The notes beneath the pieces are model-generated. The model was not told the DNA's origin and did no database searches. It saw only the letters and a program-made list of their open reading frames with translations. This document shows positions 1 to 64,000 of a stretch of DNA of 64,000 bases, in pieces (positions within the stretch are counted from its first letter, which is position 1; each line of letters starts with the position of its first letter). The stretch is from Halothiobacillus diazotrophicus (GTDB lineage: Bacteria > Pseudomonadota > Gammaproteobacteria > Halothiobacillales > Halothiobacillaceae): positions 2,728,501 through 2,792,500 of the forward strand of contig NZ_CP016027.1 in NCBI RefSeq assembly GCF_001663815.1, given 5' to 3'. The translations under genes and the position numbers were made by a program.

Positions 1-869
1 TCGAAGGCATTGGTGCCTTGGTCCGGGTCCGGCCAGGCCACGACGTTCCAGTTGGTGTTCGGGCTGCCGTCGGCACGGTAGGTGTGCCAGTGCCCTTCCA
101 TGGCGGCCAGGGCGGCGGGGTCGTGCCGGGCGACGCTGCGCCCCAGACTGTCGCCGATGGCGATCTGCAATGGCGCGACAATCACCAGAGCCATGAGCGA
201 TGCCGTCAGCGTGCGCAGGAAGAGGGGGCCCTGCCGATTGCGGTACACCATCCAGGCCGATACGCCCGCCACGAAGAACAGGCCGATCTCGAGCGAGGCG
301 ACGAGCATGTGCGGGAAGGCAGTCAGGAAGTTCGGGTTGAAGATGGCGGCCGTCCAGTCGTCGACGAGGAACAGGCCTCGCTCGAGGTGGACGCCGGTCG
401 GCGTCTGCATCCAGGAATTGGCCACCATGATCCAGAACGCGGAGAGGATCGAGGAAAAGGCGACGTTGAAGGTGGCGAACAGGTGCATCTTCGGGCCGAT
501 CTTCCCCCAGCCGAAGATCATCAGGCCGATGAAGCCTGCCTCGTACATGAAGGCGGTAATGGTTTCGTAACCGAGGATGTTGCCGAAGAAGGGGCCGGCG
601 GCTTGCGAGAACGGGCCGAACAGGATGCCGAAGGCCATTTCCATGGTCACGCCGGTGGCCACCCCCGCGCCGAAATTGATGACGAACAGCCGCTCGAAAA
701 ACCGGGTCAGCCGATACCAGCCCTCGTCCCGCGTGTTGAGCCAGCGTAGTTCGGCGAAGAACAGAAACACCGCCAGTCCGATGGTCAGCGGTGGGTAGAG
801 GATGTGCATGGTGGTGATCCAGGCGAAATCGAGACGGGCCAGGTCCACCATCAACGTCGGATCGGTCAT
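1..869 (-). CDS. cydA: Cytochrome bd ubiquinol oxidase subunit I, 5' part
   Basis: Membrane subunit of the cytochrome bd-type quinol oxidase, which reduces oxygen with quinol in the inner membrane. The first 289 codons are in the window and the 3' end lies beyond base 1. The N-terminus has the family pattern: a helix with MHILYPPLTIG, whose His22 matches the haem b595 ligand, then GVTMEMAFG, then the acidic helix FMYEAGFIG, then FPHMLVASLE with the second conserved His. The ATG at 869-867 has GGAG about ten bases upstream. It is divergent from the pigment operon. Whether it is of the CydA or CioA subtype depends on the Q loop, which is not visible. Confidence 0.93.
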   Translation of the reverse strand, partial: MTDPTLMVDLARLDFAWITTMHILYPPLTIGLAVFLFFAELRWLNTRDEGWYRLTRFFERLFVINFGAGVATGVTMEMAFGILFGPFSQAAGPFFGNILGYETITAFMYEAGFIGLMIFGWGKIGPKMHLFATFNVAFSSILSAFWIMVANSWMQTPTGVHLERGLFLVDDWTAAIFNPNFLTAFPHMLVASLEIGLFFVAGVSAWMVYRNRQGPLFLRTLTASLMALVIVAPLQIAIGDSLGRSVARHDPAALAAMEGHWHTYRADGSPNTNWNVVAWPDPDQGTNAF

Positions 870-1178
870 GGGGCGCGCTCCAGGGATTCGAACCCGGCCG
901 CAGGCTGTGCGGTTGGGTCACGGGCTGCCTTGGCCCGGTTCACAAATCTTGCGGCATTCCTTTCAATGGTAGCACCCGGTTTTCGGATCGTCGGGGAATT
1001 GCGGCACGGCTTGCCGATTTGCCGGGACATTGGTCTTGCCGTGCCACGACGGGTTTTGTTTGCCGTTCGTTGTCGGCCCCTTTAAGATCGTGTGGCTATA
1101 CCTATTTATTTGCCCGGCCACGCTCCCGCCCGAGCGTCTCGTTCGTGCCGTGCGCCACGCCACCCGTTGACTGATTTC
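870..1178. promoter_or_regulatory. Divergent intergenic region between cydA and the pigment operon
   Basis: No gene is visible in these 309 bases. The region must hold the promoters for cydA (leftward) and the pigment operon (rightward). The only clearly AT-rich patch is around 1097-1110 with a TATACC-like element, but no good -35 box lies at the right spacing, so promoter positions are not assigned. Confidence 0.4.
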
Positions 1179-1427
1179 ATGACACCCATCGAATTGATTC
1201 GAAATTTCCTGCAGGAGCGAACGGATGTCGATCCAGCGCTCGTCCAGCCCGACCGCTTGCTGGCGGATCTGCAAATCGATTCGTTTTCGTTGCTGGAGTT
1301 GATCTTCGAGTTCGAGGCGCAATGGGATGTGCAGATACCCAACGATGCCGTCACCCCCAAGACGGTGCAGGACCTGATCGACCTCGTCGAACGCTTCATG
1401 CCGGAACACGGCGACGGCGTCGCTTGA
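1179..1427 (+). CDS. Acyl carrier protein 1 (aryl polyene cluster)
   Basis: Small acidic carrier of 82 residues that would hold the growing polyene chain on a phosphopantetheine arm. The attachment motif is DSFSLLE, with Ser35 in the usual DSL position; a long helix follows. The frame is open further upstream, but that extension is Arg/Pro-rich and unlike an ACP, so the ATG at 1179 is chosen although no clear ribosome site precedes it. It is the first gene of an operon of tightly packed genes running to 9865. The ketosynthase gene starts 2 bases after its stop. Confidence 0.88.
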   Translation: MTPIELIRNFLQERTDVDPALVQPDRLLADLQIDSFSLLELIFEFEAQWDVQIPNDAVTPKTVQDLIDLVERFMPEHGDGVA

Positions 1428-1429
1428 AC

Positions 1430-2680
1430 ATGCCGCGTCGCGTGGCCGTGACCGGCCTTGGCATGGTGAGCCCCTTCGGGGGCGACACCCACGATTTTTT
1501 CCAGCGCATGCTGCGCGGCGAATCGGCCGTGCGCTGGTACGAAACCCAGGATGTGCCGAAGCCGCTGGCCCTGCCAGTCGTTCGCTGTGCCGAATTTGAT
1601 GCGGTGGCCCGCCTCGGCAAGCCGCTGGCCGGTACGATGGATCGGTTCGCCCAGATGGGCATGGCTTCGGCCCTGGAAGCCTGGAAGCAGGCGGGTCTGG
1701 ATGCCGAAGGCGCGTTCGACCCCTGGATGGCGGGCGTGGCCTGGGGTTCCGCGCTGGGCGGCGTCCAGGTCTATGAGCGGGGCTACCGGGACCTGTGGCT
1801 CAATGGACAGGCACGGGTTTCGCCCAGTTCCGTCGTACTGGGCATGAACAATGCCGCTTCCTCCCAGATCGCCATCCAGTTGGGGCTGGGCAATTCCTGT
1901 CTGAGCTACACCGTGGCCTGTGCTTCCGCATCGGCGGCGATCGGCGAAGCCTTCACGCGCATCCGCAACGGTCAGGCCAAGATCATGGTCACCGGCGGAT
2001 CCGATGCCACGCTGGCCTATTCGGTGGTTCGGGCCTGGGACGCCATGCGGATCCTGGCGCCCGGGGACGCCACGACCGCGGCCGAGGCCAGTCGACCGTT
2101 TCACGCCCGCCGTGCCGGGCTGGTGCTGGCCGAAGGGGCGGCGGCGCTGGTACTGGAAGACTGGGACCATGCCATGGCGCGGGGCGCCCCCATCCTCGCC
2201 GAACTGGCCGGTTACGGCGCCAGCTGCGATCACCAGCATCTGGTCCGCCCCGCTCGGGAAGGCCAGGTGCAGGCGATCCGGCAGGCCCTGGACCAGGCCG
2301 AAATTCCGTTGGACGCCGTGGGTTATGTGAATGCGCATGGTACGGCGACCCGCGAAGGGGACCCGACCGAAATCGCCGCTCTGAAGTCGGTTTTCGGGGC
2401 GCGGGCTGCGGCTGTGGCCATCAGTGCCTCCAAGTCCATGCACGGGCATGCCATGGGTGCGACGGGGGCCATCGAGGCGCTTATTACCGTACTGGCCCTG
2501 CAACAGGATGCCATTCCACCGACGGCCAACCTTGACGAGATCGATCCGCAGTGTACCGGGCTGCGGCACGTCACGGGCGAGGCGCTGCGCGGGTCCGGGG
2601 TCGAGGCTGCCCTGAGCAATTCCTTTGCCTTTGGCGGCAGTAATGCGGTGCTTGCCTTCCGGCGGGCGAATCATTTTTAA
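1430..2680 (+). CDS. Beta-ketoacyl-ACP synthase (FabF-like)
   Basis: Ketosynthase of 416 residues that condenses malonyl units onto the carrier-bound chain in the cytoplasm. The complete Cys-His-His triad is visible: Cys164 in VACASAS, His303 in NAHGTAT and His340 in the MHGHAMGATG segment. The C-terminus has the glycine-rich SNSFAFGGSN loop. The start is the ATG at 1430; the frame is open upstream but overlaps the ACP gene and is not conserved-looking. This is one of two catalytically complete ketosynthases in the cluster; a third, Cys-less paralogue is at 11434-12291. Confidence 0.93.
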   Translation: MPRRVAVTGLGMVSPFGGDTHDFFQRMLRGESAVRWYETQDVPKPLALPVVRCAEFDAVARLGKPLAGTMDRFAQMGMASALEAWKQAGLDAEGAFDPWMAGVAWGSALGGVQVYERGYRDLWLNGQARVSPSSVVLGMNNAASSQIAIQLGLGNSCLSYTVACASASAAIGEAFTRIRNGQAKIMVTGGSDATLAYSVVRAWDAMRILAPGDATTAAEASRPFHARRAGLVLAEGAAALVLEDWDHAMARGAPILAELAGYGASCDHQHLVRPAREGQVQAIRQALDQAEIPLDAVGYVNAHGTATREGDPTEIAALKSVFGARAAAVAISASKSMHGHAMGATGAIEALITVLALQQDAIPPTANLDEIDPQCTGLRHVTGEALRGSGVEAALSNSFAFGGSNAVLAFRRANHF

Positions 2681-2723
2681 TGCCCTACAATTTTTCAATC
2701 GAATGGCACAAGGACAGCGTTTT

Positions 2724-3005
2724 ATGACCACCGGAACACCGAACGACGATCTCCCGCTGATGCACGAGGTGGCCGAACTGATCGTGTCGGCACTGAATCT
2801 GGAGGTGGCCGCCGGAGATATCGATCCGGATGCCCCCTTGTTTGGCGAGGGCCTGGGTCTGGATTCCATCGACATTCTCGAAATCGCCATGGTGATTTCC
2901 AAGCGGTACGGGTTCCCCCTGCGTAGCGATAACGAGGACAACGTGCGTATCTTCTCGTCTCTGCGCCACCTGACCCAGCACGTCGCCGCCAACCGACAGC
3001 AATGA
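2724..3005 (+). CDS. Acyl carrier protein 2 (aryl polyene cluster)
   Basis: Second carrier protein, 93 residues, with the phosphopantetheine site GLDSIDILE (Ser48). Two ACPs are typical of aryl polyene clusters, one probably for starter loading and one for extension; that division is inferred. ATG 2724 is preceded by AAGGA about nine bases upstream. The stop overlaps the start of the next gene. Confidence 0.9.
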   Translation: MTTGTPNDDLPLMHEVAELIVSALNLEVAAGDIDPDAPLFGEGLGLDSIDILEIAMVISKRYGFPLRSDNEDNVRIFSSLRHLTQHVAANRQQ

Positions 3006-3709
3006 ACCCGAGCCCCGCGCCGAACGAGGACGACGGGCCGAAGACTACGCGCACCGTCCGTCGCACGATCGTGATCGCCCTGCTGGTCGCGCTGGATATG
3101 GGCATGGCGCATTATCTGAGCCGTCAGGCCAGCGTCCAGGCCTGGGCCGTGGTTCTCGCGCTGCTGCCCATGGCCGTGGTGGTACTTGGCATGATCCGGG
3201 CCACCGTCGGCAATCTGGCCTGTTGCCTGGTTTTGCTGGGCATGGCGGGTCTGGCGTTTCTCTCGTTGCCGGTCCTGGAGCACCATGTGCGCTGGATATA
3301 CTTCATCCAGAACGTCACGGTGAATCTGCTGCTCGGTCTGTGGTTCGGCCAAAGCCTTCGGCGGGGACGGGAACCGCTTTGCACTGCGTTCGCCGGGCAG
3401 ATGCACCCGGTCATGCACCCCCTGTTGCATTGGTACACGACCCGAATCACCCAGGTATGGACGGGTTTTTTCCTGTCGATGGTCATCCTGTCGACGACCC
3501 TGTTCTTCCTGGCTCCGGTCGCCGTCTGGTCCGCTTTCGCCAACCTGCTGACCCTGCCGCTGGTGGTGCTGGTTTTCGTGGTCGAATATGCGGTTCGCAA
3601 GCGCGTGTTGCCACCGGAGGATCACCTGGGCCCGCTGAGCGCCTTCCGCGCCTACCGTGAGCGGACCCGGCGGCAGGCAGTAGTCGGGGCGTCGAGCACG
3701 GAAGCATGA
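3002..3709 (+). CDS. COG4648-type membrane protein of aryl polyene clusters
   Basis: Integral membrane protein of 235 residues with about six hydrophobic helices and a basic, hydrophilic C-terminus. Proteins of this type sit beside the ACP and acyl ligase genes in aryl polyene clusters; their biochemical role is not established to my knowledge. It overlaps the preceding ACP gene by 4 bases (ATGA) and the following ligase gene by 4 bases, so translational coupling is likely. Confidence 0.8.
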   Translation: MNPSPAPNEDDGPKTTRTVRRTIVIALLVALDMGMAHYLSRQASVQAWAVVLALLPMAVVVLGMIRATVGNLACCLVLLGMAGLAFLSLPVLEHHVRWIYFIQNVTVNLLLGLWFGQSLRRGREPLCTAFAGQMHPVMHPLLHWYTTRITQVWTGFFLSMVILSTTLFFLAPVAVWSAFANLLTLPLVVLVFVVEYAVRKRVLPPEDHLGPLSAFRAYRERTRRQAVVGASSTEA

Positions 3710-5115
3710 TGGTTGCGACCGATGCGTACCCACTGATCGACTACCCTGATCTGGATCGGGTCATGCTCTACCGGCCGGGCGAACGCATCACTGCCGGGCG
3801 TTTCCTGGCCGAAGCGCAGTATCTGGCAGATCTGCTGGTCGGGCTTCAGCCTGATCGGCCGCCCACAGCCGCGCCGGTCCTGAATCTCTGCCAGGACCGG
3901 TACCGGTTCATGGTTGGTCTGGCGGCGGCCGCGCAGTCGGGAAACGTCAGCCTCTTGCCTTCGAACCATGCCGACGACACCCTGCGGCACCTGCTCGAAT
4001 GCTTCCCGGACACGGTCTGCCTGCACGATCAGGTGGAATGGACCTTGCCGGCACCACAGCTGGCTTATCCGACGGCGGTTCCGGCGTTGTCCTCAGCAGA
4101 GGCGATCCCTGCCGTTGCCGGCGCCCAGCAGGTGGCCTTCGTCTTCACCTCCGGTTCGACCGGACGCCCGGTCCCGCACGCCAAGACCTGGGGCAAGCTG
4201 GTGCGCAACGTGCGGGGCGCTCAGACAGCCCTCGGCCTGGACGGCGCCGTATCGATCGTCGGGACGGTGCCGCCGCAACACATGTTCGGTCTCGAATCGA
4301 CGGTGCTGCTCTGCATGCTCGGCGGTTGTCCGCTCTGGTCGGGGCGGCCGTTCTATCCGGCGGATATCGTGGCGGCGCTTGCCGAAATGCCCGAGCCGCG
4401 AATGCTGGTGACCACACCCTTTCATCTGCAGTCGCTGCTGGATAGCGGTCTTGCGATTCCGCCCATCGCGCATCTCCTGCTGGCGACGGCACCGCTGGAT
4501 CGGGCGCTGGCCGAACGGGCAGAGCGGCAGTTGGCGGCGCCCCTGCGCGAGATCTACGGCTGCACGGAGACCGGACAGATCGCCACGCGCCGTCCCGTCG
4601 AATCCCTCGATTGGACCCTGTTTCCGGGCGTGCTGCTCGAGGTCGATCCCCTGCCAGACGATCAGGCGGCGGACGCTACCGAGTCTGGCGTGTTTCGGGC
4701 ATCGGGCGGTCACATCGAAGTCCCCATCCGGCTGGCTGATCGACTGGATGTTCTGTCCGACGGTCGTTTCCGGTTGCTGGGTCGGCTGGCGGATCAGGTG
4801 AACATCGCGGGCAAGCGCAGTGCATTGAGCGCATTGACCGCCCAGCTGAAGGAAATCCCGGGGGTGACGGATGGCGTGTTCTTCCAGCCGGACCCGTTGC
4901 CGGATCAGGCGATTCCGCGATTATGTGCCCTTGTCGTGGCCCCGGAGCGGACGCGTGCGGAGATACTGTCGGCCTTGCGGCTGCGGGTCGATCCGGTCTT
5001 TCTGCCACGGCCGCTCATCCTGGTGGACGCACTGCCGTACAATGAGACGGGCAAGTTGCCCCGCGCCCAGCTGCAGGCGCGGCTCGACCGTTATCGGGAG
5101 TCACTGAAACCATGA
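3706..5115 (+). CDS. AMP-dependent acyl-ACP/CoA ligase (aryl starter activation)
   Basis: ANL-superfamily adenylating enzyme of 469 residues that probably activates a hydroxybenzoate-like starter for loading on the ACP. Visible signatures are the P-loop TSGSTGRPVPH, YGCTETG (A5), the hinge region LGRLADQVN (A7-A8) and the C-terminal catalytic lysine in NETGKLPR (A10). Two ATGs lie side by side at 3706/3709, both overlapping the previous stop. No enzyme that makes the aryl acid, such as a chorismate lyase, chorismatase or tyrosine ammonia lyase, is found in the window. Confidence 0.9.
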   Translation: MMVATDAYPLIDYPDLDRVMLYRPGERITAGRFLAEAQYLADLLVGLQPDRPPTAAPVLNLCQDRYRFMVGLAAAAQSGNVSLLPSNHADDTLRHLLECFPDTVCLHDQVEWTLPAPQLAYPTAVPALSSAEAIPAVAGAQQVAFVFTSGSTGRPVPHAKTWGKLVRNVRGAQTALGLDGAVSIVGTVPPQHMFGLESTVLLCMLGGCPLWSGRPFYPADIVAALAEMPEPRMLVTTPFHLQSLLDSGLAIPPIAHLLLATAPLDRALAERAERQLAAPLREIYGCTETGQIATRRPVESLDWTLFPGVLLEVDPLPDDQAADATESGVFRASGGHIEVPIRLADRLDVLSDGRFRLLGRLADQVNIAGKRSALSALTAQLKEIPGVTDGVFFQPDPLPDQAIPRLCALVVAPERTRAEILSALRLRVDPVFLPRPLILVDALPYNETGKLPRAQLQARLDRYRESLKP

Positions 5116-5465
5116 GCGATGCCATCCCCCAAGACGTGCCGGACCGCACCGCCGTCCGCTGCCTGCCGGACGGTCATCCGGTCTTTGCGGGTCATTTCCC
5201 GACACAGCCCATCGTACCCGGTGCCCTGCTGCTGGACATGGTGCTCTGCCATGCGGCGCATCGCCTGTCCGTCTCGCCGACCGATCTTCGGATCGAACAG
5301 GCCAAGTTCCTGCGTCCGGTGAGTCCCGGGGAAGCGATCGATCTGACGTTGCAGGCCCCGGGTGATTCAGCGCTCCATCGCTTCAATATCCGGGTCGGCG
5401 ATGTGTCGGTGGCCAGTGGAGCGCTGTCTGTGCGGGACCTCGGCTCGACAGGGGCGCCGACATGA
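5112..5465 (+). CDS. 3-hydroxyacyl-ACP dehydratase, FabZ/FabA hot-dog fold
   Basis: Hot-dog dehydratase of 117 residues acting on the 3-hydroxyacyl intermediate to create each double bond. The FabZ-like active-site loop FAGHFPTQPIVPG carries the catalytic His; the following helix has LLLDMV, so Asp stands where FabA/FabZ enzymes carry Asp or Glu. It is about 30 residues shorter than FabZ. Aryl polyene systems use two such proteins as a pair; the second is at 9416-9865. It overlaps the ligase and acyltransferase genes by 4 bases each. Confidence 0.87.
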   Translation: MSDAIPQDVPDRTAVRCLPDGHPVFAGHFPTQPIVPGALLLDMVLCHAAHRLSVSPTDLRIEQAKFLRPVSPGEAIDLTLQAPGDSALHRFNIRVGDVSVASGALSVRDLGSTGAPT

Positions 5466-6391
5466 CCCAACCCTCGGTCGATCCGCTGGATACGCCGGCC
5501 TGGGCGATGCGTGCGGAGCGGGGCAACCGCTTCGTGATGCGCCTGATGTTGTGGCTGTCGCGCCGTCTCGGTCGATCGGCCAGCCGCCTCATCCTGTGGG
5601 GGATCACCGCCTATTTCCTGTTGTTCGTGCCCAAGGCACGGGACGCCTCCCGCGAATACCTGCGTCGCGTTCGCGGTCGGGAACCGCGCTGGCGGGACCT
5701 GTTCCGGCACCTGCATGCCTTCGCCACCACGGTGCACGATCGCGTGTATCTGCTGGACGATCGCTTCGACCTGTTCGACATCGCGGTTCACGATCGAGGC
5801 CTGCTGACGCCGGGGCGGGGTATGGTCCTGATCGGGGCGCACTTCGGCAGTTTCGAGGTCATCCGCGCGGTGAGTCGACAGCACGACGGATTCCGCGTCA
5901 GCATGTTGATGTATCCGGAAAATGCGCAAAAGATCAATGAGATCCTGGCGATCGTCAATCCGCAGGCCGTCAGCGACATCATCCCCCTGGGCGAGGTCGA
6001 ATCGATGATCACGGCCGAGGCGCGGATTCGCGAAGGGCATCTCGTCGGGATGCTGGCCGACCGCACCTTGCGGGCGGATTCCACGCGACACTGCGATTTT
6101 CTCGGTGCCCCGGCCGCGTTCGCCCTCGGACCGTTTCGCATGGCGGCCCTGCTACGGTGTCCGGTGATCTTCATGACCGGGGTCTACGAGGGCGGCAATC
6201 GCTACTCGGTACATTTCGAGCCGCTGGCGGATTTTACGGATCTGCCGCGCGCCGAGCGCTCGACGGCCATTCTCGCGGCACAGGATCGTTATGTGACCCT
6301 GCTGGCGGACTATTGCCGGCGCTGGCCGGAAAACTGGTTCAATTTCTATGACTTCTGGTCGGATGACGCCGCCGGGCGGGCAGAATCATGA
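5462..6391 (+). CDS. LpxL/HtrB-like lipid acyltransferase
   Basis: Acyltransferase of 309 residues related to lipid A lauroyl/myristoyl transferases (COG4261 type). An N-terminal hydrophobic segment at about residues 40-58 should anchor it to the inner membrane. The motif GAHFGSFE corresponds to the catalytic HX4E of the LpxL family. In this cluster it probably transfers an acyl or polyene chain to a lipid acceptor. It overlaps the dehydratase gene before it and the LolA-like gene after it by 4 bases. Confidence 0.85.
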   Translation: MTQPSVDPLDTPAWAMRAERGNRFVMRLMLWLSRRLGRSASRLILWGITAYFLLFVPKARDASREYLRRVRGREPRWRDLFRHLHAFATTVHDRVYLLDDRFDLFDIAVHDRGLLTPGRGMVLIGAHFGSFEVIRAVSRQHDGFRVSMLMYPENAQKINEILAIVNPQAVSDIIPLGEVESMITAEARIREGHLVGMLADRTLRADSTRHCDFLGAPAAFALGPFRMAALLRCPVIFMTGVYEGGNRYSVHFEPLADFTDLPRAERSTAILAAQDRYVTLLADYCRRWPENWFNFYDFWSDDAAGRAES

Positions 6392-7008
6392 CGGGGCGTC
6401 CGGTCATGGCCTGGTCGTGGCTGCGCGGGTTCGTGCTGGGGTGGGCCCTGATCCTGGTTGCTGGCACGCTGGCCCCCGCCGGTGTCCAGGCCGATGAACC
6501 CTGGAATATCGACGTCCTGATGCAGGGCCTCGCAGCTCATCAGCCTCGTCAGGCCGATTACACCGAGGAGAAATACCTCGGCGTACTGGACACGCCCCTC
6601 GTCTCCTCGGGCACCCTGACCTACCGGGCGCCCGACACCCTGGAAAAGCGGACCGTTTCGCCCCGACCTGCCGTGATGACGCTGTCGGGGCAGACGCTGA
6701 GCGTGACCGAAGATCAGCACACCCAGACGCTGGATCTGACGGCGCATCCGGATGCGGCCGCCTATGTCGACAGCCTGCGGGGGCTTCTGTCGGGCAACCT
6801 GGCCCTGCTGAAGCGTTTTTTCAGTCTGCAGCTCACCGGGGATCGGGATCATTGGACGCTCGTGTTGCGTCCGTCGGGCGGCCGGATCGGTAGCCTGATC
6901 GACAGCATCAGCGTGACCGGTTCGGGGCATTTCATGCGTACCCTGGAATACGACCAGTCCGACGGAGATCGTTCCGTCATGACCATCAAGCCCAAGGCAC
7001 ACTCCTGA
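6388..7008 (+). CDS. LolA-like periplasmic lipid carrier
   Basis: 206 residues with a signal peptide (hydrophobic core LGWALILVAGTLAP, probable cut after VQA) followed by a LolA-like half-barrel with the early pattern RQADYTEEKY and LTYRAPDTL. LolA relatives in pigment clusters are thought to shuttle the finished lipid from the RND exporter to the outer membrane. A second ATG at 6406 would shorten the leader without loss of the signal. It is followed directly by the exporter gene, whose ATG overlaps its stop. Confidence 0.85.
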   Translation: MTGRPVMAWSWLRGFVLGWALILVAGTLAPAGVQADEPWNIDVLMQGLAAHQPRQADYTEEKYLGVLDTPLVSSGTLTYRAPDTLEKRTVSPRPAVMTLSGQTLSVTEDQHTQTLDLTAHPDAAAYVDSLRGLLSGNLALLKRFFSLQLTGDRDHWTLVLRPSGGRIGSLIDSISVTGSGHFMRTLEYDQSDGDRSVMTIKPKAHS

Positions 7009-9416
7009 TGCGCCTGAGGGTTCGACCGATCCTGCTGTGGCTGGCCGTGCTCGCGGTCAGCCTGGTGGTCATCCTGCAGACCCGGTTTACCGCCGACATG
7101 TCGGCCTTCCTGCCCGCGCACCCCACGGCGGAGCAGGCCTTCCTCGTAGACCAGATCAAGGGCGGCAGTTTCTCGCGGATGATCCTGATGGGTATCGAGG
7201 GCGGCAGCCCCGCCGAGCGTGCCCGGCTTTCCCAGGCGTTGGGGCAGGCGCTGCGTGTCGACGGCCAGTTCTCGATGGTGCGCAACGGCGACGGCACCTA
7301 CCTGAAGCAGGACCAGGCCCTGCTGTTCGATCATCGCTATCTGCTGAGTCCTGCCGTCACGCCCGAGCGGTTCACGCCAGCTGGCCTGCACGCGGCGATC
7401 CAGGACAGCATCGAACGGCTGAACGCGCCCCTCGGCCTGCTCACCAAGAATCTGCTGACCCGTGATCCCACGGGCGAGTTCCTCACGCTTTTGCGCGGCT
7501 TGGGTACCGGTTCGGGGCCGCGCACGGCCGATGGCGTCTGGGTGTCGCCCGACGGAAAGCGCAGCCTGCTCATGGCCCAGACCCGCGCCGACGGGTCGGA
7601 TACCGATGCGATGGAACGGGCGGTATCGACCATCCGGCAGACCTATGACCGACTTCGAGTCCCTGCGGGTCAGCAGCCGGCCGCGCAGGATCGCCCCCGT
7701 TTGATCGTGACCGGCGCGCCAGTGTTTTCCGTGGAATCGCGGGCGACCATCAAGGGCGAGGTCAAACGGTTCAGCATCATCAGCAGCGTGGCCATTCTCC
7801 TGTTGCTGCTCGTCGTGTATCGCTCCGTGTCGATGCTGCTGCTGGGCATGCTGCCGGTGCTTTCCGGCGTGGCGGTGGCGATCGCGACGGTCAGTCTGGG
7901 GTTCGGCACCGTGCATGGCATCACGATCGGGTTCGGCACGACCCTGATCGGCGAGGCCATCGACTATTCCATCTACTACTTCATCCAGAGTCAGGGGGCG
8001 CAGGCCGCCGTAACCCGTTTCTGGGCGACGATCCGCCTGGGCGTGATGACCTCCGTGATCGGCTTTGCCGCCCTGTTGCTGTCGGGTTTTCCGGGATTGG
8101 CGCAGATCGGGCTGTACTCCATGGCGGGACTGATCACGGCGGCGGTCGTGACGCGCTTCGTCCTGCCCGCCTGCCCGAAACCGACGCTGAACGTCCGCCC
8201 GCTGCGCGCCGTCGGCGAGCGGCTGCTGCCGCTGCTGCTCTGGTTGCCGCGTCTGCGTACCGGCATGATCCTGCTGGCGCTGGCGGCCTTGGTTGCGCTC
8301 GGCGTGCGACACGACACGATCTGGCAGAGCGGGTTGTCCGGCCTGAGTCCGATTCCCGAGGCCGCCAAGCAGGTGGATGCCCAGTTGAGTGCCGACATGG
8401 GCGCGCCGGATGCCCGTTACTTCGTGGTGATCCGCGCTGCCAGCCGCGAAGCGGTACTGCAGGAGGCCGCCACCGCGGGCCGGGCCCTGCAGCCCCTCGT
8501 GAACGATCAGGTGCTGGGTGGTTTCGACAGCCCGAGCCGCTTCCTGCCGAGCCGTGCGACCCAGGAAGCTCGGTTGCATGCCCTGCCGGATGCGGCGATC
8601 CTGAAGGCGAATCTGGATCAGGCGGTGCAGGGCCTGCCGATTCATGCGGACAAGCTGGCGCCGTTCGTTGCAGCCGTCGAAACGGCCCGACAGCAACTGC
8701 TGCTGACGGCCGAAACCCTCAAGGGCAGCTCGTTCGGGCTGGCTCTGGACAACCTCCTGCAACAGCGCAACGGACAGTGGCTTGCGTTGATGCCGTTGCG
8801 GCTGCCGTCGAAGCATCCGGCCGATGCGTCTGCAGGGGATTCGGGCAGCGACGAAGCCAACGCAGCGGTCGTCCGCTCGGCGGTGACGCAGGCCCTGGCC
8901 AAGGCGCCGGTGCCCGATGCCCTGTTCGTCGATATGCTGGGGGCGTCCAACCGCCTGTACGACGGCTATCTGAACAACACGATCCTGCTGTCGCTGCTCG
9001 GCGTGGCGGCCATCGTCGTCCTGCTTGCCCTTGCCCTGCGCTCGCCGCGGCGCCTGTTCCAGGTACTCACGCCCCTGGCGATCGCCATCGTGCTGGTGAT
9101 GGCCGGCCTGAACTTGCTGGGCGAGCGGCTGACCCTGCTGCATCTGGTGGGTCTGTTGCTGATCGTGGCGGTGGGTTCGAATTACGCGTTGTTCTTCAGC
9201 CGGGGGGCGTCGCCCGATGCCCTGACCCTGGCGTCGCTGGTGCTGGCCAACCTGACGACCGTGATCGCCTTCGGTACCCTGGCCTTCTCGCAACTGCCGA
9301 TCCTGCAGGCCTTCGGCAGCACCGTGGCGCCCGGCGCCTGGCTCGCCCTGGTGCTTTCCGCGATCTTTGCACGCCCCGCTGCGGCGGTCGGGCCGGACGA
9401 AAAGGAGTCGTTCTGA
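7008..9416 (+). CDS. MMPL/RND-family exporter
   Basis: Inner-membrane transporter of 802 residues. It has one N-terminal helix (residues 5-25), a first periplasmic loop, a cluster of about five helices near residues 250-390, a second large loop, and a last helix cluster near 655-790: the two-fold repeat of the RND/MMPL superfamily. The GFGTTLIGEAIDYSIY stretch is the family signature in the first helix bundle. It probably extracts the aryl polyene lipid from the inner membrane and hands it to the LolA-like protein encoded just upstream. ATG 7008 overlaps the upstream stop. Confidence 0.92.
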   Translation: MRLRVRPILLWLAVLAVSLVVILQTRFTADMSAFLPAHPTAEQAFLVDQIKGGSFSRMILMGIEGGSPAERARLSQALGQALRVDGQFSMVRNGDGTYLKQDQALLFDHRYLLSPAVTPERFTPAGLHAAIQDSIERLNAPLGLLTKNLLTRDPTGEFLTLLRGLGTGSGPRTADGVWVSPDGKRSLLMAQTRADGSDTDAMERAVSTIRQTYDRLRVPAGQQPAAQDRPRLIVTGAPVFSVESRATIKGEVKRFSIISSVAILLLLLVVYRSVSMLLLGMLPVLSGVAVAIATVSLGFGTVHGITIGFGTTLIGEAIDYSIYYFIQSQGAQAAVTRFWATIRLGVMTSVIGFAALLLSGFPGLAQIGLYSMAGLITAAVVTRFVLPACPKPTLNVRPLRAVGERLLPLLLWLPRLRTGMILLALAALVALGVRHDTIWQSGLSGLSPIPEAAKQVDAQLSADMGAPDARYFVVIRAASREAVLQEAATAGRALQPLVNDQVLGGFDSPSRFLPSRATQEARLHALPDAAILKANLDQAVQGLPIHADKLAPFVAAVETARQQLLLTAETLKGSSFGLALDNLLQQRNGQWLALMPLRLPSKHPADASAGDSGSDEANAAVVRSAVTQALAKAPVPDALFVDMLGASNRLYDGYLNNTILLSLLGVAAIVVLLALALRSPRRLFQVLTPLAIAIVLVMAGLNLLGERLTLLHLVGLLLIVAVGSNYALFFSRGASPDALTLASLVLANLTTVIAFGTLAFSQLPILQAFGSTVAPGAWLALVLSAIFARPAAAVGPDEKESF

Positions 9417-9865
9417 TGGTTCCCCCCAAGCTCGACCGGGCACAGATCGCGGCCCTGATTCCCCATGACGGCGCGATGTGCCTGCTCGATCAGGTCGTCG
9501 ACTGGCAACCCGAGGTGATCCATTGTCTGGCCACGAGTCACCGGGCAGCCGACAACCCCATGCGGCTGGATGGCCGATTGGGTGTGGCGTCGGGCATCGA
9601 ATATGCGGCCCAGGCCATGGCGGTGCATGGTGCCTTGCGCGCGCGCCGGGAAACGGCGGCCAAGAAGGGCTATCTTACGCGGGTACAGCAGATCAGCTTC
9701 CACGTCGATGCGCTGGATGCCTGCGCCGAGCCGCTCGCCATCGAGGCCCGTCTGCTGATGGGCAATGCGCAGATCGTGCGTTATGCGTTTTCCGTCTCCG
9801 CCGGCGGGCGTCTGCTGCTCGACGGTCAGGCGACCGTCATGCTGGAGGCAGGGCTACCCGACTGA
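9416..9865 (+). CDS. Second hot-dog dehydratase (ApeP-type)
   Basis: 149-residue hot-dog protein with the N-terminal signature IPHDGAMCLLDQV, typical of the larger dehydratase partner in aryl polyene clusters. It probably forms a complex with the FabZ-like protein at 5112-5465. The start ATG 9416 overlaps the exporter stop, and AAGGAG lies about nine bases upstream. It is the last gene of the rightward operon; the leftward operon ends 28 bases away. Confidence 0.87.
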   Translation: MVPPKLDRAQIAALIPHDGAMCLLDQVVDWQPEVIHCLATSHRAADNPMRLDGRLGVASGIEYAAQAMAVHGALRARRETAAKKGYLTRVQQISFHVDALDACAEPLAIEARLLMGNAQIVRYAFSVSAGGRLLLDGQATVMLEAGLPD

Positions 9866-9893
9866 TCCCCACCCTTGTGCGGGGGATTTCGGG
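9866..9893. terminator. Possible bidirectional terminator between convergent operons
   Basis: The 28-base gap between two convergent stops contains ATCCCC and GGGGAT arms around about ten bases, with only a short T run. It is a plausible but weak hairpin for both operons. Confidence 0.35.
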
Positions 9894-10715
9894 TTATGGG
9901 ATTTGACCCGGGTCAGGAAGTGCGTCGGGGTCGAAATGCCGCAGCACGTAGCCTTGCGCCAGCAGATGATCGATGACGTCGCTCAAATGGGTAACGGTCA
10001 GCGGCAGGATGTCGTGAAAGATCAGCACCCTGGGTGGGACGGGTATCTCCGGTGATTCGTCCTCGACGCCGATTCCTGTTGCGTTGCGGGGGGTTTCCAT
10101 GATCTGGCGAACCCGCCGGAGTACATCCTCGAGGTCGTGCTCGGGGGAGGCGTCGCCGACGGTCTGCCCGCCGACGGACCGGTAGCCCTGGGCGTGGACG
10201 ACCCGCGTCAGTAGCGGCGTGTCGGCAAGATAGGGCGTGCGGAACAGCCGGGGTGCGGTGTCGGCATCCCATTGTCCGGTCGCCTCGGCGAGGGCTTCCC
10301 AGGTCCGGATTTCTGTTTCCAACCGTCGCTCGGCACCCAGGATCGGCCAGCGGTACCAGGGCCAGCGCGGCCAGATGTGGTGGGTGGTGTGGTTGCCGAT
10401 CAGGTGCCCGGCCGCCCGTACACGGGCCACGACGTCCGGGTGGCGGCGCATGCTGCCCTTGCGGATCCAGATTTCGTAGGGGGCGTAATGCCGGCGGCCG
10501 GCCCAGAATCCTTCGGGCGCATCCCCGACCATGAAGAAGCCGGCCCGCACGGGCTGGCCGTCCTCCCCGCGATAGCGGCGCAGCGTCTCGAGCACGGCAT
10601 CGGTCTTGCCGGGGACGGGGCCGTCGTCGAAGGTCAGCATGAATGCCCGGGGGTTAGCGCAGGGTCCAGAGCTGGGTCGAGCGGTGCTCCGCTCGGTGTC
10701 GGTGGCCTCGGGCAT
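9894..10715 (-). CDS. Polysaccharide deacetylase (NodB domain)
   Basis: 273 residues with a NodB-type carbohydrate esterase 4 domain: TFDDGP near residue 29 (metal Asp), GNHTTHH (metal His pair), LFRTPY and the C-terminal LIFHD. No signal peptide is obvious, so it may act in the cytoplasm. It would remove an acyl group from an amino sugar or related carrier. It is the last gene of the leftward pigment operon and abuts the ketoreductase gene. Its substrate here is unknown; a role in making the glycolipid anchor of the polyene is inference. Confidence 0.87.
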   Translation of the reverse strand: MPEATDTERSTARPSSGPCANPRAFMLTFDDGPVPGKTDAVLETLRRYRGEDGQPVRAGFFMVGDAPEGFWAGRRHYAPYEIWIRKGSMRRHPDVVARVRAAGHLIGNHTTHHIWPRWPWYRWPILGAERRLETEIRTWEALAEATGQWDADTAPRLFRTPYLADTPLLTRVVHAQGYRSVGGQTVGDASPEHDLEDVLRRVRQIMETPRNATGIGVEDESPEIPVPPRVLIFHDILPLTVTHLSDVIDHLLAQGYVLRHFDPDALPDPGQIP

Positions 10716-11437
10716 CAGGCCATCCCGCCGTTCACGGAGATCACCTGCCCGGTGATGTATCCGGCGCGATCCGAGGCGAGGAAGCTCACCAGATCAGCGA
10801 CTTCCTGCGGCGTGCCGGCCCGCTTGAGGGGCACGATCTGGGCGATGCGATCCGGCGGGAAGGCCGATTCGATCATCGGCGATTCGATGATGCCGGGCGC
10901 AACGGCGTTGACGAGCACCCCCCGCGAAGCGACTTCCTGGGCCAGTGCCCTGGTGGCGCCGATCAGCCCGGCCTTGGCGGCCGAGTAGTTCACCTGGCCG
11001 CGGTTGCCCATGAGGCCCGCGACCGAGGCGACGTTGACGATGCGGCCCCAGCGGGTGCGGATCATCGGCAGCAGGAGCGGCTGGGTGACGTGGTAGAAGC
11101 CGTTGAGTGACACGTCGATCACCGATTGCCATTGCTGCGGCGACATGCCGGCCAGGGGCGCGTCGTCGTGGATACCGGCATTGTTCACCAGCACCTGGAT
11201 CGGCTGATCGTCGGTGAGCAGGCGTTCCAGGGTGCAGGCGGTCGCCTCGGCATCGGCCACGTCGAAGCAGAGTGCCTCGGCCGAACCGCCCCGTTCGCGG
11301 ATGCGCGCCACCACCGCCTCGGCCCGGTAGAGGCCCCGATTGGCATGAACGAATACGTGCAGGCCGTCGGCGGCCAACTGTTCGCAGATCGCACTGCCGA
11401 TGGCGCCGCTGCCGCCGGTGACGAGCGCGCGCTTCAT
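10715..11437 (-). CDS. 3-oxoacyl-ACP reductase (FabG-like SDR)
   Basis: 240-residue short-chain dehydrogenase that reduces the 3-ketoacyl-ACP intermediate with NADPH. It shows the nucleotide loop TGGSGAIG at residues 7-14, NNAG, the catalytic Ser in VASVAG and the YSAAK Tyr-Lys pair, and ends ITGQVISVNGGMA as FabG proteins do. It shares one base with the deacetylase gene and overlaps the upstream chain-length-factor gene by 4 bases. Confidence 0.93.
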   Translation of the reverse strand: MKRALVTGGSGAIGSAICEQLAADGLHVFVHANRGLYRAEAVVARIRERGGSAEALCFDVADAEATACTLERLLTDDQPIQVLVNNAGIHDDAPLAGMSPQQWQSVIDVSLNGFYHVTQPLLLPMIRTRWGRIVNVASVAGLMGNRGQVNYSAAKAGLIGATRALAQEVASRGVLVNAVAPGIIESPMIESAFPPDRIAQIVPLKRAGTPQEVADLVSFLASDRAGYITGQVISVNGGMA

Positions 11438-12291
11438 GGTTGTGCCTCCGGCGTCTGGTTGGCCTGGTTGTTCGGGTTGTTATGGGCCGCGGTCCGGACA
11501 GGCATCACGGCGATTCGCACGCATTGACCGGCCAGATAGTCCAGCGTCACGGTGGTGCCGCTGTCGCCGGCCAGCGCCTGCAGCAGCGGCAGGATGCGGG
11601 CGGCAGGCACGCCACGGCGCAGGGTTTCGAGTTCGGGGTCGTGCATCGTATCTGCGGCGCCACCGTCCTCCTTTGTCCGTTCGATGGTCAGTTCGGCCAG
11701 GGTGTGCGTCGTCGGTTCCGGGCGCAGCAGCAGGCTCGCGCCGAACACGGTCGCGATCGGTTCGGCGGCGTTCAACGGCGGCGGGAAGGGAATGTCGTAC
11801 ACGGCCAGCAAGACCGGGATCCCCTCGGCGACGACCTGCACGGCGGCTTCCAGCAGGCCGGCGGCCGCGGTCCGTTCGTGCAGGGCGATGGCATTGGCGG
11901 GTTGGCGCGAGCCGACGGCAATCGTCCAGTAGCCGGAGGCCGCGTTATGCACGGAATTGTGGAAGCGCATCGGCGAGATCATCCGGTCCTCGGTCGCCAG
12001 GGCGGCGCAGATGTCCGTGAGCACCTCGGTGTCGCCCGTCGTCGAGGCGAACACGATCGCCGGTTCGGTCGGATCGATGCCTGCCGCACGCACGGCCTGT
12101 CCGGCCAGATCGACCGCGAGCTTGATGGATTTCCCGGCCCGCCGCCGCTCCGTGGCAGGCAGCACGGCGTGGTCGAAGGCGGGCAGTTCGCCCCCCTCAT
12201 AACGGCGTTCGCCGCGCAGGATGGCGGCCAGATCCGCCCAACCATGCAGGCCGGGCGCGAACAGGCCGATGCCGTCGACGTAGAGCTTCAT
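11434..12291 (-). CDS. Ketosynthase-like chain-length factor, lacks catalytic Cys
   Basis: 285-residue protein with the N-terminal half of a ketosynthase fold (FASTTGDTEVL, then NSVHNAASGYWT). The position where ketosynthases carry the nucleophilic Cys has no Cys, and the His-rich second half is missing. Such truncated partners of aryl polyene ketosynthases are thought to act as chain-length factors in a heterodimer. ATG 12291 is chosen: the frame stays open to 12480, but that part lies inside the neighbouring ketosynthase gene. Confidence 0.85.
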   Translation of the reverse strand: MKLYVDGIGLFAPGLHGWADLAAILRGERRYEGGELPAFDHAVLPATERRRAGKSIKLAVDLAGQAVRAAGIDPTEPAIVFASTTGDTEVLTDICAALATEDRMISPMRFHNSVHNAASGYWTIAVGSRQPANAIALHERTAAAGLLEAAVQVVAEGIPVLLAVYDIPFPPPLNAAEPIATVFGASLLLRPEPTTHTLAELTIERTKEDGGAADTMHDPELETLRRGVPAARILPLLQALAGDSGTTVTLDYLAGQCVRIAVMPVRTAAHNNPNNQANQTPEAQP

Positions 12292-13547
12292 GCGGATACC
12301 TCGTCCGCCGCTGCGATCCGGCCGAACACCAGGCTCGCGTTGTTGCCGCCGAAGCCGAAGGAATTGCTCAACACGTAGTGCACGGGCTGATGCCGATTGT
12401 CCCGCTGGATCGCGCTGGTGAAGTCCGGGTCCACCGTTTCGGTGTTCAGGCTGCCGGGGATCAGGCCGTGTTCGATGCACAGGCTGGCGATAAGCGCTTC
12501 GGTGATGCCGGCGGCGCCCAGGGTGTGGCCCGTCCAGCCCTTGGTGGAACTGCAGGGCACGCTGTGGCCGAACAGCTGGCTCACCGCCTTGTCCTCGGCG
12601 CTGTCGTTGGTGCGCGATGCGGTGCCGTGGAGATTGATGTAATCGATGGCCGAAGGGGCAAGCCCCGCCCGTTCCAGGGCGGCCTGCATGGCGAGCCGGG
12701 CGCCGAGTCCTTCGGGGTGCGGGGTGGACATATGATGCGCATCGACGCTTTCGCCGTAGCCGAGCAGGGCGGTGGTGGGCCGTTCGCCCTCAACGGGTGG
12801 GTTCAACCCGCGCTCGGATCGGGCATCCGGCCGTTCGAGCAGCGCAAAGCCGGCCGCCTCGCCGATGGAAATGCCGTCGCGTTCGGCGTCGGCAGGTCGG
12901 CAGGGGCCGGGGGCGACCAGTTCCAGGGAAGCGAAACCGTACAGGGTCGTCAGGCAGAGGCTGTCCACACCGCCGACCACGGCCGCGTCGCACAGGCCGG
13001 TCTCGATCAGGCGCCAGGCACTGGCGAACACCTTGGCGCTGGAGGAACAGGCGGTGGAAATGGACAGGGTCGGCCCCGTCAGTCCGAGGTACCGGCGGGT
13101 GAATTCGGCGACGGACGACAGTTCATGGGTTTCCCGGTAGTGCAGGGGCGCGGGCAGGGCGCCCGTCTCGGGATCGCGTTCGCGAAAGGCCAGTTCCGTG
13201 TGCAGGATGCCGGAAGTACTGGTGCCCATGATCACGGCGACCCGGTCTGCGCCGTAGCGGCTCCGGGCTGCGGCGACGGCCGCCTCGAAGCCATCCTGGC
13301 GCAGGGCCAGCTGGGCCAGCCGGTTGTTGCGGCAGTCGTAGTCGTCGAGGGCGTCGATGACCGGCAGATCCTCCAGTCCCGCCACGCGGCCGACCCAGGT
13401 ATCCAGATCCACATCGAGAAAGTCGCAGGGCGCGAGACCGGTTCGGCGGGCTTCCAGCGCGGCGAGCGTGGCTGCCCGTCCCCGTCCGAGGGCGTTGGTC
13501 ATCGTGCTGGCGGTGAGCCACAGCGGGCGTATCGCGGCGGCGGTCAT
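12288..13547 (-). CDS. Beta-ketoacyl-ACP synthase 2
   Basis: 419-residue ketosynthase with the full triad: Cys167 in STACSSS, His307 in NLHGTAS and His341 in GWTGHTLGAAG. It overlaps the chain-length-factor gene by 4 bases, which fits a ketosynthase/chain-length-factor pair made from one message. Upstream, 54 bases separate it from the PAP2 gene on the same strand. Confidence 0.93.
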   Translation of the reverse strand: MTAAAIRPLWLTASTMTNALGRGRAATLAALEARRTGLAPCDFLDVDLDTWVGRVAGLEDLPVIDALDDYDCRNNRLAQLALRQDGFEAAVAAARSRYGADRVAVIMGTSTSGILHTELAFRERDPETGALPAPLHYRETHELSSVAEFTRRYLGLTGPTLSISTACSSSAKVFASAWRLIETGLCDAAVVGGVDSLCLTTLYGFASLELVAPGPCRPADAERDGISIGEAAGFALLERPDARSERGLNPPVEGERPTTALLGYGESVDAHHMSTPHPEGLGARLAMQAALERAGLAPSAIDYINLHGTASRTNDSAEDKAVSQLFGHSVPCSSTKGWTGHTLGAAGITEALIASLCIEHGLIPGSLNTETVDPDFTSAIQRDNRHQPVHYVLSNSFGFGGNNASLVFGRIAAADEVSA

Positions 13548-13601
13548 GAGCCCCTCCGGGCAGATTTCAGATAGTCCATAGCGAGATATCTTAGCCGAAT
13601 G

Positions 13602-14381
13602 TCACTGGCCACGGCGGGATGGCGGCGGGTTTGCGCTTGCCGTGTTTTCCGTGGGGCGCAACCAGGCCAGAGAAAGCAGGGCGACGATGATGCCGAGCAG
13701 GGCGCCGGCCACCACGTCGAGGAACACGTGCTGCTTCGTCGCCATGGTCGAGTAGATGATGGCGAGGCACCAGAGCGTGTTCACGATCTGGAAGGCGCCG
13801 GGGCAGCGCATGTCCCGGAACAGCCGGCTGAGCCAGATGCCGGAGAATGCCGCGGTGGCGACATGCAGCGAAGGGCAGGCATTGCCGGCGCCGTCCACGC
13901 CCTTGAGCAGATGGAAGTCGGGATAGCGCGCCCAGTCGATGTTCGGGGTCGGCACGGCCGTGGGGAAAAACAGGAAGACCAGCAGGCCGACGGCGCACAG
14001 GGCCGTGATCGCCAGGCCGTAGCCGATCAGGATCCGTCGGTCCGGCAGAAGCGCGGGCGGCAGGGAAACGTACACCCAGAGACTGAGGTAGAACATCAGG
14101 GTGCCGGGTTCGAAACCGATCCAGTGATCCACCGGCGTCAGGGGCATGGTCGTGACGGCAAAGACCGGATCGTGCAGTAACTGCAGGTAGGCCATGAAGA
14201 ACAGCACCATGAAGAACATGGTGCCGAATGCCTTCATGGGCGCCAGGATGCGCAGCCGGCGGGAGAGTTCCCCCGGCCAGGCGGCGGCCCGGACATCCGG
14301 CGCCTCGGTGGGCAGTTCCAGCACCGTTTCGGCCTGATCGCCGTTCTCGCCGGAACGGCCAGATTGATTCGTGTTCGGCAT
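13602..14381 (-). CDS. PAP2-superfamily membrane phosphatase
   Basis: 259-residue membrane protein with about six helices. The PAP2 signature is visible as NACPSLHVA (catalytic His) and KQHVFLDVVAG (second His with Asp). It may dephosphorylate a lipid phosphate or act as an inositol-phosphorylceramide-synthase-like transferase on the lipid anchor. ATG 14381 precedes a hydrophilic 45-residue N-terminus. The frame stays open further upstream, but that stretch looks non-coding and lies in the divergent promoter region. Confidence 0.82.
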   Translation of the reverse strand: MPNTNQSGRSGENGDQAETVLELPTEAPDVRAAAWPGELSRRLRILAPMKAFGTMFFMVLFFMAYLQLLHDPVFAVTTMPLTPVDHWIGFEPGTLMFYLSLWVYVSLPPALLPDRRILIGYGLAITALCAVGLLVFLFFPTAVPTPNIDWARYPDFHLLKGVDGAGNACPSLHVATAAFSGIWLSRLFRDMRCPGAFQIVNTLWCLAIIYSTMATKQHVFLDVVAGALLGIIVALLSLAWLRPTENTASANPPPSRRGQ

Positions 14382-14683
14382 GCTCGTGTCCGAAGTTCCC
14401 TGGTTGGGCCGCGTAGGATGACCCTCGATTCCCTGGCTGGGCCAGGATGACCTTGGGGTAATGCTGTGTTGACGTGACCGGAATCCGGTTCCGGACCCGA
14501 GCGATTGTGGCAGTGAATACCCGAGGTTGCCAATGGTGGGGATGTGATCCCGCGACATCCGCCGGAATCTTTGCCGCTCGGAGACGTATCGATACGGATG
14601 CCCAATGGCGCACAAAAGTCGCTAACATGGCTGGCCGGATGCTTGGGGATGGTCAGTTGGGATTAGCAGTCGAGAGGGACGAA
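14382..14683. promoter_or_regulatory. Divergent promoter region with direct repeats and a palindrome
   Basis: 302 bases without a convincing gene, between the leftward operon and the rightward halogenase-like gene. It contains an imperfect direct repeat (14396-14425 and 14429-14454, sharing TTCCCTGG, TGGGCC and AGGATGACC) and a palindrome CCGGAATCCGGTTCCGG at 14478-14494. These are candidate sites for a regulator controlling both directions; no regulator gene is present in the cluster. Confidence 0.5.
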
Positions 14684-16000
14684 ATGAATACGGAAGACAC
14701 GGCGGACAACCTGAAATCCTGCGACGTGCTGGTCATTGGCGGAGGGCCGGCCGGTGCCACCGTCGCACCGCTGCTGGTGGCGCGCGGCTATCGGGTGGTC
14801 GTGCTGGAGAAGGCCCATCACCCGCGCTTCCATATCGGCGAATCGCTGCTGCCAGCCAACATGCCCCTGTTCGATCGACTCGGCGTGGGGGATGATATCC
14901 GCGCCATCGGTATGGAAAAGTGGGGGGCGGAGTTCATTTCGCCCTGGCATGACCACACGCAGATGTTCGAATTCGCCGACGCCTGGGACAAGTCCCAGCC
15001 CATGGCCTATCAGGTGCGTCGTTCGGCGTTCGACGAAATCCTGATCCGCAATGCCGAACGCAAGGGTGCGGCGGTCTTCGAGGGCTGCAAGGTCACCGCC
15101 GTCGATTTCCTGCCGGACGGTGCGGGTGCGGCGGTCACCGCCGAGGGCGACGACGGATCGGTGCGCCGTTGGCATGCCCGGTTCGTGGTGGATGCCTCGG
15201 GGCGAGACACGTTTCTCGCGAGCCGGATGCAGCTCAAGCAGCGCAACCCCCGCCACAACAGTGCGGCCGTCTTCGGCCACTATCGCGGCGTGCGGCGCAA
15301 CCCGGGGCAGGCCGAGGGCAATATCTCGATCTTCTGGTTCGATCACGGCTGGTTCTGGTTCATTCCTCTGCCGGACGGCGTGACCAGCATCGGGATGGTG
15401 ACCTGGCCGTACCACATGAAAACCCGCGGGGAACGCAGCCTGCGCGAGTTCCTGCACGACAGCATCGCCCTGTGCCCGGGGCTGGCCGATCGCATGGCGG
15501 ATGCCGAGCCGGCGGGCGACGTGGAAGCCACGGGCAACTATGCCTACAGCGCGGATCGGACGCATGGCGAGAATTACGTGCTGCTGGGCGATGCCTATGC
15601 CTTCATCGATCCCGTGTTCTCCTCGGGCGTGCTGCTGGCGATGCAGAGCGGATTTCTGGCTGCCGAGGCCATCGACGTCTGCCTGAAGCAGCCCGCGCAG
15701 GCCGCAAAGGCCCTGCGCCGCTTCGACCGGATGATGCGCCTGGGCCCGCGCGAGTTCTCGTGGTTCATCTACCGGGTGACCAACCCGACGATGCGCGACC
15801 TGTTCATGGGGCCGCGCAACATCTTCCGGGTCAAGGAGGCGCTCCTGTCCCTGCTGGCCGGGGACATCTTCGGCAAGACGCCGATATGGCCGTCCCTGTG
15901 GCTGCTCAAGGGCATCTACTACCTCAGTTCCCTGCGTCATCCGCGCCGTACGTTCCGTGCCTGGCAGAATCGCCGCACGATCGTGCGCGCGCCGTCGTGA
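14684..16000 (+). CDS. Flavin-dependent halogenase-like FAD oxidoreductase
   Basis: 438-residue FAD protein. It has the Rossmann loop VIGGGPAGAT, the FHIGESLLP segment and a Lys in EKWGAEF at the place of the halogenase lysine. The motif WFWFIP fits the WxWxIP signature of flavin-dependent halogenases exactly, and FIDPVFSSG fits their second signature FxxPxxSxG. It may halogenate the aryl head group, as brominated xanthomonadins would need; a hydroxylase or saturating reductase of the same superfamily is the alternative. ATG 14684 has AGAGGGA upstream; the open frame before it is not supported. Confidence 0.8.
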   Translation: MNTEDTADNLKSCDVLVIGGGPAGATVAPLLVARGYRVVVLEKAHHPRFHIGESLLPANMPLFDRLGVGDDIRAIGMEKWGAEFISPWHDHTQMFEFADAWDKSQPMAYQVRRSAFDEILIRNAERKGAAVFEGCKVTAVDFLPDGAGAAVTAEGDDGSVRRWHARFVVDASGRDTFLASRMQLKQRNPRHNSAAVFGHYRGVRRNPGQAEGNISIFWFDHGWFWFIPLPDGVTSIGMVTWPYHMKTRGERSLREFLHDSIALCPGLADRMADAEPAGDVEATGNYAYSADRTHGENYVLLGDAYAFIDPVFSSGVLLAMQSGFLAAEAIDVCLKQPAQAAKALRRFDRMMRLGPREFSWFIYRVTNPTMRDLFMGPRNIFRVKEALLSLLAGDIFGKTPIWPSLWLLKGIYYLSSLRHPRRTFRAWQNRRTIVRAPS

Positions 16001-16842
16001 GTCCGCGCCTGCCCATGCCTGCTTCCTCCTCGCGCCCGACCTCGACACGCTGGATCGCCTACGAATACGTGGCCATGGGCCTCGGGTTGTCGTTTCTGGG
16101 CCTGCTCTGCCTGATCTGGCTGCCGTTTGCGCTGGTGCTCCGGCTTCTCCTGCCGAGCGGCTTCGGTCGGCGTTTCGGCCAGCGGATGATCGCCGTCGGA
16201 TTCCGCCTCTATCTGGGTTTTCTCCGCCTGTTCTGCGCCAGCCGCTTCGATCTGGACGAAATCGACGAACTGCGTGATCTGCCGCCGCGCATCCTGATCG
16301 CCAATCATCCGTCGCTGCTCGATGTCGTGCTCATCGTCTCGCGCCTGCCGAACGTCGTCTGTGTGATGAAGGCCAGCCTGATGCGCAACCTGTTGCTGGG
16401 CGCGGCGGCGCGACTGGCCGGTTATATCTCCAACGATGGGCCTCTGGAAATGGTGCTACAGGCCGGCCAGGCCTTGGACGAAGGCGCCCACGTTCTGATC
16501 TTCCCCGAAGGCAGTCGGACCAGGCACTTCCCTCTCGATCCGCTGAACAACAGTGCGGCGCTGATCGCCCGCCGGACCGGCATCCCCATCCAGAGCCTGC
16601 TGATCCGGTTCCAGTCGCCCGATCCGTTGCCGTATCTCGGCAAGGGATGGCCCCTGTGGCGCAAGCCGAGCCTGCCGCAGTACTGGTCGGTACGGCTCGG
16701 GCCGGTCTTTGCGCTGGGCGCGGAGCCCCGCACGCAATCCCAGACGGAAATCAGCCCGACCTCCCGCCGGGAAACCGTCGCCCTCACCGAACGCATCGAA
16801 AACGAATTGCGCCTCCATCTTTCCCGGAACCCCTCGTCATGA
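15997..16842 (+). CDS. 1-acyl-glycerol-3-phosphate acyltransferase-like (PlsC)
   Basis: 281-residue membrane-bound acyltransferase with an N-terminal helix pair (residues 25-60) and the PlsC motifs NHPSLLD (catalytic HX4D) and FPEGSRTR. It probably builds the lipid or ester linkage of the pigment. The GTG at 15997 overlaps the previous stop (GTGA), as in tightly coupled genes; an ATG at 16015 is the alternative start. The following gene overlaps it by 4 bases. Confidence 0.85.
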   Translation: MSPRLPMPASSSRPTSTRWIAYEYVAMGLGLSFLGLLCLIWLPFALVLRLLLPSGFGRRFGQRMIAVGFRLYLGFLRLFCASRFDLDEIDELRDLPPRILIANHPSLLDVVLIVSRLPNVVCVMKASLMRNLLLGAAARLAGYISNDGPLEMVLQAGQALDEGAHVLIFPEGSRTRHFPLDPLNNSAALIARRTGIPIQSLLIRFQSPDPLPYLGKGWPLWRKPSLPQYWSVRLGPVFALGAEPRTQSQTEISPTSRRETVALTERIENELRLHLSRNPSS

Positions 16843-17597
16843 CCCCCATCGCCTCGCGCAGTCATCTCGTGCTCATCCCGAGCTTCAACCCCGGCGAAAA
16901 GGTGTACGAAACCGTGCAGGCCGCGCGTGCCCGGTGGGCACCGGTCTGGGTCGTGGTGGATGGCAGCACCGATGGCACCGCAGCCGGGTTGACCCGGCTG
17001 GCCGAGTCCGATCCGGATTTGCGGGTGCTGGTGCTGCCGGAAAATCGGGGGAAGGGGGCGGCCATCCTGGCGGGGCTTGTCGAGGCGTCGGCAGCGGGTT
17101 TCACCCATGTGCTGACCATGGATTCCGACGGACAGCATCCCGCAGACCGGATTCCGTCGTTCATGGCCGCTTCCCAGGCGGAACCCGAGGCGATGATTCT
17201 CGGCAAACCCGTATTTGATGCCGATGCGCCGCGCCTGCGCGTCAACGGGCGCAAGGTGTCCAACGGCTGGGCGAATCTGGAAACCCTGTGGATGGGCATC
17301 GGCGATTCGCTGTTCGGGTTCCGCGTGTACCCCATCGCCCCGCTGCGTCGCATCATGGAACGTACCCGCTGGATGCGCCGGTTCGATTTCGACCCCGAAG
17401 CGGTGGTGCGGCTGTGCTGGGCCGGCGTTCGCCCGGTCAACCTGCCCACGCCGGTCCGTTATTTCACCGTCGAGGAGGGCGGGGTCTCGCACTTCAATTA
17501 CCTGCGGGACAACCTGCTGCTGACGGGGATGCACACGCGTCTTTTTCTCGGTTTCCTCTGGCGTTTGCCGCAGCTGATCGTCCGCAAGTTCGTTTAA
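16839..17597 (+). CDS. Family 2 glycosyltransferase
   Basis: 252-residue GT2 enzyme with IPSFNPGEKV at the N-terminus, VVDGSTDGT, and the metal-binding MDSDGQHP. It has no membrane helices except possibly a C-terminal hydrophobic patch. In many aryl polyene clusters a glycosyltransferase and an acyltransferase occur fused; here they are two adjacent genes overlapping by 4 bases (ATGA). It probably glycosylates the polyene anchor. Confidence 0.87.
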   Translation: MTPIASRSHLVLIPSFNPGEKVYETVQAARARWAPVWVVVDGSTDGTAAGLTRLAESDPDLRVLVLPENRGKGAAILAGLVEASAAGFTHVLTMDSDGQHPADRIPSFMAASQAEPEAMILGKPVFDADAPRLRVNGRKVSNGWANLETLWMGIGDSLFGFRVYPIAPLRRIMERTRWMRRFDFDPEAVVRLCWAGVRPVNLPTPVRYFTVEEGGVSHFNYLRDNLLLTGMHTRLFLGFLWRLPQLIVRKFV

Positions 17598-17693
17598 CGG
17601 ACAGGCATCGGAAAATGCGTGCGGGCGGCGTACGGTTCGTTCCGGTCATCGCCGCACGTGCAAAGGGCCGAAAACTCACCGAAAATAGCTGGG

Positions 17694-19028
17694 ATGCAGC
17701 GTGATCCTCTGTTTCTGACAAAAATCCTCGATCTTCTGGTCGATGCCGTATGCGTCGTCGATCCGCAAGGTCGATTTGTCTTCGTCAGTTCCGCCTGCGA
17801 GCGGATTTTCGGCTACACGCCCGAAGAGTTGATCGGCCGAAACATGATCGAACTCGTCTATGTGGCGGATCGCGACCGGACCCTCGAAGCAGCGCAGCGC
17901 GTCATGTCCGGTCATCTTCAGGTGCATTTCGAGAACCGATATGTCCGCAAGGATGGTCGGGTGGTGGACATCATGTGGTCGGCGCGTTGGTCCGAAGACG
18001 ACCAGCTTCGTCTGGCCGTCGCGCGCGACATCACGGAAATCAAGCGGGCCGAGCGTCAGCAGCGGGCAATGTATCGCATCTCGGAAGCCACGCATGCCGC
18101 GGTGGATTTGCCCGAGCTGTATCTGCAAATTCACCAGATAATCAGCGAATTGTTGCCAGGGAATCATTTCCGTGTGGCGCTTTACGATGAGACGTCAGAC
18201 ACCGTGCATTTCCCCTCTCTTGAGGATGGGGGCACGGAAAAATCCACCCAGCAAGAACTGAGCGACGATCCGGGTCTGGCGCAGGTCATTCGTTCGGGCA
18301 AGCCGCTCCTGACGACGGCCGGACGACCCGCGGATCAAGAACACATTGCCGGGAGTGCCGGCCCCAACTGGCTTGGGGTTCCGCTGACCTTCCAGGGCGG
18401 CATCATGGGGGCGCTTGTAATTCGTAGTGCGGTATCCGACGTGCGGTTGTCCGCGGAGGATCAGGCGTTGCTCCAGTTCGTGTCTGACCAGGTGGCCAGT
18501 GCAATCATGCGCAAGCGTACGGAGGGCCAGTTGCGTCATATGGCCGGGCACGATGCCCTGACCGATTTGCCCAACCGGGTATTGTTCCAGGACAGGTTTG
18601 ATCGGGCTCTGTCGGCTGCCCTTCGAGAGGGGACCTACCTGGCGTTGTTGTATCTGGATTTGAATGGTTTCAAGCAGGTCAACGATAGGTTTGGTCATGA
18701 CGTGGGCGATCAGTTGCTGCAATCGGTAGCCACCCGCTTGACGCAGGCACTGCGCGAATCCGACACCATCGCCCGGATGGGCGGTGATGAATTTACCGTG
18801 TTGCTGACCCGGGTTCACTCGACGACCGCCGTTGCCGCAATCGTGGAAAAGATCCGCAGCGTGATCGACGAACCCTATGAAATAGGCGGTGAAATAGGCG
18901 GTCACGCGCTCAAGGTTTCTGCCAGTATTGGGTCAGCCTTATATCCGGAGCATGGGCAGACGCGTACACAGCTGATTCAGCATGCCGATGCCGAAATGTA
19001 TGCTGAAAAGTCGCGCTGGCGGGCCTGA
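17694..19028 (+). CDS. Diguanylate cyclase with PAS and GAF domains
   Basis: Cytosolic sensor enzyme of 444 residues that makes cyclic di-GMP. An N-terminal PAS domain (residues about 5-125, with PEELIGRN and the PAC segment) is followed by a GAF domain (about 135-280) and a C-terminal GGDEF domain with RMGGDEF. The inhibitory RxxD site (RESD) lies five residues before GGDEF, so product inhibition is expected. ATG 17694 puts the PAS domain at the start; a longer frame from 17619 is possible. No EAL domain. Confidence 0.9.
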   Translation: MQRDPLFLTKILDLLVDAVCVVDPQGRFVFVSSACERIFGYTPEELIGRNMIELVYVADRDRTLEAAQRVMSGHLQVHFENRYVRKDGRVVDIMWSARWSEDDQLRLAVARDITEIKRAERQQRAMYRISEATHAAVDLPELYLQIHQIISELLPGNHFRVALYDETSDTVHFPSLEDGGTEKSTQQELSDDPGLAQVIRSGKPLLTTAGRPADQEHIAGSAGPNWLGVPLTFQGGIMGALVIRSAVSDVRLSAEDQALLQFVSDQVASAIMRKRTEGQLRHMAGHDALTDLPNRVLFQDRFDRALSAALREGTYLALLYLDLNGFKQVNDRFGHDVGDQLLQSVATRLTQALRESDTIARMGGDEFTVLLTRVHSTTAVAAIVEKIRSVIDEPYEIGGEIGGHALKVSASIGSALYPEHGQTRTQLIQHADAEMYAEKSRWRA

Positions 19029-19232
19029 CGCGCGTTCGCGTCCTGGGTTTTGTTTGTTTCCCGACAATTCGCCCGACAATGCGCGACCCGTTTTCGGGGT
19101 TCTTCGTATTTAATTATTTAGTATCAATGACATGGGTTGATGGCGCATGTCTTGCTTTCCTGAGTGGATGCGTTTCCAGCGAATGTATCGCGTCCGCCCG
19201 CCCGAATTCGGGTCATCACTCAGGAGAACACC

Positions 19233-19424
19233 ATGTCGAACGAATCCTCTGCCGCCCCCGCCGCCATGATCTGGGACGAAGCCGCGCTCAAGCGTCTGGA
19301 AGCCATTCCCGGCTTCGTACGCGGTATGGCCAAGAGCAAGATCGAGAAGGCCGCCCAGGCGGCGGGCGAAACCAAGGTCACCGTCGAATTCATGGATGCG
19401 AACAAGGCGAAGCTGATGGGCTGA
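19233..19424 (+). CDS. Small PCP_red-domain protein
   Basis: 63-residue protein resembling the C-terminal domain found at the end of light-independent protochlorophyllide reductase subunit B (W-D-E-A-A-L start, IPGFVRGMAKSKIEKAA). Stand-alone versions occur in non-photosynthetic proteobacteria; their role is not known to me. ATG 19233 has AGGAG seven bases upstream. The GST gene begins 11 bases after its stop, so the two are probably co-transcribed. Confidence 0.78.
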   Translation: MSNESSAAPAAMIWDEAALKRLEAIPGFVRGMAKSKIEKAAQAAGETKVTVEFMDANKAKLMG

Positions 19425-19435
19425 CGGCCCCCGCC

Positions 19436-20056
19436 ATGAAGTTCTACATGACGCCCGGTTCCTGCACGACGGGCATCCACATCCTCCTGGAAGAGCTCGA
19501 TCTGCTGTTCGAAGTCTACCGGGTCGATCTGCTGGCCGGCGACCACAAGAAGCCGGAATTTCTCGCGCTCAATCCCAAGGCGACCATCCCGCTGCTGGTG
19601 GACGATTCGGGCCGGGCGATCACCGAGTTTCCCGCCATCGCCTACTGGCTGGCGCGCCGCTACCCCAAGGCGGGGCTCCTGTCCGACAATCTCGACGACG
19701 AGGTCCGCATCCTCGAAACGATGGACTTCGTGGTGAGTACCCTCCACATGCAGGGCTTTGCCCGGATCTTCACCACCGAGGTCTTCACCGCGAATCCCGA
19801 CGAGCACGAAGCCGTCCGGCAACGCGGGCAGGATATCGTCACGGCCGGATTCGCCGTCATCGCCGGGCAACTCGGCGAGGCGAGCACCGTGGTCGGCCGG
19901 TTTTCCATCGCCGATGCGGCCCTGTTCTATACCGAGTTCTGGGCCGATCACCTCGGCATTCCGATGCCCGAAGCCTGCGCGCGGCACTACCGCGCCATGC
20001 TCTCCCGACCGGCGGTTCGCCGCGTGCTCATGGAAGAGGGTTATCGCGTCGGCTGA
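19436..20056 (+). CDS. Glutathione S-transferase
   Basis: 206-residue cytosolic GST. The thioredoxin-like N-terminal domain runs MKFYMTPGSCTTG through NPKATIPLLVDD with the glutathione-binding cis-Pro and the Glu-Phe pair in ITEFPAI; an alpha-helical C-terminal domain carries the N-capping FSIADAALF motif. It resembles beta- or theta-class bacterial enzymes. ATG 19436 is chosen because the upstream open frame runs through the preceding gene. Confidence 0.9.
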   Translation: MKFYMTPGSCTTGIHILLEELDLLFEVYRVDLLAGDHKKPEFLALNPKATIPLLVDDSGRAITEFPAIAYWLARRYPKAGLLSDNLDDEVRILETMDFVVSTLHMQGFARIFTTEVFTANPDEHEAVRQRGQDIVTAGFAVIAGQLGEASTVVGRFSIADAALFYTEFWADHLGIPMPEACARHYRAMLSRPAVRRVLMEEGYRVG

Positions 20057-20227
20057 CGCGCATCGCGGCATCGTCCCCGATCCCCAATCCTCGCTACCTC
20101 CTTGTCATTCCCATGGTTTTGATGCGTTCCCCGGGCAGGAGCCTTCGGGAAACTTTTGCTATCTTCATGGTGCACCTCGGCGCGCCATTGCGTCGAATAA
20201 ACGGAGATTTCATTGAGGAGATAGCGC

Positions 20228-20449
20228 ATGAATGCACTTCGTCTTGCAGCAATCGCCCTGATCGTGGCCGGGGCCCTGGGGCTGGGTTATGGCAGCTTCA
20301 GCTACACCAAGGAAAGTCATGACGCGAAGATCGGGCCCATCGAATTGTCGGTCAAGGACAAGCAAACGGTGAACATTCCGGTCTGGGCCGGGATTGGGGC
20401 AATCGTTGCCGGTGGTCTGATACTGCTCTATGGCAGCAAGAAGTCCTGA
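20228..20449 (+). CDS. Small two-helix membrane protein
   Basis: 73 residues with two hydrophobic segments (about 5-24 and 51-69), a polar middle and a lysine-rich end GSKKS. It resembles small DUF3185-type inner-membrane proteins. A good ribosome site (GAGGAG) lies upstream. Function unknown. Confidence 0.75.
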   Translation: MNALRLAAIALIVAGALGLGYGSFSYTKESHDAKIGPIELSVKDKQTVNIPVWAGIGAIVAGGLILLYGSKKS

Positions 20450-20692
20450 TATCCGATGTCCTGCGCGCGTGGAACCCGATCAGGATTCACGCCCCGCTAA
20501 CGGGGATGGATCGTTGCGTATTCAGCCTGACACTCGCCGAGGATCTATTGCACTTCCGCGCGCCCGGATACGGGATTACTATCCTGCCGGCTTCAGAGTT
20601 CGGGTTAACGGTTCGTGCCCGCGTGTCAGGGAGACCGACTCCCCGCGCAATGTCTCGCCAGCCCTTAAGGAATACATGATGGATATGCCGAG

Positions 20693-21682
20693 ATGAAACC
20701 CCCACCGATTCCCACCGACGAACGACTTCGGCTCGATACCCTCCGTTCCCTCAATCTGCTCGATACCCCGCCCGAAGAGCGGTTCGACCGATTGGCGCGG
20801 CTGGCCCGGCGCCTGTTCAACGTGCCGATTTCCCTGGTGTCGCTGGTGGATAGCGATCGGCAGTGGTTCAAGTCCAGCATGGGTCTCGAAGTTCGTGAAA
20901 CCCCGCGAGAGGTCTCGTTTTGTGGGCATGCGTTGCTGGATGACGACGTCATGGTCGTGCACGATGCGCTGGCCGACGATCGTTTCGTCGACAATCCCCT
21001 GGTCGCGGACGATCCCTATATCCGCTTTTACGCCGGTTGCCCCCTGTCGGCGCTGAACGGCAGCAAACTCGGTACCCTCTGCATCATCGATCACGAACCG
21101 CGCCGATTCGATGCGGAGGACCGTGCGCTCCTGCAGGATCTGGCCGGCATGGTCGAGCGAGAAATCGCCGCGCTTCAATTATCCACCCTGGATGAACTGA
21201 CGCTCATCTCCAATCGGCGCGGCTTCATGTCGCTGGCGCAGCAATCGCTCAACCTCTGCCGACGGATGCAGATGCCCGCCACCCTGATGAGTATCGATCT
21301 CAACGGCTTCAAGGAGATCAATGACCGTTTCGGGCACGCCGAGGGGGACCTCGCCCTGAAGGCCTTCGCCGACATCATGCGGCATATCTTCCGGGTCTCC
21401 GACGTGTTTGCCCGCCTGGGCGGCGACGAATTCGTCGTCCTGATGAGCGATGTCGACCAGACGGCGATCGATGCAGTGCTGACGCGATTCCGTGAGGCGG
21501 TTGAGGACTACAATGCCACCGCGAACCGCGGCTACGATCTGCGCTATTCGGTGGGTTACGTCCCTTTCGATCCGAACAGCAGCGAAACCATCGAGTCGTT
21601 GCTCTGTCGTGCGGATACGCACATGTACGCCGAAAAGCGCGCCAGAAAACGGGACGATCATGCCAGTAGCCAATCGGGCTGA
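20693..21682 (+). CDS. GAF-GGDEF diguanylate cyclase
   Basis: 329-residue cytosolic enzyme with an N-terminal GAF domain (about residues 20-160, including FCGHALLDDD and DPYIRFYAGCPL) and a C-terminal GGDEF domain with RLGGDEF and an RxxD inhibitory site (RVSD) five residues before it. Immediately upstream a six-codon ORF (20676-20696) has its own AAGGAA site and ends in a TGA overlapping this ATG, which suggests translational coupling. Confidence 0.9.
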   Translation: MKPPPIPTDERLRLDTLRSLNLLDTPPEERFDRLARLARRLFNVPISLVSLVDSDRQWFKSSMGLEVRETPREVSFCGHALLDDDVMVVHDALADDRFVDNPLVADDPYIRFYAGCPLSALNGSKLGTLCIIDHEPRRFDAEDRALLQDLAGMVEREIAALQLSTLDELTLISNRRGFMSLAQQSLNLCRRMQMPATLMSIDLNGFKEINDRFGHAEGDLALKAFADIMRHIFRVSDVFARLGGDEFVVLMSDVDQTAIDAVLTRFREAVEDYNATANRGYDLRYSVGYVPFDPNSSETIESLLCRADTHMYAEKRARKRDDHASSQSG

Positions 21683-21816
21683 AATGACGACACGCAAGGG
21701 ATGAGCACCTAGCTCCACGCCGCTGGGCAGCACGAAGCATGGGTACCGGACAGGAATTTAGAACGCCTTCGATGCGCGAACCGGTACCATGGGCCTCCAC
21801 CAGGAGGGAAGATTCG

Positions 21817-22596
21817 ATGATGCTCAAGCTCTATCAGGTCGATGCGTTCACCAGCCGGCCATTCGGCGGCAATCCGGCGGCCGTGGTGCCTTTGGACAAC
21901 TGGCTGCCGGAAGACATGCTCCAGGCCATCGCCAACGAAAACAATCTGTCCGAGACCGCGTTCTTCGTCCCGTCAGCGTCCGGGTTCGAGCTGCGCTGGT
22001 TCACCCCGGTGCGCGAGGTGGATCTCTGTGGCCATGCCACCCTGGCTACCGCCTACGTCCTGTTCGACATGCTGGGGTATGACCAGCCGGTGATCCGCTT
22101 CGAGACGCGTAGCGGCCCCCTGTTCGTCGAAAAGCAGGGCGATCGCCTGGTTATGGATTTCCCCGCCGACCCGCCCGAGCCCTGTCCACTGATCGAGACT
22201 CTGATCCTGGGCCTGGGACAACCGCCCCGGGCCCTGCTGGTCGCTTCCGACTATCTCGCCGTGTACGACGATGAGGCGACCATCCGTGCCATCAAGCCCG
22301 ATCAGAATCTTCTTGCGCAGCTGGACCGCCGTGGCGTGATGGTCACCGCGCCGGGCGACACGGTGGATTTCGTCAGCCGCTTCTTTGCGCCCAAATACGG
22401 CATCCTCGAAGACCCCGTGACCGGCTCCGCCCACTGCACGCTGGCACCGTACTGGGCCGAACGACTCGGCAAGACCGACCTCGAAGCGCGGCAGATCTCC
22501 CCACGGGTGGGGGAGATCAGCTGCCATGTCCGGGGGGATCGGGTCACGCTCGTCGGTTCGGCGGTGCTGTACCTCGAAGGCAGCATTCGCGTCTGA
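21817..22596 (+). CDS. PhzF family isomerase/epimerase
   Basis: 259-residue member of the PhzF/DapF-fold family. It starts LYQVDAFTSRPFGGNPAAV, with the family Glu in NLSETAFF, and contains VDLCGHATLATA and, in the second half, DPVTGSAHCTLAPYW. The substrate is unknown; PhzF homologues outside phenazine loci are widespread. AGGAGGG precedes ATG 21817 at ideal spacing. The next gene overlaps its stop by one base. Confidence 0.9.
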   Translation: MMLKLYQVDAFTSRPFGGNPAAVVPLDNWLPEDMLQAIANENNLSETAFFVPSASGFELRWFTPVREVDLCGHATLATAYVLFDMLGYDQPVIRFETRSGPLFVEKQGDRLVMDFPADPPEPCPLIETLILGLGQPPRALLVASDYLAVYDDEATIRAIKPDQNLLAQLDRRGVMVTAPGDTVDFVSRFFAPKYGILEDPVTGSAHCTLAPYWAERLGKTDLEARQISPRVGEISCHVRGDRVTLVGSAVLYLEGSIRV

Positions 22597-23078
22597 TGGG
22601 TATCGATTCCAGGTTGTACTGCGGGCGGTCTTCAGAGCCCTGCGCCTTGAAACAACCTCGGCAACCCGTGATCCAGGAGGAGGTCACCGGCTGCGGAATC
22701 GCCGCCGTCGCCGTCATTGCAGGCACCACCTATGCCGAAGCGCGCCTCGTTGCCCACGGCCTGGGGATTCATGCCGATGATTCGACGCTCTGGTCAAGCA
22801 CCGCATCCGTTCGCCGACTGCTGGCCGCGTTCGGCTATGTCGCCGACGACGAACCCACACCGTTTGCCGGTTGGGCACAACTGCCGGATCTGGCGCTGCT
22901 GTCGCTCAAATGGCACCTTGAGAAAGGTAAACCGTATTGGCATTGGGTGGTATTCATCCGCTCGGGCGTTGCCGCTTATGTGCTGGACTCCAAGAAAGCC
23001 CTAAAAACCCACGTTCGAACGGATTTTGGGCGTATGCGACCAAAATGGTCCCTGGGGGTTCGCACCGGTTCAACTTAA
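22596..23078 (+). CDS. C39-like papain-fold protein
   Basis: 160-residue protein whose core looks like a C39 (bacteriocin-processing) peptidase: EEVTGCGIAAVAVIAG with Cys33 preceded by Gln27 six residues earlier, then WHWVVF with His116 and VLDS with Asp131. The Gln-Cys-His-Asp set is complete. No signal peptide, ABC transporter or peptide substrate gene is near, so it may be a stand-alone protease or a non-catalytic relative. The ATG shares one base with the phzF-like stop, indicating co-expression. Confidence 0.65.
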   Translation: MGIDSRLYCGRSSEPCALKQPRQPVIQEEVTGCGIAAVAVIAGTTYAEARLVAHGLGIHADDSTLWSSTASVRRLLAAFGYVADDEPTPFAGWAQLPDLALLSLKWHLEKGKPYWHWVVFIRSGVAAYVLDSKKALKTHVRTDFGRMRPKWSLGVRTGST

Positions 23079-23100
23079 CCGCGTCGTTCAAGGAGCGCTC

Positions 23101-23487
23101 ATGCACATCGACAGCCTGGATCATCTCGTCCTCACCGTGGCCGACATCGACGCCACCGTGGCTTTCTATACCCGCGTGCTGGGCATGGGCGTCGTCACCT
23201 TCGGTGCCGGGCGGCAGGCGCTCACCTTCGGCAGCCAGAAAATCAACCTGCATCAGCAGGGCCGGGAATTCGAACCCAAGGCCGACCGCCCCACACCCGG
23301 CTCGGCCGATCTGTGTTTCCTGACCAGCCAGCCATTGCCGGACGTGATCGGCCACCTGAATGCCTGCGGCGTGGTGGTGATCGAAGGGCCAGTGCAACGC
23401 ACAGGCGCCCAGGGACCGATTTTGTCGGTCTATATTCGCGATCCGGATGGAAATCTCATCGAAATCGCGAATCGACTTTCAGATTGA
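23101..23487 (+). CDS. VOC family (glyoxalase-like) protein
   Basis: 128-residue vicinal-oxygen-chelate protein with the first module DHLVLTVADIDATVAFY and the second ending RDPDGNLIEIAN, whose Glu is a metal ligand in the family. It belongs to the small dioxygenase/fosfomycin-resistance-like class; the substrate is unknown. AAGGAGC lies at good spacing before ATG 23101. It is the last chromosomal gene before the integron integrase. Confidence 0.88.
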   Translation: MHIDSLDHLVLTVADIDATVAFYTRVLGMGVVTFGAGRQALTFGSQKINLHQQGREFEPKADRPTPGSADLCFLTSQPLPDVIGHLNACGVVVIEGPVQRTGAQGPILSVYIRDPDGNLIEIANRLSD

Positions 23488-23499
23488 CGAAGCCGGCGA

Positions 23500-24471
23500 T
23501 TACGAATCCAGCGGACTGACCACACCCCGCCCGCCCTTGTTCAGCACATGGGTGTAGATCATAGTGGTCGCTACATCCTTGTGGCCGAGCAAGGCCTGGA
23601 TGGTGCGAATATCCTGACCGCGTTCGAGCAGATGGGTGGCAAACGAATGGCGCAGGGTGTGTGGCGTGGCGGGCTTCACGATGCCAGAGGCATGAACCGC
23701 CTTTTTCATGGCGCGCTGCAACAACTTCTCATCCAGATGATGGCGCTGTTCCGCGCCGCTGCGGGGATCGATCGAGAATCCCCCGGCAGGAAAAACATAC
23801 TGCCAGCCCCATTCCGTCGGCGCATTCGGATACTTGATCGCCAGGGCATGAGGCAGATACACCCGAGCCTTGCCCGCAGCCAAATCGTCATCGAACAGCG
23901 CTCGGCGTTTTTGGAGATGATCGCGCAGGGCCGGCACCAGGGATTCCGGCAGCATCGTCACCCGATCCTTCGCCCCCTTGCCGTCACGGATAATGATTTC
24001 ACCCCGGGCGAAATCCACATCCTTCACACGCAGGCGCACGCACTCCATCAGGCGCATGCCGGTACCGTAGAGCATGGATGTCATCAGCCCATAAGTGCCC
24101 GACATGCGATGCAGAATCGCCATCACTTCTTCCCGGGTGAGCACCACAGGCAAACGCTGGGGCCGCTTGGCGCGGGTCACATTGTCCAGCCAGGGCAAAT
24201 CGATGCCCAGCACCTCACGGTATAAAAACAGCAAGGCGGACAATGCCTGATTCTGCGTGGCCGCAGCCACATCGCGGGAAACCGCCAGATGAGTGAGAAA
24301 CGCTTCGACCTCCGGCGCCCCCATTTCCCGAGGGTGCCGCTTGCCGTGGAAGAGAATGAATCGCCTAATCCATTGAAGGTATTGAGTTTCCGTGCGGATA
24401 CTGTAATGCTTGACCCGAATCAGATCACGCACCTGATCCAGCAATTTCGGCGGAGGTGTGTTTGCTTCCAT
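23500..24471 (-). CDS. intI: Integron integrase, tyrosine recombinase
   Basis: 323-residue site-specific recombinase that inserts and excises cassettes by recombining attC with attI. The catalytic set is complete: Arg140, Lys165, His271, Arg274, His297 and nucleophile Tyr306. It contains the IntI-specific insertion between the second and third conserved blocks (residues about 225-255), which binds folded attC hairpins. It is transcribed away from the array, the usual arrangement. AGAGGG lies eight bases before ATG 24471. The gene is intact, so the integron may be active. Confidence 0.95.
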   Translation of the reverse strand: MEANTPPPKLLDQVRDLIRVKHYSIRTETQYLQWIRRFILFHGKRHPREMGAPEVEAFLTHLAVSRDVAAATQNQALSALLFLYREVLGIDLPWLDNVTRAKRPQRLPVVLTREEVMAILHRMSGTYGLMTSMLYGTGMRLMECVRLRVKDVDFARGEIIIRDGKGAKDRVTMLPESLVPALRDHLQKRRALFDDDLAAGKARVYLPHALAIKYPNAPTEWGWQYVFPAGGFSIDPRSGAEQRHHLDEKLLQRAMKKAVHASGIVKPATPHTLRHSFATHLLERGQDIRTIQALLGHKDVATTMIYTHVLNKGGRGVVSPLDS

Positions 24472-24594
24472 CCATGAAGCCCTCTATTTTTCCAAGGATC
24501 AATTAAAACATATGGATACAGATGTGACGACCATGTTATACACCTACCCCTTACCGAAATATACACCTGTTAAGGTGTATATTGCTTGTTAGCT
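24472..24594. other. attI region with perfect palindrome
   Basis: The first cassette joins at core GTTAGCT (24588-24594). Just before it is a perfect 11-base inverted repeat AATATACACCT / AGGTGTATATT with a four-base loop (24558-24583), and TATACACCT also occurs as a direct repeat at 24538-24546, 22 bases from the copy at 24560. These are probable IntI-binding sites. The region should also hold the integrase and cassette promoters, but I see no convincing sigma-70 or LexA box. Confidence 0.75.
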
Positions 24595-24621
24595 CAAGAA
24601 ACGAAACCCAAAGGAAACCGG

Positions 24622-25473
24622 ATGAAAGTCTTCATCAGTTGGTCAGGTGAAACGAGCAAGAAAGTAGCCGAGGCAATCCGCGAATGGCTGCCTCAGGTGC
24701 TTCAAACCGTGAAGCCATATTTCACTCCCAGTGACATCGAGAAAGGCACTCGATGGTCATCCGATATCGCAAATGAACTGGATGATTCGATGGCGGGGAT
24801 CTTCTGCGTAACGAAGGAAAACCTCAGTAGTCAGTGGTTAATGTTTGAAGCGGGGGCTATTTCCAAGCGCGTCGAACACTCATTGGTTTGCCCTATACTG
24901 ATTGGCCTTGAGAATTCCGACATCAACGGGCCTCTAACGCAATTCCAAACAACCTTATTCGAGAAATCGGACATCAAAAAGTTGGTGCTCGATATCAACA
25001 AGGCAAACAAAGAACACACCCTTGAAGAATCTGTTCTTAATAATGTGTTTGAAAAGTTTTGGCCTGAGTTAGACGCCAAAGTCACAGCAGCAATGAAGGC
25101 TGGTGAGGTTGGTGATGCACATGATGCAGACATCCGATCTGACAGAGAAGTTTTAGAAGAGGTATTAGAGCTTTCACGCGCCTTGGCCATACAGAAGTCG
25201 GGCGGCTTCAAGCTCCACGATGAGCTAAATAAACGAATATCCAACTTCTTGGTTAGCTACCGCGTGATCTTTGAAGACGACTGGGAGCACACAAAAGGTT
25301 GCCTTGAGAACAGTGAGTACTTCATTAGTGAGCAGGGCTCGTTTATCGAGCCTAGGGTTTCAGATGAAGGTAATAACTGGGGTAACCGGCCGTTTTTGCT
25401 CAATTCTTATAGGCGGCTAATCGAATACATTCACAAGAACAACATCGATATCAAAACCGCATATGGTGAATGA
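24622..25473 (+). CDS. Cassette 1: TIR-domain protein
   Basis: 283-residue protein with an N-terminal TIR domain: FISWSGETSKKVAEAIREWL, a central region, and SSQWLMFEAGAI, whose Glu76 is at the position of the catalytic Glu of TIR NAD-glycohydrolases. The C-terminal half is helical and unrecognised; it may be a sensor. TIR proteins often act in anti-phage abortive infection by NAD depletion, which is inferred here. As the attI-proximal cassette it should be the best expressed. AAAGGAA lies before ATG 24622. Its stop TGA ends on the first base of the attC. Confidence 0.83.
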   Translation: MKVFISWSGETSKKVAEAIREWLPQVLQTVKPYFTPSDIEKGTRWSSDIANELDDSMAGIFCVTKENLSSQWLMFEAGAISKRVEHSLVCPILIGLENSDINGPLTQFQTTLFEKSDIKKLVLDINKANKEHTLEESVLNNVFEKFWPELDAKVTAAMKAGEVGDAHDADIRSDREVLEEVLELSRALAIQKSGGFKLHDELNKRISNFLVSYRVIFEDDWEHTKGCLENSEYFISEQGSFIEPRVSDEGNNWGNRPFLLNSYRRLIEYIHKNNIDIKTAYGE

Positions 25474-25557
25474 GCTAACAAGTAGTTCTTGTCGCCAGCC
25501 TATCGGCTGGCTGGGACACCCGGCTTCGCCGGCTGCCCCAAAACATGGGCGTTGGGC
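25473..25557 (+). other. attC of cassette 1
   Basis: R'' AGCTAAC and right core GTTGGGC bound an 85-base imperfect palindrome. The R'' is the exact complement of this cassette's own first core GTTAGCT. Cassette 1 spans 24589-25551. Confidence 0.85.
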
Positions 25558-25566
25558 TACAAAAAA

Positions 25567-26046
25567 ATGAGTACCGAATTGAATATTCAAAGGGCAACCG
25601 TGAGCGACGCGCCGGAGGTTGCCACGATGGTCGGTGAGTTGCTGAGCGAAATCATGGCGACCATCGGCATTCAGGCCTTTAACTTTGATCTAACCGAAAC
25701 AACGGAGAGGCTCACAGACTTCATCAATCGAGAGAAATACTTTGTCTTCATTGCGCGTGGCATAGATGACGAGCCTACCGGATTTATTGCACTTTATGAA
25801 AGCTATGCGTTATACGCGGAAGGTGCGTTTGGCACGGTTCCAGAACTCTATGTTCGGCCTGCACACCGTTCAAGCGCACTGGGCCAACGCTTGCTCTCTC
25901 AGGCCAAGATTTTTGGGGCGTCGCGAGGCTGGCAGCGTTTGGAGGTTACGACCCCACCATTGCCGCAATTCGATAGAACATTGGCTTTCTATGAGCGCGA
26001 AGGGTTTGCCATCACTGGTGGTCGTAAATTAAAGGTTTCCTTGTGA
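25567..26046 (+). CDS. Cassette 2: GNAT acetyltransferase
   Basis: 159-residue GCN5-related N-acetyltransferase. It begins LNIQRATVSDAPEVA; the acetyl-CoA region is VRPAHRSSALGQRLLSQA and the C-terminal part is FYEREGFAITGG. The substrate is unknown; small-molecule, antibiotic or toxin modification are all possible. The ATG follows the core site after only nine bases of A-rich leader without a Shine-Dalgarno sequence, so translation may depend on readthrough from cassette 1. Confidence 0.85.
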   Translation: MSTELNIQRATVSDAPEVATMVGELLSEIMATIGIQAFNFDLTETTERLTDFINREKYFVFIARGIDDEPTGFIALYESYALYAEGAFGTVPELYVRPAHRSSALGQRLLSQAKIFGASRGWQRLEVTTPPLPQFDRTLAFYEREGFAITGGRKLKVSL

Positions 26047-26052
26047 TTCCCA

Positions 26053-26122
26053 GCCCAACAAGTCATTCCAGCGGACCGTCAAAAGCTGCGCTTTTGCCGT
26101 CCGCTGAATTCGCACGTTATGC
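26053..26122 (+). other. attC of cassette 2
   Basis: R'' GCCCAAC complements the cassette's own left core GTTGGGC; right core GTTATGC. It is 70 bases long with a CAGCGGAC/GTCCGCTG stem. Cassette 2 spans 25552-26116. Confidence 0.85.
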
Positions 26123-26386
26123 ACTACGGTAATTCGGGGCGTCTTCTATCAGCAGTCTGGCTGCCAAATCAGGCTGCAAACAAACCCCAAAATCCGGCTC
26201 GCGCATCGTCGGGGCTTGGTGCATTGTGGCAAACAAGAGTGTCGCTTACAGGGAGGTTCCGAACGTCATGCATTCGCAGTTTTTGCATTACATCGTGCCT
26301 AACATCACGCTCAACCCGACCGCCCACCGGCTACGCCGCTGGGTTCCCTCCGCGCGCCGCGCTACGGCGGCGGGTTAGCTTAGGCG
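26117..26386 (+). repeat. Repeat cassette 3 (270 bases)
   Basis: First copy of the repeated ORF-poor cassette. It begins TTATGCACTACGG (A type) and ends in the shared 96-base attC (26297-26392). The 5' core TTATGC is not fully complementary to R'' GCCTAAC. It differs from other copies in several bases, including GTGCATTGTGG. Confidence 0.93.
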
Positions 26387-26658
26387 TTAGGCACTCGGGT
26401 GATTCTTGGTGTTTTCTGTCATCAGTTCGGTAGCCCAATCTGGCCGCAAACACGCCCTTCAAATTCCGGGTCGCGCATCATTTGGGCTTGGTGCATAGTG
26501 GCAAGCAAGGGCGTCGCCCACAGGGAGGTTCCGCACGTCATGGTTTCATCGTCATTTCATCATCCCGCGCCTAACATCACGCTCAACCCGACCGCCCACC
26601 GGCTGCGCCGATGGGTTCCCTCCGCGCGTCGCGCTCCGGCGGCGGGTTAGCTTAGGCG
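26387..26658 (+). repeat. Repeat cassette 4 (272 bases)
   Basis: B-type copy starting TTAGGCACTCGGG, with attC 26569-26664. By eye it is base-for-base the same as cassette 29 almost 10 kb away. A GTG-started frame of 83 codons (26399-26650) is open here but is broken in most other copies. Confidence 0.93.
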
Positions 26659-26931
26659 TTAGGCACTCTGGAGGTTCTTGGTGTTTTCTGTCATCAGTTC
26701 GGTAGCCCAATCTGGCTGCAAACACGCCCTTCAAATTCCGGGTCGCGCATCAGTTGGGGCTTGGTGCATAGTGGTAGGGATGGGCGTCGCCCACAGGGAG
26801 GTACCGCAGGTCATGGGTTCATCGTCATTTCATCATCCCGCGCCTAACATCACGCTCAACCCGACCGCCCACCGGCTGCGCCGCTGGGTTCCCTCCGCGC
26901 GCTGCGCTCCGGCGGCGGGTTAGCTTAGGCG
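26659..26931 (+). repeat. Repeat cassette 5 (273 bases)
   Basis: B-type copy with one extra base in the CATCAGTTGGGGC segment, which shifts the frame relative to cassette 4. attC 26842-26937. Confidence 0.93.
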
Positions 26932-27201
26932 TTATGCACTACGGTAATTCGGGGCGTCTTCTATCAGCAGTCTGGCTGCCGCATCAGGCTGCAAACAAAT
27001 CCCAAATTCCGGCTCGCGCATCGTTTTGGCTTGGTGCATAGTGGCAAACAAGGGCGTCGCCCACAGGGAGGTACCGCACGTCATGTGTTCATCGTCTTTT
27101 CAACATCCCGCGCCTAACATCACGCTCAACCCGACCGCCCACCGGCTGCGCCGTTGGGTACCCTCCGCGCGCCGCGCTCCGGCGGCGGGTTAGCTTAGGC
27201 G
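26932..27201 (+). repeat. Repeat cassette 6 (270 bases)
   Basis: A-type copy (TTATGC start, CGGGGCGTCTTC). It appears identical to cassette 15 and differs from cassette 7 at one base. attC 27112-27207. Confidence 0.93.
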
Positions 27202-27471
27202 TTATGCACTACGGTAATTCGGGGCGTCTTCTATCAGCAGTCTGGCTGCCGCATCAGGCTGCAAACAAATCCCAAATTCCGGCTCGCGCATCGTTTTGGC
27301 TTGGTGCATAGTGGCAAACAAGGGCGTCGCCCACAGGGAGGTACCGCACGGCATGTGTTCATCGTCTTTTCAACATCCCGCGCCTAACATCACGCTCAAC
27401 CCGACCGCCCACCGGCTGCGCCGTTGGGTACCCTCCGCGCGCCGCGCTCCGGCGGCGGGTTAGCTTAGGCG
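27202..27471 (+). repeat. Repeat cassette 7 (270 bases)
   Basis: Tandem near-duplicate of cassette 6; the only difference seen is CACGGCATG in place of CACGTCATG. attC 27382-27477. Confidence 0.93.
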
Positions 27472-27741
27472 TTATGCGCTACGGTAATTCGGGGCGTCTT
27501 CTATCAGCAGTCTGGCTGCCGCATCAGGCTGCAAACAAATCCCAAATTCCGGCTCGCGCATCGTTTTGGCTTGGTGCATAGTGGCAAGCAAGGGCGTCGC
27601 CCACAGGGAGGTACCGCACATCATGCGTTTGCAGTCTTATCATCATCCCGCGCCTAACATCACGCCCAACCCGACCGCCCACCGGCTGCGCCGTTGGGTT
27701 CCCTCCGCGCGCCGCGCTCCGGCGGCGGGTTAGCTTAGGCG
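27472..27741 (+). repeat. Repeat cassette 8 (270 bases)
   Basis: A-type 5' half joined to a variant 3' half (ATGCGTTTGCAGTC, and CACGCCCAACC inside the attC) that is also seen in cassette 21; it looks like a mosaic. attC 27652-27747. Confidence 0.93.
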
Positions 27742-28013
27742 TTAGGCACTTGGGCGATTCTTGGTGTTCTCTGTCAGCAGTTCGGTAGCCCAATCTGGCC
27801 GCAAACACGCCCTTCAATTTCCCGGTCGCGCATCGTTGGGGCTTGGTGCATAGTGGCAGGGAAGGGCGTCGTCTACAGGGAGGTACCGCAGGTCATGGGT
27901 TCGCAGTTTTTGCATTACATCGCGCCTAACATCACGCTCAACCCGACCGCCCACCGGCTGCGCCGTTGGGTTCCCTCCGCGCGCCGCGCTCCGGCGGCGG
28001 GTTAGCTTAGGCG
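27742..28013 (+). repeat. Repeat cassette 9 (272 bases)
   Basis: B-type copy with the TTCGCAGTTTTTGCATTACATCG-like variant before R'' (shared with cassettes 3, 17 and 36). attC 27924-28019. Confidence 0.93.
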
Positions 28014-28285
28014 TTAGGCACTTGGGCGATTCTTGGTGTTCTCTGTCATCAGTTCGGTAGCCCAAATTGGCTGCAAACACCCCCTTCAAATCCCGGGTCG
28101 CGTATCGTCGGGGCTTGGTGCATAGTGGCAGGGAAGGCCGTCACCCACAGGGAGGTACCGCGCGTTATGCGTTCATCGTCATTCCATTATCCCGCGCCTA
28201 ACATCACGCTCAACCCGACCGCCCACCGGCTGCGCCGCTGGGTTCCCTCCGCGCTTCGCGCTCCGGCGGCGGGTTAGCTTAGGCG
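28014..28285 (+). repeat. Repeat cassette 10 (272 bases)
   Basis: Last of the run of eight consecutive repeat cassettes (3-10). B type. attC 28196-28291 joins to core GTTAGCC of cassette 11. Confidence 0.93.
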
Positions 28286-28293
28286 TTAGCCCC

Positions 28294-28737
28294 ATGGATG
28301 AAGACGACTTCTACTTGAAAGTTGCACACGCCCTGTCGGGCTGCCAGCTCGTCGAGCAACAACTTAAGCTCTACATCACTGAGGCTCTTGAGCTCGCAAA
28401 AAAGTGCATTGGCGAAAAAATACCCTTCAAGATGGCTGGCGACGACTATGCCGACTCTTCATTGGAGCGGCTCATCGAGATTTTCAAGAAACTGTCCGAC
28501 AACGAGAAGCTTGTGACTGACCTCAGGAGGTTCAAGGATGAGAGAAACTTCCTCAGTCACAAGGGCATAACACATTGCCTCGACTACGAGGGCGAGTTAT
28601 CTCATTCGACCGCACTTGAATTGCAAGAACGGCTGGAGGCCATCCAAGAGGAGGCGAAACTGTTGTATGTTGCCATTCATGAAGAAGCGAACAAATTTCG
28701 TGGGTATCTGTGGTTCGATGACCTCACCGCGGGCTAA
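28294..28737 (+). CDS. Cassette 11: HEPN-like helical protein
   Basis: 147-residue, mostly helical, acidic protein of no family I can name. The segment DERNFLSHKG contains R84-x4-H89 with Asn after Arg, the RX4-6H pattern of HEPN ribonucleases, placed between two long helices as in that fold. HEPN proteins are common toxins or defence effectors; no partner gene is in the cassette. ATG 28294 lies eight bases after the cassette start without a ribosome site. The stop TAA is part of R'' (GGCTAAC). Confidence 0.7.
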   Translation: MDEDDFYLKVAHALSGCQLVEQQLKLYITEALELAKKCIGEKIPFKMAGDDYADSSLERLIEIFKKLSDNEKLVTDLRRFKDERNFLSHKGITHCLDYEGELSHSTALELQERLEAIQEEAKLLYVAIHEEANKFRGYLWFDDLTAG

Positions 28738-28812
28738 CAAACGCTTCGAGTGGGACGCTCCAACAGCCGGCTTCGCCGCCTGTTTCCGCGCCCCTCAAGC
28801 TAAACGTTAGGC
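28732..28812 (+). other. attC of cassette 11
   Basis: 81 bases; R'' GGCTAAC complements own core GTTAGCC; right core GTTAGGC. Cassette 11 spans 28286-28806. Confidence 0.85.
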
Positions 28813-29078
28813 ACTCGGGCGATTCTTGGTGTTTTCTGTCAGCAGTTCGGTAGCCCAATCTGGCCACAAACACACAATTCAAATCCCGGGTCGCACATCA
28901 TTGGGGCTTGGTGCATAGTTGCAAGCAAGGGTATCGCCCACAGGGAGGTTCCGCGCGTCATGCGTTCATCGTCTTTTCATCATCCCGCGCCTAACAACAC
29001 GCTCAACCCGACCGCCCACCGGCTGCGCCGTTGGGTTCCCTCCGCGCTGCGCGCTCCGGCGGCGGGTTAGCTTAGGCG
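28807..29078 (+). repeat. Repeat cassette 12 (272 bases)
   Basis: B-type copy with R'' followed by AACACG instead of ATCACG. attC 28989-29084, right core GTTATAT. Confidence 0.93.
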
Positions 29079-29112
29079 TTATATTTTCTGATCAATTAAA
29101 AAGGAACTTAAA

Positions 29113-29328
29113 ATGGCATTTATACTAGAATTAGTTCACGTTAACGAAACCCCGCAAAATAGAACAGCGGTATCATCCGACTATTGTTTTAACGAATCCG
29201 CATTTCAAATTCGAACATATAAGAATGGTGACACATTAAGAGCTGAAGGTTCAAAGCAAAATATTCAGTTAAATAGAGAAATGGCATTAGAACTTATAAA
29301 TAAGCTTCAAGACTTTGTAAATCAATAA
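29113..29328 (+). CDS. Cassette 13: 71-residue hypothetical protein
   Basis: Small AT-rich gene, unlike the chromosome in base use. The product has an N-terminal beta-rich half and a C-terminal helix MALELINKLQDFVNQ. AAGGAAC lies at good spacing before ATG 29113, so it is probably translated. No family recognised. Confidence 0.7.
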   Translation: MAFILELVHVNETPQNRTAVSSDYCFNESAFQIRTYKNGDTLRAEGSKQNIQLNREMALELINKLQDFVNQ

Positions 29329-29389
29329 ACATAACAAATCACTCAAGCCGACTGCGCTAAGGCGCAGCGGCTTAGTTTAATCGTTATGC
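29329..29389 (+). other. attC of cassette 13
   Basis: 61 bases; R'' ACATAAC pairs with own core GTTATAT except at one position; right core GTTATGC. Cassette 13 spans 29079-29383. Confidence 0.82.
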
Positions 29390-29411
29390 GTAAAAAATAA
29401 ATGGAGACATC

Positions 29412-30224
29412 GTGTCCGATCTCACAATAATGGAAAAGAGAAAACTTGAACGTGCCTTCGGCATGGGGAGTGGCTATGTTCTCGACTTTTCCAATCGAAC
29501 GTTTGAGGAATTTATCCTGGAAAGCGTTGGGATCGAGATTTACGACGAGAAATATGATTATGCGAGCGGTTCAAAAGCAAATCGCATGAGAGCATTTTGG
29601 GACAGAGAGTCGAATTACTTAGTCGGCAAGTTACTGGGAGATATCTTTGATAACTGGGACGAACTAAATCATGGTTACGAAAAAAAGCCAATCCCAGACG
29701 ATTGTATAAAGATCGTTCAGCGCTTAAAAACCAGTGCCCCGGTACCGGACATAGACGCTGTCGAACCAAATACAGATGATAAAGATTTTGAAACATTGGC
29801 CAAGTCAGTGCGTGAAGCAATAGACCGCAATGAGCCAGAAACAGGATTAGATAGGCTTCATACGTTTGTTACAAAATATTTCAGAGTTCTGTGTGAAAAA
29901 CATGGAATTTCTACTGAGTGGGATAAGCCATTACACAGCTTGGTAGGCGAGTATGTTAAGCACTTAAAGAGCGAGGGGCTAATTGAGTCAGAAATGACTG
30001 AACGGATACTTAAGTCCAGTATTTCAGTTATGGAAGCTTTCAACAAAGTAAGGAATCAGCAAAGCTACGCTCATGATAATGAGGTTCTCAATTACAACGA
30101 AAGCTTGCTTATATTCGGCCATGTAACAAGCTCTATTCGGTTCATCAAGGCAATTGAGGATGCTCGACGCAGAAAAACCGCTGAGAATGTTTCGGCAAAT
30201 GAATTTGACGATATTCCATTCTGA
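29412..30224 (+). CDS. Cassette 14: abortive-infection (AbiJ-like) protein
   Basis: 270-residue protein. The N-terminal part (FSNRTFEEFILESVGIEIYD, then SGSKANRMRAFWDRE and VGKLLGDIFDNW) resembles N-terminal domains of AbiJ-type abortive infection proteins. The C-terminal helical domain contains VRNQQSYAHD with R214-x6-H221, a HEPN RX4-6H motif. The architecture suggests an anti-phage suicide ribonuclease; activity is not shown. GTG start at 29412 with GGAGA upstream; the next in-frame ATG (29430) would remove six residues. Confidence 0.75.
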   Translation: MSDLTIMEKRKLERAFGMGSGYVLDFSNRTFEEFILESVGIEIYDEKYDYASGSKANRMRAFWDRESNYLVGKLLGDIFDNWDELNHGYEKKPIPDDCIKIVQRLKTSAPVPDIDAVEPNTDDKDFETLAKSVREAIDRNEPETGLDRLHTFVTKYFRVLCEKHGISTEWDKPLHSLVGEYVKHLKSEGLIESEMTERILKSSISVMEAFNKVRNQQSYAHDNEVLNYNESLLIFGHVTSSIRFIKAIEDARRRKTAENVSANEFDDIPF

Positions 30225-30230
30225 TACAAC

Positions 30231-30302
30231 GCATAACAAGGCGCTCGTTCGGATGCAAACTACGCTACGCTTCGTTTGCACCGCACAGCTTGGTCGTTAT
30301 GC
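30231..30302 (+). other. attC of cassette 14
   Basis: 72 bases; R'' GCATAAC complements own core GTTATGC; right core GTTATGC. Cassette 14 spans 29384-30296. Confidence 0.85.
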
Positions 30303-30566
30303 ACTACGGTAATTCGGGGCGTCTTCTATCAGCAGTCTGGCTGCCGCATCAGGCTGCAAACAAATCCCAAATTCCGGCTCGCGCATCGTTTTGGCTTGGT
30401 GCATAGTGGCAAACAAGGGCGTCGCCCACAGGGAGGTACCGCACGTCATGTGTTCATCGTCTTTTCAACATCCCGCGCCTAACATCACGCTCAACCCGAC
30501 CGCCCACCGGCTGCGCCGTTGGGTACCCTCCGCGCGCCGCGCTCCGGCGGCGGGTTAGCTTAGGCG
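30297..30566 (+). repeat. Repeat cassette 15 (270 bases)
   Basis: A-type copy that appears identical to cassette 6, from which it is separated by about 3.4 kb. attC 30477-30572. Confidence 0.93.
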
Positions 30567-30838
30567 TTAGGCGCTATGGCGATTCGGGGTGTTTTCTATC
30601 GATGGTTCGGTAGCCCGTTCTGGCCGCAAACATGCACTTCAAATTCCAGGTCGCGCATCATCGGTGCTTGGTGCATAGTTGCAAGCAAGGGCGTCGCCCA
30701 CAGGGAGGTTCCGCACATCATGCGTTTGCAGTCTTTACATCATTCCGCGCCTAACATCACGCTCAACCCGACCGCCCACCGGCTGCGCCGTTGGGTACCC
30801 TCCGCGCGCCGCGCTCCGGCGGCGGGTTAGCTTAGGCG
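30567..30838 (+). repeat. Repeat cassette 16 (272 bases), chimeric
   Basis: Starts TTAGGCGCTATGGCGATTC and continues CGGGGTGTTTTCTATC, mixing A- and B-type features; the 3' part matches the TTGCAGTC variant. attC 30749-30844. Confidence 0.92.
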
Positions 30839-31110
30839 TTAGGCACTCAGGTGATTCTTGGTGTTTTCTGCCAGCAGTTCGGTAGCCCAATCTGGCAGCA
30901 AACACGCCCTTCAAATTCCGGGTCGCGCATCGTTGGGGCTTGGTGCATAGTGGCAAACAAGGGCGTCGCCCACAGGGAGATTCCGCACGTCATGCGTTCG
31001 CAGTTTTTGCATTACATCGCGCCTAACATCACGCTCAACCCGACCGCCCACCGGCTGCGCCGATGGGTTCCCTCCGCGCGTCGCGCTCCGGCGGCGGGTT
31101 AGCTTAGGCA
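30839..31110 (+). repeat. Repeat cassette 17 (272 bases), altered core
   Basis: B-type copy. Its right core reads ATTAGCC instead of GTTAGCC: base 31110, the invariant G at the recombination point, is A. attC 31021-31116. Confidence 0.92.
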
Positions 31111-31143
31111 TTAGCCATACTTACTAGCGGAGTACGAATTCTA

Positions 31144-31728
31144 ATGATTTGGTGGGAAAAAACGGTCGAGTACAAATTTGTTATTCTGTCTGCTATCGAG
31201 AAAAAACTTAACTTTGCAGCTCCCTTATCTGGTGTTCAAGAAATAGGTGGGGACGGAATCTTTGGAATTAACTCAAAGTTAATACTTGTGGAATTCAAGC
31301 GTTCCCAAAACGAGCTAAAAACCGAAATAGATAAATTTGTATGTTACGAAAAGGCCAAAAGAGAAATGAGTGGCAGAGATAGCCATCACTTTTTGGTTTA
31401 TGGAGCTGAAGGTGACAGCGGAAGTTTAGATTTGCACGCTAGACATTACTTTTCTTTAAAAGAAACGGGCTCGGTTTTATCAATTTTGAATCAAGGGCTA
31501 AAAGCTGAAGAGTTCAATGATTATCTTGGTGATTTGATCGCGTTAAAAAAAGAAGATGGGCGTTCAAGTGGATCGGTTGGGCCAGAGTCTGTAGCATCTG
31601 TTGTTGGTGTATCTCCCAACTCCGTGTCTTCAATATCCTTAACCGAATATGTAAGGCTAGAGCTTCCAGGTCTTTATCAGGCTCTTTCCCCTACGCAGAC
31701 TATGAGTAGAGGGCCGAGCCTTGGCTAA
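31144..31728 (+). CDS. Cassette 18: PD-(D/E)xK nuclease-like protein
   Basis: 194-residue protein with MIWWEKTVEYKFV at the start and a restriction-type nuclease core: GGDGIFG (Asp37) followed 13 residues later by VEFK (Glu50, Lys52), the D-Xn-E-X-K pattern. The C-terminal third is Ser/Val-rich and probably disordered. It could be a defence nuclease or a repair-type enzyme. The gene is AT-rich. The stop TAA lies inside R'' GGCTAAC. The left core of this cassette carries the G-to-A change, so it may no longer excise together with cassette 17's attC. Confidence 0.68.
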   Translation: MIWWEKTVEYKFVILSAIEKKLNFAAPLSGVQEIGGDGIFGINSKLILVEFKRSQNELKTEIDKFVCYEKAKREMSGRDSHHFLVYGAEGDSGSLDLHARHYFSLKETGSVLSILNQGLKAEEFNDYLGDLIALKKEDGRSSGSVGPESVASVVGVSPNSVSSISLTEYVRLELPGLYQALSPTQTMSRGPSLG

Positions 31729-31794
31729 CAAAGCACTGCTGTCGGACAAATTTTCCGCTTCGCTTCAAATTTGCCGCAGAGTGCGGCGTTAGGC
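31723..31794 (+). other. attC of cassette 18
   Basis: 72 bases; R'' GGCTAAC, right core GTTAGGC. Cassette 18 spans 31111-31788. Confidence 0.83.
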
Positions 31795-32060
31795 ACTCGG
31801 GTGGTTCTTGGTGTTTTCTGTCAGCAGTTCGGTAGCTCAATCTGGCCGCAAACACACGATTCAAATTCCGGGTCGCGCATCGTCGGGCCTTGGTGCATAG
31901 TGGCAAGCAAGGGTGTCTCTCACAGGGAGGTTCCGCACGTCATGCGTTCATCGTCTTTTCATCACCCCGCGCCTAACATCACGCTCAACCCGACCGCCCA
32001 CCGGCTGCGCCGTTGGGTTCCCTTCGCGCGCCGCGCTCCGGCGGCGGGTTAGCTTAGGCG
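31789..32060 (+). repeat. Repeat cassette 19 (272 bases)
   Basis: B-type copy with scattered changes (GGTGTCTCTCACAGG). attC 31971-32066, right core GTTAGGT. Confidence 0.93.
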
Positions 32061-32076
32061 TTAGGTTGCTTGAAGC

Positions 32077-32562
32077 ATGCCGCTGACCCATCGCCCTGTT
32101 GCCGAAAAAGACATTCAAGTCATTTGCGGTTTTCCGCAAAGCGAAGATGAGTTGTTTTTCTTGTTCCCAAAGGCGGCATTCCCGCTGACCCCATCGCAGT
32201 TGCAGGACGCAATCGCACTGCGTTCAGACTCAACGGTAGCGGAACTTGACGGTGAAGTTGCCGCTTTCGCCAACTTCTACCGCTGGGAGGCTGGCGGCTG
32301 TTGCTCCATTGGCAACGTCATCGTTTCCCCGGTGGCTCGTGGGCGCGGCGTGGGACGTTATCTCATTGAACAGATGATTGGCTTTGCTTTCTCAAAACAT
32401 CAGGCCGCCGAGGTGACAGTATCGTGTTTCAATCAAAATGTTGCTGGCCTGCTGCTTTATCCGAAACTGGGGTTTCAGCCTTATGCCGTCGAGGAACGGC
32501 ATGACAAGAAAGGAAATCGGGTTGCACTTATTCACATGCGGTTGCCACGAAACGCAACCTAA
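32077..32562 (+). CDS. Cassette 20: GNAT acetyltransferase
   Basis: 161-residue N-acetyltransferase with the acetyl-CoA-binding motif VSPVARGRGVGRYLIEQM (R/QxxGxG/A) and the C-terminal strand-helix with NQNVAGLLLYPKLGF. The substrate is unknown. It starts 16 bases into the cassette; there is no clear ribosome site. The stop TAA is supplied by R'' ACCTAAC. Confidence 0.87.
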   Translation: MPLTHRPVAEKDIQVICGFPQSEDELFFLFPKAAFPLTPSQLQDAIALRSDSTVAELDGEVAAFANFYRWEAGGCCSIGNVIVSPVARGRGVGRYLIEQMIGFAFSKHQAAEVTVSCFNQNVAGLLLYPKLGFQPYAVEERHDKKGNRVALIHMRLPRNAT

Positions 32563-32619
32563 CATTGCGGTCAAGCGGGACGCGCCAAAAGCGGCGCGCC
32601 CCTTACCTTTACGTTAGGC
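32557..32619 (+). other. attC of cassette 20
   Basis: 63 bases; R'' ACCTAAC complements the unusual own core GTTAGGT; right core GTTAGGC. Cassette 20 spans 32061-32613. Confidence 0.85.
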
Positions 32620-32885
32620 ACTCGGGCGATTCTTGGTGTTTTCTGCCAGCAGTTCGGTAGCCCAATCTGGCAGCAAACACGCCCTTCAAATTCCGGGTCG
32701 CGCATCATCGGTGCTTGGTGCATAGTTGCAAGCAAGGGCGTCGCCCACAGGGAGGTTCCGCACATCATGCGTTTGCAGTCTTATCATCATCCCGCGCCTA
32801 ACATCACGCCCAACCCGACCGCCCACCGGCTGCGCCGTTGGGTTCCCTCCGCGCGCCGCGCTCCGGCGGCGGGTTAGCTTAGGCG
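32614..32885 (+). repeat. Repeat cassette 21 (272 bases)
   Basis: B-type 5' half with the CATCATGCGTTTGCAGTC 3' variant shared with cassettes 8 and 16. attC 32796-32891, right core GTTATAC. Confidence 0.93.
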
Positions 32886-32900
32886 TTATACGCAAATCAG

Positions 32901-33242
32901 ATGAAGCTAATAGCACTGATGTCAAAGAAAGAACTAAAGGGCGCTCTGGTTCGCTCAATAGTACTGGAGTATCAAAATAATAAACTGCGCGCCTCAATGT
33001 CATGGGGCTTTGATGCGCCGCCTTCAATGTTTGTTTCTAGAAGGAATCGCATTCGATTGGCAAAGCTTTACTCGCGCAAATATGAGCCCGTCAGTCGATT
33101 TTTATTTCAAAGGAAATTGCCGTCTGGTGCTGAATGGGAGGGTACAAAAGAACTAGTATCAAACCCCATAAATTCATGGGTGGATGGTGTGTGGATCCAT
33201 ATAGCATGTTCGGTTCCTACGGAGCACTGCCGTGGCATATAA
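32901..33242 (+). CDS. Cassette 22: hypothetical protein
   Basis: 113-residue basic protein of no recognised family, with an N-terminal helix and a C-terminal segment containing NSWVDGVWIHIAC. ATG 32901 lies 15 bases into the cassette with no good ribosome site; another ATG at 32919 is equally possible. The stop is just before R''. Confidence 0.6.
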   Translation: MKLIALMSKKELKGALVRSIVLEYQNNKLRASMSWGFDAPPSMFVSRRNRIRLAKLYSRKYEPVSRFLFQRKLPSGAEWEGTKELVSNPINSWVDGVWIHIACSVPTEHCRGI

Positions 33243-33245
33243 ATC

Positions 33246-33325
33246 GTATAACAATCACATCAAGCTCACTCCCCTTGGTCGCTGGGACGCCGCTACCGCG
33301 GCGCCCCTTATGTGAAACGTTAGCC
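33246..33325 (+). other. attC of cassette 22
   Basis: 80 bases; R'' GTATAAC complements own core GTTATAC; right core GTTAGCC. Cassette 22 spans 32886-33319. Confidence 0.85.
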
Positions 33326-33340
33326 GGTCAAGGACGGCAT

Positions 33341-33664
33341 ATGGCGGAACAGAACAGAGACCTGGAACAACTCTTTGACGCCTACTTCCATCAGGACTGG
33401 GCGGTAGAGCACGCCTCTTGGCAGGCGGTTGCTGAGCAGTTTGTAGCGGATTCCAACGCACCCCTGCCGGAATACGTCGCCACCAAGTTGAGCGAGCTTT
33501 CCGAGTCTCCCATTTCGGACTGCGAGCTAAGTCAAGCTGTGCAGGCCATGGGGTGTTACTACTGGCCGGGTTCAGAACACGGGTACCGTTCTTGGCTTCA
33601 GCAACTAGCCGTACACTTGCAGGTGGCTGCGGCGGCTAACAACTCGTCCAAGCGGACACGCTGA
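33341..33664 (+). CDS. Cassette 23: CdiI-like contact-inhibition immunity protein
   Basis: 107-residue acidic protein with LEQLFDAYFHQDWAVEH, which resembles immunity proteins of contact-dependent growth inhibition systems (CdiI_2 type). No toxin gene is nearby, so it would be an orphan immunity gene protecting against neighbours. AAGGAC precedes ATG 33341. The reading frame runs 31 bases into its attC, so its last residues (NNSSKRTR) are encoded by the recombination site. Confidence 0.7.
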   Translation: MAEQNRDLEQLFDAYFHQDWAVEHASWQAVAEQFVADSNAPLPEYVATKLSELSESPISDCELSQAVQAMGCYYWPGSEHGYRSWLQQLAVHLQVAAAANNSSKRTR

Positions 33665-33692
33665 CGCGTGCCGCTTAACTCAAGCGTTATGC
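33634..33692 (+). other. attC of cassette 23
   Basis: 59 bases, the shortest in the array; R'' GGCTAAC complements own core; right core GTTATGC. Cassette 23 spans 33320-33686. Confidence 0.85.
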
Positions 33693-33698
33693 ATCAAT

Positions 33699-34055
33699 AT
33701 GAAGATCGAAGAAATATTTAAAAAGTCGCTGACAGAGAATCTTTCATACGGCGACTTTGAAAGCTTCTCTGCTGAGGAAGGAGTCAGTATTGAGGATTCT
33801 TTCAATCAGGTATCGTTGTTTATAGCAAGGAAGTTTGATGCGGGCGAAATGTCTTATGAGGACGGCGACAATGCTATGAATGGTGTGTGGCCTATCATGC
33901 TTGATTTCACCATGAAACACGATATTCCGCTTGTTGAGCCGTGTTATGAAATCTACTGCGCATTTGATGCAGGTGAGTACGACCATAGAGATCAGTGCGA
34001 TCCTGTGGAAAAATATACAAAGCCAGCGATTAAAGAAGCGCTAAGAAATGCATAA
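33699..34055 (+). CDS. Cassette 24: acidic hypothetical protein
   Basis: 118-residue acidic, helical protein (starts MKIEEIFKKSLTEN; contains FDAGEMSYEDGDNAMN). Small acidic cassette proteins of this kind are often immunity or antitoxin factors, but I do not recognise a family. It has low G+C compared with the chromosome. The stop TAA is inside R'' GCATAAC. Confidence 0.65.
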   Translation: MKIEEIFKKSLTENLSYGDFESFSAEEGVSIEDSFNQVSLFIARKFDAGEMSYEDGDNAMNGVWPIMLDFTMKHDIPLVEPCYEIYCAFDAGEYDHRDQCDPVEKYTKPAIKEALRNA

Positions 34056-34136
34056 CCATTTGTTCAAGTCGTTCGCTTCGCTCACTGGGACGCTCTGCCG
34101 CGGTGCGGCTCCGCGCCCCTTAACAACGCGTTAGCT
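34050..34136 (+). other. attC of cassette 24
   Basis: 87 bases; R'' GCATAAC complements own core GTTATGC; right core GTTAGCT. Cassette 24 spans 33687-34130. Confidence 0.85.
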
Positions 34137-34156
34137 CTAAAAACAAAGAGATGAAC

Positions 34157-34510
34157 ATGAACTGGAAAAATAAAATGTGGAAGTATTTAACAGCATTTTT
34201 CGTGCTGTTAATTATACTTAATCCAGAAATGGCGCAGCTCGCATTTTTTATTGATGCAGTTGGTTTAGAAATGTTTCTAATGTTATTAGAAGTTCAGTTC
34301 ATCGCAATACTAGGTATGTTTTTTAATACGAAAATTAAACCAATATTTTCATATATCATAAACTTATACTCTAAACACTTCCTGACATTGTCATGGAAAA
34401 ATATTAAAGAACATCCTGAAAACCTTATGCTAGCTGTACCAAGTCCAGCAGCCCTTATGAATATGTTAGTTTTTTTGGTAGCAGTTGGTATCTTACTCAA
34501 TGCTCATTAA
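34157..34510 (+). CDS. Cassette 25: small membrane protein
   Basis: About 117 residues, strongly AT-rich. Three hydrophobic segments (about 10-25, 40-60 and 95-115) predict an inner-membrane protein. An in-frame ATG at 34151 would add two residues; AAAGAG is upstream. No family recognised. Confidence 0.65.
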   Translation: MNWKNKMWKYLTAFFVLLIILNPEMAQLAFFIDAVGLEMFLMLLEVQFIAILGMFFNTKIKPIFSYIINLYSKHFLTLSWKNIKEHPENLMLAVPSPAALMNMLVFLVAVGILLNAH

Positions 34511-34516
34511 TGAAAG

Positions 34517-34601
34517 AGCTAACAAGAAAATTAACCTGACAAATATTTCAGTGGGCCAAAAACGCCCACTAAAATATTCGCAGGTTATTTAGTCGTTATA
34601 C
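34517..34601 (+). other. attC of cassette 25
   Basis: 85 bases, AT-rich stem around GTGGGC/GCCCAC; R'' AGCTAAC complements own core; right core GTTATAC. Cassette 25 spans 34131-34595. Confidence 0.85.
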
Positions 34602-34608
34602 GGCTTAA

Positions 34609-34923
<315 letters not shown>

Positions 34924-34933
34924 TCGCCATGCC

Positions 34934-35029
34934 GTATAACATTTCAGTCAACCGGACGCGCCAACAGCTACGCTGTTGGGGTTCCCTCCGCGCTGCGCGC
35001 TCCGGCGCCGGTTACTTCCAACGTTAGGC
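34934..35029 (+). other. attC of cassette 26
   Basis: 96 bases; R'' GTATAAC complements own core. The inner part (GGGTTCCCTCCGCGC) is like the repeat-cassette attC although the cassette body is unrelated. Cassette 26 spans 34596-35023. Confidence 0.85.
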
Positions 35030-35295
35030 ACTTGGGTGGTTTTTGGTGTTTTCTGCCAGCAGTTCGGTAGCCCAATCTGGCAGCAAACACGCCCTTCAAA
35101 TTCCGGGTCGCGCATCGTTGGGGCTTGGTGCATAGTGGCTGGGAAGGGCGTGGCCCACAGGGAGGTTCCGCACGTCATGGTTTCATCGTCATTTCATCAT
35201 CCCGCGCCTAACATCACGCTCAACCCGACCGCCCACCGGCTGCGCCGCTGGGTTCCCTCCGCGCGCTGCGCTCCGGCGGCGGGTTAGCTTAGGCG
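35024..35295 (+). repeat. Repeat cassette 27 (272 bases)
   Basis: B-type copy; CTGGGAAGGGCGTGG variation in the middle. attC 35206-35301, right core GTTAGAT. Confidence 0.93.
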
Positions 35296-35330
35296 TTAGA
35301 TTTCAACAAAGATAACCGGAGGGAACCCAA

Positions 35331-36140
35331 ATGACATCGATTACATTCGCCATAAAATATCATTATGGTGATGCCGAACAAGGACGGCTTGACATGTATG
35401 ATGCGTCGGTGTCATTCCAGGGTTTTGCGCGGGCACTCTCAATTACAGCTCATGCCTTATTGAATGATGGTGAAATAAGAAAAAAAGGGCACCAGATAAC
35501 AGGTGGCGAACTCTATATTAATCCATCAAGGAAAGGTAGCTTTGAGCAGATAGTAACGTTCGTAATTACCAACCAAGATGCAATTGGCGCCAGCATTGCA
35601 GCCGCAGCTTTCTATGATCTCATAAAGTGGACATGGTCAAAAACACTAGAGATTGCCTACGAACCAGAAACACCACACGTACGAAAATTATCTGAGAGAA
35701 TTGAGCCATTTATTGGTGAAATGGAAGAAGTGCTTGAGGTCCCGCTAGAACAAGCGCATAGACCGATCAAAAAAGATGAAAATGTGGTTGTCACTATCAA
35801 GCGCCAGAGAATCGGTGAGGTTGTTCGTTGGGATTCATCAACTTTGGAGAAAGTGTCGCTTCGTGTCGAAGAGGCTACTACGCACAACATTCGCGGCAAC
35901 GTTACTCGATACAATATACTGTCTGGCTACGGAAGGTTCTATGATGATGAGCTAGATAGAACCGTATCATTTAAAATTGGTGATGATGTTAGTTCAGCAC
36001 AAAAACAACTCCTTACGTGGTCAATGCACTACGCACAGGAAACTCAAGGTGAGGGAAAACTGTTTATTGACGCCAAGAGGGTCCTTACCTCAAAAGGAGT
36101 CACAAAGCGTTATTTAATTTCTACTATCAAACAGGCGTAA
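35331..36140 (+). CDS. Cassette 28: 269-residue hypothetical protein
   Basis: Soluble protein of no family I can name. The N-terminal domain has FAIKYHYGDAEQGRLDMYDA, a central hydrophobic stretch GASIAAAAFYDLIKW (about residues 85-100) could insert in a membrane, and the C-terminal half is beta-rich. GGAGGGAA lies at good distance before ATG 35331. It is one of the larger cassette genes; a defence function is possible only by context. Confidence 0.7.
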   Translation: MTSITFAIKYHYGDAEQGRLDMYDASVSFQGFARALSITAHALLNDGEIRKKGHQITGGELYINPSRKGSFEQIVTFVITNQDAIGASIAAAAFYDLIKWTWSKTLEIAYEPETPHVRKLSERIEPFIGEMEEVLEVPLEQAHRPIKKDENVVVTIKRQRIGEVVRWDSSTLEKVSLRVEEATTHNIRGNVTRYNILSGYGRFYDDELDRTVSFKIGDDVSSAQKQLLTWSMHYAQETQGEGKLFIDAKRVLTSKGVTKRYLISTIKQA

Positions 36141-36141
36141 A

Positions 36142-36213
36142 ATCTAACACGGCGCTCAAAATGGACGCAAATTCCGCTGCGCTCCATTTGCGCCCTTTAG
36201 CTAGGCGTTAGGC
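36142..36213 (+). other. attC of cassette 28
   Basis: 72 bases; R'' ATCTAAC complements own core GTTAGAT; right core GTTAGGC. Cassette 28 spans 35296-36207. Confidence 0.85.
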
Positions 36214-36479
36214 ACTCGGGTGATTCTTGGTGTTTTCTGTCATCAGTTCGGTAGCCCAATCTGGCCGCAAACACGCCCTTCAAATTCCGGGTCGCGCATC
36301 ATTTGGGCTTGGTGCATAGTGGCAAGCAAGGGCGTCGCCCACAGGGAGGTTCCGCACGTCATGGTTTCATCGTCATTTCATCATCCCGCGCCTAACATCA
36401 CGCTCAACCCGACCGCCCACCGGCTGCGCCGATGGGTTCCCTCCGCGCGTCGCGCTCCGGCGGCGGGTTAGCTTAGGCG
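36208..36479 (+). repeat. Repeat cassette 29 (272 bases)
   Basis: Appears identical to cassette 4 over its whole length. attC 36390-36485, right core GTTAGCT. Confidence 0.93.
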
Positions 36480-36503
36480 TTAGCTGCTTCAAGGAGAAAG
36501 TTC

Positions 36504-37067
36504 ATGGGCCTTCATGTACACAATCTTGGAAATCTACCAAACACTGATGATGGAAGAGATTACTTCATCTATGTTCTCGACTATGGATGGAAGGAACCGC
36601 TGACGGATGCTCTCGTGGCTAACTTCACGAACATGGCGCGAATGGCGTCCCAAACAAGATCAGTGGTGGTGGCGGGAATCGAACCAATTCATTTTGCGAA
36701 TGATGTGTTTTCATGGCACGGGATCAATGGTGAGGATGGAAAGCAGATTCTTCCCGCCATCCTTATAACAACGCTCACACCTTCGTATTTCAGGGAGCAC
36801 AACGAAGAGTATCGAAGGTCTGGTGAAATTGATGACAAGCTACTATTAATTCCTCTGAAGTCGGCATGCAAAACAACAGACGATGTAATTCAACTGATAA
36901 AGTCAATTTTCAATGACATCAAGGAAAAGAAAAACCTTTCCGGATTCGCTGTTGCAAAAACAATCAATAAGAATGGTTTTCGCCGCCTTGCAGATGCGGT
37001 GATACTCGAACCAAACATATCGGGGGTTGGAATTGATCTTCGTAAACTGTTTCAGTCCGGCAGCTAA
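36504..37067 (+). CDS. Cassette 30: 187-residue hypothetical protein
   Basis: Soluble alpha/beta protein (starts MGLHVHNLGNLPNTDDGRD; contains YVLDYGWKEPL and a long C-terminal helical region). No family recognised. AAGGAG precedes ATG 36504 at good spacing. The stop TAA is part of R'' AGCTAAC. Confidence 0.7.
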   Translation: MGLHVHNLGNLPNTDDGRDYFIYVLDYGWKEPLTDALVANFTNMARMASQTRSVVVAGIEPIHFANDVFSWHGINGEDGKQILPAILITTLTPSYFREHNEEYRRSGEIDDKLLLIPLKSACKTTDDVIQLIKSIFNDIKEKKNLSGFAVAKTINKNGFRRLADAVILEPNISGVGIDLRKLFQSGS

Positions 37068-37131
37068 CAAGGCGCTCGTGTGGGACGCTGCGCCGCGTTG
37101 CGGCTCGCGCCCCGCAGCTTAAACGTTAGAG
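37062..37131 (+). other. attC of cassette 30
   Basis: 70 bases; R'' AGCTAAC complements own core GTTAGCT. Its right core is the atypical GTTAGAG. Cassette 30 spans 36480-37125. Confidence 0.85.
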
Positions 37132-37141
37132 CGCAACGCCC

Positions 37142-37714
37142 ATGAAGTATTTGTCACTGTTTCGAATGCCAACCCCGATGAAAATCACCGGGCGATCTTC
37201 AAGCATCACGAACGCTTTTATTAATTCGATAATTCCGGTCGTGCTGCCCAGCGCGGAAGAAGTAAAGCAGGCATTGGAAATACTCAGAATGACCCCCGAA
37301 ACATTTCAGTGTGCATACTGTGGCAGCGTGGCTTCGGAATGGGACCACCTCCGTCCACTCGTAAAAGACAAAAAACCAACTGGGTACATTTCCGAAATCC
37401 ACAACCTCGTACCTTCCTGCGGAAAGTGCAATCAATCTAAGGGCAACAAGGAGTGGAAAACCTGGATGCTCAGTAGTGCAAAACTATCGCCCACAGCGCG
37501 CGGCATCAAGGACATTCCAGAACGAATAAAGCGTTTGGAGGCTTACGAGAATTTCAAGGCACCAACAAAAATGGATTTTGCTGCCATTGTTGGTCCCGAT
37601 GTGTGGGCGCAACACCAAAACAATCTAGAGCGAGTGCAGTCACTCATGCGCGAATCGCAGGCGCTCGCTACAAAAATCAATACCGAGGTCGCCAATGCAT
37701 ACAAAGCGCTCTAA
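37142..37714 (+). CDS. Cassette 31: HNH endonuclease
   Basis: 190-residue nuclease with a zinc-stapled HNH core: Cys57-x2-Cys60, Asp68-His69 (WDHLRP), HNLVP with Asn88, and Cys93-x2-Cys96 followed by NQSKGNKEW. A C-terminal helical domain may bind DNA. Likely restriction-type or McrA-like, inferred from the core alone. The stop TAA lies in R'' CTCTAAC, which is the complement of its own odd core GTTAGAG. Confidence 0.85.
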   Translation: MKYLSLFRMPTPMKITGRSSSITNAFINSIIPVVLPSAEEVKQALEILRMTPETFQCAYCGSVASEWDHLRPLVKDKKPTGYISEIHNLVPSCGKCNQSKGNKEWKTWMLSSAKLSPTARGIKDIPERIKRLEAYENFKAPTKMDFAAIVGPDVWAQHQNNLERVQSLMRESQALATKINTEVANAYKAL

Positions 37715-37804
37715 CCCGGCAGTCGAGAGGGACAGCCAAAAAGCGGCGCTTTTGGGTTCCCTCCGCGCTTCGCGCTCCGGCTGCCCCTCACTTCTACGTT
37801 AGGC
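37709..37804 (+). other. attC of cassette 31
   Basis: 96 bases; R'' CTCTAAC, right core GTTAGGC. The inner part shares GGGTTCCCTCCGCGC with the repeat-cassette attC. Cassette 31 spans 37126-37798. Confidence 0.85.
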
Positions 37805-38070
37805 ACTCGGGCGATACATGGTGTTTTCTGTCAGTAGTTCGGTAGCCCAATCTGGCCGTAAACACACGCTTAAAATTCCGGGTCGCGCATCGTTGGGGCT
37901 TGGTGCATAGTGGCAGGGAAGGGCGTCGTCCACAGGGAGGTACCGCACGTCATGGGTTCATCGTCTTTTCATTATTCCGCGCCTAACATCACGCTCAACC
38001 CGACCGCCCACCGGCGGCGCCGTTGGGTTCCCTCCGCGCGTCGCGCTCCGGCGGCGGGTTAGCTTAGGCG
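37799..38070 (+). repeat. Repeat cassette 32 (272 bases)
   Basis: B-type copy, directly followed by another copy. CCACCGGCGGCG variation in the attC (37981-38076). Confidence 0.93.
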
Positions 38071-38342
38071 TTAGGCACTTGAGCGGTTCTTGGTGTTTTC
38101 TACCAGCAGTTCGGTAGCTCAATTTGGCCGCAAACACGCCATTCAAATTCCGGGTCGCGTATCGTCGGGGCTTGGTGCATAGTGGCAAGAAAGGGCGTCG
38201 CCCACATTGAGGTACCGCACGTCATGGGTTCATCGTCATTTCATCATCCCGCGCCTAACATCACGCTCAACCCGACCGCCCACCGGCTATGCCGCTGGGT
38301 TCCCTCCGCGCGTCGCGCTCCGGCGGCGGGTTAGCTTAGGCG
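38071..38342 (+). repeat. Repeat cassette 33 (272 bases)
   Basis: B-type copy with more changes than most; the otherwise constant CACAGGGAGGT reads CACATTGAGGT. attC 38253-38348. Confidence 0.92.
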
Positions 38343-38354
38343 TTAGGCATACAC

Positions 38355-38768
38355 ATGAATCAGGCACTTGATGAGAATATGTATAGTAGTTTAATGGAAA
38401 CGCTGGCCTATTTTTCATCTGTTAAAGCTCAGGAAAAGTATATGATCAATGGCACTCCTGAGGAGTACATAACACCAGACGATCTAGTAGAAGACTTTAT
38501 TACTGAATTCGAATTTTTTCATAATTCAGAATTTCCTCAGCGCCAACAACAATTTGAAAATAATTTGAGTCACAATGTGCAAGCGGTGCTACAGGACTTG
38601 TATAGTCACTTAAAAAGTAACGAGCTGGATTTGGAAAAATATTCATTCGAAACTTTAAATAAACTAATACACAGCGATCCAGCGTGGGCTAAAGCGAGGG
38701 AGCTAGCTTTAAAAACTATTGAATTAAGTCAATTTAATTTAGCCAAGTGGGAGAGTGAAAATGCCTAA
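38355..38768 (+). CDS. Cassette 34: acidic helical hypothetical protein
   Basis: 137 residues, helical and acidic, AT-rich gene. No family recognised. ATG 38355 lies 12 bases into the cassette without a ribosome site. The stop TAA is in R'' GCCTAAC. Confidence 0.65.
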   Translation: MNQALDENMYSSLMETLAYFSSVKAQEKYMINGTPEEYITPDDLVEDFITEFEFFHNSEFPQRQQQFENNLSHNVQAVLQDLYSHLKSNELDLEKYSFETLNKLIHSDPAWAKARELALKTIELSQFNLAKWESENA

Positions 38769-38861
38769 CAAAGCGGTCAAGTTCACTCCGGTCGCAAAAA
38801 GCGCGCCCTGCGCGGGACGTGCTACGCGTTGCTCCGCACGCCCCTTACCTTGGCGTTATGC
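38763..38861 (+). other. attC of cassette 34
   Basis: 99 bases; R'' GCCTAAC complements own core GTTAGGC; right core GTTATGC. Cassette 34 spans 38343-38855. Confidence 0.85.
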
Positions 38862-38961
38862 GACTAGGAACGTTTAGTGGAGCGCCATTCTGGTGACAAT
38901 AAGAAAGAAAATGTGCGCCTGGATTCGAGAATAAATATTTCCTCGCAAAAATGAGAAGAAG

Positions 38962-39843
38962 ATGAAAATTCAGGAAATATTCTCCCGGTATACGGAGGCT
39001 GTTGCGCTACTCCATCTGTACCAGAGAGCGGTTAAGGCCAATGCCACGAAGGAATTGGCGGAACTAGATAGGTATGCAAAGGCTCTGGAAAATCATCCCG
39101 ATCTAAAGGAGCTTCCGACTTCCATTGACAATATTATATTTCGCAGTGCTCACGACGGCAGACCAAGAGTATTTGCGCACAAGAAAACGAGCCTCAAAGA
39201 AAAGGCTGCCCAAGTCTTCTATCACAAGAACAAGCAATACCAGTGGCTTCTGTCGGAGGCATACGAGCTTTTCGCTGATTTTGTAGAGGAAGCGTATGCG
39301 TATGCCGGATATATCGACAATAACTTCTGGCCGTTAAGTGACTTTGGTTCAATAACTTTGTCTGAGTTGAAGACTAAAGACTTTGAGTGGTTTGCCCATC
39401 AGTCGAGAGCAAAGCGCGATGTTCCGCAAAGTGCCCTAAATAGATTCAGGGAGAAACTTCCAGATTTCGCTGATCTGGAGAAGAACAATAAAATCAACCT
39501 TGATCTAAAGTTACTTGTGATACTGGTTGAGCATCTACGGCACCTCATCGTTCACATGGGCGGCGTCTCGAAAGATAAAGAGAAGTTCATTGATAACGTT
39601 ATGAAGAAGACCGGATACTCAACAAAAGGTGAGGCCGCAGAGGAACACATTAAATTCATCAATGGCTTTTTCGCAGACGGCAAGCAGAAGAATACGGTCG
39701 CTCTTTTGGAGGTCAAAGTGAACCCGGAAATCCCATTAGATATTCACGTAGACATATTTGACATGCTGTCTTCTGGCCTTGTTTCATGTGCTCATGCCTT
39801 GGGCGAGGCGTTGATTGCATATGAGGCCAGCATTAAGAAGTAG
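38962..39843 (+). CDS. Cassette 35: large helical protein with HEPN-like motif
   Basis: 293-residue, predominantly helical protein. HLRHLIVHMGG contains R193-x4-H198, the HEPN-type RX4-6H pattern, in the middle of a long helix. A leader of about 100 bases precedes ATG 38962, the longest untranslated leader in the array, so this cassette might carry its own promoter. Function not recognised; a defence or toxin role is suggested only by the motif and context. Confidence 0.68.
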   Translation: MKIQEIFSRYTEAVALLHLYQRAVKANATKELAELDRYAKALENHPDLKELPTSIDNIIFRSAHDGRPRVFAHKKTSLKEKAAQVFYHKNKQYQWLLSEAYELFADFVEEAYAYAGYIDNNFWPLSDFGSITLSELKTKDFEWFAHQSRAKRDVPQSALNRFREKLPDFADLEKNNKINLDLKLLVILVEHLRHLIVHMGGVSKDKEKFIDNVMKKTGYSTKGEAAEEHIKFINGFFADGKQKNTVALLEVKVNPEIPLDIHVDIFDMLSSGLVSCAHALGEALIAYEASIKK

Positions 39844-39845
39844 TC

Positions 39846-39909
39846 GCATAACACTTCGCTGCAGGCGCGACGGCCCTGACGGGCCGCGGCCTGAGCTCAA
39901 ACGTTAGGC
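39846..39909 (+). other. attC of cassette 35
   Basis: 64 bases; R'' GCATAAC complements own core GTTATGC; right core GTTAGGC. Cassette 35 spans 38856-39903. Confidence 0.85.
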
Positions 39910-40175
39910 ACTCGGGTGATTCTTGGTGTTTTCTGTCAGCAGTTTGGTAGCTCAATCTGGCCGTAAACACACGCTTCAAATTCCGGGTCGCGCATCGTTG
40001 TGGCTTGGTGCATAGTGGCAGGGAAGGCCGTCGCCCACAGGGAGGTACCGCACGTCATGCGTTCGCAGTTTTTGCATTACATCGTGCCTAACAACACGCT
40101 CAACCCGACCGCCCACCGGCTGCGCCGTTGGGTTTCCTCCGTGCGCCGCACTCCGGCGGCGGGTTAGCTTAGGCG
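39904..40175 (+). repeat. Repeat cassette 36 (272 bases)
   Basis: B-type copy with more attC changes (TTTCCTCCGTGCGCCGCACTCC). attC 40086-40181, right core GTTGGGC. Confidence 0.92.
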
Positions 40176-40189
40176 TTGGGCGTCACGAA

Positions 40190-40636
40190 ATGCCACACGA
40201 ACACATTGAGAAGCTTGCTAGAAAAATGCGGGCCGCTATCGAAGCATTGCCGCGCGAAGCGTTACCAACTCCTATGTCATCTTTCCCCGCGGGTTCCTGC
40301 GGCGACGCCTCTTTGTTGCTCGGTGCCTACTTTAAGGACAGCGGAGTTCTTGGGTTTGAATACATTTGCGGCGATCGTGGAAGTCAGCAAGACAATACGT
40401 GGACGTCTCATGCTTGGCTTTCCAACGGCCCACTGATCGTCGATATAACGGCTGATCAGTTCGAAGACGCTCCGGCGAAAATCATTGTTTCCGAGCATTC
40501 CTTATGGCATGCAACGTTCACAACAGAAAAAGGACAGAACTCAGATTTTCGTGCTTGGAGTGGGCCGGGAACGTATCACTTGCACACCATGTATCAGGTA
40601 TTGCGTCCTTCCCTTTTTGGTGCAGAGCCAAAATGA
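40190..40636 (+). CDS. Cassette 37: papain/transglutaminase-like protein
   Basis: 148 residues with a plausible Cys-His-Asp triad: GSCGDASLLLG (Cys37), SHAWL (His74) and IVDITADQF (Asp85), in the order and spacing of transglutaminase-like or NlpC-like folds. No signal peptide. The function is unknown; deamidase- or protease-type toxins and their relatives share this layout. ATG 40190 is 14 bases into the cassette. Confidence 0.65.
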   Translation: MPHEHIEKLARKMRAAIEALPREALPTPMSSFPAGSCGDASLLLGAYFKDSGVLGFEYICGDRGSQQDNTWTSHAWLSNGPLIVDITADQFEDAPAKIIVSEHSLWHATFTTEKGQNSDFRAWSGPGTYHLHTMYQVLRPSLFGAEPK

Positions 40637-40642
40637 AGCGAC

Positions 40643-40711
40643 GCCCAACCCATCATTCCACCGGACCTTGCGCATACAGCCGCGCAAGGCCGGTGAATTC
40701 AGACGTTAGGC
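40643..40711 (+). other. attC of cassette 37
   Basis: 69 bases; R'' GCCCAAC complements own core GTTGGGC. Closely similar to the attC of cassettes 2 and 39 (CATTCCACCGGAC ... CCGGTGAATTC). Cassette 37 spans 40176-40705. Confidence 0.85.
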
Positions 40712-40977
40712 ACTTGGGCGATTCTTGGTGCTTTCTGTCAGCAGTTTGGTAGCCTAATCTGGTCGCAAACACATGCTTCAAATTCCGGGTCGCGCATCGT
40801 CGGGGCTTGGTGCATGGTGGCAAGGAAGGGCGTCGCCCACAGGGAGGTTCCGCACGTCATGTGTTCATCGTCTTTTCATCATCTCGCGCCTAACATCACG
40901 CTCAACCCGACCGCCCACCGGCCGCGCCGTTGGGTTCCCTCCGCGCGTCGCGCTCCGGCGGCGGGTTAGCTTAGGCG
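40706..40977 (+). repeat. Repeat cassette 38 (272 bases)
   Basis: Last repeat copy in the array, B type. attC 40888-40983, right core GTTGGGC. Confidence 0.93.
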
Positions 40978-41733
40978 TTGGGCCTCATCTTGAAGACAGC
41001 CGCGATTGCTTCAGCACTGATACTGATGGCTGGCAATGCGGTTGCCGGCTGGTATCGCGTTACCAATTACGTTGGTCAAATCGGTGCCGCTTCGGTTCAC
41101 CTTTCCATTCAGCGATACGACTTTGGACCCGGAACCACTGTGGAAGGGAGTTACTACTACGACAAACATTTGTCCCCGATTCCTATCTACGGACTGGAAA
41201 ACGATGATAAGAGCCTCACACTTTGCGAGGTTCACACACCTGAAGAATACGAAAAGGCGATTGTCCACGGTTTCAAGAATGGCGCTTACGCGATTGGGTG
41301 TCCGCTTCATCTCACGCCAACCGATGATGGGGCGGTAGGAGAGTGGCGCGATTCTCGCCATTCCTATTCGATTTCCCTAAAACGTGTAGGTAGCCTCGAC
41401 ACCACCAAAGAAGTGCAAGTTGTCGGCGTCGTGGAAATCCCATTCTGGGGACAAACTGAAAGGCATGCGTTTATTGGCAGCTATCAGGCATCCTCGCCGG
41501 AAGTCAGGGTGCAGGTGGTAAGCAAGAACACCGGCATGGTTGTTCAAACACTCGACATCAATCCTGATTGCGGCTTTGGGCATTACATGACGCCGATTTA
41601 CATGAATTTGGAGCGCAGTCATTTCCACCCAGAGGAGGTCTACCTAAATTGCTGGTCGCCTCATTACGGTCAGTCGGCCTATTACTCGTTCGATAGAAAG
41701 ACGGGGAAGTTCAAGTGGTCGCGAAACAGATAA
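40978..41733 (+). CDS. Cassette 39: secreted hypothetical protein
   Basis: About 250 residues with a Sec signal peptide (LKTAAIASALILMAGNAVA, cut before GWY). The mature part is a beta-rich protein with four Cys that could form disulfides; no family recognised. No ATG precedes the signal peptide: the start must be TTG at 40978, which is the first codon of the cassette and part of the core site, or TTG at 40990. The stop lies one base before R''. Confidence 0.7.
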   Translation: MGLILKTAAIASALILMAGNAVAGWYRVTNYVGQIGAASVHLSIQRYDFGPGTTVEGSYYYDKHLSPIPIYGLENDDKSLTLCEVHTPEEYEKAIVHGFKNGAYAIGCPLHLTPTDDGAVGEWRDSRHSYSISLKRVGSLDTTKEVQVVGVVEIPFWGQTERHAFIGSYQASSPEVRVQVVSKNTGMVVQTLDINPDCGFGHYMTPIYMNLERSHFHPEEVYLNCWSPHYGQSAYYSFDRKTGKFKWSRNR

Positions 41734-41734
41734 G

Positions 41735-41803
41735 GCCCAACCCATCATTCCACCGGACCTGTCGCGGCAAGCCGCGCCAGTCCGGTGAATTCAAACGTTA
41801 GGC
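41735..41803 (+). other. attC of cassette 39
   Basis: 69 bases; R'' GCCCAAC complements own core; right core GTTAGGC. Cassette 39 spans 40978-41797. Confidence 0.85.
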
Positions 41804-41816
41804 CCTCATCAAGTAT

Positions 41817-42287
41817 ATGAATATTCGGTTTGCTCGAATAAATGAAATAGAAGAAATACGAGTTCTAATTGAGTTGTCTACCAGTAATTTACAAGCGGGA
41901 TTTTATCGCCCTGAAATTATAGGGGAAGCATTAGAGCTTGTTTCTGGAATCAAAAAAATGGTTATTGAAAGAAAATTATTTATTGCGGAGGTATCAGGTA
42001 GCATTGTTGCTATCGGAGGGTATAAGCATTTGCAAGGAAGTAATGAAGCGGAATTAAAGGCATTCTTTGTTCACCCTGGGCATGCGAGGCAAGGGGTCGC
42101 CAGCGAAATACTGAATAAATGTGTAGCTCAACTAAAACTAGAAAAAGTTAAAAGACTGTTTCTGGTTGCCACATTAGCTGGCGAACCGTTTTACATTAAA
42201 CACGGTTTTAAAGAGTCAAATAGAGAGAGCGTTACTCTTTCTAGTGGTTCGAAGTTTGAAGTGGTTCATATGAAAAAAACACTATGA
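41817..42287 (+). CDS. Cassette 40: GNAT acetyltransferase
   Basis: 156-residue N-acetyltransferase with IRFARINEIEEIR, the acetyl-CoA loop VHPGHARQGVAS and the terminal FYIKHGFKE. AT-rich. Third GNAT in the array; substrate unknown. Its attC is interrupted by an insertion sequence, so the cassette is probably locked in place. Confidence 0.87.
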   Translation: MNIRFARINEIEEIRVLIELSTSNLQAGFYRPEIIGEALELVSGIKKMVIERKLFIAEVSGSIVAIGGYKHLQGSNEAELKAFFVHPGHARQGVASEILNKCVAQLKLEKVKRLFLVATLAGEPFYIKHGFKESNRESVTLSSGSKFEVVHMKKTL

Positions 42288-42293
42288 AAAATG

Positions 42294-42325
42294 GCCTAAC
42301 AAAACCAATTGAGAGGGACATGAAC
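42294..42325 (+). other. Truncated attC of cassette 40
   Basis: R'' GCCTAAC complements the cassette's core GTTAGGC, but only about 30 bases remain before the insertion sequence (up to GAGAGGGACATGAAC). No right core follows. Confidence 0.75.
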
Positions 42326-42351
42326 TGAACTTCTGAATCGCCACCAATTCC

Positions 42352-43224
42352 CTAGACACATTCCAACCGTTCGTGGTGACGCCGCTCGTAGTCTACAGGC
42401 GACATCAATTCGTTAGAACCATGATGACGTCGGGTGTTATAGAACATCTCGATGTAATCGAAGATGTCAGCCCGGGCTTCGTCTCTTGTGTTGTAGATTT
42501 TCCGTTTTACCCGCTCACGTTTCAGTAGCTGAAAGAAGCTTTCCGCGACCGCATTGTCGTGGCAATTGCCGCGCCGGCTCATGCTGCCCTCCAGCCCGTG
42601 GGCTCTCAGAAACGCACTCCAGTCGTGACTGGTGTATTGGCTGCCTTGATCCGAATGCACCACCACCTTGCCGGTGGGTTTGCGCCGCCATACGGCCATC
42701 AACAACGCATCCAGCACCAAATCTCGGGTAATCCGTGATTGCATGGACCAACCGATGACCCGGCGCGAGAACAAATCCAGTACCACCGCCAGATACAACC
42801 AGCCCTCGTGGGTACGGATATGCGTGATGTCGGTCACCCAGCCCTCGTTCGGTGCCTCCGAGTTGAACTGACGCTGCAGACGATTTGGGGTGACCTGGTG
42901 GACAGTGCCGGCCCTGTGTCGTGGTTTTCGATAACCCACCTGTGCCCGTATACCTGCTCCGCGCATGAGGCGATGCACGCGGTTGGGACCGCATGTCTCG
43001 CCAACCTCACGTAGATCGCTGTGAATCTTGCGATAGCCATAGACGGCCCCCGACTCTAGCCAGAACTGTTTGATCAGCCCCGATAAGCGGTCATCCTCGC
43101 GACTTCGTGCAGACCGTGGTGCGCGCATCCAGGCGTAGAACCCGCTCGGATGCACATCCAGTAAGGCGCATAGCCGTCGCACAGCCCACTGCTTACGATG
43201 TTCCGCAATAAAGGCGTACCTCAC
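42352..43224 (-). CDS. IS3-family transposase OrfB (DDE domain)
   Basis: 290-residue integrase-like catalytic subunit. The DDE triad is visible: WVTDITHI (Asp), VVHSDQGSQY (Asp) and VAESFFQLLKRE (Glu), preceded by an HTH_21-type domain with YGYRKIH. Its ATG overlaps the orfA stop (ATGA), and it lies in the -1 frame, so the active protein is probably the OrfAB fusion. The frame is intact, so the element may be active. Confidence 0.93.
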   Translation of the reverse strand: MRYAFIAEHRKQWAVRRLCALLDVHPSGFYAWMRAPRSARSREDDRLSGLIKQFWLESGAVYGYRKIHSDLREVGETCGPNRVHRLMRGAGIRAQVGYRKPRHRAGTVHQVTPNRLQRQFNSEAPNEGWVTDITHIRTHEGWLYLAVVLDLFSRRVIGWSMQSRITRDLVLDALLMAVWRRKPTGKVVVHSDQGSQYTSHDWSAFLRAHGLEGSMSRRGNCHDNAVAESFFQLLKRERVKRKIYNTRDEARADIFDYIEMFYNTRRHHGSNELMSPVDYERRHHERLECV

Positions 43225-43499
43225 CCGGATTCCTTGGCGAAGTACGCCGCGGCCTTTTTTAGGATGTCGCGCTCCTCCGTGACTCGCTTGAGTTCCTTTT
43301 GCAGGCGGCGGATTTCAGCTTGGTCATCGGCCTTGACCTGATACTCATCGGACCGTGGGCCGTACTTCTTGATCCAGGCATACAGGCTGTGGGTCGTGAC
43401 GCCCAATCGATCGGCAACCTGGGCCACGCTGTGACCACGATCCGTTACCTGCCGGACCGCTTCACGTTTGAATTCTTCGGGATAACGCTTGCTGCTCAT
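43221..43499 (-). CDS. IS3-family transposase OrfA (HTH)
   Basis: 92-residue DNA-binding subunit with a helix-turn-helix (RYPEEFKREAVRQV, HSVAQVADRLGVTTHSLYAW) and a leucine-zipper-like C-terminal helix. ATG 43499. The A6G frameshift signal lies near its 3' end. Confidence 0.92.
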   Translation of the reverse strand: MSSKRYPEEFKREAVRQVTDRGHSVAQVADRLGVTTHSLYAWIKKYGPRSDEYQVKADDQAEIRRLQKELKRVTEERDILKKAAAYFAKESG

Positions 43500-43591
43500 G
43501 AGTACCTCTCTGATAACCATTCTGGATGGCTGAAAGGTGGCTAGCAAACTGGTGGCGATTCAGGTCACTATTCCAGGCCTACCATTCTCTT

Positions 43592-43662
43592 AACCCGACC
43601 GCCCATCTGAGTTGTGCCGATGGTTTCCGTCGATGCTTTGCGTTTCAGCGGTGGGTCGGGTT
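43592..43662 (+). other. Decayed attC beyond the insertion sequence
   Basis: AACCCGACC (43592-43600) and GGTCGGGTT (43654-43662) form a perfect nine-base stem, and the sequence between follows the repeat-cassette attC (GCCCA, GTGCCGATGGTTTCC). R'' and R' are lost. It marks the original extent of the array. Confidence 0.7.
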
Positions 43663-43710
43663 GGCGCAATTGATCGGTCAATTTTTTCGTCATCCAAGGG
43701 AGATTGAAAA

Positions 43711-44367
43711 ATGGAAATCAAGCAGATCGTTGAACCCGACGGCACCGTCGTCATTCTGGCCGCCTCCATTCCGACCGAGGACGTCATCGTCCGGTCAAAG
43801 GCGGGATATGTCCCGCAATATGTCACAGACATTTTTGGCAAGACCCCCAGGGTCACGAAGGACGTGACCCTCCTGAGACTCATCAATATTTCGAGAAAGT
43901 CATTTCCGGAGTTCGAACTGGTCAGTTTGGGCACGCCGGTCAACTTCGATGTCGCTCCAACGCATCTGACGCGCGTTGAAATGCATTTCAAGACGCCGGA
44001 TCAGGTCGAGAAATGCCTCAAGGAGATCGATACGTCGGACATGATGATTCGCATGCGGGTCCAGCCGGCGTGGGACTGGCAGTGCATCCTGCGCCATGAC
44101 AATAGCGTGGTTTTGCATGTTGGTTGGTATGACACCGTTTATTTCCTGCAATTCAAGGATATATTCCTCGGTGATCTCCACTGCCGGTATTCCGCAAAGT
44201 TTGGATTCGATCCGAGGGAGGCGAAGATGACGCACTTCCGCTACGACGCTCAGGGAAATCTCGACGTGGTCGACTCCCTGGATGAGCGGGAGCAGGCGGC
44301 GGATGCGATCAAGGACCAGGTGGAATTCCTTCGCGTGTTCCGCGACGGGACGGTTGAAAAGACCTAG
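43711..44367 (+). CDS. Hypothetical protein next to decayed attC
   Basis: 218-residue soluble protein with no recognised family (starts MEIKQIVEPDGTVVIL; central WDWQCILRHDN; acidic C-terminus). AAGGGAG precedes ATG 43711. It directly follows the decayed attC and may be a former last cassette gene, but no attC is found after it. Its base use is closer to the chromosome than that of most cassettes. Confidence 0.7.
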   Translation: MEIKQIVEPDGTVVILAASIPTEDVIVRSKAGYVPQYVTDIFGKTPRVTKDVTLLRLINISRKSFPEFELVSLGTPVNFDVAPTHLTRVEMHFKTPDQVEKCLKEIDTSDMMIRMRVQPAWDWQCILRHDNSVVLHVGWYDTVYFLQFKDIFLGDLHCRYSAKFGFDPREAKMTHFRYDAQGNLDVVDSLDEREQAADAIKDQVEFLRVFRDGTVEKT

Positions 44368-44488
44368 CGGGATCCGTGACAGCAGTCGAGCAAATCAGTC
44401 CGACAGTGGATGCAGGCCTCACGCTGTCGGGCTGTTCCGCGGCCCGCGTTCGACATGGCTGGAAACAATCGAATAAGGAGGTGTCGAC

Positions 44489-44875
44489 ATGATTTGGCAT
44501 AAAGGCGGTTGTCACTGCGGCAGGGTGCGTTTCGAGGTCGAGGCGCCGGAAGTCCTGGCCGTGTCCGAATGCAACTGTTCGATTTGCTCGAAAACCGGCT
44601 ATCTGCATTTGATCGTGCCCAAATCGCGATTCCGGCTGATTTCCGGGCAGGACGATCTCGTTACCTATACCTTCGATACGCATGAAGCGAAGCATCTCTT
44701 TTGCCGGACCTGCGGGATCAAGTCTTTCTACATACCCCGGTCGCACCCCGACGGTTATAGCGTGAATGCCCGATGCCTGGATGAAGGTACGGTCACGGGG
44801 ATGGATATCGAGCCATTCGATGGCAAGCACTGGGAAGCCAATATTCATCGATTGACGCCCCTTGCCAATCCATAG
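44489..44875 (+). CDS. GFA/CENP-V family zinc protein
   Basis: 128-residue Mss4-like-fold protein with the zinc ligands in GCHCGRVRFE, CNCSICSKTG and FCRTCGIKSF. The family contains glutathione-dependent formaldehyde-activating enzymes; the reaction here is uncertain. A strong AAGGAGG precedes ATG 44489. Confidence 0.9.
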   Translation: MIWHKGGCHCGRVRFEVEAPEVLAVSECNCSICSKTGYLHLIVPKSRFRLISGQDDLVTYTFDTHEAKHLFCRTCGIKSFYIPRSHPDGYSVNARCLDEGTVTGMDIEPFDGKHWEANIHRLTPLANP

Positions 44876-44965
44876 CTCGGGCTTGCCTGTCACAATGCAT
44901 GTCGGGATGTATCGCCCCTGTGGGCGTGCATCGGAGGCATCGGATGTGGGCACATAAAGGGCAAC

Positions 44966-45886
44966 GTGATTTCTAGAACTTCCCTGCGGATTGCGGCAAT
45001 TTCCCTGGTCGTGATGGTCGCGTTTGCGGCCAATTCGCTGCTGTGTCGAGAGGCGCTGGCTTCGGGGGGGATCGGTGCGGCGAGCTTTACCCTGATTCGC
45101 CTCGTTTCCGGCGCGACATTCCTGTGGCTGCTGGTGGGATTGCGGCAACGAACCTGGGCGGTTGGGGGCGATTGGTTGTCGGCACTGGCCCTGTTCGGTT
45201 ATGCGGCGGGTTTTTCCTTTGCCTATGTCGGTTTGAGTGCCGGAACCGGGGCGCTGCTGCTGTTCGGGGCCGTGCAAATCACCATGATCGCCCACGGCCT
45301 GCGTGCCGGTGAGCGGCTGACCGCATGGCAGGCTGTCGGGGCACTCGCCGCCTTCGCGGGGTTGGTCTGGCTGGTCTTGCCGGGGGTGCAGGCGCCACCG
45401 TTGCTCGGGGCCGTACTGATGATCGGCGCCGGTATTGCCTGGGGGGTGTATTCCCTGCGTGGCAGGGGCGGCGCATCGCCGATCCGGGCAACGACCGGCA
45501 ATTTCGTGCGATCCGTCCCCTTGGCGCTTGGGTTGTTTGCCGTCGTTCATGTGTCTGGCCTGCAGGAACCGATGGCGGCGCAGGGGGTATTCTACGCCGT
45601 GGCTTCCGGCGCGCTGGCTTCCGGCCTGGGATATGCCCTGTGGTATGCCGTGCTTCCCGCTCTGCGAGCCACCACGGCAGCCACCTTGCAGCTCTCCGTG
45701 CCGATCATCGCAGCGCTTGGCGGCGTATTGCTGTTGGGCGAGGCGTTGACGTTGCGGTTCGGGGTGGCAACACTTGCCGTATTGGGCGGGTTGCTGGTGT
45801 TCATTCTTTCTCGTCTGGCGCCGCACGATTTCGGGCAGGCTTTTGAATTTTCGAAATCAGGGGATATTCGTGATGAATCACCATGA
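44966..45886 (+). CDS. EamA/DMT-superfamily transporter
   Basis: 306-residue inner-membrane protein with about ten helices in two EamA repeats (FTLIRLVSGATFLWL, then FIL at the end of the second). Substrate unknown; metabolite efflux is typical. GTG start at 44966. The next gene overlaps its 3' end by 14 bases in another frame. Confidence 0.87.
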   Translation: MISRTSLRIAAISLVVMVAFAANSLLCREALASGGIGAASFTLIRLVSGATFLWLLVGLRQRTWAVGGDWLSALALFGYAAGFSFAYVGLSAGTGALLLFGAVQITMIAHGLRAGERLTAWQAVGALAAFAGLVWLVLPGVQAPPLLGAVLMIGAGIAWGVYSLRGRGGASPIRATTGNFVRSVPLALGLFAVVHVSGLQEPMAAQGVFYAVASGALASGLGYALWYAVLPALRATTAATLQLSVPIIAALGGVLLLGEALTLRFGVATLAVLGGLLVFILSRLAPHDFGQAFEFSKSGDIRDESP

Positions 45887-46727
45887 GGCACCCATGCTGG
45901 GGGGACGCAGACTGAACCGTATGGGGTTCGGGGCCATGCGTCTTCCCGGCGTTCGAGACGTGCCGGAAAATACCGAGCGCGCCCGTTCGATTCTGCGGCG
46001 CGCCGTCGCGCTCGGGGCGACGCTGATCGATACGGCCGATTTCTATGGCTCTGGCCTGGCCAACCGGTCGATCTCAGAGGCTTTATCTCCGTATCCGGAG
46101 GATCTGATCATCGCCACCAAGGTCGGCGTCAAAGCCGGGGCAGGGGGGCGTCCCGAATCCGCCGCAACGCCCGATGAGATTCGTGCATCCGTGGCGCGAA
46201 ACCTGGAAACTTTGGGCGTGGAACGTCTGGATCTCGTTTTTCTGCGGCTGGCGGGGGGGCCGCTGGCGGATTCCGGTGTGCCAATCGAAACCTCTTTGGG
46301 GTGCCTTGCCGAGTTGCAGGCTCAGGGACTGGTTGGCCATGTTGGCTTGAGCAGCGCTAGCATGACGGACATCGAGCGCGCAAACGCCGTGGTCCCCATC
46401 GAGGCGGTGCAGAACGCCTATTTCATTGGGCATACCGATTCCCGCGACGTTCTGGCCTGGTGCGACAGTGTGGGTATTCCATTTCTGGCGTACTTCCCGT
46501 TGGGCATGGGCAAGCTACCCAAGCACGATGCGGCATTGCAGCGAATCGCAACAGCCCGAGGGGCCACCGCAGCACAGATCGCTCTGGCCTGGCTGTTGGC
46601 CTTGTCGCCGATGATGGTGCCGATTCCGGGGACTGCTGATCTCGCGCACTTGGAAGAAAACATGGATGCTGTCCTTCTCGACCTATCCGGCGATGAGGTC
46701 GCCCAGTTGAATGCGGTCGGTGATTAG
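45873..46727 (+). CDS. Aldo/keto reductase (YdbC-like)
   Basis: 284-residue TIM-barrel oxidoreductase. The catalytic Asp and Tyr are in LIDTADFYGSG and the Lys in IIATKVGV, but the usual His is Arg in LVFLRLAGG, as in the YdbC/pyridoxal-reductase-like branch. AGGGGA precedes ATG 45873, inside the transporter gene, so the two are coupled. Confidence 0.88.
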   Translation: MNHHEAPMLGGRRLNRMGFGAMRLPGVRDVPENTERARSILRRAVALGATLIDTADFYGSGLANRSISEALSPYPEDLIIATKVGVKAGAGGRPESAATPDEIRASVARNLETLGVERLDLVFLRLAGGPLADSGVPIETSLGCLAELQAQGLVGHVGLSSASMTDIERANAVVPIEAVQNAYFIGHTDSRDVLAWCDSVGIPFLAYFPLGMGKLPKHDAALQRIATARGATAAQIALAWLLALSPMMVPIPGTADLAHLEENMDAVLLDLSGDEVAQLNAVGD

Positions 46728-46815
46728 CGGCTGCAACTTCCGGTGTGAGGCTTTGGGGTGATGGGGATCGGCTGCTTCGTATCCCGCGTGCTCAAATCGT
46801 TCAAGGAATAGTCCC

Positions 46816-47523
46816 ATGAGCCAATTAGTCGAATACATCCCGAATCAGCTCTGGATTCTGGAATATCCCGTGCACTATTCCGGCATGGATCTGTTCGCCC
46901 GGATGACGCTGATCCGCCTGCCCAACGGCGATCTGCTCGTGCACGACCCGTGTCGCATCGACGCGGCGGTCAAAGCGCAGATCGACGCCATCGGCCCGGT
47001 TCGGTACATCGTCGCGCCGGGGTCATATCACCACCTGTACGTGACGGATTTCCAGCGCGAATATCCGGCGGCGGAGACGTGGCTCTGCCCGGGGCTGGAG
47101 CGCAAGCGACCGGATATCCCCTTCGATTGGATTCTGGGCAATCGGCCGGATCATCGTTGGGCGGACGTCCTGGATCAGGTGCTCGTACAGGGCACGAAAT
47201 ACCTATGGGAAGTGGCCTTTTTCCACAAGCCGTCGAAGACGCTGATTCTGGTGGATCTGCTGGAAAACATCGGCAACGATTACCGCCATACGGCCGGTCC
47301 GGGCTTACGCTTCTGGTGGAAATGGATCTTCCGGATGTGGGGGCGGCCGAAGGCGGCGCCGGAATACCAGATGGGCTGGGGTGACCGGCGGGTCGTCCGG
47401 CGGGCGCTGGAAACCATCATCGGCTGGGATGCCAATCGGATCATCCTCGCTCATGGCGAACTGGTGGAGCGCGACGTCGGCAAGACGCTCACGACCGCCT
47501 GGCGCAAGGTGCTGGATGCCTGA
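46816..47523 (+). CDS. DUF4336 protein (metallo-hydrolase-like)
   Basis: 235-residue protein of the DUF4336 family, related to the metallo-beta-lactamase fold but with a reduced metal site: GSYHHLYV in the HxHxD region and ILAHGELV near the end. Biochemical role unknown. AAGGA precedes ATG 46816. Confidence 0.8.
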   Translation: MSQLVEYIPNQLWILEYPVHYSGMDLFARMTLIRLPNGDLLVHDPCRIDAAVKAQIDAIGPVRYIVAPGSYHHLYVTDFQREYPAAETWLCPGLERKRPDIPFDWILGNRPDHRWADVLDQVLVQGTKYLWEVAFFHKPSKTLILVDLLENIGNDYRHTAGPGLRFWWKWIFRMWGRPKAAPEYQMGWGDRRVVRRALETIIGWDANRIILAHGELVERDVGKTLTTAWRKVLDA

Positions 47524-47555
47524 TGCGTTCGTGCTGTTGCTTGCCGTACCCTTAA

Positions 47556-47623
47556 GTAACGGTACCGCTTGTGTAACGGTACAACGTGAGTAACGGGACA
47601 GCTTGAGTAACGGTTCCGTCCGT
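47556..47623. repeat. 17-base tandem repeat, four copies
   Basis: GTAACGG recurs at 47556, 47573, 47590 and 47607, exactly 17 bases apart. The remaining bases of each unit vary (TACCGCTTGT, TACAACGTGA, GACAGCTTGA, TTCCGTCCGT). It lies between the DUF4336 and DinB-like genes and may be an operator array. Confidence 0.85.
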
Positions 47624-47667
47624 TGTCATGCCGGATGCTTAATGCGTCAAAACAGAAGGGGGCAGAT

Positions 47668-48207
47668 ATGGCGATGATCGAGCAGTTTCGGCTGTATGCC
47701 GACTACAACCGGCTGATGAATGCCCGTCAGTACGCTGCCGTCGCCCAGCTTCCGGACAGCGAATTGCGGGGCGACCGCGGGGCGTTCTTCGGATCGGTAC
47801 TTGGTACCCTGAACCACCTGCTTGTCGGTGATATCCTGTGGCTCAAGCGATTTGCCAGCCATCCCGCGAGCGCGTCTGCCCTGAGCCCGGTTATCGAGAT
47901 GCGCAAGCCGGTGGCGCTGAACGAGATTCTGTTCGATGATCTGGCAATGCTTCGCGATCATCGTGTCGCGCTGGACGCACTGATCGTGGCATGGTTGGCC
48001 GGGCTCACCGACGGGGATCTGGGGGACGCGCTGGCCTACGAAAGCATGAGCCGCGGCCATTTTCGAAAGCCGATCGCCAGCCTGATCAGTCATTTCTTTC
48101 TGCATCAGGTCCACCATCGCGGACAGATCACGACGCTGCTGTCCCAGGCGGGGGTGGATTTCGGGGAAACGGATCTGGTCGAGATCATCGACGATTGCCC
48201 GATCTGA
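47668..48207 (+). CDS. DinB/YfiT-family four-helix protein
   Basis: 179-residue protein of the DinB superfamily of metal-binding four-helix bundles: starts MAMIEQFRLYADYN; conserved His in LNHLLVGDILW and HQVHHRGQI. Such proteins are often thiol-dependent enzymes; the substrate is unknown. AAGGGGG precedes ATG 47668. The 17-base repeats lie just upstream. Confidence 0.88.
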   Translation: MAMIEQFRLYADYNRLMNARQYAAVAQLPDSELRGDRGAFFGSVLGTLNHLLVGDILWLKRFASHPASASALSPVIEMRKPVALNEILFDDLAMLRDHRVALDALIVAWLAGLTDGDLGDALAYESMSRGHFRKPIASLISHFFLHQVHHRGQITTLLSQAGVDFGETDLVEIIDDCPI

Positions 48208-48250
48208 CGGGGTATCGTCCGGAAGGGGGCGGCGCCGGTGTTGCCAAGGC

Positions 48251-48292
48251 CCCAGGTTCATTAACTCTGGTTCATGAGCTCTGGTTCATGGA
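48251..48292. repeat. 14-base tandem repeat, three copies
   Basis: Units CCCAGGTTCATTAA, CTCTGGTTCATGAG and CTCTGGTTCATGGA follow each other without gaps, upstream of the VOC gene. Confidence 0.8.
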
Positions 48293-48350
48293 CCATAAAC
48301 GATCGTCGTGCGGGGATACGTGTGTAGATGCCCAAGGAGGTTGGCGCGCC

Positions 48351-48806
48351 ATGACCAATGCCAGGATCGAGGTGATCGGGATCGACCATATTTACCTGAC
48401 GGTATCCGATCTTCGGCGCGCGGAGTCGTTTTACGACCTCGTTTTGCTCCGAACGCTGGGATTCCGCAAGAGCCGATTCGCGCTGGGCGGGGATCCGCAT
48501 ATTCAGTATTACAACCGCCATTTCGGTTACGTGTTGCGACCTTCGCATCGGGCGGGCACCCATGACGCGGACACGCCGGGACTGCATCATTTCTGTTTTC
48601 GCGTGGCCACCGTCGAGGCGGTTCAGGCCGTATCGACACAGCTTCGAACCCTGGGGATCGATGCGTCCGAGGCGCAACGCTATGAAGAATACGCCCCGGA
48701 CTATTGGGCAACGTTCTTCAGCGATCCGGACGGTCTGCGGCTCGAAGTGACCAATTACCGCCAGGAGCGGCAACACCGCCACGACAACTGGTTAATGGAG
48801 GAGTGA
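48351..48806 (+). CDS. VOC family protein
   Basis: 151-residue glyoxalase/dioxygenase-superfamily protein: IDHIYLTVSDLRRAESFY in the first module, then HHFCFRV with a metal His and FSDPDGLRLEV with the final Glu. AAGGAGG precedes ATG 48351. The stop lies 3 bases before the DUF1272 gene. Confidence 0.88.
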   Translation: MTNARIEVIGIDHIYLTVSDLRRAESFYDLVLLRTLGFRKSRFALGGDPHIQYYNRHFGYVLRPSHRAGTHDADTPGLHHFCFRVATVEAVQAVSTQLRTLGIDASEAQRYEEYAPDYWATFFSDPDGLRLEVTNYRQERQHRHDNWLMEE

Positions 48807-48809
48807 CCC

Positions 48810-49118
48810 ATGCTGGAAATCCGGCCGACCTGTGAGCACTGCAACAAGCCCCTGCCGCCCAACGCGCCGGATGCGCGTATCTGCAGCTACGAATGCACCT
48901 TCTGCGCGGATTGCGTCGAGGCGGTTCTGCACAACACCTGTCCGAACTGTGGCGGTGGTTTCGTGCCGCGGCCCATCCGCCCCGCCAGGAACTGGAAGGG
49001 CGACAATTATCTTGGTGCCCATCCTGCGAGCACGCGGGTCATCTTCCACCCCGTCGATCCCGAGCGTCATGCGCAGTTGCTCGCCGCGCAGTCCGGATTG
49101 CCGCCCGGGTTGCGGTGA
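48810..49118 (+). CDS. DUF1272 zinc-ribbon protein
   Basis: 102 residues with at least three Cys pairs (CEHCNKPL, CTFCADCV, CPNCGGGF) that predict two zinc sites. DUF1272 proteins are small and of unknown role. Co-transcribed with the VOC gene before it. Confidence 0.88.
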   Translation: MLEIRPTCEHCNKPLPPNAPDARICSYECTFCADCVEAVLHNTCPNCGGGFVPRPIRPARNWKGDNYLGAHPASTRVIFHPVDPERHAQLLAAQSGLPPGLR

Positions 49119-49146
49119 CAACCGAATGACCGCCTAGGCGTGCGCC

Positions 49147-49598
49147 ATGGGAAAGGGGCGGCTGGAAGCGTTCAGTGACGGGGTGCTGGCCATCATCATC
49201 TGTTGCAGGCATCGCAACGGATGACGGGTGCCGTTCTGTGGGCCAACATGCATTTGCTGTTCTGGTTGTCGCTCTTTCCCTTTGCGACGGCGTGGATGGG
49301 CGAGAATCATTTCGCGTCCAACCCAACCCTGGTCTACGGCGTCGTGCTGCTCATGGCGGCTGTGGCCTACTTCGTGCTGCAGCAGGCGATCATGGCGGCG
49401 GACGGTCCGGATTCCGAGCCGAGGAAAGCCCTGGGTCGGGATTGGAAAGGCAAGGTATCGGTAGCACTGTATGCGGTGGGTATCGGGGCCTCGTTCTGGC
49501 GGCCGATGCTTGCACAGGCCATCTATGCTTTTGTCGCGCTCCTGTGGCTGATTCCCGACAGACGTATCGAACGGCGCATGTCCTCCCGGGATGGCTAG
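49147..49598 (+). pseudogene. TMEM175/DUF1211-like channel gene with internal deletion
   Basis: The start ATG 49147 encodes GKGRLEAFSDGVLAII, the normal N-terminus of bacterial TMEM175-like potassium channels. At the CATCATCAT run (49191-49199) the frame breaks: the second frame continues HHHLLQASQRMTGAVLWANM and runs in order to the C-terminus (stop at 49598). About fifty residues with the second helix are missing. The joint lies in a CAT repeat that would occur at both ends of the lost piece, so a microhomology deletion is the likely cause. Not functional as it stands. Confidence 0.82.
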
Positions 49599-49698
49599 AT
49601 TCTGCCGTCGAGGTCTGCGGCGGCCAAGCGTGTCGAGAGGGCGCCATGACGCGTGCGGACGGGGACCGGGAAAGCACGAAACCGACAGGGGACGAATC

Positions 49699-50289
49699 AT
49701 GAGCAGTACATTACGCAGCCAACCAGGGAAGCCACGGGGCTTCGTCGGGCAAATCCTCGGTCAGATCATAGCCTGGTATGACCGCCTCGACGAAGCCTGG
49801 ACCGTCGAGCAGCTCCAGATCGCCGACGCGCAAAAAGTGTTGGAAATCGGTTTCGGTCCGGGTCAGGCGTTGGGGCTTTTTGCCGCGGCAAATCCCCTGG
49901 CCACCCTCACCGGGATCGATCACTCCGAGACGATGTCTCGAACGGCACTGCGCAGGAACCGTGCAGCGGTGGCCGCAGGTCGGGTCCGTGTGCTCTGCGG
50001 TACCGTTGAATCCCTGCCTTTTGCGGATCGGAGTTTTGACCAGGCCTTTTCCGTCAACAGCGTTTATTTCTGGCCCAGTCCCGTCGATGCATTTCGCGAG
50101 TTGTTGCGCGTGCTCAAGCCATCCGGGTATCTTGCGGTTACGGTGCGGGACCGCCAACGGAGCAGCTATGCGTCTTTCGGCGCGGAGAATCTGACGGCTC
50201 TGTTGACGGCTGCCGGTTTTTCGTCGGTCGAGGTGCGGCACAACGGCGTCAGATGGCATCCCCTCATCTGCGTCATCGCGGTCAAATGA
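49699..50289 (+). CDS. Class I SAM-dependent methyltransferase
   Basis: 196-residue methyltransferase with motif I VLEIGFGPGQ, motif II region GIDHSETM and the ESLPFADRSFD stretch, followed by LRVLKPSGYLAV. The substrate is not predictable. AGGGGAC precedes ATG 49699. An 18-codon frame (49646-49702) ends in a TGA overlapping this ATG. Confidence 0.9.
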   Translation: MSSTLRSQPGKPRGFVGQILGQIIAWYDRLDEAWTVEQLQIADAQKVLEIGFGPGQALGLFAAANPLATLTGIDHSETMSRTALRRNRAAVAAGRVRVLCGTVESLPFADRSFDQAFSVNSVYFWPSPVDAFRELLRVLKPSGYLAVTVRDRQRSSYASFGAENLTALLTAAGFSSVEVRHNGVRWHPLICVIAVK

Positions 50290-50374
50290 AGCATCGTTTT
50301 CCGGAGGGGCTGGCGAAAGCGGTTTTGCGCCGCTTGTCCCATGCGGGTCACCATTGAGGAGAGGGCATTCCGTC

Positions 50375-51019
50375 ATGCAGGTGCCGCGCACCCAAATGCT
50401 TCTGATCGCTTCGCTGATTTTGATTGCTGTGCTGATCTGGTCGGGCATAGTTGCCTATGATCGGCCGATCTGGGGGCTGGAGGTGTTTCCTGTCATCGCC
50501 GTCTTGCCGCTGCTTTGGGTCACTTATGGCCGATTTCCCCTGACGACATTGCTCTATGTCGGCATATTCCTGCATGCGCTCGTCCTGATCCTGGGCGGCG
50601 CCTATACCTATGCCCGGGTGCCGCTCGGTTTCGAGATCGCCGACTGGCTGGGCCTGACGCGTAATCCCTACGACAAGATCGGTCATTTCTTCCAGGGATT
50701 CGTGCCGGCACTGGCGGCCCGGGAGATTCTCATCCGGGGGGCTTATGTACGCGGCAACCGGATGCGAACTTTTATCGTGATCTGCATCGTGTTGGCCATC
50801 AGTGCGACCTATGAGCTGATCGAGTGGGGGGCGGCTTTGTTGGCCGGGGAAGGCGCAACGGCTTTTCTGGGCACGCAGGGCGATCCCTGGGATACCCAAT
50901 CGGACATGCTGTTTGCACTGATCGGCGCGGTCGTGGCTTTGGCGTTCTTCGCCCGCTGGCAGGATACCCAGATTCGCGCATTGACGGGGCCAGGCACGGC
51001 CGGCATCCGTCAGCCCTGA
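50375..51019 (+). CDS. DUF2238 membrane protein (YjdF-like)
   Basis: 214-residue inner-membrane protein with about six helices and the DUF2238 signature NPYDKIGHFFQGF plus ATYELIEW and DPWDTQSDM. Function unknown. GAGGAGAGG lies about ten bases before ATG 50375. Confidence 0.88.
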   Translation: MQVPRTQMLLIASLILIAVLIWSGIVAYDRPIWGLEVFPVIAVLPLLWVTYGRFPLTTLLYVGIFLHALVLILGGAYTYARVPLGFEIADWLGLTRNPYDKIGHFFQGFVPALAAREILIRGAYVRGNRMRTFIVICIVLAISATYELIEWGAALLAGEGATAFLGTQGDPWDTQSDMLFALIGAVVALAFFARWQDTQIRALTGPGTAGIRQP

Positions 51020-51040
51020 GCGTTTGAACCGGTCGCCTGT

Positions 51041-52561
51041 TCAGCTGCTGGGTTCGGGCAGATCGGGCATTTCCGGAACCCGAGGAGCGGACGGTATGGC
51101 CGGAACCGTCGGCGGCGAAGGTACAGGCGGCGGAGCCGGAATGGCGGGCAGCGTCGGCGCCGGCGCTACTTCGGGTGGTGAGAAATCCGGGACGTCCGTC
51201 ACATCGGGGTGAGCAATCTCGGGCGGGGATGGCGCCTGCTCGGGTAACTCGATCCCATGCGAAGGCAGGGACGGAATGGCTGTGGGGTTGGGCAGATCAT
51301 CGGGCGCCAGCTCGTCCACTTGTCCGGAAAGAGCGTCGGGCACGGAATCGACAGCGTGGTCCCGGGTGCCGTCCAGTACCGTCTTCGCCCGATCCCCGAG
51401 CGGATTGGCCCTTTCGCTCGGATGCGTTTCCGATGAGGCCTTTTCTGGCGCGCGAGTCTGCTGGGGATTGGTTGCGTTGAGACCATAATGCATGGGATCG
51501 ACGGATGGCGTGATTCGCTCAAGCCGGATGACGCCAGGGGCGGCGATGGTCCCGTCCACAAGACCCCAGACGCGTGTGGTCCGCAGGTCGGGCTTGAGTG
51601 CGATCGCTGCAGTGTCGCCCGTCAGGCGGTAGTCGTTGCAGTACGTGCCTTCCTGGGTTTTCCGGATCAGGCCGTAGACCGCGATCCGCGTACCGATGGC
51701 TGAGGCCTCACCGGCGGGTCCGGTTTCGTGGGCGATGCGCGTCAACTGCGGTTTGCCCGACACATAGCGTCCATGCGCAACAATCGATTCGGCCGGTGCA
51801 AGTTGGGCTGCCAGCCGATGCGACAGCGGGAGCCATTGTCCACCGATCCGGATGGCGCGGCGGTCCGGGCTGACGGCCTCGATCACACCGCGCAGCAACA
51901 GCGAAGTGCTGGCGGTCTTCGCGTCGCTCCGGAGAATGGCCGTGGCGCGCCAGTGATTGTGCCCCGCGCTCAATGCACTGATTCGAACCCAGTCGCCCTT
52001 GTGAAGCTGCTTCAGGCGGATGGGGGCACTGCTGACCCCGGTGATGCGCGTGGTGCCCGTGATCCGGACCGTCTGACCCAGCAGTCGGATCGACTGATCG
52101 GCCAAATTCACCTGCTCGATTCGTCCGGCCAGCGCACGGCGCGCTTGGACCAGCAGGGCGATCCATCGGCCATGTTCGTGACGCCCGATGACGGTGACCA
52201 CGTCGCCCAACTGCAGATCCTGCTCCTGCGCGACCGTGCCGTCGATGCGGAATTGCGTCTGGGGCGTGAAGTGATATTCCTTGCCCAGGACGAACACGCT
52301 GCCGAATCGCTGGATCGGCCCGACGGCCACGATGCCGGTGCCGCCGATACCCCCGGGCATCCGACCTGTTCCACCTATTCCGCCGGGCAGCATGCCGGTG
52401 CCGCCAATCCCGCCGGGCTGCGCCAGCAGGGGCTGGGTCAGCAAGGCAAATCCCAGGATCAGAAGCGCGCTGAAGCGACGAAGGAGCGCGTGGCCCCACT
52501 GGGCCGGTCGTGCGTGTGGATTGAGTTCCATCCGGTTCGGACGTGTTTGGCGCCTAGACAT
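51041..52561 (-). CDS. DUF5666-domain protein with Pro-rich C-terminus
   Basis: 506 residues. A signal/anchor helix (LLILGFALLTQPLLA) is followed by three copies of PGGIGGTG, then repeated beta modules of the DUF5666 type (residues about 75-370), then a long Pro/Glu/Ala-rich tail with PEVAPAP and PAIPAPPPVPS segments. It is probably secreted or periplasmic. ATG 52561 overlaps the end of the DUF6502 gene by 8 bases, so both are co-translated; the pair is typical. The open frame further upstream lies inside the DUF6502 gene. Confidence 0.85.
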   Translation of the reverse strand: MSRRQTRPNRMELNPHARPAQWGHALLRRFSALLILGFALLTQPLLAQPGGIGGTGMLPGGIGGTGRMPGGIGGTGIVAVGPIQRFGSVFVLGKEYHFTPQTQFRIDGTVAQEQDLQLGDVVTVIGRHEHGRWIALLVQARRALAGRIEQVNLADQSIRLLGQTVRITGTTRITGVSSAPIRLKQLHKGDWVRISALSAGHNHWRATAILRSDAKTASTSLLLRGVIEAVSPDRRAIRIGGQWLPLSHRLAAQLAPAESIVAHGRYVSGKPQLTRIAHETGPAGEASAIGTRIAVYGLIRKTQEGTYCNDYRLTGDTAAIALKPDLRTTRVWGLVDGTIAAPGVIRLERITPSVDPMHYGLNATNPQQTRAPEKASSETHPSERANPLGDRAKTVLDGTRDHAVDSVPDALSGQVDELAPDDLPNPTAIPSLPSHGIELPEQAPSPPEIAHPDVTDVPDFSPPEVAPAPTLPAIPAPPPVPSPPTVPAIPSAPRVPEMPDLPEPSS

Positions 52562-53477
52562 CTGGTTGGCCATCCACCTTGTCCGTCGCCGCTTCACCGC
52601 CCGGGTTGCTGCTCGGGTTGCTGCTCGGGTTGCCACCAGGGTTGCCACCAGGATCGTCGGCAGGTGCAGGTCCGGCCGCGCGGGACGGAACTGCTTCCTC
52701 GTAGTAATAGACGCCCATGCGAAGCCGGCGTGACGGCTCATGCTGCGCACCCGTATCTCGCCGGGAAACCCGTTCGTAGGCCGTGCGGATCATCTGGCTG
52801 CCGAGTTGGCGCAATTCGGACCGAACGTCATCGACCACCGACGGCGGGAGCGCATCGAAATACACCGCCTGTTCGATGAAGGGCGGGTCGATACCCTGAA
52901 GATTGTGTACGGCGCTGGCGAGATGATCGCCCACGTTGGCGCCCAGAAAGACGAGGCGGTCTTCCGGCACGTCCGACACGTAGCTCGTGCGCAGCAGATG
53001 AAACAGGCCGGAACGCTCTTCGACGATGCCCGCACGGATCAGATCGTCGAGAATCGTGCGCGGGCGCATGTCGGCCTTGATCTCGCGTGCCAGGGTTTCG
53101 ATGCAGGGGCTCTTTTCGGCGCGCAGGGGCAGGGCGCGGGGTTCGCCGCGTTCGTCGACGCAATCCGGATGCGTCACCCACAGGGCAACAAGCTGGGCCG
53201 CGATATTGGCGCCTTGTCGCATGGGGAGATCGTCGGGGCTCCGGTCTGCCAGTTCCTGGCGAATCCGGTTGACTTCCTTGCGGTGGACACCGCTGAGAAG
53301 ACTGACCTTGCTGTCCGTCAATGGCGGGGCGCCCGGTGGACGCAATCGGCAGGATTCCTCCACGCAAACCACCTTCAGCAGTTCGGCCATCGCGCCATAG
53401 GTCCAGCCGTGTCCGATCAGGAATCGGACCAACGGACGGAAGATGGCAATAGCTGCTGATTTGACGGCATTGTTCAT
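52554..53477 (-). CDS. DUF6502 protein with Asn-Pro-Gly repeat tail
   Basis: 307 residues. The body (HGWTYGAMAELLKVV, then LLSGVHRKEVNRIRQEL) has the look of a winged-helix DNA-binding protein; DUF6502 proteins are found beside DUF5666 genes. The C-terminal tail GGNPGGNPSSNPSSN is low complexity, encoded by repeated short units at 52594-52656. A nested palindrome lies 36-71 bases upstream of its ATG, possibly its own operator. Confidence 0.82.
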   Translation of the reverse strand: MNNAVKSAAIAIFRPLVRFLIGHGWTYGAMAELLKVVCVEESCRLRPPGAPPLTDSKVSLLSGVHRKEVNRIRQELADRSPDDLPMRQGANIAAQLVALWVTHPDCVDERGEPRALPLRAEKSPCIETLAREIKADMRPRTILDDLIRAGIVEERSGLFHLLRTSYVSDVPEDRLVFLGANVGDHLASAVHNLQGIDPPFIEQAVYFDALPPSVVDDVRSELRQLGSQMIRTAYERVSRRDTGAQHEPSRRLRMGVYYYEEAVPSRAAGPAPADDPGGNPGGNPSSNPSSNPGGEAATDKVDGQPDV

Positions 53478-53498
53478 GACAAAAATCTTAACATAAGC

Positions 53499-53548
53499 CC
53501 AGGCGACTTGACGTGGGAAATTTTCCCACTAAGATAAATTTTGCCTGG
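53499..53548. promoter_or_regulatory. Nested palindromes in a divergent promoter region
   Basis: A perfect 17-base palindrome GTGGGAAATTTTCCCAC (53513-53529) sits inside an outer inverted repeat CCAGGC (53499-53504) / GCCTGG (53543-53548), between the DUF6502 gene and the repeat-protein gene. It could be a regulator-binding site acting in both directions. Confidence 0.65.
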
Positions 53549-53601
53549 ACGACAACGTTGGTCACCAGGCAACGAATACCTGTCCGCATAGGAGTTTTGC
53601 C

Positions 53602-54411
53602 ATGACGAAGACAATGAAGAAGACCCTTCCCTTTTCCATTTCCCTGCTGGCCCTGGCCATGGGCCTCGGTATGGGCGGCGTCTCGGAGGCCGCGTCTGCC
53701 ACATCTCAGACCCAGGTTCAGGCTGGCACGCAGATCCAAGCCCAGGGTGATACGGCCTCTCAGGGCACAGCCGTATCTCTGACGACCGGTTCCGAAGTGG
53801 ATACCTCAACGGCGGCGGATGCCGATCATGAAGACGCTGTCTCAGCGCGCATCCGCGCGCTGGTTCAGGCCCAGACCCGTGCCCGGATGCAGGGTGAAGG
53901 GCGGGCAGCAACCGCCCTACAGCTGGCATCGACCGAGGGGGCGGAGTCGCACATGACTACGGCCGTTCAATCGAATGCCTCCGGTGCGGCGCAAGCACCG
54001 GCAATCATGGAACAATCGGATATGGATAATTCGGGATCTGCGACGGCGGTGATCAATGCGCCGCAAATCCAGAAGCCGGAGATTCAGAAGCCAGAAATCG
54101 AAAAACCGGAAATCGAAAAACCGGAAATCGAAAAACCGGAAATCGAAAAACCGGAAATCGAAAAACCGGAAATCGAAAAACCGGAAATCGACCATCCCGC
54201 CGTCAGCGTGCCTGACGTTCATACGCCGTCGGTAGACACCCCGGAAGTCGAGGCACCGTCCGTGTCCACCCCGGCAGTGAATGTCCCACAGGTCACGACA
54301 CCGTCTGTCGAGGTGCCGGAGGTCAAGACGCCCGAGGTCGAGGCACCTTCGGTACACGTACCTGAAATCCATGCGCCGGAAGTCCATGTTCCCGACGTTG
54401 AGACGCATTGA
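53602..54411 (+). CDS. Secreted pentapeptide-repeat protein (PEIEK)
   Basis: 269 residues with a signal peptide (about 1-30, cut after SEA). A Gln/Thr/Ala-rich region is followed by tandem five-residue units PEIEK and then degenerate units of the form PxVxxPxVxxP to the end. The regular spacing of Pro and hydrophobic residues suggests an extended rod in the periplasm or on the surface. AGGAG precedes ATG 53602. No catalytic motif. It is divergent from DUF6502-DUF5666, whose C-terminus has a similar Pro-rich style. Confidence 0.8.
   Translation: MTKTMKKTLPFSISLLALAMGLGMGGVSEAASATSQTQVQAGTQIQAQGDTASQGTAVSLTTGSEVDTSTAADADHEDAVSARIRALVQAQTRARMQGEGRAATALQLASTEGAESHMTTAVQSNASGAAQAPAIMEQSDMDNSGSATAVINAPQIQKPEIQKPEIEKPEIEKPEIEKPEIEKPEIEKPEIEKPEIDHPAVSVPDVHTPSVDTPEVEAPSVSTPAVNVPQVTTPSVEVPEVKTPEVEAPSVHVPEIHAPEVHVPDVETH
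54091..54193 (+). repeat. 15-base tandem repeat in coding sequence
   Basis: CCGGAAATCGAAAAA is repeated exactly five times at 54106-54180, with one variant copy before (54091) and a partial copy after (54181). Near-perfect identity means the copy number can change by slippage without a frameshift. Confidence 0.95.
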
Positions 54412-54673
54412 TTTCACGATTTGCTTGCCGGCTGCACCTTGCAGTCGTGCAAGCGGCTTATATGCTTCTTTTGCCGCGTGGCTAACCTGCGGGTTATCTT
54501 CGCCGCCGGTTTTTTGCGTTCGGTCGGTTTGACCGGATGCAGTTTGTGTCTCCTGGCACATGATCGATGTTGCTGGGGTTTACCTGGACGAGGGGCATTC
54601 ATGCCGTCCCAAGTGCCGGTGCTTCTCGTCCGCTCAATTCATGTTGCCGATCGAATAAAGAGGAATTTTTACG

Positions 54674-55450
54674 ATGCGCTACTCTCAAGTACTTGTCGCC
54701 ACAGCCCTGCTTGCAGGTACGGCTGTCGCCCATGCCGATCCGAAAATCACCTTGAGCAACAATGCTGCATTCTTCCAGGGAAAGTACGGCACGGATCATA
54801 CGATCAACATTTACTACGATGCCACGGACGTGCAGGTCAGTGACAAGAAGTGGAAACTCAAGCTCACGCTGCCCTATCTTTCCGTGAAAAATCTGCCGGT
54901 CGGCGCGCAGATTTCATCGGGCGGGGTCGTTACCGGTGCGTCCACCACGCAAACCCGCAATGCCAGCGGTATGGGGGATGTCTGGCTGTCCGGCCAATAC
55001 ACGTTGTTGCCTGCCGAGGGGCATGTTCCTTCCGTTTCACCCTATGCCAAGGTGAAATTCGGGACGGCATCGTCGTCTTCGGGACTTGGGACCGGTCGTA
55101 ACGATTATGAGGCCGGGGTGATGTTCCAGCAGATTGCTTCACCGAAGCTGTTTCCGTTCGCGAAGCTTGGGTACCGGTTTATCGGCAAGCCCGCCGGTTC
55201 GAATTACCGGAACATCGCGACCTATCAGCTCGGCGTCACCTATGCGGTGTCCCCGCGGAGTTTCATCACGCCGATGTTCAGTGGGCAGCAATCGATGGTA
55301 CGGGGTAATGCGAATCCGGCCGATGCGGTTCTGGCCTGGAATTACAACGTGACCGACAAGGGTAGCGGGTTCCAGGTGTATCTCGACAAGGGGCTGAGTT
55401 CGGGGAGTGCGAATTTCGGTATCGGCGTGGGCGGCCAGATCGTCTTCTGA
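54674..55450 (+). CDS. Outer-membrane beta-barrel protein
   Basis: 258 residues with a signal peptide (MRYSQVLVATALLAG, cut after AHA) and alternating hydrophobic strands that end in Phe (GVGGQIVF), the outer-membrane insertion signal. The pattern resembles transporter proteins of the phenol-degradation MetA-pathway family. Its AGAGGAA site is good. The substrate is unknown. Confidence 0.82.
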   Translation: MRYSQVLVATALLAGTAVAHADPKITLSNNAAFFQGKYGTDHTINIYYDATDVQVSDKKWKLKLTLPYLSVKNLPVGAQISSGGVVTGASTTQTRNASGMGDVWLSGQYTLLPAEGHVPSVSPYAKVKFGTASSSSGLGTGRNDYEAGVMFQQIASPKLFPFAKLGYRFIGKPAGSNYRNIATYQLGVTYAVSPRSFITPMFSGQQSMVRGNANPADAVLAWNYNVTDKGSGFQVYLDKGLSSGSANFGIGVGGQIVF

Positions 55451-55530
55451 GACGTTTCAGTCGAGGAGGGCGTGCCTATCGTCGATTGTTGGTGGGGTCA
55501 TCAAGACGCAGAGGCCTGTTTTACCCCAGC

Positions 55531-55803
55531 CTACGGCCGGGTATTCTCCTCCAGCATGGCGAGCCATGTGATCGCCTGATGACGATCGTTGCGACACATC
55601 TCTTCGCTGGGGTTCAGGCCTGAACAGCAGCTGGGTCGCTCCGGTTTGCCGAAGATGGCACAGCGGAAGTCGGCCGTCAGTTGCACGCAGGGAACCCCGG
55701 CCGGTTTGCCGTTCGGCATGCCGGGTATGGGACTGCTGATCGAGGGAGCGATACAGCAGGCACCGCATCCTTGTCGGCAATCGAGGGGTTGGGTCGGTGT
55801 CAT
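55531..55803 (-). CDS. YkgJ family Cys-cluster protein
   Basis: 90 residues with the N-terminal cluster CRQGCGACC and further Cys in VPCVQL, FRCAIFG, SCCSG and EMCRND. This spacing matches the YkgJ (CxxCxxxCC) family of putative zinc or iron-sulfur proteins. Function unknown. Convergent to the beta-barrel gene. Confidence 0.88.
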
Positions 55804-55996
55804 CGAGTGTCTATCCCGTTCTGATGGGCCACGATATGGTCTGTGACGTATGGGCGTCGGATTTTCCGGTCATGATTGGAACATCTGCCGGATCCAGCGA
55901 GAGGGGTTGATGGGAAAAGGCGCGCCGGGTATGGTGCCAAAACAAAGGCGACCCATGAAGGATCGCCTTGGTCATCAAAGAGTTGATGGAATTTGA

Positions 55997-56086
55997 TGGC
56001 GGAGGATCAGGGATTCGAACCCTGGAAGGGGGTAAACCCTTGCCGGTTTTCAAGACCGGTGCATTCAACCGCTCTGCCAACCCTCC
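55997..56086 (-). tRNA. tRNA-Ser (UGA)
   Basis: Complete class II tRNA with a long variable arm. The acceptor stem GGAGGGT pairs with ATCCTCC, the anticodon loop is TCTTGAAAA with anticodon TGA, the T arm contains GGTTCGAATCC, and CCA is encoded. Confidence 0.97.
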
Positions 56087-56301
56087 GCGAGGGTGCGAAG
56101 TTTCCTGAAATCCTTGTGCGATGTCAAGAATGTTGCAAAAAAATCGGGGTGTATCTTTTATGTCATTTGTGTTGCATTTTTGATAAAACCAATTATCAGA
56201 CGGCCCGTTGCAGTTTATGAATTTATGCTAAATTGATTACGAAATTCATCCGTGTTTTCTGTGGTGTTGTTCTTTATTAATTTTAGTGGGGTTTTGTTTC
56301 C

Positions 56302-56814
56302 ATGCGCGCTTTAACTGTTGCTTCTTTGGGTATTCTTGCCTTGTCACTGGCTGCTTGCAGCTCCACGCCCACCAAGCCGGCAGGCACTGCCGGTGCCGGT
56401 GCCGCTAACGCGGGTGCCAGCACCGCCGGCATGAACGGTGCCGACATGGACGAGTCCATGCTGTATGCCGCTGCGCCGAAAGGTGCCGCTGCGACCGTTT
56501 ACTTCGGTTTCGACAAGTACAACGTCGATCCGTCCTACCGCCCGATGCTGCAGCAGAATGCGAGCTTCCTGAAGGAAAACGCCAAGCGTCACGTTCTGGT
56601 CGAGGGTAACACCGACAACCGTGGCAGCCGCGAGTACAACATCGCCCTGGGCGAGAAGCGTGCGACCGCCGTTCGGGATATCCTGCTGGCCGACGGTGTG
56701 GCACCGAGCCAGGTTGACGTGGTCAGCTACGGTGAAGAGCGTCCGGCCGTCGAAGGCAACAACGAAGCGGCTTGGGCGAAGAACCGCCGCGCCGACCTCG
56801 CCTACGGCAAGTAA
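56302..56814 (+). CDS. pal: Peptidoglycan-associated lipoprotein Pal/OmpA-like
   Basis: 170 residues. The lipobox LAAC puts the lipidated Cys at 19, followed by an Ala/Gly-rich linker and an OmpA-C domain (VYFGFDKYNVDP, then VEGNTDNRGSREYN and LGEKRATAVRD) that binds meso-diaminopimelate in peptidoglycan. It links the outer membrane to the wall. It is not next to tolB here. The upstream region 56090-56301 is AT-rich and should hold the promoter. A strong terminator follows. Confidence 0.92.
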   Translation: MRALTVASLGILALSLAACSSTPTKPAGTAGAGAANAGASTAGMNGADMDESMLYAAAPKGAAATVYFGFDKYNVDPSYRPMLQQNASFLKENAKRHVLVEGNTDNRGSREYNIALGEKRATAVRDILLADGVAPSQVDVVSYGEERPAVEGNNEAAWAKNRRADLAYGK

Positions 56815-56872
56815 TGTTCGATCCGTTCGGGTGAGCGGGGCTTAGCCTCGCTGCCCAACGTTTTCCCGAGAG

Positions 56873-56901
56873 GCCGCCTGAATGCTCAGGCGGCTTTTTT
56901 T
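56873..56901 (+). terminator. Rho-independent terminator after pal
   Basis: Stem GCCGCCTGA / TCAGGCGGC with a four-base loop, followed by seven T. Confidence 0.93.
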
Positions 56902-56930
56902 GCGTGCGTTTTTCGACCTTGGTTCAGCAT

Positions 56931-59900
56931 TCATGCTTCCGCTGGCCTGTCGATGGCTGCAGTCAGCGGGCCATACAGTCGCTCGGCCAGCGCCGTGAAG
57001 TCCTCGTCACGCCGCGTTCTGCAGGCTGAAAATTCCTCGAAGTTTTCCCAAAGCCGGGCCAGCAACGGGTCGCTGTCGCGCTCTCCCGGTTGCTGGTGCG
57101 TGCCATTGAAGACTTGCGCCGCCTGATTCCGGCCTTTCTCGGCAGCACCCGCATTCAACCAGGCAAAGGCGGTTTTGCAGGCAAGGGGAAATGGTTGTTG
57201 CGCCGACTCGAACCAGGCAGTCAGTATGTCGACCAGCAGGGTTTCCGCGTTTTCTGGCGGCACGGGGGCGAGACGAATGATGCCGGTTTCACTGACGAGG
57301 TGGCTGAAGACCGGTACCCCCGACATCTGGGACAGCAAATGAGCGGGCCATTCGGCGACCAGTTTATGCCAGTCCAGCGTGTTTCCCTTGTGGACGCGAC
57401 CATTCAGGAAGCAGATTCTTGCGCCTTCTCCGGTTTCATCGAGCAGGATATCGCGGGGGCTGTCGACGAGTTCGATGCCTTCCGGGCCGGAGATGCCGAT
57501 CGGTGCCACGCCGGTCTGGGGGCGCGCGTAGCGTGCATGCAGTGTCAGCCAGCTTTGCCATTGCTCCAGCAGCGGCTCGATGAGTGTGGTGTCGGGATCG
57601 GTCAGCACCAGGGGCAGGGTGCCTGCCCGCTGCAAACGGGACAATTCCTGCCGGAGCCAGTCGGACAGTCTCCCGATGTCGGGTGACGGCATATCCGGTT
57701 CAGCCTTGGCCAGGCGTCGTCGTAGGGCGTCATTCAGGGCGAACTTGACCTGCCAGAGTGCCAGCGCATCCAACTGGAACGGCTCGTGATCCGCCGGCAT
57801 CTCCTCGGGGGCGTTCAGCACGGTATTGAAGCGGGCGCGCCAGAGGGTATGCGCGGGATGGCGGAGGAACCGCCCCAGAATATCCCGGTTCAGGGGCGAT
57901 TCCGGCCGCCAGAGCGGGAGTTCGGTCGGTACGTTCGCCGGCGACGTGGACCGAGTGGCGTTATGGATGGCCTGCCAGTCCGCGGCATAGGTGAACAGAT
58001 TGGGGTCGTCTCCGGAAAAATAACGATGGCTGAACGGATGCAGGGGGTGCTCCGTCGTGAGGACCGTGCTGGGTTTCTCGGCGCCCTCGATCCGCCAGTA
58101 TTGATCGATGTAGTCGGCGAGCTGGCTGACCAGCACCGAGGCCGGACGACGGGTGTTCTTGTGGATGTCTCGACCGACCCAGCTGATGGTGAGGCGTTCG
58201 CGGGCCGCGAGCACGGCCTCCAGGAACAGGTAGCGGTCGTCTTCGCGACGCGAGCGATCACCCGGTCGGTAGCGGTTTGCCATAAGATCGAAATCGCTGC
58301 GCGGCTGGCGCCGGGGATAACTGGCGTCGTCCATGCCGAGCAGATACAGGTGCCGGTAGGGAATGGTACGCATCGGCATGAGCGTGGCGAAATGCACGCC
58401 CCCCACCAGGAAACGTTGTTGCAGACGATGCGGTTCGAGGCGTTCCAACCAGGCGGTACGTACGGTATCGATGGTGAGCGGTTCCGATAACCCGGCGGAC
58501 TGACAGTCCCTGAGCCATTGGTTCAGCGCGGTGAGCAAGCGGCCACGCCATTCCAGATTCATCTGCCAGTCGTGATCCGTCAGTGCCCCCCCGCGTTGGT
58601 GGCGCCCTGCCGCGTCCAGATTTTCCGGGGCGATCAGGAAGTCGTCCATCAGGCTGCGCAGCAGCGTTGCCCACGTTTCCGGCAGGTGGCGGCCTTGGAG
58701 TGCCTCGGTATACCGGGACAGCTGCAGGATCAGGTCGGCCAGGCCACCCAGGATGGGGGCGGCCGAGCCGTCGATGCCTGCATAGGGTTCCATGCCCTGC
58801 CAGCCGGCCTCGGTATCGCCGCTCAGGTAACCGAGGAGCAGTCGGTTCAGGCCGAAGCGCCAGCTGTTCTGTTCGATCGCCGGCGGCAGGCCGAATTGTT
58901 CGCGATGATGGGCATCGAGTCCCCAGCGAATGCCAGCCTGATCGATCCACGTCTGCAGGGTGGGGACATCGGCATCGGCGATATCGAATCGTGCGCGCAG
59001 CAGCGGATTACCGAGCAGGTCGAGGATCTCGCTGCGTCCGAGCCGTGCGTGATCGAGATGCAGCAACTGTTCGAGCGTGCCCAGGATCGGGGTTTGCGCG
59101 CCCGGTGACTGATCGGAGATGGTGAACGGGATGTAGCGGGGGTCATCATGCGTCAGACGACCGAAGATCGCCGTGATCGCGGGCGCATACAAGTTCATGT
59201 CCGGCACCATGACGATGAGATCGGTCGGATGGAGGCCGGGATCGGCGTCAAAGGCGGCCAGCATCAGGTCGTGCAGGATCTCGATCTCGCGCAGCGGGCT
59301 GTGTGCCGAGTGAAAGCGGATCGATCGGTCCTGGCCCGGGTCGATTCGTCGGCCGAGGGTCATCAGTTCGTCGGGCGTTCGCGCCTCGAGAATGTCCGTC
59401 TGAATCTGGGACAGCAGGGTGGGTTCCGGCCGGGTCTCGTCGGGGGACTCGAACAGATCGAGCGCCAATTGATTCTGCGTGAAGCGCGACTCGAACCGCG
59501 CACTTTCGTCGAATTCGTCCAACATGCGCATCAGATCCCGTCCCTGTCGGCCCCAGGCAGCGAGCAACGGGTGTGCATGTTCTGTCAGCCCGCTCAGGCC
59601 AGGCGTCTCCCCGGCGCGTTTCGGGCGGTGGCGGGGCGAGGGGGGCGGGAAAAACTGGTGGCCATCGATCATGTCGCCCCAGTAGTGTCGACAAGGATTC
59701 TGCAGGCAGACGATGACCTGGCTCCAGCGGGCCACCGTCGCCAGAACGTCGAGAATCTGCGGCGCCAATGTCGACAGGCCGAAGACGATGATGCGTCGGG
59801 GGAGCGTTTCCGGTGGGGATTCGCACCGTGCGGCGGCCGTTCTGAAGGCCAGGTGCAATTCTGCGCGACCGAGCGCGGCGTCTGGCGCGCGATCGTTCGC

Positions 59901-60527
59901 GATGTGCTGCGCCCGCGCATCGTCGACGATGGCGCGCCAGAGGATCGGTTGCCAGTGCTGTCCAGGTTCGAGCGGCGTTTCACCGGTCGGTAGATCGTCC
60001 CGCCCGGATTGCCAGTGCAGCAGCCAGTCCGCGCGATAAACCTGATATTGATCCAATTGATCGGCGATGCGTTGGGCGAGCTGATAGAGGCGTCGCTCAT
60101 CCGGCTTGTCGTCGGTCAGAATATAGTGACGCAGGTCCCTGAAGGCCGGTTGATCCCAGAGCGTCGGCAGCAGGCGCATGAGGCGCCAGACGAGTTGCCC
60201 CTTGTCCAGAGGCGATTCGGCGGGGACGGCCGCTTCGCCAAGCAGTGCCCGGTAGCATTGCCACTGCAGCCGGGCCGGCAGAATGAAGTTCAGTGCCGTG
60301 GCGATGCCCAGTCCACTGCCGTGTCCGGCCCCTGAATCAGCCCGAGGCTGGGCGAGGCCGAGACGCAGCCACTGGGCCATGCCGTTGCTTTGCACCAGAA
60401 TGGTTTCCGATTCCAGCGGGGCGAGCGGATAGGCGCGAATCCAGTCGATGGTCACCTGGCGCAGCGATTCGAGCTTGTTGCCTTGCAGCAGGATGAAGCC
60501 GGGGGCGATGTCGGCGTGTTCCGTCAT
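56931..60527 (-). CDS. recC: Exodeoxyribonuclease V gamma subunit RecC
   Basis: 1198-residue subunit of the RecBCD helicase-nuclease for double-strand break repair and Chi recognition. It starts near FILLQGNKLESLRQ and has the family segments VQSNGMAQWLRL, VFGLSTLAPQ, YRHLYLLGMDDASYPRRQ and SRREDDRYLFLEA. Its length is near that of the E. coli protein. recB and recD are not in the window; the gene before it encodes a GGDEF protein, so this recC is separated from the usual operon or the partners lie elsewhere. Confidence 0.93.
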   Translation of the reverse strand: MTEHADIAPGFILLQGNKLESLRQVTIDWIRAYPLAPLESETILVQSNGMAQWLRLGLAQPRADSGAGHGSGLGIATALNFILPARLQWQCYRALLGEAAVPAESPLDKGQLVWRLMRLLPTLWDQPAFRDLRHYILTDDKPDERRLYQLAQRIADQLDQYQVYRADWLLHWQSGRDDLPTGETPLEPGQHWQPILWRAIVDDARAQHIANDRAPDAALGRAELHLAFRTAAARCESPPETLPRRIIVFGLSTLAPQILDVLATVARWSQVIVCLQNPCRHYWGDMIDGHQFFPPPSPRHRPKRAGETPGLSGLTEHAHPLLAAWGRQGRDLMRMLDEFDESARFESRFTQNQLALDLFESPDETRPEPTLLSQIQTDILEARTPDELMTLGRRIDPGQDRSIRFHSAHSPLREIEILHDLMLAAFDADPGLHPTDLIVMVPDMNLYAPAITAIFGRLTHDDPRYIPFTISDQSPGAQTPILGTLEQLLHLDHARLGRSEILDLLGNPLLRARFDIADADVPTLQTWIDQAGIRWGLDAHHREQFGLPPAIEQNSWRFGLNRLLLGYLSGDTEAGWQGMEPYAGIDGSAAPILGGLADLILQLSRYTEALQGRHLPETWATLLRSLMDDFLIAPENLDAAGRHQRGGALTDHDWQMNLEWRGRLLTALNQWLRDCQSAGLSEPLTIDTVRTAWLERLEPHRLQQRFLVGGVHFATLMPMRTIPYRHLYLLGMDDASYPRRQPRSDFDLMANRYRPGDRSRREDDRYLFLEAVLAARERLTISWVGRDIHKNTRRPASVLVSQLADYIDQYWRIEGAEKPSTVLTTEHPLHPFSHRYFSGDDPNLFTYAADWQAIHNATRSTSPANVPTELPLWRPESPLNRDILGRFLRHPAHTLWRARFNTVLNAPEEMPADHEPFQLDALALWQVKFALNDALRRRLAKAEPDMPSPDIGRLSDWLRQELSRLQRAGTLPLVLTDPDTTLIEPLLEQWQSWLTLHARYARPQTGVAPIGISGPEGIELVDSPRDILLDETGEGARICFLNGRVHKGNTLDWHKLVAEWPAHLLSQMSGVPVFSHLVSETGIIRLAPVPPENAETLLVDILTAWFESAQQPFPLACKTAFAWLNAGAAEKGRNQAAQVFNGTHQQPGERDSDPLLARLWENFEEFSACRTRRDEDFTALAERLYGPLTAAIDRPAEA

Positions 60528-60633
60528 GATTCCTTCGCGGTTGTGATGGCTCGGTGGGCGCTGGCGGCAGTATTGAGACGACTGCGGCGATTATCCGGCG
60601 AATGGGCGACCGGGTACAACAGGGAGACTGAAC

Positions 60634-60659
60634 GGGGTTGGGTGGGAGGGGGAGGCGGG
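60634..60659 (+). other. Potential G-quadruplex sequence
   Basis: Five closely spaced G runs (GGGG, GGG, GGG, GGGGG and a final GGG) fit the quadruplex pattern. They lie about 110 bases upstream of the recC start, on the non-template side. Confidence 0.5.
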
Positions 60660-60689
60660 TGCGCGGGTCCCTCGCGCGAGTGGGGTGTC

Positions 60690-61733
60690 CTAGAGGTCGG
60701 GATCGACGGGAAGCAATGGCGGCGCGAAGACCGCACAGTTGCCTCCCGCACGCTTGGCTTGATACATGGCCGAATCTGCGGCGCACATCAGGGCATTCTG
60801 GTTGCGGCTTTCCTTGGGATGGATTTCGCAAACGCCGATACTGCTCGAGATGCGCACGTATTCGCCCTCGCGGCCGATCTTGAGGTAGAGCGCCTGGGAA
60901 ATGCGGCGAACGATGTCCTGCAGATCCTTCAGGTTTCGGGCCGACTCGACGAGGATGGCGATTTCGTCGCCGCCCAGTCGGGAAACATGATCTTCCGGGC
61001 TCAACACTTCGCGCAGGCGATTGCTGATTTCCAGAAGCAGCCGATCGCCGAATTCGTGCCCCAGGGTATCGTTGACGGTCTTGAAGTTGTCGATATCGAT
61101 GATGACGAGGGCCGTGTTGCGATCCCCCGCCTGTGCCCGGAGCACGGTCTGATCCATGAGCTGGTAGAAGCCGGCCCGGTTGGGCAGACCGGTCAGCGGA
61201 TCGCTGTGGGCCAGGCGATTGAGATGGTTCTCGATCTTGTCGCGATACAGGGCCGTGCCAATGAAGTCCGCAAACAGGGTGGCCAGACTCAATTGGCGCA
61301 TGGAAAGCGGTTCGGTCACCGGTTTGAACCAGGATAGTGCAAGCACCGCTTCAATTTGATCCGAAATGTGGATCGGGATACTGAGGCTCGCCTTGAGACC
61401 GGATTCGACGAATTGCGGTAGGGCGAGGTCGCTGCTGGGATAATCCTCGATAAACAACGGGTGATTCTGTGCCAGGGCGGCACCGGCGACGCCCGAGTCG
61501 CGGGGAAAGGCATGCTGTGACAATGCGACAAATTGGGGCGGAAGGCCTTGGAAAAACCGATATTTAAGACGGTTTCCTCGTTCTTCCGGCAAGATCAGAC
61601 CGGCGCCGTCGGCACCGACCACCTTGGCTGCGGCGTTCGCGGCCATGGTGAAAAAGCGACTCAAATTGGTTTCCCGAGCGAGTATGGAGAGCAGAACGAT
61701 ATCCGAATCGCGCAGGTCGGGGGTTTCTTGCAT
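60690..61733 (-). CDS. GAF-GGDEF protein with degenerate signature
   Basis: 347 residues. A GAF domain (about 20-165, with KVVGADGAGLIL and RDSGVAGAAL) precedes a GGDEF domain whose signature reads RLGGDEI instead of GGDEF. No RxxD inhibitory site is at the usual distance (the residues are SPED). It may be a weak cyclase or a c-di-GMP/GTP sensor. ATG 61733 has AAGGAG upstream; an in-frame start at 61811 is less likely. Confidence 0.87.
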   Translation of the reverse strand: MQETPDLRDSDIVLLSILARETNLSRFFTMAANAAAKVVGADGAGLILPEERGNRLKYRFFQGLPPQFVALSQHAFPRDSGVAGAALAQNHPLFIEDYPSSDLALPQFVESGLKASLSIPIHISDQIEAVLALSWFKPVTEPLSMRQLSLATLFADFIGTALYRDKIENHLNRLAHSDPLTGLPNRAGFYQLMDQTVLRAQAGDRNTALVIIDIDNFKTVNDTLGHEFGDRLLLEISNRLREVLSPEDHVSRLGGDEIAILVESARNLKDLQDIVRRISQALYLKIGREGEYVRISSSIGVCEIHPKESRNQNALMCAADSAMYQAKRAGGNCAVFAPPLLPVDPDL

Positions 61734-61829
61734 GACAAAAGGCTCCTTCAGGCACAAGGAAATTGTTTGCCTACGGAAAGTCAAAGCAAATATAGCGCCA
61801 GTTGATTCCACCTGTGAACAGGGGGCGCA

Positions 61830-61857
61830 TAAAAAAACCGCCCCGGAAGTGGGGCGG
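61830..61857 (-). terminator. Rho-independent terminator of efp
   Basis: Read leftward: CCGCCCC / GGGGCGG stem with a six-base loop, followed by seven T. It is 32 bases after the efp stop. Confidence 0.92.
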
Positions 61858-61888
61858 CGATCAGTCGTCGATTTCGCGGTGCGCGGAA

Positions 61889-62452
61889 TCAGGTCGCGCG
61901 CTTGCGGAATTCGCCGGTGCGGGTATCGATTTCGATGTTCTCGCCGATTTCGATGAAGGAGGCAACCTGCAGTTCGTAGCCGTTGGTGAGCTTGGCGGCC
62001 TTCATGACCTTGCCGGAGGTGTCGCCACGGGCGGCCGGTTCGGTGTAGGCCACTTCACGGACGATGATGGTCGGCAGTTCGACGGAGATCGGCTTTTCGT
62101 TGTAGAACACCACTTCGCAAATGTCGGTCATGCCGTCGACGAGGTAGTTGATGGTGTCGCCCATGTTTTCCGCTTCGACTTCGTAGGAGTTGAATTCGGA
62201 GTCCATGAAGACGTACAGCGGATCGGCGTAGTAGCTGTAGGTGCATTCCTTCTTGTCGAGGATGACCTGGTCGAACTTGTCGTCGGCCTTGAATACCGTT
62301 TCGGTGCTCGAGCCGCTCAGCAGGTTCTTCATTTTCATCTTGACGACGGCAGCGTTGCGGCCGGATTTGTTGAATTCAGCCTTCAAAATGACCATGGGAT
62401 CTTTGCCGACCATGATGACGTTGCCGGCGCGAAATTCTTGTGCGGTTTTCAT
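61889..62452 (-). CDS. efp: Elongation factor P, arginine type
   Basis: 187-residue translation factor that rescues ribosomes stalled at polyproline. The tip of domain I reads NKSGRNAA, with Arg32 in place of the modifiable Lys of E. coli. This is the EarP-modified (rhamnosyl-arginine) type, and earP is the gene immediately upstream on the same strand, 49 bases away. A strong terminator follows. Confidence 0.97.
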
Positions 62453-62501
62453 GTGGGTACCCGGTTTAGGAGGATTTTGGCCTGAAAAACCAGACCTTAG
62501 A

Positions 62502-63695
62502 TTAAATGGTCGCGCATTGTAACCGCTGTTCGGCGGTTTTGACTAGCCATTGCGCCAGCTCGATACCCCGGGCGAGTTGGGTCGTTTGTGCTGCCATGGA
62601 TTGATGCAATTCGGGCAGGGCGGCGACCAGTGCCTGCCAATGGGCCGGCGTGAAGGTCTCGGCGTTCCAGTCGTGACTCACCTGTCGCCAGGCCGTTTGC
62701 GCAGTTGGCGGAACTGTTTCGCCCAGCGTGTCGAGGAGGGCATCGAGCTTGATCCAATGGGCGTCGTCTGCCGTGGGATAGATTTGCCAGATGAACGGCT
62801 TGCCGGCCCAGATCGCTCGGGCGAGGGAATCTTCACCGCGCACGAAGTTGAGATCGCAGAGCCAGAGCAGCCGGTCGAACTCGTGCTGGGGCAGGAACGG
62901 CAGGATATGCAACGTGAGGTTTCCGTGGCTATGACGGTCGCCGGTGGACAGCGTCGGCAGATTCAGCGCCATTCGTGCCGACGTCAGCAATCGGCCTTCA
63001 GGCAGGTAGGCGACGACGGGCGTCGGATGAGTCGCCAATGCCTGAAGCAGCCCACTCAGCGCCGCGTTTTCATAACCGAACAGGAAAACGGTGAGGCAGT
63101 TCCCGACCGGTAGTGGTACCCGCCACCGTGTCGCCCAGTCCTGCCGAAGGGATGGGGTGCTCAGAAATCGTTGCCGCTCGGCGAGCAGGTCGGCTTCCCG
63201 GAGCAGGCCGCCGGTACCCGGCGCAATACCCGGAATGGCGAAAATCTTGGGGACCCCGTTGGGTTGCGGCGAGGGTAGGCCATGGCACTCTGCGGCCCAG
63301 GGCTCTGCCGTGAAATATTCGAGATTGAACCACGCTCGGGTGTGCTCGGCCATGACTCTGACGTAGTTCTCGGGCAGGGCGCAGGCAAAGGCCTCGATGA
63401 CGACCGTGGCGGGCGTGACGTCGGGGAAGGGCGTCGACCACAGGCGAATCTCGATGCCCAGGCAGTGCTGTCGGTTGACCAGGGGATCGATGTCCGGAAC
63501 CAGCTTGGCCAGGGCCGCCGGATCGTCGACCCAGAGTCGTACGGTCTGTCGGTACTCCGTGGCGAGGATGCGTGCCAGCCGCCAGGTGATGCCGATATCG
63601 CCGAAATTGTCGATGACCCGGCAGAAGATGTCCCAGTTCGCCTTGAATTCGGGACGGTCTTTGTGTGGGCAGACGTTCGTAGGGAAGGTGCTCAT
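62502..63695 (-). CDS. earP: EF-P arginine rhamnosyltransferase EarP
   Basis: 397-residue GT-B glycosyltransferase that transfers rhamnose from dTDP-rhamnose to Arg32 of EF-P. The N-terminal signature [20 protein letters not shown] and the C-terminal nucleotide-sugar part [24 protein letters not shown] are visible. The ATG 63695 gives a normal length; a TTG at 63722 would add nine residues. The NHL-repeat gene ends 23 bases before it, so the three genes may form an operon. Confidence 0.96.
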
Positions 63696-63718
63696 CGATG
63701 AGGTGACGTGTTTCGCCT

Positions 63719-64000
63719 TCAATGGCCGGTTTGCGCGATCGGCTTGGTCTCTGCGGGCCAGGGCGTCACGACACCGGTCTGCACGTCGACCGTGACCATC
63801 CGGTCGTGGTTGGTGTCTGCCACGAGCAGGTGTCGGTCGTCGAGCACGGCCAGTCCGTTCGGCTGAGCCAGCGACTTGGTCAGGGTGGTCACCTGGAGGC
63901 TGTCGAGGTCCAGTTTGCGGATGGCGTTGTTGAAGGTGTCGGCGATGTAGAGGGCATGGTTCAGATAGGCGACGCCCTGCGGGTGCTGCAATTGGGCCTG
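63719..64000 (-). CDS. NHL-repeat protein, C-terminal part
   Basis: The last 93 codons of a beta-propeller protein; the frame is open at the window end. NHL repeats are visible: HPQGVAYLNHALYIADTFNNAIRKLD and QPNGLAVLDDRHLLVADTNHDRM (in pieces). It resembles the propeller of thioredoxin-like NHL proteins, but the N-terminal domain is outside. Confidence 0.82.
   Translation of the reverse strand, partial: QAQLQHPQGVAYLNHALYIADTFNNAIRKLDLDSLQVTTLTKSLAQPNGLAVLDDRHLLVADTNHDRMVTVDVQTGVVTPWPAETKPIAQTGH

Follow-up and report, generated by a model that had tools for sequence, protein, structure and literature searches.

The cassette array of Halothiobacillus diazotrophicus contains a short unit that recurs many times over, and each copy of it in the array carries a motif resembling a ribosome-binding site, an ATG and a 36-codon open reading frame that ends within the attC recombination site. 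What keeps such a frame open in copy after copy? An initial annotation of the sequence offered two functional answers, a leader-type peptide or a translated attC that would prevent hairpin folding, and allowed that the residues might also be neutral. Here we address this question in a window of 64,000 nucleotides (the whole stretch of DNA that was analysed), which belongs to a host genome consisting of a single contig of 2,908,964 bases, and in the genomes of relatives. We show that the observation was true and that the boundary drawn around it was mistaken: the 36-codon frame continues upstream of its ATG, a continuation that the annotation had overlooked.

A multiplied cassette beside an integron integrase gene

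The array follows the gene for the integron integrase IntI, which lies on the minus strand at 23500-24471 and encodes a protein of 323 aa (TIGR02249 489.5 bits against a cut-off of 265; Pfam Phage_integrase 7.8e-39). This is the sole TIGR02249 match above the family cut-off anywhere in the genome, four others falling below it. Cassettes extend from there to about 42.3 kb of the window, and the array thus adjoins an integron integrase gene, as is expected of integron cassettes. Among them a cassette of about 272 bp is present in 20 copies between 26121 and 40983, of which the one considered in detail here occupies 26387-26658 of the plus strand (272 bp from R' cut to R' cut). Its attC site, at 26569-26664 of the plus strand, comprises an R'' box (GCCTAAC, 26569-26575), an L' box (GGGTTAGC, 26644-26651) that contains a TAG, and an R' box (GTTAGGC, 26658-26664); the box names follow the usual attC layout. 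The bottom strand of the site, folded for one copy, forms a hairpin of -29.3 kcal/mol (z -2.88), and only one of 200 shuffled sequences folds as well. Both the R''/R' boxes and the foldable bottom strand of an integron cassette are therefore present.

A further 16 near-full copies are found in the same genome at C1:333-338 kb and 971-989 kb, giving the 36 near-full host-genome (G000) copies that were compared; a 90-nt 5' fragment at L025:10370-10459 was excluded. The clusters at these two places (L024, L025 and L026) are far from the only above-cut-off integrase gene, and no IntI match over the cut-off is found near them. Within the window, the focal copy (26390-26662) shares all 273 nt with the one at 36211-36483, about 10 kb away, an identity that points to recent duplication or conversion. 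The repeats are placed at random among the gene cassettes, the order of 20 repeats and 20 gene cassettes (typed by hand) forming 10 runs against 10.5 expected. Several neighbours in and around the array may be recorded here. The first cassette (24586-25473) encodes a TIR-domain protein (PADLOC TIR-TM 267 bits; Pfam TIR_2) and is a candidate defence gene, a cassette gene at 29412-30224 has an Abi_C (abortive infection C-terminus) domain (7.8e-13), and a transposase-like gene with rve and HTH_21 domains (42352-43224) directly follows the last cassettes and may truncate the end of the array. In the related genome G009, the same gene-cassette end is present in two separate arrays (L027:5962-6055 and L028:7542-7636).

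Searches with a protein profile detected the cassette in four of ten genomes of the genus, in none of the other genera among 27 genomes of the family and, among 369 genomes of the class, in the host genome only. At the DNA level seven of 96 relatives give a match, which in three of them (G005, G007 and G010) is confined to the attC part; the cassette body is about 80% conserved between the host genome and G009. The cassette is thus restricted to its genus and present in many copies, as are the paralogous cassettes of Vibrio. The encoded protein has no family in NCBIfam, a Pfam hit to MerB (E 0.066) is under the cut-off, a PHROG match (E 0.039) appears in two of seven, and AlphaFold2 gives no confident fold with 14 sequences (mean pLDDT 38.7). 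A PDB profile match to EGFR (E 0.0027) was taken as chance, as were three loci (L021-L023) from a DNA-pattern search of genome contigs. A search of plasmids gave no protein relatives, two plasmid records matching at the DNA level in the attC part only, and no protein relative was confirmed among viral contigs by a method that detects close relatives only. The open-access literature searched, in one library, contained no description that we found of the cassette.

The 36-codon frame and its upstream continuation

Including its stop codon the frame spans 26540-26650 of the plus strand, from the ATG at 26540 to the TAG at 26648-26650. It is preceded by the Shine-Dalgarno-like motif CACAGGGAGGT (26519-26529, plus strand). 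The succession of motif, 10-nt gap, ATG, 36 codons and TAG is found in 20 of 20 window copies, with the motif exact in 16, altered by one mismatch in three and by two in one, and the frame is kept in all 36 near-full host-genome copies. The claim that this arrangement is preserved in every copy of the repeat accordingly stands, and can be extended to the rest of the genome.

The ATG is not the beginning of the open frame. In the focal copy the frame runs for 83 codons (26399-26650, plus strand), opening with a GTG 7 bp beyond the R' box and closing with the L' TAG, so that the 36-codon frame is its 3' end and the motif itself is read as H-R-E-V. All 20 window copies are open in this frame for 26-79 codons upstream of the ATG, although where an indel interrupts the upstream part, only what lies between it and the ATG belongs to the same frame; the full 83 codons are present in the best-preserved copies, whose GTG lies near the start of the cassette. 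Between codons -47 and -1, 23 of the 36 host-genome copies are free of indels and stops (seven begin with GTG and 16 with GCG), an indel or a foreign 5' half is found in 11, and two have a stop. The block is intact in ten of 13 aligned copies from relatives (nine with GTG first, one with TTG), and the fourteenth copy has a TGA. Counted over all 36 host-genome copies, codon -47 is GTG in 10 and GCG in 18, and there is thus no conserved upstream start codon at this position.

The downstream end varies in related genomes. The frame from the ATG through the TAG of the L' box is kept in nine of 14 related-genome copies and lost in four: one copy in G009 has a +1 change within attC, another in G009 has a cut attC and ends after 31 codons, in G002 the attC of one copy is shortened and the frame continues, and a copy in G001 (L031, G001:C113, near 74301-74510) is without attC and continues for 38 codons past the ATG to a TGA that overlaps the ATG of the next gene (ATGA). 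That next gene may resemble DUF488. A fifth copy (G009:C1:296094) reaches 36 codons by another route, with a decayed attC, a TAA end and a changed motif. Frameshifts in copies from related genomes, which the initial annotation had named as the finding that would count against its proposal, therefore do occur, as one clean +1 and three changes of attC, with the fifth copy retaining the length only through a different end.

Codon substitutions along the long frame and in attC

Substitutions were examined by comparing the consensus of the host genome with that of the relatives and scoring the differences as p_syn and p_blosum. The alignment comprised 49 copies; G009:C1:296094 was found later and is absent from it. 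The copy G0c_9238m, whose 5' half is unrelated, was excluded from these consensus tests and from the site-pair test below, and together with G1_8521m, G2_6042p and G9_3978m, in which attC is absent or cut, from the trees, omega runs, neutral simulation and parsimony. Codons -26 to -1 contain 12 differences, seven of them at third positions, and all seven are synonymous (p_syn 0.013, p_blosum 0.0020). Extending the block to -47 leaves a similar result (p_blosum 0.0022, p_syn 0.022), and codons -47 to -27 taken separately show no constraint (p 0.41 and 0.23; omega 1.1). The pattern is also seen in a block directly upstream of the motif (26462-26518, plus strand), where six of eight changed codons are synonymous (p_syn 0.0024, p_blosum 0.0039) and the other two forward frames give no signal; these p-values are nominal, because several blocks and frames were examined and this block was picked after seeing the data. 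Column shuffles over sampled pairs of copies agree with the consensus tests.

Downstream of the ATG the pattern disappears. The first 13 codons, for which the initial annotation had proposed a dN/dS comparison as a check, carry no purifying signal in the consensus comparison (p 0.29 and 0.27) and have a maximum-likelihood omega of 2.0 (2dL 5.9); the suggestion that the residues could be neutral is thus supported. In a neutral simulation, codons 1-12 remain free of stops across 35 host-genome copies with a probability of 0.10-0.40, depending on rate, and the ATG is kept in all 35 simulated copies in at most 6% of runs (P <=0.06). The openness of the frame after the ATG is therefore not beyond chance, whereas in the same simulation the invariance of the ATG is. 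Codons 1-9 after the ATG (segments of the type 26268-26600) are the stretch of the cassette body most variable by substitution, yet have no indel in the 49-copy alignment; across 36 copies they form about 22 haplotypes, which are reassorted relative to the upstream part.

Maximum-likelihood estimates of omega give 0.58 (2dL 8.8) for codons -26 to -1 and 0.79 (2dL 3.4, not significantly below 1) for codons -47 to -1. We do not lean on this test, which is poorly calibrated, because wrong frames also depart from 1, in one case with an omega of 2.2 and a 2dL as high as 13.5. One likely reason for its poor behaviour is that the copies recombine: among 35 copies, 443 of 658 pairs of upstream and downstream sites fail the four-gamete test. 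The copies are therefore not independent witnesses.

The remainder of the 36-codon frame is accounted for by the recombination site. Its last 23 codons are attC sequence, close to the 24 or so residues first ascribed to it, and the TAG sits in the paired L' box. The attC part shows no codon signal in the consensus comparison (p 0.51 and 0.75), and omega is nearly as low in an opposite-strand frame (0.50, 2dL 8.9) as in this one (0.45, 2dL 11.9). The sequence of this part is GC-rich, with a GC content of 0.75 in window copies, and across 45 copies its three forward frames contain 0, 0 and 1 stops. The DNA searches gave 23 partial matches, one of them a 5' fragment and one a duplicate from overlapping stretches, and among ten examined in which only attC matches, beside other genes, eight have the same open frame with the TAG in L' and two are open without the TAG (L028:11219 and L033:128). 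At L025:13183 and L027:4406 an apparent gene in another frame ends in the R'' box. The residues encoded by attC are thus explained by attC itself.

Taken with the continuation upstream, the absence of a purifying signal after the ATG leads us to reject a separate 36-codon gene. Of the answers first offered, neutrality of the residues gains from these results, and a self-standing 36-codon leader loses: the frame extends upstream, the codon-like pattern is located upstream of the putative ribosome site, four of 14 copies from relatives have lost the frame, and in ten of the 20 window copies the next unit is another repeat and not a gene that a dedicated leader could serve.

Candidate explanations and known systems

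The reading that we tentatively prefer, and which could well be right, is that a longer frame, decayed in part, occupies a genus-restricted, multiplied cassette and runs on into attC, the 36 codons being its tail. The frame would be that of a short gene whose start or reading frame has been lost in many host-genome copies, and the copies would have arisen through excision and re-insertion driven by IntI and have been mixed by homologous recombination. Beyond the R'' box the frame would enter attC because nothing stops it, and the peptide encoded there would be a by-product of the structure of the recombination site. Two sets of observations stand against this reading. It does not predict that the motif and the ATG are unchanged in 12 copies in which the upstream frame is broken, and the putative gene has no conserved upstream start, no constraint on its N-terminal 20 codons, and neither a fold nor a family. 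These last features would be expected of a cassette without a gene, which makes no translated product, would exert any effect through its DNA or RNA, for instance as a promoter for downstream cassettes, and has open frames only incidentally. Such cassettes are known: most of 29 gene-less Vibrio cassettes tested show sense promoter activity (PMC11014356), and genus-restricted paralogous non-coding cassettes occur in Vibrio, one family with 45 copies (PMC1382264). We nevertheless regard this explanation as somewhat unlikely here, given the codon-like substitutions in a single frame, the absence of a sigma-70-like promoter on the plus strand of 26390-28300 in a crude consensus scan, and the rejection both of a known RNA family (no Rfam match at E <=1 in 23000-43500) and, for the focal copy, of more RNA structure than expected (z 0.34). 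That the copies are numerous only because their attC recombines well, with a body that currently has no function, is in our view very improbable. The hairpin does fold well and the repeats lie at random among the gene cassettes, as selfish or neutral multiplication would have it, but the body is conserved in G009 and the motif and ATG are conserved too, a likeness that recombination can also maintain.

The conservation of the motif and ATG is the main argument for a different explanation, modelled on ORF-11 of class 1 integrons, in which these signals would recruit ribosomes and the peptide would be irrelevant: ribosomes would melt the hairpin of the attC mRNA, terminate at the L' TAG and reinitiate at the start codon of the cassette that follows. 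The columns of the motif and ATG rank with the best conserved (ten of 11 motif columns, -20 to -10, at 97% or more), and conservation drops sharply directly after the ATG. The invariance of the ATG exceeds that of the neutral simulation, and in the 12 copies whose upstream frame is interrupted by the usual indels or stops, seven motif and three ATG columns are unchanged while 56 upstream columns carry 20 changes, an outcome with a probability of about 0.03 at the upstream rate. According to a review (PMC8876359), ORF-11 of class 1 integrons needs its initiation signals but is largely insensitive to changes in its residues, and relief of the stem-loop by a short ORF within attC has been proposed. 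The same combination of conserved ribosome site and start with unconstrained residues is found here, three host-genome copies with a damaged motif (30971, 38203 and G0c_5315m) aside, and the copy in G001 that has no attC runs into an ATGA overlap with the next gene. Several observations make this explanation unlikely all the same. The frame is no independent short ORF and lies within a longer one, open in every window copy, whose codon-like pattern upstream of the motif is left unexplained; half of the window copies precede another repeat and the repeats are randomly placed; the passage through attC is lost in four of the 14 copies from relatives. In addition, the ATG is matched in conservation by 25 of 168 triplets before attC, the motif does not stand out in accessibility (0.36 unpaired, compared with 0.39 in the cassette body), and its gap to the ATG is 10 nt against the 8 bp quoted for ORF-11 (PMC8876359). 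A broader version of this idea, by analogy a mobile form of the ORF-11 principle, would make the cassette a portable translation starter, dozens of array copies of which send ribosomes through their own attC to whatever cassette follows; this strikes us as quite doubtful.

The cassette can be compared with several described systems. In its conserved initiation signals, short frame into the recombination site, stop near the junction and unimportant residues it is like ORF-11, ORF-17 and ORF-18 of class 1 integrons and the ORF proposed in attC, as these are outlined in the review (PMC8876359), which also relays an earlier proposal, made for class 1 integrons, that a translated attC relieves the hairpin. 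By the same source ORF-11 is located in attI1 and occurs once per integron, whereas the frame here is in a cassette, is present in tens of copies, is continuous with a longer upstream frame and in half of the copies faces another repeat. The paralogous non-coding cassettes of Vibrio, of which one Vibrio vulnificus strain has 45 copies and for which gene conversion has been proposed (Boucher et al. 2006, PMC1382264), share with it their short length, their tens of copies and their absence outside the genus, and according to that study have more than 80% identity between species. The likeness is one of description: the genus is different, a codon-like pattern at synonymous sites extends over part of the body, and the 83-codon frame exceeds the 150-bp limit that those authors applied to non-coding cassettes. 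Gene-less promoter cassettes (PMC11014356, PMC6557892) are likewise short, without an obvious gene and spread through the array; in the present cassette the crude scan shows no sigma-70-like site on the plus strand.

Our work adds a genus-restricted and highly multiplied cassette from outside Vibrio. It also illustrates that a run of intact small ORFs across an array can stem from shared descent, from recombination and from a GC-rich recombination site that is open in all forward frames. If the motif and the ATG do start translation, the repeats would offer a natural experiment, set up across the whole array, on whether the barrier that attC poses to translation is relieved by short ORFs.
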